41,528 nt of DNA from Sphingobacteriaceae bacterium (lineage in GTDB: Bacteria > Bacteroidota > Bacteroidia > B-17B0 > Aurantibacillaceae). The translations under genes were made by a program, and so were the position numbers. Positions 1 through 41,528 of the stretch are shown piece after piece (position 1 is the stretch's first letter; each line of letters starts with the position of its first letter). Under the pieces are notes generated by a model. That model worked only from the letters and a program-made list of their open reading frames with translations. It did no database searches and was not told where the DNA came from. Location of the stretch: the NCBI GenBank assembly GCA_023251775.1, contig JAHEYC010000026.1:1-41528 (forward strand), in the 5' to 3' direction.

Positions 1-1
1 T

Positions 2-1729
2 ATCTTGGCTTGTCCTGCGCAAACCGCTATTATTACCGGAACTGCAACAGGAGCTACAAGTTATAGTTGGCTGCCTCCTGCAGGCGGATCTGTTTTAAGT
101 GGTGGGGCTACTGCAACCGCTCAGGTAACAAGTTCAAGTCCCGGTGCATTTACATTGGTTACAACAGGCGCTAATGGTTGTCAATCTACTCAAACGGTGA
201 ACGTTTCACCAAATACGAACGCCCCAACATTTACATTGAGTAATCCAAACCCAAGTATTACATGTGCTTCTTTATCACCTTCCACAACGGTTAACATAAC
301 ATCAACCGTTGCTATTGCTTCATACTCTTGGGGTCCTTCAGGTGGAATTTCCGGACCAACAAACACAGCGTCGGTTACATTTACTGCGGCAGGAAGTTAT
401 ACAGTAGTGATCACTGCAACTAATGGTTGTATATCAACAGGCGTTGTAGCAGTTGGTACTGCAACTACTCCTCCATCGGTAGTAGCAGGAACAGGAACTG
501 CACAAGCGATCTCATGTACGAATTCACTTGTGGTTATAGCGCCAACTTTCACACCGATCTCTGCGAATTATACATATACGTGGACTGGTCCCGGTGTTTT
601 AGGAAGTCCTAACAACAGCAGTGTTTCAGTTATTCAACCGGGCACTTATACATTAGCAATGACCGATACAGTTACCGGTTGTAGCAGCGGGGCATTTACA
701 GTTACTGTTAACGGAAACATAACTCCTCCTACTTTGAATATTGTAAGCAATTCAACTATTGGAATTGGATGTTCGCCTACAACAACTACAGCGCAACTTA
801 CCGCTATTGCAGGAAGTTCAGTAACTTATTTATGGAGCAATGCCCAAACAACATCCGTGATAACGGTTAATACACCTGGAATTTATTCGGTGATCATTAC
901 CGATGCAAGCGGCTGTTCAACTACAAAAACAATTGCGGTCATTAGTGCAACAACAGCGCCGGGCTTTAGCGCAACAAGCGTTGGAAATTTCCCTTGCGGA
1001 ACAACAGGCAGCACGCTTCAATTATCAGCAGCATCAAGCAGCACAAATTCAATAACGTATGCATGGTTTGGCGCAAGTACCATTAGTGGTTCTAATACAG
1101 CAACACCTGTAATTAATCAACCCGGAATTTATACGGTTGTAGCTACCGATAACATTACAGGTTGTAGCGCAACAAGTACACTCGCAATTTTCCAACCAAC
1201 CGTAGTGGCAAACTTTACGGTAGATGTTTCAACCGGTGGAGCACCTTTAACGGTGAACTTTACCAATTTAAGTTTAGGAACAAATTCTTACACTTGGTCA
1301 ATAAACCCGGGAGGAAGTATTTTAACTACAACTAATATCTCAAATATATTTACAGCACCCGGAACATACACTGTAATTTTAGTTTCTACCAATGGAATAT
1401 GTTCCGATTCAGATACACTCCAAATAAAAGTAACCGGTGGTCTTGGAGTTATTCCACAGATCTTTACACCAAATGGTGATGGAAAAAATGATCCATTCTA
1501 TATTCCGGGATTAGATGCGTATCCGAAAAATACTTTAAAGATCTTTAATCGCTGGGGTAATATAATTTATGAAGCAGCGCCTTATAAAAATGATTGGGAT
1601 GGAACACCAAACAAATCATCAATGGGTAAAGGTAAATTGCCTGTTGGTGCTTACTTCTATATATTAGATCTTGGTGATGATAGAGAACCGGAGCCAATAA
1701 GAAAAGGATATGTACAATTAGAATATTAA
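2..1729 (+). CDS. T9SS-secreted repetitive adhesin, C-terminal part (5' truncated)
   Basis: The reading frame is open at the left window edge, so only about 575 C-terminal residues are seen. They form tandem Ig/PKD-like repeats of roughly 80 residues. Each repeat ends in a strand such as PGxYTVxxT followed by a small turn with NGC or TGC, and most carry a second Cys near the repeat start. The last repeat (about residues 400-475) resembles a PKD domain. The final 85 residues, from IPQIFTPNGDGKND through the FNRWG and DWDG motifs to the terminal KGYVQLEY, match the gliding motility-associated C-terminal domain, a type B T9SS sorting signal. The product is expected to cross the outer membrane and sit on the surface or be released. 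PorP/SprF begins 10 nt downstream, the usual partner for this class. The N-terminus and full size are unknown. Confidence 0.9.
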   Translation: MLACPAQTAIITGTATGATSYSWLPPAGGSVLSGGATATAQVTSSSPGAFTLVTTGANGCQSTQTVNVSPNTNAPTFTLSNPNPSITCASLSPSTTVNITSTVAIASYSWGPSGGISGPTNTASVTFTAAGSYTVVITATNGCISTGVVAVGTATTPPSVVAGTGTAQAISCTNSLVVIAPTFTPISANYTYTWTGPGVLGSPNNSSVSVIQPGTYTLAMTDTVTGCSSGAFTVTVNGNITPPTLNIVSNSTIGIGCSPTTTTAQLTAIAGSSVTYLWSNAQTTSVITVNTPGIYSVIITDASGCSTTKTIAVISATTAPGFSATSVGNFPCGTTGSTLQLSAASSSTNSITYAWFGASTISGSNTATPVINQPGIYTVVATDNITGCSATSTLAIFQPTVVANFTVDVSTGGAPLTVNFTNLSLGTNSYTWSINPGGSILTTTNISNIFTAPGTYTVILVSTNGICSDSDTLQIKVTGGLGVIPQIFTPNGDGKNDPFYIPGLDAYPKNTLKIFNRWGNIIYEAAPYKNDWDGTPNKSSMGKGKLPVGAYFYILDLGDDREPEPIRKGYVQLEY

Positions 1730-1739
1730 TAATTAGATC

Positions 1740-2660
1740 ATGCAAAAAATGAAATATAGTTTAACAGCATTAGCATTCGCACTTGTATTAAATACCAGCG
1801 CGCAGCAAGAAACACAAAACTCATTCTACATGTTCAACGCAACATTGCTTAATCCTGCTTATGCAGGAAGCAGAGATGCATTGAGTTTAATAGCTGACGC
1901 CCGCTTACAATGGGTTAATTGGGATGGCGCACCACGCACCAACTGCTTTACCTTACACACGCCATTGGTGATCGAAAGCGTGGGATTAGGACTAAATGTG
2001 TTGAATGATAAGATAGGCGCATCCACACGTAATTCGGCATTCGCAGATTTTTCGTACAGGATCCGACTCAATAAGAACAATGATCGTTTGGCCTTTGGTT
2101 TAAGAGCCGGAGCTGATATTATCAATAACAACTTTGGTAATCTTGCCGTTAATGATAATACTGATCCTATCATCGCGCAAAATTCCTTTACAAAAGTTAA
2201 CTTTAATACCGGCGCAGGAATTTATTTATACGGTAAGCGTTATTTTGCAGGAGTTACAGCACCAAAATTCATTCCTAACAGTACAAGTGATCTTGCAGGC
2301 TTTTCGTCTAAAGAGGCTTTACACATTTATTTTATTGGAGGATACGTTTTCAAATTGAACAGTCTGTGGGATCTTAAACCGGGATTCGCAGTTCGATATA
2401 CAGCAAACGCCCCGCTCTCTATAGATGGAAATCTGTCTTTATTCTTCAACCAAAAGATCTGGTTCGGCGTGATGTATCGTCATGGCGCTGCTGCAGGAGC
2501 CAATGTGATGTACCAACTTAACAATACATTCCGTATTGGTTACGCCTATGATTATTCGATCACAAGCATGACCAAATACACTTCCGGTACACACGAGATC
2601 CTTATTGGATTTGATTTTTATAAGAAAACAGAAGCTGTTCGTTCTCCACGTTATTTCTAA
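1740..2660 (+). CDS. PorP/SprF family type IX secretion outer-membrane protein
   Basis: A 306-aa protein with a signal peptide (MKYSLTALAFALVLNTSAQ) and the family hallmark near the mature N-terminus, FYMFNATLLNPAYAGSRD, followed by amphipathic beta-strands up to the C-terminal strand EILIGFDFY. PorP/SprF proteins are outer-membrane barrels that work with T9SS and help retain type B cargo at the surface; SprF is needed for SprB secretion in Flavobacterium. It lies 10 nt after the adhesin and 19 nt before the PorE-like gene, so all three are probably co-transcribed. Met4 (1749) is an alternative start that leaves a cleaner signal peptide. A second family member is at 18574-19632, next to another adhesin. 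Confidence 0.92.
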   Translation: MQKMKYSLTALAFALVLNTSAQQETQNSFYMFNATLLNPAYAGSRDALSLIADARLQWVNWDGAPRTNCFTLHTPLVIESVGLGLNVLNDKIGASTRNSAFADFSYRIRLNKNNDRLAFGLRAGADIINNNFGNLAVNDNTDPIIAQNSFTKVNFNTGAGIYLYGKRYFAGVTAPKFIPNSTSDLAGFSSKEALHIYFIGGYVFKLNSLWDLKPGFAVRYTANAPLSIDGNLSLFFNQKIWFGVMYRHGAAAGANVMYQLNNTFRIGYAYDYSITSMTKYTSGTHEILIGFDFYKKTEAVRSPRYF

Positions 2661-2679
2661 CCATTAGTTATTTGAAAAA

Positions 2680-4896
2680 ATGAAATTGAAAAAGACCTTA
2701 ATAATTGTTGCGCTTCTATCAGTTGGAACTGTTCTCTCACAAGGACTGAAAGAAAAGATAGCCGATAAGAAATTTGATAATGAAGAGTATGCTTCGGCAT
2801 CAGAGATGTACTCTGAATTGGCTGCTAAAAAAACGCCGAAAACGAAGTACTTCGTACGCGCCGGTGAAAGTCATCTTAAAATTGGCGAATACAAAAAAGC
2901 AGAGGCATTTTACGGACAAGCCTTTACCAATCAAGGAATGACTGATAGAGATTACTATAACTACTATCAGGTTCTTAAATATAATGGCAATTATACACGC
3001 GCTACTGAGGTTTTCAAAAAGATAAATACCGCCGAATTCAAGAACATCCGTTCGGCCTTAACTCACCACGCCGATTACCATGAATTTTTGAAGGATAGTT
3101 CAAACTTTAAGATAGGTACTTTACAGGGAATCAACAGCGAGCAAGGAGAGTTTGGGGCTTTCCAAGTTGGTAAGGATATTTATTTTGCTTCATCGCGTCG
3201 TAATTATGGGGCTATGCATAAAAAATATGGTTGGGACGATTCATATTACCTCGACATTTACGTAGGTAGCATGGAAGGTGCCACAGTCAATCATATTCAT
3301 CACGTAGGCGATCATATGAAAACAAATTACCATGAAGGTCCATTGGTAATTACAAAAGATGGAAATACGGAATACGTTACCCGCAACAATATTGATCACA
3401 ATCATGGAGTGAAAGGAAAAGACAATCATGTGAACTTAAAGATCTATTACCGTGGTAAATTGGGTGAACATTGGGAAGAGTGGAAAGAATTCCCATATAA
3501 CAGCGCTGATTATTCATGCGGTCACCCAACATTAAGCGATGATGGTAAGACGATGTACTTTGTTTCGGATATGCCGGGAACTCTTGGCTCAACAGATATT
3601 TGGGTTACACATTTTGAGAACGGTAACTGGAGTAAGCCCACAAACTTAGGTCAATCAACAAACTCTGAAGGAAAAGAAATGTTCCCTTTCCTTTTTGAGA
3701 ACGAGATCTTATTATTTTCAAGTGATGGAAAACCCGGTCTTGGTGGGCAAGACCTGTTTTATACAGTTCCTTCTCCTGACGGAGGTTTTGAACCGCAAAA
3801 TCTTGGATATCCTGTGAATACTTCGTATGATGAAGTTGGCGTTTTCGCAACTTCTAATAAGACTGGTTATCTCTCCTCTAATCGTCCGGGTGGAATGGGT
3901 AAAGATGATATCTATTCGTTTGAATCAAAGAATCCGATTTTCAGTACACCGGTTAATTTTATTGTGAAAGATGTTTTAACCAAAGCTGTTTTAGCAGGCG
4001 CTGAAGTGTCGATATTGGATGATGCAGGAAAAGTTATTGGAAAAGCAAACAGCGACGAAACCGGACATGTAAAATTCAATTTGATACCGGGAAGAAATTA
4101 TAAATCGAAAACTAAAAAAGACGGTTATAAGAATTTAGATATCATGATTCCTGAAAAAGATCTTGCCAATCTAGCTAAAGAAAGTAAAGAGCTATACATC
4201 GAGAAAAAGATATTTGGTTTAGTAGGATTAGTTACTGATGCTGATAACAACAGTCCAATTGAAGGGGTTAAAGTAACTTTGACTGATGCATTCAGTAAAG
4301 TAGCAGTTGTTTACAACACAAGTAATGTTGGTGATTTTAAACAGATATACGATAAATTAAAAGAAGGCGATGATGTAAGTTACATTGTGAAAATGGAAAA
4401 GAAGGGTTATATCACCAAAACTGTTCCTGCCGATATTTCTATCATGAAAGATGGATTCATCAAACTTCATGAGGTAACAAACATGAAAATGAGTAAGATC
4501 AAAATTGGAACCGATATTGGTAAACTGGTTGACCTAAAACCAATTTATTTTGATGTGGCTAAATGGGACGTGAAACCGGAAGGCGCTATTGAGTTAGATA
4601 AAGTTGTTGGATTAATGAAAGAAAATATGGGAATGGTAATTGAATTAGGTTCTCATACTGATTGCAGAGGTGTTGCAAAAGCCAACTTAACGCTTTCTGA
4701 TAAACGTGCGAAATCGAGTGCTGCTTATATTGTAAGTAAGGGGATCTCTGCAGACCGTATCTTTGGAAAAGGTTATGGTGAAACTAAATTAATAAACAAA
4801 TGTGCTTGCGAAGGAAAAGTTGTTTCAAAATGCAGCGACGAAGAACACGCGCAAAATCGTAGAACGGAATTCAAGATCGTGAAGATAAAAGGTTAA
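2680..4896 (+). CDS. PorE-like OmpA-family protein (TPR, WD40-like propeller, OmpA C-terminus)
   Basis: A 738-aa exported protein. In order: signal peptide (1-20); TPR-like helices (about 25-115, for example YKKAEAFYGQAF); PD40/WD40-like beta-propeller blades (about 155-415, with repeated LSDDGKTMYFVSD and TGYLSSNRPGG type motifs); two carboxypeptidase-regulatory or Cna-like domains (about 420-490 and 510-590); and an OmpA peptidoglycan-binding domain (about 620-738) with GSHTDCRG and LTLSDKRA. This order matches the PorE architecture of Porphyromonas, a component that ties T9SS to peptidoglycan, and OmpA proteins often found beside sprF genes. Cys residues cluster in the OmpA domain (CRG, CACEGK, KCSDE). 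It is last in the module and is followed by an intrinsic terminator. Whether it is the core PorE or a paralogue dedicated to this adhesin cannot be told from sequence. Confidence 0.88.
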   Translation: MKLKKTLIIVALLSVGTVLSQGLKEKIADKKFDNEEYASASEMYSELAAKKTPKTKYFVRAGESHLKIGEYKKAEAFYGQAFTNQGMTDRDYYNYYQVLKYNGNYTRATEVFKKINTAEFKNIRSALTHHADYHEFLKDSSNFKIGTLQGINSEQGEFGAFQVGKDIYFASSRRNYGAMHKKYGWDDSYYLDIYVGSMEGATVNHIHHVGDHMKTNYHEGPLVITKDGNTEYVTRNNIDHNHGVKGKDNHVNLKIYYRGKLGEHWEEWKEFPYNSADYSCGHPTLSDDGKTMYFVSDMPGTLGSTDIWVTHFENGNWSKPTNLGQSTNSEGKEMFPFLFENEILLFSSDGKPGLGGQDLFYTVPSPDGGFEPQNLGYPVNTSYDEVGVFATSNKTGYLSSNRPGGMGKDDIYSFESKNPIFSTPVNFIVKDVLTKAVLAGAEVSILDDAGKVIGKANSDETGHVKFNLIPGRNYKSKTKKDGYKNLDIMIPEKDLANLAKESKELYIEKKIFGLVGLVTDADNNSPIEGVKVTLTDAFSKVAVVYNTSNVGDFKQIYDKLKEGDDVSYIVKMEKKGYITKTVPADISIMKDGFIKLHEVTNMKMSKIKIGTDIGKLVDLKPIYFDVAKWDVKPEGAIELDKVVGLMKENMGMVIELGSHTDCRGVAKANLTLSDKRAKSSAAYIVSKGISADRIFGKGYGETKLINKCACEGKVVSKCSDEEHAQNRRTEFKIVKIKG

Positions 4897-4911
4897 AAAA
4901 AACTTAAAATT

Positions 4912-4940
4912 AAAAGCCCTCAAAATCAGAGGGCTTTTTT
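4912..4940 (+). terminator. Intrinsic terminator after T9SS module A
   Basis: A perfect 10-bp stem, AAAAGCCCTC (4912-4921) with GAGGGCTTTT (4929-4938), a 7-nt loop and a continuing T run to 4940. It lies 15 nt after the stop codon of the OmpA gene. The flanking A/T runs may also let it act on opposite-strand transcripts. Confidence 0.9.
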
Positions 4941-4979
4941 ATTTCCCTTTTTTTATAGTTTTTATTTGTTGAAATTTAA

Positions 4980-7010
<2,031 letters not shown>

Positions 7011-7012
7011 AA

Positions 7013-7395
7013 CCAATATGTCGCCCCTACGGGGCTTTTTTTTATTCTATTATAATTTATTACCAAGATGCCGTCCCTTCGGGACTATTTTCTAACACTA
7101 ATTCGTAAAATAAAACTCAAATTTCCTAATTCGTATGAACTATTTCCAAACATTAATTCACAAAAATAACACTCAACTTTCCTAGCTCCGAAGGAGCGAC
7201 ATATTGATATCACCCGAAGGGTGCCGGACGAAAATATGCTGCCGCGCTTAAAAGTCGTTATGAGATCAAAGCGGAATGGTTCGCTCGAAAAATAAAATTC
7301 AAATTTCCCAGCTCCGAAGGAGCGACATATCGGTAGCACCCGAAGGGTGCGAAATAAACGATAGTGAACAGAACCCCGTAGGGGTGACATATTGG
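7013..7395. repeat. Cluster of small hairpin repeats (5-bp stem, 3-nt loop, GACATAT tail)
   Basis: Seven hairpins occur in under 400 bp: GCCCC/GGGGC (7023-7035, minus orientation), GTCCC/GGGAC (7073-7085, minus), GCTCC/GGAGC (7185-7197), CACCC/GGGTG (7211-7223), GCTCC/GGAGC (7311-7323), CACCC/GGGTG (7337-7349) and ACCCC/GGGGT (7373-7385). In repeat orientation the loops are GAA or GTA, and several copies are followed by GACATATTGG or a close variant. The segment from about 7160 to 7223 is duplicated at about 7286-7349, including an AT-rich lead-in containing TTTCC. No gene is credible here. From memory, related CCCGAAGGG/GACATAT words are scattered through many Bacteroidota genomes. Confidence 0.85.
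7023..7043 (+). terminator. ligA terminator formed by a repeat hairpin
   Basis: GCCCC, a TAC loop and GGGGC (7023-7035) followed by eight T residues. On the minus strand the same bases read as one unit of the hairpin repeat described for 7013-7395 (stem, then GACATATTGG), so a repeat copy appears to serve as the ligA terminator. Confidence 0.75.
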
Positions 7396-7462
7396 TTTTT
7401 TGAAAGAAATAGATTTTTTGATTCCGAAAGAGAAATAATGAAAGAACCACAATATCACGAGC

Positions 7463-7503
7463 CATGACACGGGTCATGCATCTTGCCGTCTTGCATCCTG
7501 CGT
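7463..7503. repeat. Short palindrome and TTGC-word repeat ahead of the NlpC/P60 gene
   Basis: CATGAC (7463-7468) and GTCATG (7473-7478) form an inverted repeat, followed by three variants of an 8-nt word (ATCTTGCC, GTCTTGC, ATCCTGC) up to 7503. This is a small local repeat of unknown role that contains the TTG proposed as the -33 element of the next gene. Confidence 0.45.
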
Positions 7504-7521
7504 CAATTTTTACTACTTTTA
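7491..7521 (+). promoter_or_regulatory. Candidate Bacteroidota promoter for the NlpC/P60 gene
   Basis: TTG (7491-7493), exactly 20 nt, then TACTTTTA (7514-7521), close to the TTG-N19to21-TAnnTTTG consensus. Transcription would start near 7527, just before the ATG at 7530, implying a nearly leaderless message and arguing against the upstream in-frame ATG at 7464. Confidence 0.55.
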
Positions 7522-7529
7522 CCCTCATA

Positions 7530-8309
7530 ATGTCTTACGGTATTTGTTTATTAAGCGTGGTTTCGTGCCGCAAAGAAGCTTCCAACACCAGTGAGTTGGT
7601 GACTCAATTATTGTTTGGCGAAACCTACCAAATTGCCGAAGAGACCGAAGAGTGGTTCAAAATTGTTACTACCTACGATGAATACGTTTGCTGGCTCAGT
7701 AAAAAACAACATAATCCCCTTAGCGAGACTGCTTTTGAGAAGATCAAAAAGTCGAAAATAAAATGTAATGGCGATCTTGTTCAGATCATCAAGAATAAAA
7801 AATTAAATACTAACATTCCTATTACCATTGGCGCAAGTTTGCCTTTATTAAAAGAACATGATATGCAAGTGGGCGATCATCATTTTTCGTTTGACGGAAC
7901 TGTGGTTGATACAAGCATCAAAAATAACGCACAAAAGATCTCACAAACAGGGTATTTATTTTTGAACTCTCCGTATTTATGGGGAGGAAAAAATCCATTC
8001 GGAATTGATTGCAGCGGATTTACCCAATTAGTTTTTAAATTGAACGGACATAAAATTCCGCGCGATGCATCACAACAAGTTGAATTGGGAAGTCCCTTAA
8101 GTTTTGTTGAAGAAGCCGAAGCAGGCGATCTTGCTTTTTTTGATAATGAAGAAGGAAAAATTGTTCATGTAGGGATCTTGTTAGATAATCAAAGCATCAT
8201 TCATGCAAGCGGACAAGTTCGCATTGATAAATTTGATCATTATGGTATTTTTCATTCCGAACGAAAAAAGTACTCGCATAATTTGAGAGTTATTAAACGC
8301 ATTATATAA
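7530..8309 (+). CDS. NlpC/P60 peptidoglycan endopeptidase with N-terminal SH3-like domain
   Basis: Predicted cysteine peptidase that cuts peptide stems of peptidoglycan (gamma-D-glutamyl-diaminopimelate type). I choose ATG 7530 (259 aa) over ATG 7464: the extra 22 residues are encoded by the repeat and promoter region, while the shorter product begins MSYGICLLSVVSCRKE, a signal or lipoprotein-like N-terminus. Residues about 25-140 look like SH3-type wall-binding modules. The catalytic domain carries GIDCSGF (Cys161), KIVHVGIL (His213) and IIHASG, the expected Cys-His-His set, and YLWGGKNPFG just before the Cys as in the YkfC/DppVI group. DUF4293 follows after 7 nt. Substrate specificity is inferred from the family only. 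Confidence 0.88.
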   Translation: MSYGICLLSVVSCRKEASNTSELVTQLLFGETYQIAEETEEWFKIVTTYDEYVCWLSKKQHNPLSETAFEKIKKSKIKCNGDLVQIIKNKKLNTNIPITIGASLPLLKEHDMQVGDHHFSFDGTVVDTSIKNNAQKISQTGYLFLNSPYLWGGKNPFGIDCSGFTQLVFKLNGHKIPRDASQQVELGSPLSFVEEAEAGDLAFFDNEEGKIVHVGILLDNQSIIHASGQVRIDKFDHYGIFHSERKKYSHNLRVIKRII

Positions 8310-8316
8310 TTACATT

Positions 8317-8766
8317 ATGATACAACGTATACAAACAGTTTTCTTAGCCATTTGTGGCATCGTTTTCATTCTTTTTTTATTCTTGCCTTTAAAACAAATA
8401 ACGGTTGAAGGGAATCCGGTTTCATTAACTGCTCTTTCGGGTTTCAATTCAAAATTCTCTTATACGTTCACATTCTCAACTGTGGGCGGATTTAATTTTA
8501 TTGGCATTGCAGCAGCAGTGATCGGTATTTTGTGTTATCGTCAACGCTATTTGCAAATTCGTTTTTGTTATATCCTTGCCGGCATTTCGGTGCTTTTTAT
8601 CTGTCTTTTAAATTTTACCGATTCGGTACATGGGTATAGCACTTCCGCCACCGTTCCTATGACTACAAATATCATGTGTGGCGCCTCTTTAATTTGCGCA
8701 ATTCTTGCTTCGATTTTCATCAAAAAGGACATTAATTTGTTAAAAAAGGCCGACCGTATTCGCTAA
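8317..8766 (+). CDS. DUF4293 family membrane protein
   Basis: A 149-aa integral membrane protein starting MIQRIQTVFL, characteristic of DUF4293, a family I know mainly from Bacteroidota. Four hydrophobic segments are visible (about 7-25, 50-70, 80-98 and 113-133), with a short basic C-terminus (KKDINLLKKADRIR). No catalytic motif is apparent and the function is unknown. The 7-nt gap from the NlpC/P60 gene suggests co-transcription. The M23 gene downstream appears to have its own promoter, so it need not belong to the same unit. Confidence 0.85.
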   Translation: MIQRIQTVFLAICGIVFILFLFLPLKQITVEGNPVSLTALSGFNSKFSYTFTFSTVGGFNFIGIAAAVIGILCYRQRYLQIRFCYILAGISVLFICLLNFTDSVHGYSTSATVPMTTNIMCGASLICAILASIFIKKDINLLKKADRIR

Positions 8767-8791
8767 TTGTGCTCAAATTACGAGCATTGCA

Positions 8792-8821
8792 TTGATTCCT
8801 CTGCTATTTTTGTTATTTTCG
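8792..8821 (+). promoter_or_regulatory. Candidate promoter for the M23/LysM peptidase
   Basis: TTG (8792-8794), 19 nt, TATTTTCG (8814-8821), with an overlapping exact TATTTTTG match to TAnnTTTG at 8805-8812 that lacks a properly spaced TTG. Either element would fall inside the 5' end of the longest reading frame, so translation probably starts downstream at 8839. Confidence 0.4.
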
Positions 8822-8838
8822 TCGTCTTCGTATACTCA

Positions 8839-9906
8839 TTGAAGACCCTGAAATACATATCATTAGCTCTAATTACTGTAGTACTTACTTCAGGTAAAGG
8901 CAACGGTGATCTTCCCGCAAAAGATCCTACAAAAACAATTCCTCTTCACAAAAATATCAGCAAAGCACAATTGGTGCATATGATCGATTCCTTATTGGAA
9001 AAAGAAAATATCTCTCCAAAAGAAATTGAAGAATTGAATATGTTGGCCGGACTTTTAAAATTCCAAAAAAGATCAGAGTTCATTCATCTAATTGATTCAT
9101 TACTAGAGAAAGAAAGCATTACACCGCAAGAAATTGATCAGCTGAAAATTTTGTCAGAACAATTCAAATTCGCAAAGTCAGTTGAAGACGATAACGATCT
9201 TGACGATCTAAGTAACTTGCATTTTTATTCGGAGAGTGAAGAAAATAAATTATTCCCACTTTACTCGCTCGACAGCTTAGAGAAAGAGTTTAGCATTACC
9301 CTGGAAAAGCCTGAGAGTCATAATTATTCAAATCCTTTTACCGGCGTATTAACTTCTTATTTTGGATGGAGAGATAAGCGCATGCACAAAGGAATTGACA
9401 TCGACTTGAATAAAGGACAACCTGTGGTTGCGGCATTTGATGGGAAAATAAGAATTGCCAAACGCAACAACGGAGGCTTTGGAAATTTGGTGATCATTAT
9501 GCATGCTAACGGACTTGAAACTGTTTATGCGCATCTATCGAAGATCAAAGTAAAACAAGGTCAGGTTGTTTTAAGCGGACAGGTTATTGGTCTTGGAGGA
9601 AATACCGGCAGAAGTCACGGTTCGCACTTACATTTTGAAACTCGCTATAAAGGGTATGCTTTGAATCCGCTTTTATTTATTTCGTATAACGAGAATAAAT
9701 TGTATCACTATAGTGTAACCATGAAAGTGGTGAAAAAAGATCTTATTGCCTACCCTTCCAACGCCGAATTGCATACCATTAAAAAAGGAGAAAGTTGGAG
9801 AATGATCTCAAAACAACACAATGTTCCCATTACCAAATTGAAACAATTGAATGGAACGCAAAAGTTCTATTATTTACGACCGGGAACCTCACTTAGAGTG
9901 AATTAA
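8839..9906 (+). CDS. M23 family metallopeptidase with C-terminal LysM domain
   Basis: Predicted zinc endopeptidase acting on peptidoglycan cross-links. The frame is open from TTG 8767, but the promoter-like elements at 8792-8821 and a clean signal peptide (MKTLKYISLALITVVLTSG) favour the TTG at 8839, giving 355 aa. Residues 45-74 and 81-111 are a tandem duplication (HMIDSLLEKENISPKEIEEL versus HLIDSLLEKESITPQEIDQL), probably helical. The M23 domain (about 165-275) has the zinc and catalytic residues: HKGIDID (His183, Asp187), YAHL (His232) and SHLHFE (His263, His265). Residues about 308-355 form a LysM-like glycan-binding module. There are no missing active-site residues, so it is likely an active LytM-type hydrolase rather than an EnvC-like activator. 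Confidence 0.88.
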   Translation: MKTLKYISLALITVVLTSGKGNGDLPAKDPTKTIPLHKNISKAQLVHMIDSLLEKENISPKEIEELNMLAGLLKFQKRSEFIHLIDSLLEKESITPQEIDQLKILSEQFKFAKSVEDDNDLDDLSNLHFYSESEENKLFPLYSLDSLEKEFSITLEKPESHNYSNPFTGVLTSYFGWRDKRMHKGIDIDLNKGQPVVAAFDGKIRIAKRNNGGFGNLVIIMHANGLETVYAHLSKIKVKQGQVVLSGQVIGLGGNTGRSHGSHLHFETRYKGYALNPLLFISYNENKLYHYSVTMKVVKKDLIAYPSNAELHTIKKGESWRMISKQHNVPITKLKQLNGTQKFYYLRPGTSLRVN

Positions 9907-9967
9907 TCATTGGAAGAACCCAATTTTTTTCTTAAAATTGTACCCTTAAATTTTAATTATTTGATCC

Positions 9968-10888
9968 ATGACAAAAGTACTCATCGCCACCGAAAAAGCT
10001 TTTGCTGCTAAAGCGGTAGAAGGAATAAAAAAAATATTTGCTGATGCAGGAATGGAAACTGTTTTATTGGAGAATTATACCGATGCCAACGATCTTGTAA
10101 AAGCAGTAGCAGATGTTGATGGATTGATAATTCGCAGCGATAAAGCAACTCGTAAAGTTATTGAAGCAGGAAAAGCGCTTAAAATAATTGTTCGTGCTGG
10201 CGCGGGATACGATAATATTGACTTGGCTGCAGCAACCGAAAAAGGAATTGTGGCTATGAATACTCCCGGACAAAATTCAAACGCAGTTGCCGAACTTACA
10301 TTTGGAATGTTGGTATTTATGGCAAGAGCTAATTTTAAAGGAGGTTCAGGAACTGAATTAAAAGGAAAAAAATTAGGCATTCACGCTTATGGAAATGTTG
10401 GGAAAAATGTTGCTCGCATTGCGAAGGGATTTGGTATGGAAGTTCTTGCTTTTGATCCATTCGTTCCAAAAGAAACTATCGAAAAAGATGGCGTTACTGT
10501 TGTAGCCACTGTTGAAGAACTTTATTCTACATGTCAATACATTTCATTAAATATTCCCGCAACCGAAAAAACTAAAAAGTCGATCAACTTCGATCTTCTT
10601 TCAAAAATGCCTAAAGGCGCAACAGTTGTAAATACTGCACGTAAAGAAGTTATTGATGAGGAAGGATTGAAAGCAATTTTTGTTTCGCGACCTGATTTTA
10701 AATATGTATCCGATATTGCTCCCGATAATCATGCCGACCTTTTACAATTTGAGAACAGATATTATTCTACTCCAAAAAAACAAGGTGCCGAAACTTCCGA
10801 AGCAAATATTAATGCCGGTTTAGCAGCGGCCAATCAAATTGTGGCATTCATTAAAACCGGAAACAAAACTTTTCAAGTCAATAAATAA
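9968..10888 (+). CDS. serA: D-3-phosphoglycerate dehydrogenase, short Bacteroidota type
   Basis: Catalyses the NAD-dependent first step of serine synthesis, 3-phosphoglycerate to 3-phosphohydroxypyruvate. At 306 aa it has only the substrate and NAD-binding domains and lacks the ACT regulatory domain. Visible: VRAGAGYDNID; a Rossmann motif in the unusual form GIHAYGNVGKNVA (from residue 137); and NTARKEVID with the catalytic Arg225. Where most 2-hydroxyacid dehydrogenases have TPH with the catalytic His, this protein has STPKKQGAETSEA (Lys270-Lys271); from memory this is shared by Bacteroides SerA proteins. The usual neighbour serC is not upstream, but DUF1015 follows 36 nt downstream as in many Bacteroidota. 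Pathway assignment rests on family resemblance and the DUF1015 context. Confidence 0.88.
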   Translation: MTKVLIATEKAFAAKAVEGIKKIFADAGMETVLLENYTDANDLVKAVADVDGLIIRSDKATRKVIEAGKALKIIVRAGAGYDNIDLAAATEKGIVAMNTPGQNSNAVAELTFGMLVFMARANFKGGSGTELKGKKLGIHAYGNVGKNVARIAKGFGMEVLAFDPFVPKETIEKDGVTVVATVEELYSTCQYISLNIPATEKTKKSINFDLLSKMPKGATVVNTARKEVIDEEGLKAIFVSRPDFKYVSDIAPDNHADLLQFENRYYSTPKKQGAETSEANINAGLAAANQIVAFIKTGNKTFQVNK

Positions 10889-10924
10889 ATTCATCCTATA
10901 CTATCTACAAAAGATCTCATTATT

Positions 10925-12172
10925 ATGGCAATTTTAAAAGCATTCAAAGGTATTCGTCCCCCTCAAGCAATTGTAAAAGCATTAGCATGTCGTCCGTACG
11001 ACGTATTAAATTCTAAAGAAGCGCGCATAGAAGCTCAAGGCAATGAAGTTTCTTTATTACACATTACAAAACCGGAAATTGATCTTCCTGAGAATATTGA
11101 TGAGCACGATGATCAAGTGTACGCAAAAGCGAGATCAAATTTTGAAAAATTTCAAAAGAACGATTGGTTAGTTCAAGATGAGAAAGAGTGTTTATACATC
11201 TACGCTCAAACTATGAATGGGCGCACGCAATATGGTTTGGTAGGTTCGGCAGGCGTTGATGATTATATGAATGGCATCATCAAAAAACACGAATTAACTC
11301 GTCCCGATAAAGAAGAAGATCGCATGAAACACGTTCTCGCAGCGGATGCAAATATTGAACCTGTATTTTTTACCTATCCTGCCGTTAAAGAAATCGACGC
11401 CATAGTTGCACATGTTGTGCAAACACAAAAAGCAGATTACGATTTTGTGGCGGATGATGGATTTGGTCACCATTTTTGGGCCATAAAAGATGATGCTATA
11501 ATTAATAGATTGATCGATCTTTTCGCAAAAGTTCCTTATACTTATGTTGCGGATGGTCACCACCGAACAGCTGCGGCTGCTTTAGTGGGCAATGAGAAAA
11601 AACAAAAAAATCCAAATCATACCGGAAAAGAAGAATATAATTATTTCTTGGCTGTACATTTTCCGGGAGATCAGTTGAATATCATCGATTATAATCGCGT
11701 TGTGAAAGACCTGAATAATTTAAGTCCGGCACAATTACTCGAAAAATTAAAATTGGTGTTTGATGTTGAAGAAAAAGGAACAGAAATATACAAACCAAAC
11801 AAACTGCATAATTTCAGTATGTATTTGGAAGGAAAATGGTATTCGATGACAGCCAAAAAAGGAAACTATAACGATAGCGATCCTATTGGCGTATTAGATG
11901 TAACTATCCTTTCAAAATTAATTTTAGAAAGTTTACTTGGAATAAAAGATCTTAGAACAGACAAACGCATTGATTTTGTAGGGGGGATACGCGGTTTAGG
12001 AGAATTGAAAAAGCGTGTAGATTCGGGCGAAATGAAAGTTGCCTTTGCACTTTATCCGGTTTCCATGCAACAATTATTTGATATTGCTGATACGGGAAAT
12101 ATCATGCCTCCAAAAACAACTTGGTTCGAACCGAAATTACGAAGCGGTTTGGTGATCCATAAATTATCTTAA
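10925..12172 (+). CDS. DUF1015 family protein
   Basis: A 415-aa cytosolic protein without signal peptide or membrane segments. It matches DUF1015 along its length: N-terminal IRPPQAIVKALACRPYDVLN, the central signature VADGHHRTAAAALVG around residue 205, and a C-terminal GGIRGLGELKKRVDSGEMK block. The DGHHR motif suggests an active or ligand-binding site (it resembles ParB/Srx-type motifs), but no reaction is established to my knowledge. The gene sits 36 nt after serA and 12 nt before yggS-like. In Bacteroidota the serA-DUF1015 pairing is recurrent, which hints at a link with serine or phosphoserine metabolism; that link is inference. Confidence 0.88.
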   Translation: MAILKAFKGIRPPQAIVKALACRPYDVLNSKEARIEAQGNEVSLLHITKPEIDLPENIDEHDDQVYAKARSNFEKFQKNDWLVQDEKECLYIYAQTMNGRTQYGLVGSAGVDDYMNGIIKKHELTRPDKEEDRMKHVLAADANIEPVFFTYPAVKEIDAIVAHVVQTQKADYDFVADDGFGHHFWAIKDDAIINRLIDLFAKVPYTYVADGHHRTAAAALVGNEKKQKNPNHTGKEEYNYFLAVHFPGDQLNIIDYNRVVKDLNNLSPAQLLEKLKLVFDVEEKGTEIYKPNKLHNFSMYLEGKWYSMTAKKGNYNDSDPIGVLDVTILSKLILESLLGIKDLRTDKRIDFVGGIRGLGELKKRVDSGEMKVAFALYPVSMQQLFDIADTGNIMPPKTTWFEPKLRSGLVIHKLS

Positions 12173-12184
12173 TAATAGAATAAA

Positions 12185-12835
12185 ATGTCAGTTGCAGATA
12201 ATCTTCTTCAAATAAGATCAACATTACCTGCAGCTGTTACGCTTGTTGCTGTTTCAAAAACAAAACCTAAAGAACTTATTACCGAAGCGTATGAAGCCGG
12301 TCAAAAAGACTTTGGCGAAAATTACGTTCAGGAATTGTGCGATAAGCACGAGCAATTACCAAAAGATATCCGTTGGCATTTTATTGGTCACTTGCAAAGC
12401 AATAAAGTAAAAAGCATTGCGCCTTTTGTACATTTAATTCATGGCGTTGATAGTTTTAAACTTTTAAAAGAGATAAATAAGGAAGCGAAAAAGAATGACC
12501 GAATCATAAACTGTTTACTTCAATTATTTATTGCCAACGAAGAAACCAAATTCGGTTTAAGTTTTGAAGAAGCAGATGCTATTTTGAAAAGTGATGAATT
12601 AAAAACCTTAGAGAATATTTCCATCAAAGGCTTTATGGCCATGGCAACAAATACAGATAATGAAGAACAAATTCGTTCGGAATTCAGATCGGTCAAAATA
12701 TTTGCAAAAAAATATCCTCACTTATCCGTTTTAAGTTATGGCATGAGCAGCGACTTTAAAATTGCCGTCGAAGAAGGAAGTACAATGGTGCGTTTGGGCA
12801 GTAGTATTTTTGGTGAACGAAATTATACTAAATGA
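12185..12835 (+). CDS. YggS/PROSC family PLP-binding protein
   Basis: A 216-aa protein of the PLP homeostasis family (YggS, PLPBP). The PLP lysine is Lys25 in VAVSKTKP. GENYVQEL, WHFIGHLQSNK and the C-terminal SYGMSSDFKIAVEEGSTMVR and GSSIFGER motifs are all present, and the length is close to the usual 220-230. These proteins have the alanine racemase-like barrel but no known enzymatic activity; they buffer PLP and their loss disturbs B6 and amino-acid metabolism. It lies 12 nt after the DUF1015 gene and overlaps the next gene by 4 nt (ATGA), so translation is likely coupled. Confidence 0.93.
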   Translation: MSVADNLLQIRSTLPAAVTLVAVSKTKPKELITEAYEAGQKDFGENYVQELCDKHEQLPKDIRWHFIGHLQSNKVKSIAPFVHLIHGVDSFKLLKEINKEAKKNDRIINCLLQLFIANEETKFGLSFEEADAILKSDELKTLENISIKGFMAMATNTDNEEQIRSEFRSVKIFAKKYPHLSVLSYGMSSDFKIAVEEGSTMVRLGSSIFGERNYTK

Positions 12836-13764
12836 GCGGCGTATTCATAGCGCTTATTACTACTCTTTGTTGGAGCTTAGGGATCTTTCCATTTACGGAA
12901 GCCTCTAAACGCATTGGGGCAGGACCCATCAACCAATACCGTTTATTATTAGCTTGGTTAATTATGAGTGGCATTTTATTTTTTGCCTACTCTATTTCTT
13001 TTACGCAACAATTCAGCGATCCAAAATTATATCATTATATTTTTTTAGGAGCTTCCGGCATTGTAGGTTTTACCATTGGAGATTATTGTAGCTTTAGATC
13101 GTTTGTTTTACTCGGACCAAAACTCAGCAGTTTGTACATGACCTTTGCGCCGGGCTCTGCGCTTATTATTGGTTTTTTTCTATTGGGCGAAAAAGTAAAT
13201 CTTATTGGGATCTTTGGAATACTCATTACCATTGGAGGAGTTATTTGGCTCACACTTTCAAAAAAAGATGCTAACGCTGCGCATCAAGTTGGATTTGAAA
13301 GAGACAGAACAGGAATTATTTTAGGAATTGTTGGGGCTTTATGTCAAGGTGTAGGATTAGTATTATCAAAATACGGAATGGATTACTACGCCGAAAAATT
13401 ACCAACCATGCACGCCGTTTGGATCCGATTATTATTTGCTTTCGTAGCTGCATTTATTCTTTCTATTATCACCGGAAAATTGATCGCTAACTCAAAACCC
13501 GTTTTTAAAAACACAAATAATGCTATTCCATTTATGATCATGGGAACTTTGCTTGGTCCAATTGCAGGAGTAACATGCTCGCTGTTGGCCATTCAAAAAT
13601 TAGAAGTTGCCGTGGCACAAACTATTTTTGCATTATTACCCATTGTTGTTTTCCCTGTAAATCTTTTAGTTTATAAAGAGAAGATCACTATCCAATCTGT
13701 TTTTGCTTGTTTAACCGCTATCCTAGGTGTAATTCTTTTAATATGGCGAAACGACATTTTATAA
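12832..13764 (+). CDS. EamA/DMT-superfamily transporter
   Basis: A 310-aa inner-membrane protein with about ten hydrophobic segments arranged as two EamA repeats, each ending with a VVIFPVN...LGVILL or GVIWL type helix. The motif GDYCSFRSFVLLGPKLSSL near residue 85 and GPIAGVTCSLLAIQKLEVAVAQT near residue 245 are the two pseudo-symmetric halves. The start overlaps the yggS stop by 4 nt. DMT exporters carry amino acids, nucleotides or other metabolites; neighbouring serA and yggS make an amino acid or B6 vitamer conceivable, but the substrate cannot be read from sequence. Confidence 0.88.
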   Translation: MSGVFIALITTLCWSLGIFPFTEASKRIGAGPINQYRLLLAWLIMSGILFFAYSISFTQQFSDPKLYHYIFLGASGIVGFTIGDYCSFRSFVLLGPKLSSLYMTFAPGSALIIGFFLLGEKVNLIGIFGILITIGGVIWLTLSKKDANAAHQVGFERDRTGIILGIVGALCQGVGLVLSKYGMDYYAEKLPTMHAVWIRLLFAFVAAFILSIITGKLIANSKPVFKNTNNAIPFMIMGTLLGPIAGVTCSLLAIQKLEVAVAQTIFALLPIVVFPVNLLVYKEKITIQSVFACLTAILGVILLIWRNDIL

Positions 13765-13807
13765 AAGAGTTAAAAAAATGTTAAAGCTGTAACATTATCA
13801 CCTTCTC

Positions 13808-14455
13808 ATGCGTTACACTTGTATGCGCAAAAAACTCATCCTCCTCACCGCCTTATTAGGCGTAGTATTTTTAAGTGCCTTTCAAGGTGCTAAATTTAAA
13901 AAAGCTGATGGTCCCGCCTTAAAAAGCGGTGATATTATTTTCATCATTAATCCGGCCGGACAAGGAAAAGCCATACAACTTGCAACAAAATCAAAATACA
14001 CACATGTGGGTATTATTTTTATTGAAGATGGAAAAACATTTGTCTACCATGCAGTAGAACCTGTTAGCAAAAGTACCTTGAGCGATTTTATTGGAATGAG
14101 CGAAGATGGAACTTACAGCATCAAACGATTAAAGGATCAATCATTACTTACCGATAAGATCCTTACGCAAATGAGATCGGAGGCCACTTTAAAATTAGGC
14201 ATTCATTATGATCTTGGTTTTAATTGGAGCGATGAAGAATTATATTGCTCCGAGTATGTTTGGAAATTATATGATCATGCATTGAAAATTGAATTAGGAA
14301 AATTGAGACCCTTAAAAGAATTTGACCTTTCACATCCTAAAGTACAACAGATCATGAAACAAAGGTATGGTAAACATATTCCTTACGACGAAAAAATGAT
14401 CTCGCCCGGAGATATGTACAATAGCGGTTTTTTAGAAGAAGTTAAACTACAATAA
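13808..14455 (+). CDS. YiiX-like permuted NlpC/P60 (papain-like) hydrolase
   Basis: A 215-aa exported protein. Two starts are possible: ATG 13808, and ATG 13823 (Met6), which begins a textbook signal peptide (MRKKLILLTALLGVVFLSAF). The fold is circularly permuted relative to classical NlpC/P60: the catalytic His comes first (YTHVGIIF, His66) and the Cys later (LYCSEYVWKLY, Cys147), as in YiiX/YebB proteins. The SGDIIFI strand before the His also fits. Family members are amidases or thioesterases acting on lipids or wall peptides; the substrate here is unknown. The 3' end overlaps the convergent membrane-protein gene by 14 bp, so no terminator lies between them. Confidence 0.85.
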   Translation: MRYTCMRKKLILLTALLGVVFLSAFQGAKFKKADGPALKSGDIIFIINPAGQGKAIQLATKSKYTHVGIIFIEDGKTFVYHAVEPVSKSTLSDFIGMSEDGTYSIKRLKDQSLLTDKILTQMRSEATLKLGIHYDLGFNWSDEELYCSEYVWKLYDHALKIELGKLRPLKEFDLSHPKVQQIMKQRYGKHIPYDEKMISPGDMYNSGFLEEVKLQ

Positions 14456-15035
14456 AGTATAATAGATTTATCGCATTCATCAAACTCACGGCAATAAGCG
14501 AGTAGTTCACTAAATTCATATTGTGTGCAAATACTAAGAACGTGATAAGCGTAACCGAGATCCCAAGGAAAATAAGCGGAATAACTCTCCACAAACGATA
14601 TTCCGATACGGAAGTGCTCACCATTACCTTCACTTCTTTTTGAAGCAAAAAATCCTTCCCCACATAAAAATCAGAATTAGGTTTTGGTAGCTGAATATTC
14701 TCACCAACATAAAATTGGTAATGCGCATCGTTTTTTCCCCAAACACTCATAAAGCGTATCACCCGCTCCGGGCCCACATCGCGCATATACTCGTCGATAT
14801 TTGCTTTTGTGCAAACATCCTTAGTATAATTAGCCGGACCATACATACAAAAAACGATCTCGCAATAAATAATGATGCTAATGATATTGAAAATATTGAG
14901 AACCTTATAACGTCTGGTTTTTTTAAGCTTCTCAATTTGTTTGGTTTGCTTATTGCGTTTAAAGGTAATTACATCCTTAAGTTGCTCAGGAGTTAAAGGA
15001 ACACGGGATTGCTTCTTGTTTCCTTCAAAGGTCAT
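14442..15035 (-). CDS. Conserved-looking membrane protein of unknown function
   Basis: A 197-aa protein I do not recognise. The N-terminal 45 residues are hydrophilic and strongly basic (for example FKRNKQTKQIEKLKKTRR). One hydrophobic segment follows (about 47-66), then a soluble stretch of about 80 residues with GKNDAHYQFYVGENIQLPKP, and two C-terminal hydrophobic segments (about 150-168 and 174-196). The loop between segments probably faces the periplasm. Its ATG lies 1 nt after the stop of the GT2 glycosyltransferase gene, so the two are almost certainly co-transcribed and may act together at the inner membrane. The 3' end overlaps the opposing YiiX-like gene by 14 bp. No catalytic motif is seen. 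Confidence 0.75.
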   Translation of the reverse strand: MTFEGNKKQSRVPLTPEQLKDVITFKRNKQTKQIEKLKKTRRYKVLNIFNIISIIIYCEIVFCMYGPANYTKDVCTKANIDEYMRDVGPERVIRFMSVWGKNDAHYQFYVGENIQLPKPNSDFYVGKDFLLQKEVKVMVSTSVSEYRLWRVIPLIFLGISVTLITFLVFAHNMNLVNYSLIAVSLMNAINLLYFIVV

Positions 15036-15036
15036 C

Positions 15037-15996
15037 TTAATTTAAGTTGATCTTTTTATCTAAGAGATAATTATTACGAATAGAACTATTACGCAAAACA
15101 AGTTCGCCAATAAATCCTGCTAAGAACATCATACTTCCAATGATCATGCAGGCAAGCGAAATATAGAACGAGGGGCGTTGCGTTAATAATCTCGCCGGAT
15201 GATGTGTAAAAACGCAATACAATTTATGAGCTCCCAAATAAAATGCGAAACCAAATCCAACAAAAAATAAAAGTGTGCCTAGAAGTCCAAAAAAATGCAT
15301 GGGGCGTTTACCAAATTTCGAAAGAAAACTTATGGTGAGAAGATCAAGAAAACCGTTGATGAATCTACTCCATCCAAATTTACTTGTGCCGTATTTGCGC
15401 GGACTATGCTGCACAACCTTCTCTCCTATTTTTGTAAAACCTGCCGCTTTTGCAAGCACCGGAATAAAACGATGCATCTCGCCATAAACTTCAATGCTTT
15501 TTACAACTTCTTTTTTATAAGCCTTTAAACCGCAATTCATATCGTGCAATTTAATGCCGCTCATTTTGCGAGTAGAATAATTAAATAATTTACTCGGAAT
15601 ATTTTTGGTCACGGTATTATCGTAACGTTTTTGTTTCCATCCACTCACAAGATCATAATTCTCATTTACGATCATATTATAAAGACCGGGGATCTCATCA
15701 GGACTATCTTGCAGATCTGCGTCCATGGTAATAACTACATCTCCCTGTGCCGCCTCAAAACCAACATATAACGCAGGCGACTTACCGTAATTCCTTCTGA
15801 ATTTAATAGCTTTTGTATTCGGATCAGCTTTGCTTAATGATTGGATCGCTTGCCATGATTTATCTTTACTTCCATCGTCAATAAAAATGATCTCGTACGA
15901 GAACTTGTTATCAGTCATTACCTTCACTATCCGATCGTGTAGTTCAGGCAGGGATTCTTCTTCATTTAAAAGGGGAATTATGACCGAGATATCCAT
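15037..15996 (-). CDS. GT2 family glycosyltransferase, DPM1/GtrB-like, with two membrane helices
   Basis: A 319-aa enzyme expected to transfer a sugar from a nucleotide donor to undecaprenyl (polyprenyl) phosphate. The GT-A domain shows ISVIIPLLNEEESLPEL at the N-terminus, FIDDGSKDKS, the metal-binding MDADLQDSPDE (Asp92-Asp94) and the SGWKQKRYD region. Two hydrophobic helices follow (about 235-258 and 275-300), typical of GtrB-type proteins. The longest frame begins at TTG 16005, but ATG 15996 gives the canonical N-terminus, and the -7-like TAGCTTTG at 16003-16010 overlaps the longer version. The small membrane protein downstream is 1 nt away. The glycan pathway is not shown by neighbours. 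Confidence 0.9.
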   Translation of the reverse strand: MDISVIIPLLNEEESLPELHDRIVKVMTDNKFSYEIIFIDDGSKDKSWQAIQSLSKADPNTKAIKFRRNYGKSPALYVGFEAAQGDVVITMDADLQDSPDEIPGLYNMIVNENYDLVSGWKQKRYDNTVTKNIPSKLFNYSTRKMSGIKLHDMNCGLKAYKKEVVKSIEVYGEMHRFIPVLAKAAGFTKIGEKVVQHSPRKYGTSKFGWSRFINGFLDLLTISFLSKFGKRPMHFFGLLGTLLFFVGFGFAFYLGAHKLYCVFTHHPARLLTQRPSFYISLACMIIGSMMFLAGFIGELVLRNSSIRNNYLLDKKINLN

Positions 15997-16002
15997 AAAG
16001 TA

Positions 16003-16010
16003 CAAAGCTA
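16003..16010 (-). promoter_or_regulatory. Candidate -7 element for the GT2 gene
   Basis: TAGCTTTG on the minus strand matches TAnnTTTG exactly and ends 6 nt before the ATG at 15996. No TTG is seen at the expected upstream spacing, so support is partial. Confidence 0.4.
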
Positions 16011-16053
16011 CTAAAAATGAGGAAAAAGGGTGTTTTTATTAGTTAAGGAACGT

Positions 16054-16071
16054 AAAAATGCTTGCATTTTT
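16054..16071. repeat. Perfect 8-bp palindrome AAAAATGC-TT-GCATTTTT
   Basis: An inverted repeat with a 2-nt centre between the divergent GT2 gene and the SRP RNA gene, 24 nt upstream of the SRP -7 element. It could be a regulator site or simply an A/T-rich symmetrical stretch. Confidence 0.45.
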
Positions 16072-16094
16072 CATCAAAAACGTAAAAAAAACTG

Positions 16095-16102
16095 TATTTT
16101 TG
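16095..16102 (+). promoter_or_regulatory. -7 element of the SRP RNA gene
   Basis: TATTTTTG is an exact match to TAnnTTTG and ends 5 nt before the first base of the SRP RNA terminal stem, the expected distance to the transcription start. A clear -33 TTG at about 20 nt is missing. Confidence 0.6.
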
Positions 16103-16106
16103 CGGT

Positions 16107-16201
16107 GGGTAAGTCCTCCACGACCAGCTCCTGCTGAATCCCCCAGGCTGGGAACGGAGCAAGGGTAAGTGGTTGAGCGGTGCGATGGAGGTAGCTTACC
16201 C
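16107..16201 (+). ncRNA. ffs: Signal recognition particle RNA, bacterial small type (4.5S-like)
   Basis: About 95 nt that fold into one long hairpin. The ends pair as GGGTAAG (16107-16113) with CTTACCC (16195-16201), and TCCTCCA pairs with TGGAGG just inside. The apex carries the Ffh-binding elements in the right order: CAGG (16144-16147), a 3-bp stem CTG/CGG, the GGAA tetraloop (16151-16154) and AGCA (16158-16161), matching the symmetric loop and GNRA cap of domain IV. A T run from 16203 acts as terminator. The RNA works with Ffh and FtsY in co-translational membrane targeting. Exact ends are estimated from base pairing. Confidence 0.93.
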
Positions 16202-16216
16202 TTTTTTTATTTCCTT

Positions 16217-16289
16217 AAATTTCAGATGACAAATTGAGCAAATTGCAGATTCGAGCAGTAATGCCCACAAAATTTGTAATCTGAAATTT
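16217..16289. repeat. Fold-back repeat with near-perfect 19-bp arms
   Basis: Bases 16217-16235 and 16271-16289 are inverted copies with one mismatch in 19; the outer 11 bp (AAATTTCAGAT with ATCTGAAATTT) are perfect. The 35-nt loop and the 3' flank repeat the same words (AATTTGTAAT, AATTGCAGAT). It lies between the SRP RNA terminator and the end of the opposite-strand gene at 16306. Confidence 0.75.
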
Positions 16290-16305
16290 GTAATTTGTAA
16301 ATCGC

Positions 16306-16731
16306 TTAGCCGACCTTAGTCACTTCAGCAAAATTACCTTTGATCTTAAAACGCCAAGTAGTATCAAATATCTTTGGGAGATAGCGTTTGTATAATAGCA
16401 TGCGTGCATTTTCTTTTTTATCATCCTCCCCTTCCCTGCCTACAGCATTGAATTCGTAAAAATTTACTTTTGGATGTTCTTTGATATAATTCAAAACAAT
16501 TTCAACAATGGTATTCATCACGGTAAAAACTTCACCGCGATTTGTTGCAACATATTCTTCTCCTTCAAATTCATCGTTGATCACACCAAATACAATATTA
16601 GAATGTAAAATATTATCTTGTAATCTTCCAAAGCGCACTTCATATCTCATACCACTTGTGGTATTAAAATAGTAAACGCCTGCACTTGGAATGCTGGGAA
16701 ATTCTATTTCGAATATTCTGTCTTTACCCAA
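16306..16731 (-). CDS. Unknown 141-aa soluble protein coupled to the acyl-CoA dehydrogenase gene
   Basis: I do not recognise this family. The protein has no signal peptide or membrane segment. It begins GKDRIFEIEFPSIPSAGVYYF, has a middle helix-like segment (EVFTVMNTIVEIVLNYIKEH) and ends in KIKGNFAEVTKVG. Only a TTG (16731) is available as start; it overlaps the stop of the upstream dehydrogenase gene by 8 nt, which argues for translational coupling rather than a chance frame, as does the absence of stop codons over 140 codons in AT-rich DNA. Acidic and basic residues alternate at GREGEDDKKEN, probably an exposed loop. Function is open. Confidence 0.7.
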   Translation of the reverse strand: MGKDRIFEIEFPSIPSAGVYYFNTTSGMRYEVRFGRLQDNILHSNIVFGVINDEFEGEEYVATNRGEVFTVMNTIVEIVLNYIKEHPKVNFYEFNAVGREGEDDKKENARMLLYKRYLPKIFDTTWRFKIKGNFAEVTKVG

Positions 16732-17635
16732 CTACTAACTCAAGTTTTTTTTTAAAACGATCGGCAACAACAAGATCTTTGCTGCCCTGCGTGTAAGTAT
16801 AAAATCCTTTTCCTGATTTTGCGCCTAAATGTCCGGCCGTTACCATATTCACCAACAAAGGACAAGGTGCATATTTTGGATTTCCAAAACCATCTTGCAA
16901 TACACGTAAAATATTTAAACACACATCCAATCCAATAAAATCGGCTAATTGCAAAGGGCCCATAGGATGCGCCATTCCAAGTTTCATTACCGTGTCAATT
17001 TCTTCAACACCCGCAACACCTTCGTGCAAGGTAATGATGGCCTCGTTGATCATTGGCATTAATATTTTATTTGCTACAAAACCCGGATAATCATTTACCT
17101 CAACCGGAACCTTTCCTAAATGTTTTGATGTTTCCATTACAAGTGCGCACACCGCATCACTTGTAGAATATCCACGAATTACCTCTACCAGTTTCATTAC
17201 CGGAACAGGATTCATGAAATGCATACCAATTACTTTATCGGCGCGTTTTGTAACAGCGCCAATTGTAGTAATAGAAATAGATGATGTGTTACTTGCCAAA
17301 ATAGTTTCGGGTTTACACAACTCATCTAATTGCTTAAAAATATCAAGTTTTAATTTTACATTTTCAGTTGCAGCTTCAACAACAAGTTCAGCATTTTGTA
17401 CTGCGCTTTTTAGATCGGTGAATGTTTTGATGTTTGATAAAGTTTTTGCTTTATCAGCTTCCGTTACACTTCCTTTTGCAACTTGTCTGTCTATATTTTT
17501 TCCGATGGTTTGTAAGGCTTTTTGCAAGGCCGCATCGTTCACATCCATTAAACTTACATTGTACCCAAATTGAGCAAATGTGTGTGCAATACCATTACCC
17601 ATAGTACCACTTCCTATTACCGTAATATTCTTCAT
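16724..17635 (-). CDS. 3-hydroxyacyl-CoA (3-hydroxybutyryl-CoA) dehydrogenase
   Basis: A 303-aa NAD(P)-dependent enzyme that interconverts 3-hydroxyacyl-CoA and 3-ketoacyl-CoA. The N-terminal Rossmann motif is VIGSGTMGNGIA; then come the conserved ASNTSSISIT, the catalytic HFMNPVPVMKLVEVI with the active-site His, VNDYPGFVANKI and GMAHPMGPLQLADFIGLD, and the C-terminal GAKSGKGFYTY. Its size fits the single-domain Hbd/PaaH type (about 280-310 aa). ATG 17635 is preferred over TTG 17641 because it gives the standard N-terminus. A well-spaced promoter candidate lies just upstream. The chain-length preference is not readable; fatty-acid beta-oxidation or butyrate-type metabolism are both possible. 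Confidence 0.93.
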   Translation of the reverse strand: MKNITVIGSGTMGNGIAHTFAQFGYNVSLMDVNDAALQKALQTIGKNIDRQVAKGSVTEADKAKTLSNIKTFTDLKSAVQNAELVVEAATENVKLKLDIFKQLDELCKPETILASNTSSISITTIGAVTKRADKVIGMHFMNPVPVMKLVEVIRGYSTSDAVCALVMETSKHLGKVPVEVNDYPGFVANKILMPMINEAIITLHEGVAGVEEIDTVMKLGMAHPMGPLQLADFIGLDVCLNILRVLQDGFGNPKYAPCPLLVNMVTAGHLGAKSGKGFYTYTQGSKDLVVADRFKKKLELVVG

Positions 17636-17645
17636 AATCAAAAGG

Positions 17646-17676
17646 TAAATCTACGCTACCCGTTACTAATAAACAA
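17646..17676 (-). promoter_or_regulatory. Candidate promoter for the hydroxyacyl-CoA dehydrogenase
   Basis: On the minus strand: TTG (17676-17674), 20 nt, TAGATTTA (17653-17646). Transcription would start around 17640, a few nucleotides before the ATG at 17635. Confidence 0.55.
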
Positions 17677-17756
17677 GGTAAGTTTTTAACTGTAAATATT
17701 AAAAACTTTTAATGAATATTAAAGGATTTTTAGTACTATTTTTTTGTGGAATTGCC

Positions 17757-18473
17757 TTAGAAATGCACGTAATAATCCATGGTAAGTTGCTTGTATTCGG
17801 GTGAATACTCTTGTGGATCGGTGGTTCTTATGTACAAAATGTCTTCGGTAAAATGATGTTTACCAAACTCAAACTGCATGATATGGCGTTTATCCTCTTC
17901 TTTATCGGGACTATTGCGCACACGCAGTAATTTAGATAGGTAAAGGTTCTTTTGCTCAGCAAGTTTGCAAAAAGATTCTGCCTCTTTTTTAGGAAGGATA
18001 ACGCAAAACTTACCTCCCGGTGACAAGATACCATTTACGCCTTCTATAAGCTCATTAAAAGGCAAAACATCGGCATGGCGGGCTGTAGAACGTGTTGTAT
18101 CGTTACTTTTTAATGAGTCAACAAAATAAGGGGGATTAGAAACTATAAGATCGAATTTTTTCTTGTTATTCTTCCAATAATCTTGAAACGCCTTATTTAC
18201 GACATTAATTTGGTTCTTGTACACACTTTGACCTGCGTTCTCGGTAGCTTGTTCAAAAGAGGCTTGATCAATTTCTAAAGCTGTAATATAGGCGGTTGTT
18301 TTTTGTGCCAACATCAAGGCAATGATCCCCGTTCCTGTTCCAATATCTAATATCCTATCACACCCTCCAACACTAACCCATGAGCCCAGTAATACAGCAT
18401 CTGTGCCAACTTTCATGGCGCTTTTGTTTTGCTTTATTCTGAATTTCTTGAATTCAAATACATCATTAGACAT
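17757..18473 (-). CDS. tRNA1(Val) (adenine37-N6)-methyltransferase family (TrmN6/YfiC)
   Basis: A 238-aa SAM-dependent methyltransferase. Visible: FRIKQNKSAMKVGTDAVLLG at the N-terminus, motif I LDIGTGTGIIALMLAQ (about 42-57), the acidic LEIDQASFEQA, and the N6-adenine signature VSNPPYF (near residue 112). The C-terminal block ILPKKEAESF and the final MDYYVHF are typical of this family in Bacteroidota. The E. coli homologue methylates A37 of tRNA1(Val); the exact target here is inferred. It is monocistronic as far as seen, with the terminator of the PorP gene immediately upstream. A -7-like TAACTTTA lies at 18493-18500 but has no spaced TTG. Confidence 0.9.
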   Translation of the reverse strand: MSNDVFEFKKFRIKQNKSAMKVGTDAVLLGSWVSVGGCDRILDIGTGTGIIALMLAQKTTAYITALEIDQASFEQATENAGQSVYKNQINVVNKAFQDYWKNNKKKFDLIVSNPPYFVDSLKSNDTTRSTARHADVLPFNELIEGVNGILSPGGKFCVILPKKEAESFCKLAEQKNLYLSKLLRVRNSPDKEEDKRHIMQFEFGKHHFTEDILYIRTTDPQEYSPEYKQLTMDYYVHF

Positions 18474-18537
18474 AAATTGCTTTTGATACTATTAAAGTTA
18501 CGCAAAATCATTGAAAAAGAAAACTGTCGTAAAGTAA

Positions 18538-18564
18538 AAAGGTCGGGCATTTGGGCCGACCTTT
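18538..18564 (-). terminator. Intrinsic terminator after T9SS module B
   Basis: A 9-bp stem AAAGGTCGG/CCGACCTTT (18538-18546 and 18556-18564) with a 9-nt loop. On the minus strand it is followed by a short T run. It lies 9 nt past the stop codon of the PorP/SprF gene. Confidence 0.85.
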
Positions 18565-18573
18565 AATAATTTT

Positions 18574-19632
18574 TTAATAGGATGCTTTGGTGTCTGTTCG
18601 GCCTAAATTCTTGCCGTAACCCGACGAAGCATTATAACGCAACATGATCTCCAATCCTCCTTTTAATCTTGAAGCAGGAGTTAATTGCGATACGTTAACG
18701 TCGTAAGCAAAACCTATAGCGTATTTATCATATTGCCATAAGAAAGCAGGAATGATAGCATCTTTGTAACGATAGGATGCTCCAAAGGAAAGGGCACTTG
18801 GTTTTTTAATGGAAGTGAATTTAGATTCATCGGTGATCACATATTTGAACATCAATCCGGTAATGAACTCGCGATTTTTTCCTTGCATATTAAAGATAAT
18901 GCTTGGATCTAATGCAATACGCATCTTAGGAACAAAGAATTCTCCACTTGTATAGAATACATAACGCGTCATTAATTTTTCGCTCAATGTAAAGAATGAA
19001 TTTTTTGGAACTGTGAAGTGATACGCTGCCATACCGCAATCAAATTTACTTCCATCCTTAGAGCTAATATATCTTTCGCTTTGAGAATAACTGTAGTGAA
19101 CTCCCACGCCAAGATCGGTTGATAGAACCGAACTACGCGCCGGTTGCTCTCCATTTGGAGAACTTGCGTCGTACTCGTAGTTATGATATTGTGCGCCCCA
19201 ACGTAAATTAGATGTGCTTACCGTACGATAATTCAAACCATACTGAAATCCTGCAGAAGCTTTTGCATGACGATTAATACGATGAATATAACTGAATCCA
19301 AGACTTGGTAAAAGTGAACTCATTTTTGAATCACCTGCAACATCTCTAATGATATTCAATCCCCATCCAATTCGTTTTCCGCGTAGTTTTTTTCCTGTGC
19401 CACCATCGTATGAAACACCATACGTTTGAAAAGCCTTAGAAGCCCCTGTAACATAACTCCACTGGTTACGATAATTTGCAAGAACGCGTGTATCATAATT
19501 TAAACCAAACAAAGCAGGGTTTAAAGTAATTGGCGTTTCAAGGTATTGTGAGAAATGTATATCCTGTGCCTTGGTGTTTAACCCAAGCAACATGATCATT
19601 CCTGCAAATACAACTCTATTTATAGTTTTCAT
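18574..19632 (-). CDS. PorP/SprF family type IX secretion outer-membrane protein (module B)
   Basis: A 352-aa outer-membrane protein with a signal peptide (MKTINRVVFAGMIMLLGLNTKA) and the family's N-terminal signature AQDIHFSQYLETPITLNPALF. Beta-strand-like segments fill the rest, including ALDPSIIFNMQGKNREFITG and AIGFAYDVNVSQL near the end. It begins 20 nt after the adhesin gene, so the pair is a transcriptional unit, and ends before a strong terminator. It is longer than the 306-aa member at 1740-2660 and clearly diverged from it, suggesting each PorP/SprF serves its own neighbouring adhesin. The C-terminal 20 residues (GYGKNLGRTDTKASY) lack the usual final beta-strand. Confidence 0.92.
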   Translation of the reverse strand: MKTINRVVFAGMIMLLGLNTKAQDIHFSQYLETPITLNPALFGLNYDTRVLANYRNQWSYVTGASKAFQTYGVSYDGGTGKKLRGKRIGWGLNIIRDVAGDSKMSSLLPSLGFSYIHRINRHAKASAGFQYGLNYRTVSTSNLRWGAQYHNYEYDASSPNGEQPARSSVLSTDLGVGVHYSYSQSERYISSKDGSKFDCGMAAYHFTVPKNSFFTLSEKLMTRYVFYTSGEFFVPKMRIALDPSIIFNMQGKNREFITGLMFKYVITDESKFTSIKKPSALSFGASYRYKDAIIPAFLWQYDKYAIGFAYDVNVSQLTPASRLKGGLEIMLRYNASSGYGKNLGRTDTKASY

Positions 19633-19652
19633 AAGTTCTTAATTCTTTTTCT

Positions 19653-22600
19653 TTACCTTATGAGCGAGACATTTCCTTTGAGCGAATATCCCTTGCCCTT
19701 AAAGTCTTTTCCTTCTAATCGGTAAACAAATACACCTGTGTTCAATTCTTGGCCATTAAATGTTCCATCCCAACCAACATTTTGATCGGCTGTTTCCCAA
19801 ACTTTTTGTCCCCAACGATTAAATACTTGGAAGGTCAACGTTTCCAAACAGAAACCATACACCTTCAGGGTTTCATTCTCAGGGTCATCTCTTCCGTTAG
19901 GTGAGAACGCATTTGGCACGAACATTTCACCGCAATCATCAATAACGATAACGTTGATCGTATCATTAGAACAACAACCTTGACTATTACATCCCATTAA
20001 AACATATTGCGTTGTTTGTTGAGGATATACTTTTGTTTTGTTCCCTGTTAAATTACTTATCATGTACGGCGGACTCCATCCATACGTTGCAGCACCGGTA
20101 CCCGTTAATGCAACCGACATACCAAAGCGAATGGTTGTATCACTCAAGGTTTGACCCGGTGGAATAATGGTTGTATTAGGCACGTCAACTACTTTTACAA
20201 ATTGGAATGTACCTGTTGCAACTGCTGGTCCGTATTGATTACTGTCTATTAAGAACACATTGTATTTACCCGGTAAATTATAACATATCGTAGGCGCTTG
20301 CAAGGTGGACGTATTAGGCGCACCACCCGGGAATGTCCATTTTACATATTGCGGACCACCGGCATCTGTAGTGTTCGTAAACGTAACGCATTGTTTTGTA
20401 CAAATTGTATCGTTCCGAATTACCGTTGTAAATGTTACACTCGTTACCCTTCTACAATCGACCACATGAATACTCACAGTATCTTCTCTAAAGCATCCGT
20501 TGATACCGTCGGATCCTCCATTTCCGTTGAAGCTCGATCGGAGCGTATACGTTAGAATTATTGGGAGCTTTGTGACCGGAGAAATAATGATACAAGGATC
20601 AGAGGTTGGTGTTTTAATTGAGCCTTCGTTCATTAACGAATTGGAAGGTGTAGAATAAGAATACCACGTATACGAAGGCACAACACCCGCCTGCAGCGTT
20701 CCATTAAAGTTAACAGCACAAAGCGTTAACGTGTTTGTTGTAATATCTACAATGTCGCCAACATAACAAATAGAATTTGTTGGAACACCATTGATAGTTG
20801 GTATTTGTGCGGCGCTTATTGGCTGAGGAATAATAGTGCAATTAACCAAGCGTTGTTCGGTAACACAATTACGGAAGTCTTTCATCTCAATAGAATATGT
20901 TGTACTCACGGATGGACAGGCGATCGTGATAGGAGCTAAAGGATTTGGTATACTTCCAACGACATTATTTGGAACACTCCAACTATACGTATACGGTTGA
21001 GGCAATGTTGTGTTTGTATTTATGACCGTGAAGTTGAAGCAACCACCTATACACGCAATTGGCATTGGCGGCTGGACGTTCAATGTGGATTGAGGGACAA
21101 CCGTTACCGTAATAACAGCTGTACCTGAACATACCGAAGTAAATGCAGTTACTGTGTATTGTGTTGTTGTTTGCGGACGAGCAATTACGGAGTTACCAAG
21201 ACAAATACTTAAGTATCCGCCAATACACGGAGCCCAGTTATAAGTTGAACCACCATTTGCATTTAGTGTAACAGGTAAAGAAAATTTAGGTGAATTATTT
21301 GCGATACATGTTGTAAAACTAGATTGCGATATACCAACATTTAGCGGTGCCATAGAAGCTATACACACTGCTTTGATGGAAGGACAAACGAACGCTGTTG
21401 ATGAAGCAACAACCGTATAACAACCTGCTCCCATGGAAACAGATGGTTGCACAATGGATCCGGTGAATGTTGTACCTGTCCACGTATAACTCATAGCACC
21501 CGTTGCAGTAAGTGTTGAAGTATAACCTGCGCAAACTGCATTAGCTGTAGTATTCACAAGTAAATTAGGTCCCGGCGTAATTGTAACTGTGATCTGTGCG
21601 TTACTTGTACAACCTCCCGATTCTCCTAAAACATTATATGTTGTGGTTATAGTTGGAGAAGCGTTTACAACGGTACCCACACTACTACTTAAAGTTGCAG
21701 GAGGTGTCCATGTATAATTTGTTGCGCCATTCGCTGTAAGCGCTATGGTTTGCCCTACACAAATACTTGGAGATGTTGGGGTGAGCGTTAATGAGAAAGG
21801 AACATTGCCAACGGTGACGGCAACTGTTTGCGTGCCCGTACATCCGCCGTTGCCTCCAGTTACTGTGTAAATATATGTAGCTTGTACCGTAGAGGGCACA
21901 TCTACCAAAGGATTTGTAGTTGGTGTTAAAGTTGGATTACCCGGAATGCTCCACGTATAATTTGTTGCACCACTTGCGGTGAGCGAAACTGCCGCTGTTG
22001 GACACACTGTAACACTTAAAGGAGTTATCGTTAATGATAATCCTGTGTTAGTGTATGTAACCTGCGCAATTACAGTATTACTGATACACATCCCTTGTGT
22101 ACCTTGTACAACATAGTTTACAACAGAAGGTGATGGACACGTGACAACAATGGAGTTGGTGTTTCCTAATAATGGACCTGCACTGGAAGATAAATTCCAG
22201 GTGTAAGTTGTTGCACCTGCAGCTTGCAATGTAGCATTACTACCAGGACAAACTGTTTGAGGAGGCGTAGCATTAATTGGCAACGAAATATTTACAGTAA
22301 CAACTTGTGATGCTGTTGCAGTTGGAACACCACCCGGAAGTGTGCTACCAAAAACTACAACAGTATAAACACCGGGACCAGGAAATAGAACTGTTGGTGT
22401 ACTATTACCTGTTGGAGGAGTAAATGTAACGCTTGGTGCAGCAGGTAAAGCTGTCCAAGTATAACCTGTAACACCCGGAGGAATATTATTAACTGAAGCA
22501 ACAACTGTCTGCTGAGGACAAGGAATTGTAGCTGCCATTGTCATGGTCATTGTAGCCAATTGAATATCATCAATAGCAATACTTGGATCGGCACCTGCTA

Positions 22601-23252
22601 AGTCGTTGCTTCTCCAATGAAAACCAATTCTTAAATTAGGTATATTATCACAAGTAGATGGTAAGCCCATAGCGAGGAATTGCCATTTACCCTGAGGAAG
22701 ACAACCCACGTTATTTGATGGCGCAATTTGCTGAAGTATATTCCATGTAACTCCACCGTTTGTAGAATAAACAGCATCACAATAATCAGAAACAGGGAGA
22801 CCTTGACCTAAATACTCAAAACTCCATTGGATATTTGTTTTACCTATAGTACTAATATTTGAAGATTCTACACGTTTATTTGTAAATGAAGTTGGGCCTG
22901 CAAGATACGCTGCACCCGGATCAACAATAGGAATAGGAACTAAAATGTTTGAACCTAAGTGTAATGAGCGATCGTTTGTACCACCACAACCAATACCACA
23001 GTTACCAACTAATTGACCTTGTTCAGTTGCACTAATGAACCATTCGTTTGCATCGGCACCGTTTGGAAATGGTACTAATAAAGGAGTTATAGCCCATGCA
23101 CCATTAGTTGGTGTAGCAATAGGAGCAACTGCGTTCGCTAATTGTCCCTGATTACAACCTGTACCAAAAGTCTCTGTCCAAAAAACTTGAGACTTTGATT
23201 CAAGCGCGATCAGTGTAAAAAGTACGAAAAGAGAGTATATAATTTTCTTCAT
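19653..23252 (-). CDS. Large T9SS-secreted adhesin with jelly-roll N-terminus and Ig/PKD repeats
   Basis: A 1199-aa secreted protein. Signal peptide MKKIIYSLFVLFTLIALESKS; residues about 22-235 look like a MAM/choice-of-anchor type jelly roll (FWTETFGTGCNQG to SIAIDDIQLA); then around eight Ig-like repeats of about 80 residues with motifs such as VCPTAAVSLTASGATNYTW and ICVGQTIALTANGATNYTW, each with a Cys near its start. A PKD-like domain is near 980-1060. The last 95 residues (FVPNAFSPNGRDDPEN, FNRWGQKVWET, GWDGTFNGQELNTGVFVYRL) form the gliding motility-associated C-terminal sorting domain. It is predicted to be a surface adhesin or gliding-type filament rather than an enzyme. The partner PorP/SprF gene follows after 20 nt. 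It is rich in Thr, Val, Ser and Pro. Confidence 0.93.
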   Translation of the reverse strand: MKKIIYSLFVLFTLIALESKSQVFWTETFGTGCNQGQLANAVAPIATPTNGAWAITPLLVPFPNGADANEWFISATEQGQLVGNCGIGCGGTNDRSLHLGSNILVPIPIVDPGAAYLAGPTSFTNKRVESSNISTIGKTNIQWSFEYLGQGLPVSDYCDAVYSTNGGVTWNILQQIAPSNNVGCLPQGKWQFLAMGLPSTCDNIPNLRIGFHWRSNDLAGADPSIAIDDIQLATMTMTMAATIPCPQQTVVASVNNIPPGVTGYTWTALPAAPSVTFTPPTGNSTPTVLFPGPGVYTVVVFGSTLPGGVPTATASQVVTVNISLPINATPPQTVCPGSNATLQAAGATTYTWNLSSSAGPLLGNTNSIVVTCPSPSVVNYVVQGTQGMCISNTVIAQVTYTNTGLSLTITPLSVTVCPTAAVSLTASGATNYTWSIPGNPTLTPTTNPLVDVPSTVQATYIYTVTGGNGGCTGTQTVAVTVGNVPFSLTLTPTSPSICVGQTIALTANGATNYTWTPPATLSSSVGTVVNASPTITTTYNVLGESGGCTSNAQITVTITPGPNLLVNTTANAVCAGYTSTLTATGAMSYTWTGTTFTGSIVQPSVSMGAGCYTVVASSTAFVCPSIKAVCIASMAPLNVGISQSSFTTCIANNSPKFSLPVTLNANGGSTYNWAPCIGGYLSICLGNSVIARPQTTTQYTVTAFTSVCSGTAVITVTVVPQSTLNVQPPMPIACIGGCFNFTVINTNTTLPQPYTYSWSVPNNVVGSIPNPLAPITIACPSVSTTYSIEMKDFRNCVTEQRLVNCTIIPQPISAAQIPTINGVPTNSICYVGDIVDITTNTLTLCAVNFNGTLQAGVVPSYTWYSYSTPSNSLMNEGSIKTPTSDPCIIISPVTKLPIILTYTLRSSFNGNGGSDGINGCFREDTVSIHVVDCRRVTSVTFTTVIRNDTICTKQCVTFTNTTDAGGPQYVKWTFPGGAPNTSTLQAPTICYNLPGKYNVFLIDSNQYGPAVATGTFQFVKVVDVPNTTIIPPGQTLSDTTIRFGMSVALTGTGAATYGWSPPYMISNLTGNKTKVYPQQTTQYVLMGCNSQGCCSNDTINVIVIDDCGEMFVPNAFSPNGRDDPENETLKVYGFCLETLTFQVFNRWGQKVWETADQNVGWDGTFNGQELNTGVFVYRLEGKDFKGKGYSLKGNVSLIR

Positions 23253-23391
23253 ATTTTAGTTTACTCTAAAGAATTGATAATTACATTATTAAACCTATAA
23301 GTAGTATACGTTGTTTAGTTTTTAAATTTAGCGAATTTTCACAAATAATACCATAAGGTTTAGTATATAGTACGTCACAATTAGTAAACGG

Positions 23392-23422
23392 TAAAGGTAG
23401 CTATTTCCATAGTTATTAACAA
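23392..23422 (-). promoter_or_regulatory. Candidate promoter for T9SS module B
   Basis: On the minus strand: TTTG ending at 23420, exactly 20 nt, then TACCTTTA (23399-23392). Transcription would begin near 23386, giving a 5' leader of about 130 nt before the ATG at 23252. The rest of 23253-23488 is AT-rich and I see no gene in it. Confidence 0.6.
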
Positions 23423-23488
23423 ATTGTTCATAACCATTTTAACATTTGCGCCATTTACAAACTTTAGGCTGTTAAAGGACTTATACGG

Positions 23489-24247
23489 TTATTTTGGCTC
23501 AAAGGTTTGAAGAAAAAGCTCTTTTCCGTCAAAAACCGCGTAGTTACTGGCACTCAGCCATTGCCCAAGATTGATATAACGGGCTTTTTTGCCCTCCAAG
23601 GGCATGTCTAAGGTGAGGTGGCGATGCCCAAAAATGAAGAAATCGACCTTATTATGTTTAATATGTTCTTTGCAGAATAGATACAGCCATTCTTTTTCTT
23701 CCCCCAAAAATATCTCGTCGGAACTGCCGGTAGCTACCCTACTTTTAATGCTTGCCATGCGCGCAATTGCAAAACCTAAGTTCGGATGAAGTCGTGCATA
23801 TAACCATTGACATACTTTACTTCTAAAAATTGACTTAAGGAATTTGTATTGTTTATCTCCCGGACCTAATCCATCTCCATGTCCGATAAAAAAAACTTTT
23901 TCATTATAGGTTCTTAAAATTGGATCATGATAGACGGTGACATTTAATTCTTTTGTAAAATAATCTTTCATCCACATGTCATGGTTACCTGTAAAGAAAT
24001 TTACTTTAATACCTGAATCGGTTAATTCGGCAACTTTCCCTAACAAACGTGTAAAACCTTTTGGGATCACATGTTTATATTCCCACCAAAAATCGAAGAT
24101 ATCGCCCACCAAATAAATTTCTTCGGCATCTGCTTTTATAGAATCGAGCCAGCGCACCACTTTTTTTTCACGAACAAGACTTTTCTCAGGATCGGGAATT
24201 CCCAAATGAAAATCGGAAGCGAAATATATTTTTTTACCGGGCGTCAC
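23489..24247 (-). CDS. lpxH: UDP-2,3-diacylglucosamine diphosphatase LpxH
   Basis: Hydrolyses UDP-2,3-diacylglucosamine to lipid X and UMP in lipid A synthesis, at the inner face of the inner membrane. The 252-aa protein has all the calcineurin-like metal motifs: ASDFHLG (Asp12, His14), VGDIFDF (Asp49), GNHD (88-90), IGHGDGLGPGD and FIFGHRHLTLD. The basic segment FLKSIFRSKVCQWLYARLHP matches the membrane-associating insert of LpxH rather than generic phosphoesterases. Its start overlaps the stop of the M1 peptidase gene by 4 nt, making it the last gene of the gatB run. Its presence indicates a lipid A-containing outer membrane. Confidence 0.93.
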   Translation of the reverse strand: MTPGKKIYFASDFHLGIPDPEKSLVREKKVVRWLDSIKADAEEIYLVGDIFDFWWEYKHVIPKGFTRLLGKVAELTDSGIKVNFFTGNHDMWMKDYFTKELNVTVYHDPILRTYNEKVFFIGHGDGLGPGDKQYKFLKSIFRSKVCQWLYARLHPNLGFAIARMASIKSRVATGSSDEIFLGEEKEWLYLFCKEHIKHNKVDFFIFGHRHLTLDMPLEGKKARYINLGQWLSASNYAVFDGKELFLQTFEPK

Positions 24248-27200
24248 AGAAAATTATTCTTTATATAGTCTCTTGGTTTAACGTTATGCATATTAAATAT
24301 GAATCGTATGGTATTAAAGAAGCCAACATTGTTCAAAGTTAAAGTTTCTTTTATATCACTGCTATACAACAGTGGAAAATATACTTCGATCACATCATCC
24401 AAAATACTCGCACTTATTCCCGCATCATACACTACTTGTTGTTTGTTCATGGATAATTGCGGTGCAGTTCCAACATCGGCAAATAATCGCAAAGGTGTTT
24501 TTGGAAGTTTAGGTGATTTGATATTTACTGTAACTAAATACGAACTGCTTTGTCCGAGCGGTGTCCACACTTTAAAAGCTCCGTCTGCATCTACAAATTG
24601 ATAAGAAGCCGGTCCATTATATTCTGTCCTTCCAAAGAAATTTGCATCATACAAATAATCTTGTGCACCATTCATTCCGCTTAAACGAAAACGATATGCG
24701 CCTTTTTGAGCATCGGTGCCTTGTAAAAATGTTCCTGCAAATAAGCGTAATTCAACTGCTGATCGTTTTGTTAAGGTGATGGTTTGCTTATACGTTACGC
24801 CCAGTTTGGCCATGATGCCATCCGTTTGAAAATTGGTATTGATACTAAACGGATCGATTGCTCTTTTATTGCTGCATAAATAATTTACCGAAGTAATTGC
24901 CTTGTTCAATTTAATTTTAAAATATAAAGCAGTTGAAGTTACATTACTATTTACAAACAACAACTCTTCTTTATAGATCATATTATACGCCATGCTTAAG
25001 GTATGCTTAATGGAAGTTGTTTTATCTCTGTTCTTGAATTCGAAATTAAGATTTGGTTTTATTTTAAGATAATTCAAAATATAATCGTTCTCGCTTGACG
25101 CAAAATTTTGTACAGAAAAAAATTCATCTGCAAAGCTTTTGGCGAATACACCCGTGCTGATCTTTGTAAAAGCTTGTTTCGGATAAAAATTCAAATTCAT
25201 TTCGGCAAAACCGGTAAATGTTTTACTTCTAAAGCCATACATGGGTGCTAAACTCACATCTACTCTCTTATCAAAAAAACTATAATTATGCAAACAAATG
25301 CCGGCCATAAATCCGTTATATAAATTAAATCCAACAATGGGTAAATAATTGATTTGATTTTTTTGTGGATCTGGAAGTTTAGTTAGAAAATTAAATTGCA
25401 ATGGTTTTGCTTTTCTAAAGATGCCTCTGGTGCGGCAATAATTATTTCTGCGATTCACATCAGGCATAAGGTCTAAACCATCAATTTTAAAATAGTCAAC
25501 ATCACTTGGGGGGAAATCGAGACTGCGAGTTGAATCGGAACCATTAAACCAGGCAAAACCAACCGGTTTTCCATCTTTATATCCATAAATATTTACTGGC
25601 ACAGGAGTTCCCGTTTTATTTTTTACAATTACTTCGTAACTATTGTCCTTATTTCGTTTCACGCGCTTGATCTTGTAATCTATCTTGGCATTTCCGGTGA
25701 TCAAATACTGAGAGAACCACGAGAGATCGTTGCCGCTGAAATACTGAAGTGTATTTACAAGATCTTTCATTTGCGGATGTTTGAATTTATAGTTCTCGTA
25801 ATAAAACTGCATGGCTTTATTAAAAGCTTCATCACCCATATAATCTCTTAAGTAATCCATCACCACTGCAGTTTTGCAATAAATAATAGACCCATAATTA
25901 AAAAGTGAAAGATCCTCCGAATGTGTTTCGATAGGTTGATCAATATTTGCTTTTGCCGAAAATAAATACGCCGCTTCCTTTTCTCGCCAATAGGCCATTT
26001 TATTTATTCCTAAAATTTTGCGTGAAGAATCAATTCCAATAAGCTCTCCAATTTTATAATTAGGATATTTTGCTCTCACATAACTCATTTCGTAAAATGA
26101 ATTAATTCCTTCATCTAGTCCGGGATGATCACGCTCATTACTTCCCAAAATTCCGTAGAACCAATTATGTCCTACTTCGTGCGCAATGGTTACATCCAAT
26201 TCTAAACGCGAACCCACCGAGCCAATAACGGTAATGTTTGGATATTCCATTCCACCTCCCGCCATGATAACGCCATCAACGGCCGATACATTATTGTAAG
26301 GGTAATCGCCCACCAAATACGAATAAAAAATCGTGGATTCGTTCACATAATCTATGGCATCTTTCCAATAATACGCTTGCTTATTTGTAAAATACACCCA
26401 CGTATCAACCGTACGATTTGTATTTGGCAATTGAATTTGATCATGCAAAACATTATAGCGTTTATCGGCAAACCATGCAAGATCATGTACGCGATATTGT
26501 TTGAATTTAATGGTCTTCCATTTGCTACTCGAAGGAGGAAAGGTCATGTTATATGGGTCGAAGGTTTGTTTCTCCATATGCGTTAAGGTGCGAATAACAT
26601 TCTCATTCAAAAAATTCTCTTCGGCTTCGTTATCTTCTCTATCGCCCGTAGCAGATAGAACATAATTTTGAGGAAGAGTGATCGCTACATCAAATGAACC
26701 AAACTCACTGTAAAATTCTCCTTGATCCAAATATGGCATTTGATGCCAGCCTTCTGCATCATACACTGCAGGTTTCGGATACCATTGCGTTATATAATAA
26801 GCCTGATTATCGTGACCTAATCGCGAAAATTTTGCATCAGGGATCTTCACATAAAAAGGTGTGCTGATCCTTAATGTATCTAACGAACGAAGCGGCTCGT
26901 TCAAAATTAATTTACAGATATCGGGGTTTTGCGCATCGTATTCTATTTTTACCGACTTACCATTCACTTTAAAATCCAAACTGTCGATATAGCCGCGCTC
27001 TTCTTTTTTTGCAAAATAAAATTCGGTCTTTTTTAATTTAAGAAGCTGTTTTGCCAAAGCAGTTTCGTTATTCTTATACGCATTAGGCCATAGATGAAAA
27101 TAAATATAGCTTAAGGAATTACTAGAATTATTAATGTATTGCAATTCTTCAAACGCTTTTAAACTATGCTCAACATCATTTAATTTGACATCTATTTTAT

Positions 27201-27324
27201 AATTTACTTCTTGCTGAAAATAAGTTTGCTGTGAGAAAACGTTTGTGCAAATAGCAAAAATCGCCACAAGAAATTTGCAGCGATCTAATTTTAGGTTGAT
27301 TATTTTATTCGTATGAAAGATCAA
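24244..27324 (-). CDS. M1 family (gluzincin) metallopeptidase with long barrel-like C-terminus
   Basis: A 1026-aa exported protein. The start is TTG 27324, 3 nt after the TlpA-like stop; no ATG is available before the signal peptide core FLVAIFAICTNVFS. The N-terminal half is an M1 aminopeptidase: a GAMEN-like GGMEYPN and the zinc signature HEVGHNW (about residue 380) with the third ligand Glu exactly 18 residues after the second His (LDEGIN). A catalytic Tyr is plausible in SIIYCKT. Beyond residue about 640 there is no peptidase similarity I can see; instead there are alternating polar/hydrophobic strands (for example GFNLYNGFMAGICLHNYSFF, VDVSLAPMYGFRSKTFTGFA) reaching the end, which looks like an outer-membrane beta-barrel. 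This would anchor the peptidase in the outer membrane. Confidence 0.88.
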   Translation of the reverse strand: MIFHTNKIINLKLDRCKFLVAIFAICTNVFSQQTYFQQEVNYKIDVKLNDVEHSLKAFEELQYINNSSNSLSYIYFHLWPNAYKNNETALAKQLLKLKKTEFYFAKKEERGYIDSLDFKVNGKSVKIEYDAQNPDICKLILNEPLRSLDTLRISTPFYVKIPDAKFSRLGHDNQAYYITQWYPKPAVYDAEGWHQMPYLDQGEFYSEFGSFDVAITLPQNYVLSATGDREDNEAEENFLNENVIRTLTHMEKQTFDPYNMTFPPSSSKWKTIKFKQYRVHDLAWFADKRYNVLHDQIQLPNTNRTVDTWVYFTNKQAYYWKDAIDYVNESTIFYSYLVGDYPYNNVSAVDGVIMAGGGMEYPNITVIGSVGSRLELDVTIAHEVGHNWFYGILGSNERDHPGLDEGINSFYEMSYVRAKYPNYKIGELIGIDSSRKILGINKMAYWREKEAAYLFSAKANIDQPIETHSEDLSLFNYGSIIYCKTAVVMDYLRDYMGDEAFNKAMQFYYENYKFKHPQMKDLVNTLQYFSGNDLSWFSQYLITGNAKIDYKIKRVKRNKDNSYEVIVKNKTGTPVPVNIYGYKDGKPVGFAWFNGSDSTRSLDFPPSDVDYFKIDGLDLMPDVNRRNNYCRTRGIFRKAKPLQFNFLTKLPDPQKNQINYLPIVGFNLYNGFMAGICLHNYSFFDKRVDVSLAPMYGFRSKTFTGFAEMNLNFYPKQAFTKISTGVFAKSFADEFFSVQNFASSENDYILNYLKIKPNLNFEFKNRDKTTSIKHTLSMAYNMIYKEELLFVNSNVTSTALYFKIKLNKAITSVNYLCSNKRAIDPFSINTNFQTDGIMAKLGVTYKQTITLTKRSAVELRLFAGTFLQGTDAQKGAYRFRLSGMNGAQDYLYDANFFGRTEYNGPASYQFVDADGAFKVWTPLGQSSSYLVTVNIKSPKLPKTPLRLFADVGTAPQLSMNKQQVVYDAGISASILDDVIEVYFPLLYSSDIKETLTLNNVGFFNTIRFIFNMHNVKPRDYIKNNFL

Positions 27325-27327
27325 CGA

Positions 27328-28509
27328 TTACGGTTTTACTTCTGCCTGAGGTTTTCCTGCTAATGCTAATTCAATGGCTTTTTCTAATTCCTCACCTCGT
27401 AAATTCTTTGCAAGGATCTTTCCTTGTTGGTCAATTAATACCGCAAACGGAATTCCTTGCACATTATAAAGTCGGGCCGCTGCGCATTCCCAATATTTAA
27501 GATCACTCACTTGAGGCCAAGTAATTCCGTCCATCTGAATTGCCTCCACCCATTTTTCTTTTGTTTGATCTAAGGATACACCATAAATTTCAAAACCTTT
27601 ATCTTTGAATTTCTTATACGCTTTGATCACATTAGGCATTTCGGCTCTACATGGCTTACACCAACTTGCCCAAAAATCTATCAATACCACTTTTCCTCTG
27701 AACGACGAAAGCGCCAGGTCTTTTCCGTTCACATCCGGTAAATTAATTTCGGGGGCTTCGCTGCCAACTGCCAAAGCAAGACTCTTTCCAACCATCTCAT
27801 GGAACATCAAAATATTTTGATTGCTGGGATATTTTTTCATGAGATTTTTATCCAGTTCAATATAAATATCAGAGTATTTTTCAGGATCCAATCCCTGAAT
27901 TGCAATAATGGAAGCGTACATTCCGGTATTTAATTTTATCACCATCGACAATTTTGCATTCTCCAATTCGATCATGGCCATATAAGGACCTTCCAAAGTT
28001 TTACTTAAGGAATCACCGCGTTTTGCAGCCAATTCAGGATTTGTTTGTTGCAATTTATCAAGACCGATGCTGATGGCAGTAGCTTGAAAAGCCTGAGTTA
28101 ATGAGTCTTTACGCACTTGTAATTTTCTTGCAAGATCATTGTATTGCATAAATAATTTCGTTTCCGCACTGCCTTCTACCTTGTAAGTATTTCCAAGATC
28201 GGTCATGTTGCCGCTAACTTTTACCTTGTCGGCAGAATCTAAAACCAACATCGCAAAATTTTGTTCAGTTACTTTTATGCGATAAAATCCAATTTTTGCA
28301 TCGTAATTGGTGAACGAAAAATCTCCTTTTTCATCTACCACAGTGCTATCCACAACAACGGGTTGCTGACCCGATAATTTCTCAAGATATAACATTTCAC
28401 CCTTTGAGTTTGTGAAATTCCCTGATAATTCGAACGCGGCTTTTTTTTGCGCTTCATCGCAGGCCGATAAGGTTAAAAGTAATGACGTGGCAATAATTAA
28501 TTTTTGCAT
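27328..28509 (-). CDS. TlpA/ResA-like thiol-disulfide lipoprotein with DUF4369-like N-terminus
   Basis: A 393-aa lipoprotein: signal peptide MQKLIIATSLLLTLSAC with the lipobox Cys at residue 17. Residues about 25-130 resemble the DUF4369 beta-domain seen in many Bacteroidota thioredoxin-like proteins, followed by a helical region (about 130-245). The C-terminal AhpC-TSA/thioredoxin domain (about 250-385) has the redox motif ASWCKPCRAEMP (Cys near 283 and 286) and the cis-Pro region NVQGIPFAVLID. It probably reduces or isomerises disulfides in periplasmic or outer-membrane proteins. It sits 4 nt after gatB and 3 nt before the M1 peptidase, so is co-transcribed with both. Confidence 0.92.
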   Translation of the reverse strand: MQKLIIATSLLLTLSACDEAQKKAAFELSGNFTNSKGEMLYLEKLSGQQPVVVDSTVVDEKGDFSFTNYDAKIGFYRIKVTEQNFAMLVLDSADKVKVSGNMTDLGNTYKVEGSAETKLFMQYNDLARKLQVRKDSLTQAFQATAISIGLDKLQQTNPELAAKRGDSLSKTLEGPYMAMIELENAKLSMVIKLNTGMYASIIAIQGLDPEKYSDIYIELDKNLMKKYPSNQNILMFHEMVGKSLALAVGSEAPEINLPDVNGKDLALSSFRGKVVLIDFWASWCKPCRAEMPNVIKAYKKFKDKGFEIYGVSLDQTKEKWVEAIQMDGITWPQVSDLKYWECAAARLYNVQGIPFAVLIDQQGKILAKNLRGEELEKAIELALAGKPQAEVKP

Positions 28510-28513
28510 GGAT

Positions 28514-29965
28514 CTATTTTTTATCTAATGTTTCTTTAACTAATGTATTCAATAATTTGGGGTCGGCTTTTCCTTTACTTGCTTTCATTACTTCGCCAAC
28601 GAACATTCCAAGCAATCCCACTTTTCCTCCTTTATATTCGTCAACTTTTGCAGGGAATTTTTCTAAAACAGAATTAATAAATCCTTGCAGATCTTCCGAA
28701 TTACTATTTTGAATAAGATCTAATTTTTTGGCGATATCTTCGGCGTTTGCTGTTGGACTTACTATCAATTCCGGAAATAATTTTGTAGCCGCGGCTGTAT
28801 TACTCACTTTGCCGTCGTCGATCAATTTAATTATCTCGGCAATTTTTACAGGCTTCAATTCAAATTTTTGAATGGTGATGGCGCGGTCGTTCAGCGACGA
28901 ACGAATGGTTCCCATCACCCAATTGGCTGCGCTCTTGTAATTTTTTGTGTGGGACACAAGTTCATTGTAATAAGCTGCGATCTCTTTTAATTCAGTCAAC
29001 TGAAACGCGTCGTATTCACTCAAACCATATTCTTTTGTATAACACTCAAATAATTGCGCAGGTAAAACAGGTAATTTGCTTTTAATAGTTTCAATATAAC
29101 TTTTGGTAACATAAACCGGTTGCAGATCGGGTTCAGGAAAATAACGATAATCATTTGCGCTTTCTTTACTTCTTAAGGAGAACGTGCTTCCATTCACCGC
29201 ATCAAAACTGCGTGTTTCAACGGCAATAATTTCGTTCTTCTCAACAAGATCAACTTGTCTTTTTATCTCAAAATCAATAGCGCGTTGTACATTTCTAAAT
29301 GAGTTCATGTTCTTTACCTCTACTTTTTTTCCGAATTCGGGCGCGCCTTTTATGCGAACCGAAATATTTGCATCACAACGTAAAGATCCTTCTTCCATAT
29401 TTCCATCGCAAATATCCAAGTAACGAACTAATTTTCGCACTTCATTCAAATACGCATAAGCTTCTTCGCCTGTACGAAGTTCGGGCTCTGTTACTATTTC
29501 TAAAAGAGGAGTTCCGGCGCGATTAAGATCAATTAGTGTATGAAAAGGATCAACATCATGAATACTTTTCCCCGCATCTTCTTCCATGTGAATACGCGTT
29601 AAGTTCAAACGTTTGTCTTGATCTTTATCCTTATAATTTACAAAACCCCCTGTGCAAATTGGTGTTTTATCTTGCGTTATCTGATAGCCTTTTGGAAGAT
29701 CGGCGTAAAAATAATTCTTGCGTGCAAATTGATTTTCTTCGCGGATGTTCGCATTTACCGCTAATCCTAATTTCACTGCAAATTCAATGGCCGATCTATT
29801 TACCATTGGCAAAGTGCCGGGATGTCCCAACGAAATAACACTCACATTGGTATTTGGCATAGCGCCATACTCCGCCACATCATTACTATACATTTTTGTT
29901 TTTGTAAGTAACTGAATGTGGCATTCTAAACCAATAACCGCTTCGTATTTTTCGTAAACACTCAT
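28514..29965 (-). CDS. gatB: Asp-tRNA(Asn)/Glu-tRNA(Gln) amidotransferase subunit B
   Basis: GatB binds the mischarged tRNA and activates its carboxyl for transamidation within the GatCAB complex. The 483-aa protein has the normal length. It shows the N-terminal YEAVIGLECHIQLLTKTKMY, the GHPGTLPMVN block, FARKNYFYADLPKGYQITQ, the HMEEDAGKSIHD segment, NRAGTPLLEIVTEPE and the C-terminal YqeY-like tail domain (about 330-483, ending KADPKLLNTLVKETLDKK). gatA and gatC are not in the window. It heads the four-gene run gatB, TlpA-like, M1 peptidase, lpxH. A -7-like TATCTTTA (minus strand, 29981-29974) lies 8 nt before the ATG but lacks a clear TTG. Confidence 0.97.
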   Translation of the reverse strand: MSVYEKYEAVIGLECHIQLLTKTKMYSNDVAEYGAMPNTNVSVISLGHPGTLPMVNRSAIEFAVKLGLAVNANIREENQFARKNYFYADLPKGYQITQDKTPICTGGFVNYKDKDQDKRLNLTRIHMEEDAGKSIHDVDPFHTLIDLNRAGTPLLEIVTEPELRTGEEAYAYLNEVRKLVRYLDICDGNMEEGSLRCDANISVRIKGAPEFGKKVEVKNMNSFRNVQRAIDFEIKRQVDLVEKNEIIAVETRSFDAVNGSTFSLRSKESANDYRYFPEPDLQPVYVTKSYIETIKSKLPVLPAQLFECYTKEYGLSEYDAFQLTELKEIAAYYNELVSHTKNYKSAANWVMGTIRSSLNDRAITIQKFELKPVKIAEIIKLIDDGKVSNTAAATKLFPELIVSPTANAEDIAKKLDLIQNSNSEDLQGFINSVLEKFPAKVDEYKGGKVGLLGMFVGEVMKASKGKADPKLLNTLVKETLDKK

Positions 29966-30019
29966 TAAGGGTGTAAAGATAGTATTATTTGGAAATTATT
30001 TCTGATTACCTGTCCGTTC

Positions 30020-30124
30020 TTTTAGCCACTAATTTCACGAATTTTCCTAAATTTCGATTAGTGAAATATTGCACTAATTGTCGTTAACACTTTAGCATCT
30101 ATTAGTGGAATTCGTGGCTAAAAA
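30020..30124. repeat. Fold-back repeat built of CACTAAT and CACGAATT words
   Basis: The outer arms TTTTAGCCAC (30020-30029) and GTGGCTAAAA (30115-30124) are a perfect 10-bp inverted repeat. Inside, CACTAAT occurs at 30027-30033 and 30072-30078 and its complement ATTAGTG at 30057-30063 and 30101-30107, alternating in orientation; CACGAATT (30036-30043) pairs with AATTCGTG (30109-30116). It occupies most of the gap between the gatB run and the NlpC/P60 gene. Confidence 0.8.
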
Positions 30125-30130
30125 CGTTTT

Positions 30131-30694
30131 CTACATATGCAGTTTAACCCTTCCGGCCCCATAATAATATTTTTTGTAATAGGTTTCGCCAAGATCATTG
30201 ATCATGACCCCTTTTGAGGTACTGGCGTGAACAAATTTATTGTCCTTTAAATAAACTCCCACATGACTCACGTCTTTGGTTCCCGCATTAAAGAACACAA
30301 GATCTCCTTCGCGCAAATGACTGGTTTTAATATGTTCGGCTTCCTTATAAATTAGCGATGTATTTCGTCCAACTGTTACGCCATACACTTTTTTGAAAAG
30401 AATTCCCGTAAAGCAACTGCAATCAACACCATTTTTGTCGCAACCCCCATATTTATACGTGGTGCCATACCAATCGCTTATGAACGAATACAATTTTTTA
30501 TTGCGAACTTCCTTTTCGGTGATGGATAATTTTTCGGCAACGATGGCAACTTTGTTCGAAGAAGTTGATTTGATGGTGATCTTATCTTCTACATCTTTTT
30601 TGTGGTGACAAGAAGAAATAAAAAATGAAATTCCAAGCGCCAAAAGCAAAGTTTTGGGTGTAGACAAAATAATATTTGGAACATAGTTTCTCAT
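30131..30694 (-). CDS. NlpC/P60 family lipoprotein (Spr-like peptidoglycan endopeptidase)
   Basis: A 187-aa exported protein with signal sequence LLLALGISFFISSC; Cys29 is a plausible lipidation site although the lipobox is non-standard. After a linker rich in Lys, Ser and Thr (30-65), the NlpC/P60 domain carries YKYGGCDKNGVDCSCFTG (catalytic Cys92), VSHVGVYL (His144) and FVHAS (His156). The residue after DCS is Cys rather than the common Gly or Ala, and there is another Cys at 85, so a nearby disulfide or redox sensitivity is possible. MepS/Spr homologues cleave D-Ala-mDAP cross-links to permit wall growth. It stands alone between a fold-back repeat and a divergent promoter region. Confidence 0.9.
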   Translation of the reverse strand: MRNYVPNIILSTPKTLLLALGISFFISSCHHKKDVEDKITIKSTSSNKVAIVAEKLSITEKEVRNKKLYSFISDWYGTTYKYGGCDKNGVDCSCFTGILFKKVYGVTVGRNTSLIYKEAEHIKTSHLREGDLVFFNAGTKDVSHVGVYLKDNKFVHASTSKGVMINDLGETYYKKYYYGAGRVKLHM

Positions 30695-30755
30695 CGAAAA
30701 AAATGCTCTTTCAGCTACTCTAATTTACCCCTTATAAACTGTTAAAATCCAAAGC

Positions 30756-30782
30756 TTTACATAGAGTTATTTACATAGAGTT
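30756..30782 (+). promoter_or_regulatory. Tandem 13-bp repeat TTTACATAGAGTT, candidate operator
   Basis: Two identical copies at 30756-30768 and 30770-30782, a 14-nt period, 20 nt upstream of the -33 element of the E1 dehydrogenase promoter. The spacing and position suit an activator or repressor site, or a site shared with the divergent NlpC/P60 gene. Confidence 0.5.
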
Positions 30783-30802
30783 GTTAACAATGGGGTGAAT
30801 TG

Positions 30803-30834
30803 TTTGGTTAGATTTATATTTAAAATTATCTTTA
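30803..30834 (+). promoter_or_regulatory. Candidate promoter for the E1 dehydrogenase gene
   Basis: TTTG (30803-30806), 20 nt, TATCTTTA (30827-30834). Transcription would start around 30840, 12 nt before ATG 30852, and would exclude the upstream in-frame start at 30795. Confidence 0.6.
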
Positions 30835-30851
30835 AAGACTTAGGAAAAATC

Positions 30852-32945
30852 ATGGAAGACCCGACCTTAAAGCCCACCAATGTGAAGACAAAAATTCCTC
30901 TTGACACCCTAAAAAAAGCTTACCGTTTGATGTGTACAGCCAAAAGCATGACGGAACTTTATGAGGCGAATAAGGAAATTACGGCGAAGTATGTTCACGC
31001 TACAAGCAGAGGTCACGAGGCGATTCAAATTGCCATGGGTTTGCAACTTTTACCTCAAGATTTTTTAAGTGCGTATTACCGCGATGATAGTATTTTGCTT
31101 TCGATAGGACTCACGCCTTTTGACTTGATGTTGCAATTATTAGCAAAACGTAATGATATTTTTTCGGGAGGAAGAACCTATTATTCTCATCCGAGTTTGC
31201 GGAGAGATGATATGCCTAAGATCCCGCATCAATCGAGTGCAACAGGGATGCAAGCAATTCCAACAACAGGAATTGCTATGGGAATTCAGTATCAAGAAAA
31301 AATGGCGCTGCTTCCAAATTTTAATGGGAAGAATCCGGTAGCTGTTTGTTCGTTGGGAGATGCAAGTTGTACAGAAGGAGAAGTGTCGGAAGCATTTCAA
31401 ATGGCGGTATTAAGAAAATTGCCAATTCTTTATTTAGTTCAAGATAATGAATGGGATATTAGCGCGCATGCAAAAGAGATTCGCGCGCAAGATATCACCG
31501 AATTTGCCAAGGGTTTTCATGGATTAGAAGTGAGAACGATAGATGGCAGCGATTTTATTTTAAGTTATAATACCGTACAAGAATGTTTGAACATCATTCG
31601 CGAAGAAAGACGTCCGATGTTGATCCACGCAAAAGTTCCTTTGCTAAATCATCATACAAGTGGTGTTCGAAAAGAGTGGTACAGACATGACCTTGAAGAA
31701 GCCGCAAAAAAAGATCCATTGCCACGTTTACGTAATCAATTAATTATTGGTGGCGTGGATGCAAGTGAGATAAAAAAAATTGAAGAAGAAGCAATAATTT
31801 TAGTTGAGGATCATTATAAAAGAGCGTTACAAGAAGAAGATCCAACAGCTGATGATCTGGAAACACACGAATTTGCACCAACGGAAATTACAGAAGAAAA
31901 AGGTGAACGCAAACCTGCAGGAAAACAACCAACGGTAATGGTAGATAGTGCTTTGTTTGCTATTAGAGAATTAATGGACAAACATCCTGAGTGTTTATTG
32001 TACGGACAAGATGTTGGCGCAAGATTAGGCGGAGTTTTTAGAGAAGCTGCAACATTAGCACAGCAATTTGGCGATCATAGAGTTTTTAATACACCAATAC
32101 AAGAAGCATTTATTGTTGGCTCAACTGTTGGCATGAGTGCTGTTGGATTAAAACCAATTGTGGAAGTTCAGTTTGCCGATTATATTTGGCCGGGATTGAA
32201 TCAATTATTTACGGAAGTGAGTCGCAGTTGTTATTTAACCAATGGAAAATGGCCCGTGAGCATGATATTACGTGTGCCAATTGGTGCTTATGGAAGTGGT
32301 GGACCTTACCATTCAAGTTCTGTTGAAAGCGTTTTGGCAAATATTCGCGGAATTAAAATTGCATATCCAAGTACAGGAGCCGATCTAAAAGGTTTGATGA
32401 AAGCTGCGTATTATGACCCAAATCCTGTGGTGATGTTGGAACATAAAGGATTATACTGGAGTAAAATAAAAGGAACGGAAGACGCAAAAACAATTGAGCC
32501 CGATGAAGATTATATTATTCCCTTTGGAAAAGCGCGCATGGTGCAAGAAGCAAATGAAGAATTAGTTTCTAAGGGAAATACATTAAGTATTATTACTTAC
32601 GGCATGGGTGTGTATTGGGCAAAAGAAGCTGCTAAAAAATTTGAAGGGAGAATTGAGATCTTAGATCTGAGAACCATCATGCCATTGGATGAAGAAGCTA
32701 TTTTTAATAGTGCGCGTAAACACAACAAAGTAATTGTGCTCACCGAAGAACCCGTATTGAACGGTTTTGCCCAAAGTATTGCGTCACGGATCTCCGAAAA
32801 TTGTTTCCAAAGTTTAGATGCGCCTGTAAAAGTTATTGGATCAAAAAATTTGCCTGCAATTCCGTTGAATTCGCTTTTAGAAAAAACAATGTTGCCTTCG
32901 GCCGATAAGGTTGAGCAAGCCATTGCCGAACTTTTATCTTATTAA
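30852..32945 (+). CDS. 2-oxoacid dehydrogenase E1 component, fused alpha and beta subunits
   Basis: A thiamine-diphosphate enzyme that decarboxylates a 2-oxoacid and passes the acyl group to the E2 lipoyl domain. With the start at ATG 30852 it has 697 aa. The alpha half (about 1-340) has SRGHEAIQIAMGL, YYRDD, the TPP motif GDASCTEGEVSEAF with VQDNEW, and the HTSGVRKEWY loop. A charged linker (about 340-370) leads to the beta half (370-697), which shows VFNTPIQEAFIVGSTVGMSA, EVQFADYIWPGLNQL and PIGAYGSGGPYHSSS. Such fusions are common in Bacteroidota and are usually annotated as branched-chain 2-oxoacid (2-oxoisovalerate) dehydrogenase; pyruvate cannot be excluded. E2 and E3 genes are not in the window. 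Confidence 0.92.
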   Translation: MEDPTLKPTNVKTKIPLDTLKKAYRLMCTAKSMTELYEANKEITAKYVHATSRGHEAIQIAMGLQLLPQDFLSAYYRDDSILLSIGLTPFDLMLQLLAKRNDIFSGGRTYYSHPSLRRDDMPKIPHQSSATGMQAIPTTGIAMGIQYQEKMALLPNFNGKNPVAVCSLGDASCTEGEVSEAFQMAVLRKLPILYLVQDNEWDISAHAKEIRAQDITEFAKGFHGLEVRTIDGSDFILSYNTVQECLNIIREERRPMLIHAKVPLLNHHTSGVRKEWYRHDLEEAAKKDPLPRLRNQLIIGGVDASEIKKIEEEAIILVEDHYKRALQEEDPTADDLETHEFAPTEITEEKGERKPAGKQPTVMVDSALFAIRELMDKHPECLLYGQDVGARLGGVFREAATLAQQFGDHRVFNTPIQEAFIVGSTVGMSAVGLKPIVEVQFADYIWPGLNQLFTEVSRSCYLTNGKWPVSMILRVPIGAYGSGGPYHSSSVESVLANIRGIKIAYPSTGADLKGLMKAAYYDPNPVVMLEHKGLYWSKIKGTEDAKTIEPDEDYIIPFGKARMVQEANEELVSKGNTLSIITYGMGVYWAKEAAKKFEGRIEILDLRTIMPLDEEAIFNSARKHNKVIVLTEEPVLNGFAQSIASRISENCFQSLDAPVKVIGSKNLPAIPLNSLLEKTMLPSADKVEQAIAELLSY

Positions 32946-32958
32946 TTTATTTTCGATC

Positions 32959-34404
32959 ATGGTAAAAAAGTTCGGGTTGCCCTTTATAGTTCTGTTACTT
33001 CTTTTACCATTACTTTTTATTAATATTAAAAATTCGCACGATTGGGGCGATGATTTTGCCCAGTATATCCATCAGGCGAGAAATATTTTAATTGGTGAAT
33101 CGCAAAATAATACCGGATACATTTATAATGAGAATTATTTTATCGGTCCAAAAGCCTACCCCACCGGATTTCCCTTGCTATTGGCGGTTTTCAGTAAGTT
33201 GAGTGCCGATAATTTAATGAGTTTGAATAAACTTATCTCACTCTTTTGGATCCTAAGCTGCTTTGTTGGTTTTTTATTTTTACGCAAACATTTTAGTTAT
33301 TTAACCGCGCTTATCACAACACTCATCATTGCTTATAACCCCATGATGATCCAATTTAAGACCGAGATCCTTTCTGATCTTCCATTCGCGTTCTTTTCGT
33401 TACTGAGTTTGTATTTAATAGATAAGGAAGATAAACTTTGGCTTTCCATTTTCACCGGTTTATTGATAGCATTTACAGTGCATATTCGCAGCATTGGTTT
33501 TATTTTATTAGGTGTGCTTATCGTTTATAAATTGCTTCATACGCAAAAAAACGAAAACAGCAATCCTTACAAATTTCTCATCATAACTTTAAGTTCATTT
33601 TTGGTATTATATTTTGGCTTGAACCTTGCTTTCCCTTGTGACAGCAACTATCCGGGGCTTTTTGACACAGAAAATTTTTGGTTGAATTTAAACAAGCAGA
33701 TCTCGTATAATTTTGATAAACTCGATACTTTTTTTGACTCGTACGAAATAAAAAATTTCTATTACATCGGTGTTATTGCTTCCGGAGCACTTATTGCTTT
33801 CAGTTTTATTGGTTTTATTAAATTTTTAAAAACAGAAAGAACGAGTCCGCTTGTTTTGTACATGATCGCCTATATTTTAGTGGTTGTTTCATTCAAATAC
33901 GGCGATGCAGGCATGCGTTTTTTATTTCCCATACTTCCTCTCATTTTTTTGTTTGCGATCGAAGGACTAAAGATCTCATTCAATGCGCTCAACATCTCAG
34001 GACCTAAGCTGGCCGTGGCTTTTGGGGCATTGACGCTTTTCTCGTACCACGAACAAGTAGAAAAGATATTGGACGAAACAAAATTAATTTATGAAGGTCC
34101 AAACAAACCCGAAGCTCAAAAAATGTTTGAGTACATCAATCAAAATATAGAGCCGGGAACGGTAATAGAATTTGATAAACCTCGGGCTCTTGCACTTTAT
34201 ACTACCATGCATTCAGTGGCTTTTAATTCGGAACAGAAAAAACTAGATGTTAGAAAAGAAGCGGTGAAATTCAATGTTGAATTTATTTTGATCGACGATA
34301 TCTTTACTGATCAAAAGATCAAGGATTTTGTGAATTCCGGAACGAGTTATTGTTTTTTGATCTATAGCGTGAATGAGTTTAAGTTATATAAACTTAATCC
34401 ATAA
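32959..34404 (+). CDS. GT-C fold membrane glycosyltransferase-like protein (GT39/ArnT-like)
   Basis: A polytopic membrane protein of 481 aa with about nine to eleven hydrophobic segments in the first 360 residues and a soluble C-terminal region (about 370-481). The first loop after helix 1 has HDWGDDFAQYIHQARN, with the acidic pair expected at the catalytic site of GT-C enzymes that use lipid-linked sugars, and PTGFPLLLAV resembles the same group. ATG 32959 is chosen over an in-frame TTG at 32911, which would lie inside the E1 gene. The gene starts 13 nt after the E1 stop; a metabolic link with E1 is not obvious. Acceptor unknown; assignment to a specific GT family is tentative. Confidence 0.75.
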   Translation: MVKKFGLPFIVLLLLLPLLFINIKNSHDWGDDFAQYIHQARNILIGESQNNTGYIYNENYFIGPKAYPTGFPLLLAVFSKLSADNLMSLNKLISLFWILSCFVGFLFLRKHFSYLTALITTLIIAYNPMMIQFKTEILSDLPFAFFSLLSLYLIDKEDKLWLSIFTGLLIAFTVHIRSIGFILLGVLIVYKLLHTQKNENSNPYKFLIITLSSFLVLYFGLNLAFPCDSNYPGLFDTENFWLNLNKQISYNFDKLDTFFDSYEIKNFYYIGVIASGALIAFSFIGFIKFLKTERTSPLVLYMIAYILVVVSFKYGDAGMRFLFPILPLIFLFAIEGLKISFNALNISGPKLAVAFGALTLFSYHEQVEKILDETKLIYEGPNKPEAQKMFEYINQNIEPGTVIEFDKPRALALYTTMHSVAFNSEQKKLDVRKEAVKFNVEFILIDDIFTDQKIKDFVNSGTSYCFLIYSVNEFKLYKLNP

Positions 34405-34408
34405 AAAA

Positions 34409-34430
34409 ATGCCGATATCACTATCGGCAT
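34409..34430. terminator. Bidirectional terminator between the GT-C gene and gyrB
   Basis: A perfect 9-bp stem ATGCCGATA/TATCGGCAT with a TCAC loop, A run on the left and T-rich on the right, placed between two convergent genes, so it can serve both. Confidence 0.85.
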
Positions 34431-34453
34431 CTTCTTTATAAATTTTATAATTA

Positions 34454-36415
<1,962 letters not shown>

Positions 36416-36450
36416 TTATCTTTTATTTATCCTTTAAATATACCGATTTT

Positions 36451-36533
36451 TTACCGTTTTTTAGGCACTTTTTATGCTAAATTTTACTAACAAAATATTA
36501 ATGGTAATTTTACTAGAAATTACCGTTTTTTAG
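36451..36533. promoter_or_regulatory. Paired repeats in the gyrB/acyltransferase divergent region
   Basis: TTACCGTTTTTTAG occurs twice, identically, at 36451-36464 and 36520-36533 (69 nt apart). The second copy overlaps a perfect 8-bp inverted repeat GGTAATTT/AAATTACC (36503-36510 and 36517-36524). Candidate binding sites for a regulator of one or both genes. Confidence 0.45.
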
Positions 36534-36548
36534 CTTGATTTTTGCTTT

Positions 36549-37874
36549 ATGATCTGGCATATTACCCGATACCTTGTTTCGTTCGCTTTACCATCGTTCT
36601 ATAAAAAGATAGAAGGCAAGAATATGGATAGATTTCAGGTAAAGGGACCTGTGATCATTGCCATGAATCACCCGAATGCCTTTATGGACCCCGTTTGCAT
36701 CACTTGGGTGTCGTATCCAACAAGGGTAAGGTATATGGCACGTGGCGATGCTTTTAAACCGGGGATCGCCAATTTTTTACTTGGGCAATTGGGCGTTGTG
36801 CCTATTTTTAGGATGCGCGACGGAGGACGAGAAGGTCTGCAAAAGAACGACGAATCCTATAGGGTTGTGAACAAACTCCTAAAGAGAAATGCCAAGATCA
36901 TCATTTTTGCAGAGGGACTTTGCATTCAGGAAAGACGTCTTCGCCCTTTAAAAAAAGGGGTTGCCCGTATGGTATTTGGTGCTTATGAACACTTGAATAA
37001 CAAAGATCTTGTTGTGGTTCCTGTTGGAGTAAACTATTCGGCCCCCTCAAAATTCCGAAGTAAATTATTTTACAACGCTGGAAAGCCAATAAGGATAAGC
37101 GATCTGGCGGGTGCGCACAAAGAGCATCCTGCTCGCACTCAAAAACAATTCTTAGAATTACTTGATTCGCGGATGCGTGAATTGGTAACGCACATCAAAA
37201 ATAAAGAGAACGATGTGTTGGTTGTTGAGCTCGAAGAAATGGTGATGAAGGACTGGTTAAAACGAAAAAACCTTAAAAACGCGCTTGAGAATGAATTTGA
37301 GGTTAGTCGACATCTTACGGAGCTAATAAACAATTTGGACGAACTGGAACCCGAAAAAACGGCAAATTTGAGGCAAAACTCCCATGATTACCATATGCTT
37401 TTGCGGAAAAATAAACTTCGCGACTGGATAATTGACCCTTTGAACCGTAAAAAAATAAGTTATAATAACCTCATTTTCAGGTATATATTAACACTTTTCG
37501 GACTACCCATTTATCTACTTGGGTGGTTAGCGGCTTATTTGCCCTATAAATTGAGTGTTATGGCCACAAAAAAGGTGGTAAAACGTAACAAGGAATTTTA
37601 CGCTTCAATGGCCGTTGGCTTAGGTACATTTATTTTTATTTTAGTATTTCTTGCATGGTTCTTTTTGATCTACGCTTTCTCACCAACTATTATTTGTCCC
37701 TTAGTGAGTTTAGTTGGTTTATTGCTCGCCTCTCGCTTTGCATTGTTATTTCATTTTTTTATGCTCAAAACAAATGGTATTGCAAGAGCGGTGAAAAACC
37801 CAAATTTGTATAAAACATTAAGCGAAAAGAGACTTGAGATCATGCAAGTTGTGAACGGTTTAACAAATTTTTAA
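36549..37874 (+). CDS. PlsC-like acyltransferase, membrane-bound
   Basis: A 441-aa protein of the lysophospholipid/glycerol-phosphate acyltransferase group. The catalytic motif is AMNHPNAFMDP (His41, Asp47), followed by VRYMARGDAFK, the GVVPIFR block and FAEGLCIQERRLRPLKKG (substrate-binding EG motif). The NHPNxxxD form with five residues between His and Asp is typical of the Bacteroidota subgroup related to GPAT rather than E. coli PlsC. Residues about 200-310 are charged and helical, and two or more hydrophobic segments lie at about 315-335 and 350-405, so the protein is an inner-membrane enzyme of phospholipid synthesis. The DUF3108 gene follows after 59 nt. Confidence 0.87.
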   Translation: MIWHITRYLVSFALPSFYKKIEGKNMDRFQVKGPVIIAMNHPNAFMDPVCITWVSYPTRVRYMARGDAFKPGIANFLLGQLGVVPIFRMRDGGREGLQKNDESYRVVNKLLKRNAKIIIFAEGLCIQERRLRPLKKGVARMVFGAYEHLNNKDLVVVPVGVNYSAPSKFRSKLFYNAGKPIRISDLAGAHKEHPARTQKQFLELLDSRMRELVTHIKNKENDVLVVELEEMVMKDWLKRKNLKNALENEFEVSRHLTELINNLDELEPEKTANLRQNSHDYHMLLRKNKLRDWIIDPLNRKKISYNNLIFRYILTLFGLPIYLLGWLAAYLPYKLSVMATKKVVKRNKEFYASMAVGLGTFIFILVFLAWFFLIYAFSPTIICPLVSLVGLLLASRFALLFHFFMLKTNGIARAVKNPNLYKTLSEKRLEIMQVVNGLTNF

Positions 37875-37933
37875 GATTAATTTTTTACCTGGCATGCTAT
37901 TTGGTGATTATACTTTGTAAATTGTAATACAAA

Positions 37934-38782
37934 ATGAAAGCAACAAAAAAACTCAAATTATTTTCTGCCGCGGCGATGATACTTTTTGTTTTATGCTCGG
38001 CCGGATATAAATTCAGCAGAACCGAAACTATTGCACAACAGATCTCCGTAGAAGGTTCAAGTGAAAATTTACCTTTTAAACCAAACACCGCTTTTAAAGA
38101 AGGTGAGATACTTACTTACCGTTTACACTATGGTGCGTTGAATGCAGGAATTGCTGTGCTTGAAGTGAAACCGCAATTATTGGATGTAAGCGGACGCAAA
38201 GTGATGCATATTGTTGCGAATGGATATACAAATGGCGCTGCCGATTGGTTCTTCAAAGTACGCGATCGTTACGAAACATATATGGACAGAGATGCTATGG
38301 TGCCTTGGTTATTTGTGCGCCGTGTGGATGAAGGCGGATTTAAATTTAGTCAGGATTATGTATTCAATCACTACACCAAAAAAGTAGATATTGGAAATGG
38401 TGAAAAATTTGATGTTCCGGTAGGAATTCAAGATATGGTGAGTGCTTTTTATACAGCGCGGAGTTTGGATCTTAGCAATGCAAAACCCGGAGATCTTTTT
38501 TCGTTGAATAGTTTTGTTGACAAAGAAATTTGGCCTTTGAAAATTAAATTCATTGGAAGAGAGACCATCAAAACGGATATTGGTAAATATAAATGTTTAC
38601 GATTTAGACCGGTTGTTCAAAAGGGACGTGTATTTAAACACGAAGAAGATCTTAACGTTTGGATCAGTGATGATAAGAACCATATCCCAATGCGCGTTCA
38701 AGCAAATATCATTATTGGAAGTATTAAAATGGATATCACCGGTGCGCAAAATCTAGCGAATAAGACTGGAGAAGTAGATTAA
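37934..38782 (+). CDS. DUF3108 domain-containing exported protein
   Basis: A 282-aa protein with an N-terminal signal sequence (LKLFSAAAMILFVLCSAGYKF) and a DUF3108 domain from about residue 55: GEILTYRLHYGALNAGIAVLEV, then FFKVRDRYETYMD, and the C-terminal LNVWISDDKNHIPMRVQA. DUF3108 proteins are beta-rich, periplasmic or outer-membrane-associated and of unknown function; the fold is thought to resemble LolA/LolB-like lipid-binding barrels, which is only suggestive here. It follows a phospholipid acyltransferase and faces a convergent DUF4199 gene across a fold-back repeat. No catalytic residues are evident. Confidence 0.87.
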   Translation: MKATKKLKLFSAAAMILFVLCSAGYKFSRTETIAQQISVEGSSENLPFKPNTAFKEGEILTYRLHYGALNAGIAVLEVKPQLLDVSGRKVMHIVANGYTNGAADWFFKVRDRYETYMDRDAMVPWLFVRRVDEGGFKFSQDYVFNHYTKKVDIGNGEKFDVPVGIQDMVSAFYTARSLDLSNAKPGDLFSLNSFVDKEIWPLKIKFIGRETIKTDIGKYKCLRFRPVVQKGRVFKHEEDLNVWISDDKNHIPMRVQANIIIGSIKMDITGAQNLANKTGEVD

Positions 38783-38798
38783 TGTTCCTGGTTTGAAG

Positions 38799-38850
38799 TT
38801 TCTAGTTTCTAGTTCTGTGTGTAGCTTAAGAGCACAGAACCAGAAACTAG
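38799..38850. repeat. Fold-back repeat of TTTCTAG words between convergent genes
   Basis: TTTCTAG is present in tandem (38799-38812). Bases 38802-38819 and 38833-38850 pair as an 18-bp stem with one mismatch and a 13-nt loop; the right arm continues with a second AGAAAC word to about 38861. It fills the 81-bp gap between the DUF3108 and DUF4199 genes and might stop transcription from both sides, though the T run is short. Confidence 0.75.
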
Positions 38851-38863
38851 GAACCAGAAACTT

Positions 38864-39367
38864 TTACACCGGATTTTTCTTCATGAACACTGCGCAAAGA
38901 AATGCGCAAGGAAAAGCCACTAAAAGCAGCGAGATCAATTTCATGGTGGCCGCTTTGAATGGCGATAAATTACTGATCATCATTTCAACAGCTTTATCAA
39001 TACCGATCTTTTTTACTTGAGGATCATTCTCGATGCCTGAAATAAATTCCTGACTTTGATAATATACTTTGTACATCTCTAAACTGTTCTTGAATTCTAT
39101 ATAGTGATATGCGAATAAGAACATAGCCGCAAAAAGCATCACGCTTAAGCCTGTTTGTCCTGCTAATTTTCCGGTAATATATCCGCCATTCTCATCCTTC
39201 ACCCATTTAACGCTGTAAAAGATAAAGGGAATAATAAATAACAATGAAATTCCATGCGACCATTTGTATGCGGCATCAAATGTGTGACCGCCTTTCCAGA
39301 TAAATAATTTAAATGAAATAACAATGATGGAATAAATTGCAGCAAGGATAAATGCTTTCTTTCTCAT
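38864..39367 (-). CDS. DUF4199-like membrane protein
   Basis: A 167-aa integral membrane protein. Hydrophobic segments are visible at about 6-24, 39-54, 70-90 and 140-163, with a soluble, charged loop between the third and fourth (KNSLEMYKVYYQSQEFISG to KAVEMMISNLSP). The topology and the loop resemble DUF4199, a family I associate with Bacteroidota, function unknown. The ATG lies 1 nt after the rho stop codon, so it is co-transcribed with rho and probably translated by coupling. Nothing links it mechanistically to Rho. Confidence 0.75.
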   Translation of the reverse strand: MRKKAFILAAIYSIIVISFKLFIWKGGHTFDAAYKWSHGISLLFIIPFIFYSVKWVKDENGGYITGKLAGQTGLSVMLFAAMFLFAYHYIEFKNSLEMYKVYYQSQEFISGIENDPQVKKIGIDKAVEMMISNLSPFKAATMKLISLLLVAFPCAFLCAVFMKKNPV

Positions 39368-39368
39368 C

Positions 39369-40790
39369 TTAACCGTTCATACTGATCAGGAATTCCTCGT
39401 TGCTTTGTGTACGACGCAACCTATCCAATAAAAATTCCATGGCTTCCTGAGGATTCATATCAGCTAAATGTTTACGCAATATCCACATACGTGTAAGCAT
39501 ATCTTTTTCCAATAAAAGATCGTCACGACGTGTAGAAGATGCTACAAGATCGATGGCAGGATAAACACGGCGATTAGATAATTTACGATCTAACTGTAAT
39601 TCCATATTACCGGTTCCTTTAAATTCTTCGAAGATCACCTCGTCCATTTTACTTCCTGTTTCGGTAAGTGCTGTTGCAATAATGGTCAACGATCCGCCAT
39701 TCTCAATTTTACGAGCTGCACCAAAGAAACGTTTTGGCTTATGTAAAGCATTTGCATCCACACCACCCGATAAAACTTTACCACTGGCAGGAGAAACTGT
39801 ATTGTAAGCACGCGCTAAACGTGTGATACTATCTAATAAAATAACAACATCATGTCCGCACTCTACCATGCGTTTTGCTTTTTCCAAAACAATATTCGCA
39901 AGTTTTACATGTTTATCGGCAGGTTCATCAAACGTTGATGAAACAACTTCTGCTTTTACACTACGTGCCATATCGGTTACCTCTTCCGGACGTTCATCGA
40001 TCAATAAGATGATCAAATAAATTTCGGGATGGTTATACGCAATAGCATTTGCAATATCTTTTAATAGAACTGTTTTACCTGTTTTTGGTTGTGCAACAAT
40101 TAATCCGCGTTGTCCTTTACCAATTGGCGCGAACATATCCATCACACGCACACTCATATTTTCTTGTGGGTGACCTGTGAGTTTAATTTTTTCATTCGGG
40201 AACAAAGGCGTTAAGTATTCGAACATTACCCTATCGCGCACAAAACCCGGTTCGCGACCGTTTATTTGTTCAACTTTAATTAACGGGAAATATTTTTCAC
40301 CTTCTTTTGGAGGACGAACACCGCCGGTAACAACGTCACCAGTGCGTAAACCAAATAATTTTATTTGTGATTGAGAAACGTAAACGTCATCGGGTGAATT
40401 GTGATAATTATAATCAGAGCTGCGTAAAAAACCATAACCATCAGGCATGATCTCGAGAACTCCGGTTGCAAAAACAATATTATCAAAATTATAATAAACC
40501 TTATCAACCTTTTTTTGCTCTTCGGTTTGCGATCCTTGCTCATTCGCATTCACATTCATCGAATGCGATTCGTTTGAATGCGACTCACTGGTTGAAGTTG
40601 TTTCAGCAACAGGCGTTGCCGTTTCTGTTTTCTCTACAACGGGTGTTGCAACTTCTTCAACGGTTTCTTCATTGGTTGATTCCTGAACAGAGTCCTCCCG
40701 CATAGGATCAAGTTTTACGATCTTGCGCGGACGCTTTTCTTTTTTTCCGGAATCTTTATCCGATCTTGGATTTGGTTTCTTATCTGCCAT
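39369..40790 (-). CDS. rho: Transcription termination factor Rho
   Basis: A hexameric RNA helicase that ends transcription. The 473-aa protein has the primary RNA-binding cold-shock-like domain (about 100-175, with [13 protein letters not shown] and [19 protein letters not shown]) and the RecA-like motor: Walker A AQPKTGKT (near 230), [12 protein letters not shown], Walker [17 protein letters not shown], and the R-loop/secondary-site block [19 protein letters not shown]. The helical Rho_N (SAP-like) domain normally before the cold-shock domain is absent; instead the first ~95 residues are low-complexity, Lys-rich then Ser/Thr/Glu-rich. An in-frame TAA just upstream of the ATG excludes a longer product. 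An exact -7 match (TATGTTTG, 40869-40862, minus) suggests a leader of about 65 nt. Confidence 0.96.
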
Positions 40791-40997
40791 AGTTTCTTAA
40801 ATGTTCGGTATTTAATATGATCTTGATTTTAAATGGGGATTTTTGCTCAAAGTGATTCCTTCAAACATAATTAAACGATTATTGTAGAGATTCTTTTAAT
40901 GACTTTTGATTGATTGTTATTTACCGGACAAGGCAAATAGCGAATTATGGTACAATAATACAAAAAATTTCTTTCAAACAAAACAATTTCAGCAAAA

Positions 40998-41022
40998 AAA
41001 GCAGTGTTTTTGACCCTGCTTT
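40998..41022 (-). terminator. Intrinsic terminator after the LolA-like gene
   Basis: A 7-bp stem AAAGCAG/CTGCTTT (40998-41004 and 41016-41022); on the minus strand the T run continues to 40994. It starts 16 nt after the LolA-like stop codon. The rest of 40791-40997 is the AT-rich rho upstream region with no gene seen. Confidence 0.75.
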
Positions 41023-41037
41023 CTCATAAAAGGTCCG

Positions 41038-41528
41038 TTAGTCCCTTTCGTCAATTATCTGATCGGGCTTAAAGGGCTTTGTATCAAAAATAAATGCTTT
41101 ATCCTCAATGGGCAAATTTGGTTTTAAGCCTTTGATATCATAAACATTGGTGCCCCCATCCTTCATCATTACCTTCATTTGAAGCACTTGCTTCTTGGTT
41201 TTATCAATATAGATCTTGATAGTGTGGTATTTTTTCTTTCCTTGATCAACAGTTGGATAAAGATCAATGGCATGACAAACAACGGTGCCCACTTTTTCTT
41301 CGGCAATATATTTATACTTAAATCCTGATTCGTAAATGGTAAATATCTTACTTGGATTTAATTGATCGTTGTTTGTTGCATCAAATGTTTTAATGGTTAC
41401 CTCTTTTGCATCTTTGTTATGATTCCAAATTGTTTTTCCGTCGCACACGATTGTATTGCCTGGAATATCCAATTTGAACATCTGTCCTTTTGTTACCACT
41501 TTACCCGTTTGTTTCTCAATTTGTTTTT
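41038..41528 (-). CDS. LolA-like outer-membrane lipoprotein carrier protein (5' end beyond window)
   Basis: The frame is open through the right edge of the window, so only about 162 C-terminal residues are visible; the signal peptide and first strands are outside. The visible part shows GQMFKLDIPGNTIVCDGKTIWNHN, the conserved LolA strand pair with CDGKT and a Trp, and a later VMMKDGGTNVYDIKGLKPN block, typical of the Bacteroidota LolA-like family. LolA carries lipoproteins across the periplasm, but members of this family can have other lipid-binding roles. The internal GTG at 41499 is not a real start: the upstream codons continue the same strand (KQTGKVVTKGQ). A terminator follows the stop. 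Confidence 0.85.
   Translation of the reverse strand, partial: KQIEKQTGKVVTKGQMFKLDIPGNTIVCDGKTIWNHNKDAKEVTIKTFDATNNDQLNPSKIFTIYESGFKYKYIAEEKVGTVVCHAIDLYPTVDQGKKKYHTIKIYIDKTKKQVLQMKVMMKDGGTNVYDIKGLKPNLPIEDKAFIFDTKPFKPDQIIDERD

Follow-up and report, generated by a model that had tools for sequence, protein, structure and literature searches.

M1 aminopeptidases are usually soluble proteins or tethered through one helix, and in PepN and ERAP1 a HEAT-type domain IV closes over the active site. Proteins of the Omp85/TpsB superfamily (BamA, TamA, Sam50, FhaC) have a barrel of 16 strands in which a long loop joins strands 11 and 12 and strand 13 bears an FxDxG-like motif; a [VIL]RG[FYW] motif in loop 6 is an Omp85 signature. 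Proteins have also been described in which an enzyme is joined to a barrel. Ten Omp85 subfamilies were distinguished by Heinz and Lithgow in 2014 (PMC4104836), and excerpts of that paper describe a 'Metallo' subfamily in which a metal-dependent enzyme domain is likewise combined with an Omp85 barrel. However, its enzyme domain, PF00149 (in Pfam a calcineurin-like phosphoesterase), is not an M1 peptidase, and the word 'peptidase' is absent from the main text of the paper. Type Vd autotransporters such as PlpD and FplA, according to excerpts of PMC6555100, share the plan of an N-terminal enzyme followed by a C-terminal 16-stranded barrel, but their enzyme is a patatin lipase accompanied by one POTRA domain, and the enzyme of PlpD reaches the cell surface. 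AaaA of Pseudomonas aeruginosa is also an aminopeptidase tied to the cell surface, although it is presented as a classical three-domain autotransporter in the excerpted text of PMC3426542.

The stretch of DNA analysed in this study (the window) comprises 41,528 nucleotides of a contig from a Sphingobacteriaceae bacterium (JAHEYC010000026.1, assembly GCA_023251775.1). All features discussed below lie on its reverse strand. A gene at 24244..27324, with a TTG start, encodes a 1026-residue protein in which an M1 aminopeptidase is fused to a predicted Omp85-like barrel; the gene was delimited by the open reading frame call and by long homologues. Compared to tricorn factor F3, PepN and ERAP1 (PF01433), the protein has the same zinc site, exopeptidase glutamate and three N-terminal domains, but a predicted membrane barrel takes the place of their C-terminal HEAT-type domain. 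The first-pass annotation of this DNA had placed a peptidase-barrel fusion at 24244-26000. This interval is inside the real gene but holds only residues ~442-1026, and the catalytic motifs that were quoted with it, although present, fall outside. Promoter and terminator scans of 23000-30400 gave no excess over shuffled sequences (18 vs 27.2 and 5 vs 5.4, respectively).

Residues 1-31 (27232..27324) form a probable signal peptide, modelled as a helix at residues 6-31; by eye it appears to be of the SPI type without a lipobox cysteine. The M1 ectodomain follows at residues 34-628 (25441..27225) and consists of an N-terminal beta domain, a thermolysin-like catalytic domain and Ig-like strands, subdivisions that we take to correspond to those named in M1 structures. 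Pfam assigned Peptidase_M1 (PF01433) to residues 372-537 (E 1.6e-17, 64.3 bits against a cut-off of 27.7) and no second family at E<=1 in the whole protein. Conservation was assessed in an alignment of 77 sequences, namely that of the window protein and those from 76 of the 80 loci kept from a scan of genome contigs; the remaining four, which fall short of 931 residues, were not included. The zinc site, HEVGH-x18-E at residues 382-405 (26110..26181), is exact, and H382, E383, H386 and E405 are invariant (77/77), as are E360 and Y482, the latter being, as we assume from known M1 enzymes, the catalytic tyrosine. The exopeptidase motif GGMEYPN (residues 357-363, 26236..26256) is a variant of the GxMEN type with Tyr instead of Asn after the Glu, and G358, M359, E360 and Y361 were found in all 77 sequences. 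The full model resembles tricorn factor F3, PepN and ERAP1 at Z-scores of 29-30 (27.1-30.3 among the 50 matches listed), with Z 30.3 to 1z1w over 464 residues. Given the zinc site, the invariant residues and the M1 fold matches, the catalytic half is complete and conserved, as had been proposed from GGMEYPN, HEVGHNW and the Glu 18 residues on.

The last 382 residues of the protein had no Pfam match, and no PDB sequence was matched by a profile of the barrel at E<=10. When the barrels of 61 sequences (window protein included) were scanned against Pfam, 19 families were hit by one member each, with a best E of 0.0081; one of these was Omp_AT, an outer-membrane barrel family (E 0.033). AlphaFold2 modelling of the full protein with the 77-sequence alignment (pLDDT 91.7, pTM 0.88) placed Ig-like strands at residues 550-614, then a linker (residues 629-655, 25360..25440) and a domain of 16 strands at 656-1010 that ends in a short C-terminal helix (residues 656-1026, 24247..25359). 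Strands 1-8 span residues 656-667, 671-679, 688-697, 702-713, 719-736, 748-763, 772-792 and 799-819; strands 9-11, at 826-834, 839-850 and 856-868, are followed by a loop of 60 residues, and strands 12-16 are at 929-936, 945-953, 964-975, 979-987 and 1007-1010. Modelled alone (382 residues, 61 sequences), the region gave nearly identical strands (pLDDT 91.3, pTM 0.87), both models coming from one program with overlapping alignments.

Structure searches with the barrel pointed in one direction. The 50 PDB matches listed by Foldseek were entries for BamA/BAM, Sam50, CdiB and TamA, including one whose title says no more than 'membrane complex'; E-values started at 4.8e-8, and TM-scores normalised by model length were 0.37-0.50, with rmsd 8-13 over 358-445 columns. 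All 50 entries listed from VIA-align were BamA, Sam50, TamA, FhaC or CdiB (Z 15.1-17.6, rmsd 4.2-6.1). Low TM-scores and identities of 6-13% suggest a shared fold rather than a close relative. Judging from the structures matched, the barrel is probably closed. These models and matches to Omp85-superfamily barrels agree with the suggestion in the first-pass annotation that the C-terminal part is a probable outer-membrane barrel; the structure prediction proposed there yielded neither a soluble beta-sandwich nor a HEAT domain, and both readings were dropped in favour of the 16 strands seen in each model. The alternation of hydrophobic and polar residues on which that suggestion had drawn is real but not diagnostic, the two faces averaging 1.94 and -0.77 in barrel strands and 1.67 and -0.74 in M1/Ig strands. 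We therefore dropped amphipathicity as evidence, and the predicted barrel rests on structure models instead. The proposed layout was also refined: the fusion is real, but Ig-like strands and a linker lie between peptidase and barrel, and the barrel is specifically Omp85-like.

Some further features recall Omp85 proteins, in addition to the 16 strands. The extended loop that connects strand 11 to strand 12 (residues 869-928, 24541..24720) is at the position of Omp85 L6 and contains an Arg, R899, conserved in 77/77 sequences. FADVG on strand 13 (residues 948-952, 24469..24483) is similar to the Omp85 FxDxG, and this pattern occurs at the aligned columns in 49/77 sequences. In contrast to the Omp85/TpsB superfamily, the window barrel lacks [VIL]RG[FYW] in this loop, a PF01103 match and POTRA domains. 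The only [VIL]RG[FYW] in the last 400 residues of the 77 sequences (in L140) aligned to strand 11 and not to loop 6. A scan of the window barrel together with 60 relatives gave no PF01103 match at E<=1. No POTRA family was matched by the window protein in Pfam, and no helix of four or more residues is present between residues 543 and 870 of the model, which thus contains no POTRA fold. The missing loop signature is a softer test than it appears, because a similar pattern, [LVIF]RG[FYW], was found in the last 400 residues of only 20/30 PF01103-type proteins picked from the same class; the other ten lack it, some of them being cut short. A near-invariant RxFxG (R860 in 74, F862 in 74 and G864 in 76 of the 77 sequences) was considered as a lost VRGF and rejected, since a deep alignment pairs it with NTRVF on strand 11 of a paralogue and not with the LRGF of that protein.

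This paralogue is encoded in the same genome (L055:5824-9027, reverse strand, G000:C107) and is its second M1-barrel protein. A search of the genome with the window protein detected five places at E<=0.001, namely the gene itself and four that match the M1 part only (residues 33-579, 34-565, 477-572 and 478-542), and the first of these four lies in the paralogue. It has 1067 residues, an LRGF loop motif and FGDAG, and its family was represented by 24 proteins from 24 genomes (our genome and 23 other near genomes). Domain order is common to the two families, but [LV]RG[FY], which is absent from the loop of the window type, was present in 23 of the 24 paralogue-family members, with MRGF in the remaining one; an FxDxG-type motif was found in all 24. 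PF01103 was not detected in any of the 24. Comparison of whole-protein profiles aligned the two families over residues 34-692, i.e., M1 and the first barrel strands (E 8.9e-91), and over a second stretch, 853-974 (E 0.004). In a tree of the M1 domains of 34 window-type proteins (a set reduced by hand), 24 paralogues and four barrel-less proteins (62 rows in all; quick method, midpoint root), each of the three groups occupied one side of a branch, with supports of 100, 100 and 37, respectively, a result compatible with either one or two origins of the fusion.

Barrel profiles offered a further link. No significant match emerged from a first, shallower round, in which the values were probability 8.8 and E 0.0038 for window type against paralogue and E 0.17 for paralogue against Omp85. 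After addition of 29 window-type sequences and nine that match the paralogue barrel, 90 window-type barrels were compared with 32 of the paralogue type (23 paralogues, eight stand-alone barrels of 410-455 residues and one further M1 protein), and most of the barrel aligned with a probability of 95.4 and E 1.7e-8. The paralogue-type barrels in turn matched PF01103-type proteins (87.4, E 3.7e-6), represented in both rounds by the last 430 residues of those 24 of the 30 picked proteins with lengths of 700-1000. The direct comparison of window-type with PF01103-type barrels was not significant (E 0.023), and neither were FadL controls (E 0.12 and 0.37). The sequence link between the window barrel and Omp85 is thus transitive, via paralogue-type barrels. 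As the window protein has no POTRAs and its barrel neither the signature nor a Pfam match, we describe this barrel as Omp85-like and refrain from assigning it to Omp85 itself.

Some additional proteins were noted in these searches. The eight stand-alone barrels (L257-L261 and L263-L265) contain [LI]RGY motifs and are related to the barrel of the paralogue; no Pfam match was found in the five that were scanned. Two longer M1 proteins have an extra N-terminal part: one of 1428 residues (L052:3685-7971), and one of at least 1479 residues in a frame of 1522 (L195:3-4439), truncated where its stretch begins, which ends in paralogue-type barrel motifs. In addition, a window-type homologue (L024, G023:C29) has one TAA inside the match, possibly a matter of start, end or assembly.

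The layout had been thought unusual, but it is not peculiar to this genome, in which the paralogue has it too. Some match was present in all of the 60 nearest genomes (our own included), and in 46 of the 60 a single, near-full-length match extended from residue 33 or earlier to residue 992 or later. The scan of genome contigs detected at least 579 stretches encoding a relative, not all of them necessarily of the window type; the 80 that were kept carry names of Bacteroidota, including Crocinitomix algicola, except for three titled Chlorobiota and one only bacterium. In a sample of 296 genomes of the phylum, the barrel profile matched 50, with a single copy in each and all in the class of the window, and 246 had no match at the same threshold. 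The 50 matches lie in open frames of 927-1055 residues, except for two of 445 and 501 residues, the 501-residue frame containing an in-frame TAG. Paralogue-type barrels were found in 61 of the same 296 genomes. Only our own genome was listed for both types, suggesting that the two coexist among near relatives and not in the wider sample.

The gene has recurrent neighbours. Downstream, with an overlap of 4 nt, is a gene for an LpxH-like phosphoesterase (23489..24247). Its two best NCBIfam matches were LpxH models, both scoring below the curated cut-offs (88.5 bits against 134, and 79.5 against 190.35), and all nine PDB matches at E<=0.001 were UDP-2,3-diacylglucosamine hydrolases; on these similarities it is probably LpxH. 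Upstream, after a gap of 3 nt, is a gene for a TlpA/ResA-like thioredoxin-fold protein with DUF4369 (27328..28509). It is possibly a lipoprotein, although the signal is weak (Pfam LPAM_1, 17.1 bits against a cut-off of 20). Upstream of the TlpA-like gene is gatB (28514..29965). The initial description of the neighbours as lpxH and a TlpA-like lipoprotein thus holds for the adjoining genes and less firmly for their names. Occurrence of these neighbours was assessed in the 80 kept loci out of at least 579, a neighbour being a blastp match at E<=1e-10 to the genes of the window. Where at least 1.5 kb of flank was available, 42 of 63 loci had an LpxH-like gene starting no more than 600 nt downstream, and 40 of 64 had a TlpA-like gene ending no more than 900 nt upstream; both were present in 27 of 52 testable loci, and gatB was upstream in 28 of 59. 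Most LpxH-like gaps were short (29 nt or less in 35 of 47), with seven being 4-nt overlaps. Elsewhere in the window, a PorP/SprF-family gene (TIGR03519, 162.5 bits, cut-off 90.55) adjoins a gene for a 1199-aa PKD protein, together at 18574-23252, and the PKD protein carries a CHU_C type IX secretion signal; the two are probably a T9SS cargo and partner pair.

Given a complete and invariant catalytic site, a barrel predicted to have Omp85 topology and a recurrent gene order with envelope-related neighbours, we think it reasonably likely that the protein is an M1 aminopeptidase with an outer-membrane anchor and its enzyme on the periplasmic side, where it most likely trims free N-termini near that membrane. 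Its location, orientation, activity and substrates are here proposed from models and sequence. The signal peptide would take the protein across the inner membrane, and BAM would insert the C-terminal barrel into the outer membrane, as its fold suggests. Even-stranded barrels, as a rule, have both ends in the periplasm, which would leave the N-terminal enzyme on the periplasmic side, at the place of the POTRA domains in other Omp85 proteins. With no HEAT domain IV to cover it, the active site is expected to be open and may admit the N-termini of longer peptides or unfolded proteins. Trimming of peptides and proteins beside the outer membrane could serve quality control or peptide scavenging.

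Connections between strands are consistent with this orientation. On the side away from the termini they measure 3, 4, 11, 6, 4, 60, 10 and 19 residues in the model, and among relatives loops 3, 5, 6, 7 and 8 reach up to 16, 19, 71, 28 and 35 residues, respectively. The seven connections on the near side measure 8, 5, 8, 6, 5, 8 and 3 residues and do not exceed 13 in relatives. Half of the eight far-side loops are no longer than near-side turns; the greater variability of the far side nevertheless fits a barrel with periplasmic termini and an enzyme in the periplasm. Overall, the periplasm would seem about twice as likely a side for the enzyme as the other.

If the enzyme were on the other side, the protein might resemble a type Vd autotransporter, with the barrel passing the M1 domain to the surface, where it would digest extracellular peptides for nutrition. 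The order of enzyme and 16-stranded barrel is common to PlpD, which displays a patatin lipase, and other type Vd proteins (PMC6555100, excerpts), and AaaA, as excerpted from PMC3426542, is an aminopeptidase tethered at the cell surface that serves growth on peptides. However, the POTRA domain of type Vd proteins is lacking here, the type Vd passengers characterised by 2019 were only lipases or esterases in the excerpted text of PMC6555100, and the loop between strands 11 and 12, predicted with high confidence, suggests a plugged lumen. We regard surface exposure by this route as the main alternative, possible but rather unlikely.

Given its BamA/TamA/Sam50 fold, the barrel might also act, like BamA or TamA, chiefly in membrane biogenesis or translocation, and the M1 head would then trim or clear its clients as well. 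A precedent would be BepA, a periplasmic zinc peptidase that acts on LptD at BAM (PMC8423444, in excerpt), and gene order with an LpxH-like gene would be in line with such a role. Still, POTRA domains and the Omp85 loop signature are both absent, the latter with the reservation that a third of the PF01103-type picks, some cut short, lack a like pattern, and none of the BAM subunits of F. johnsoniae (BamA, D, G, H, M and P) is presented as an M1 protein in the excerpts of PMC12611786. We therefore consider this role improbable. BamM was also examined as a known counterpart and rejected, its M referring to a metal ion (calcium) and BamM being a surface lipoprotein according to the same excerpts. 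Finally, a soluble beta domain in place of the barrel, or an artefact of modelling, as the missing Pfam family and loop signature of the window barrel and its non-diagnostic amphipathicity might allow, is very hard to reconcile with two high-confidence models (from one program and overlapping alignments), with uniform structure matches and with homologous paralogues that carry Omp85 signatures.

Both the enzyme and the fold are known, and the novelty lies in their combination; no report of an M1-barrel or M1-Omp85 fusion was found in the open-access literature searched, as judged by titles and the starts of abstracts. A broader and quite doubtful reading is that many Bacteroidota have Omp85-type machines in which the POTRA array is replaced by an active M1 peptidase, with the barrel taking up or threading polypeptides, the peptidase processing their N-termini and the genes being coupled to lipid A synthesis and thiol chemistry. 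If the outer-membrane aminopeptidase itself is as proposed, many Bacteroidota would have a zinc aminopeptidase permanently stationed at their outer membrane, and the Omp85 fold would have found a further use.
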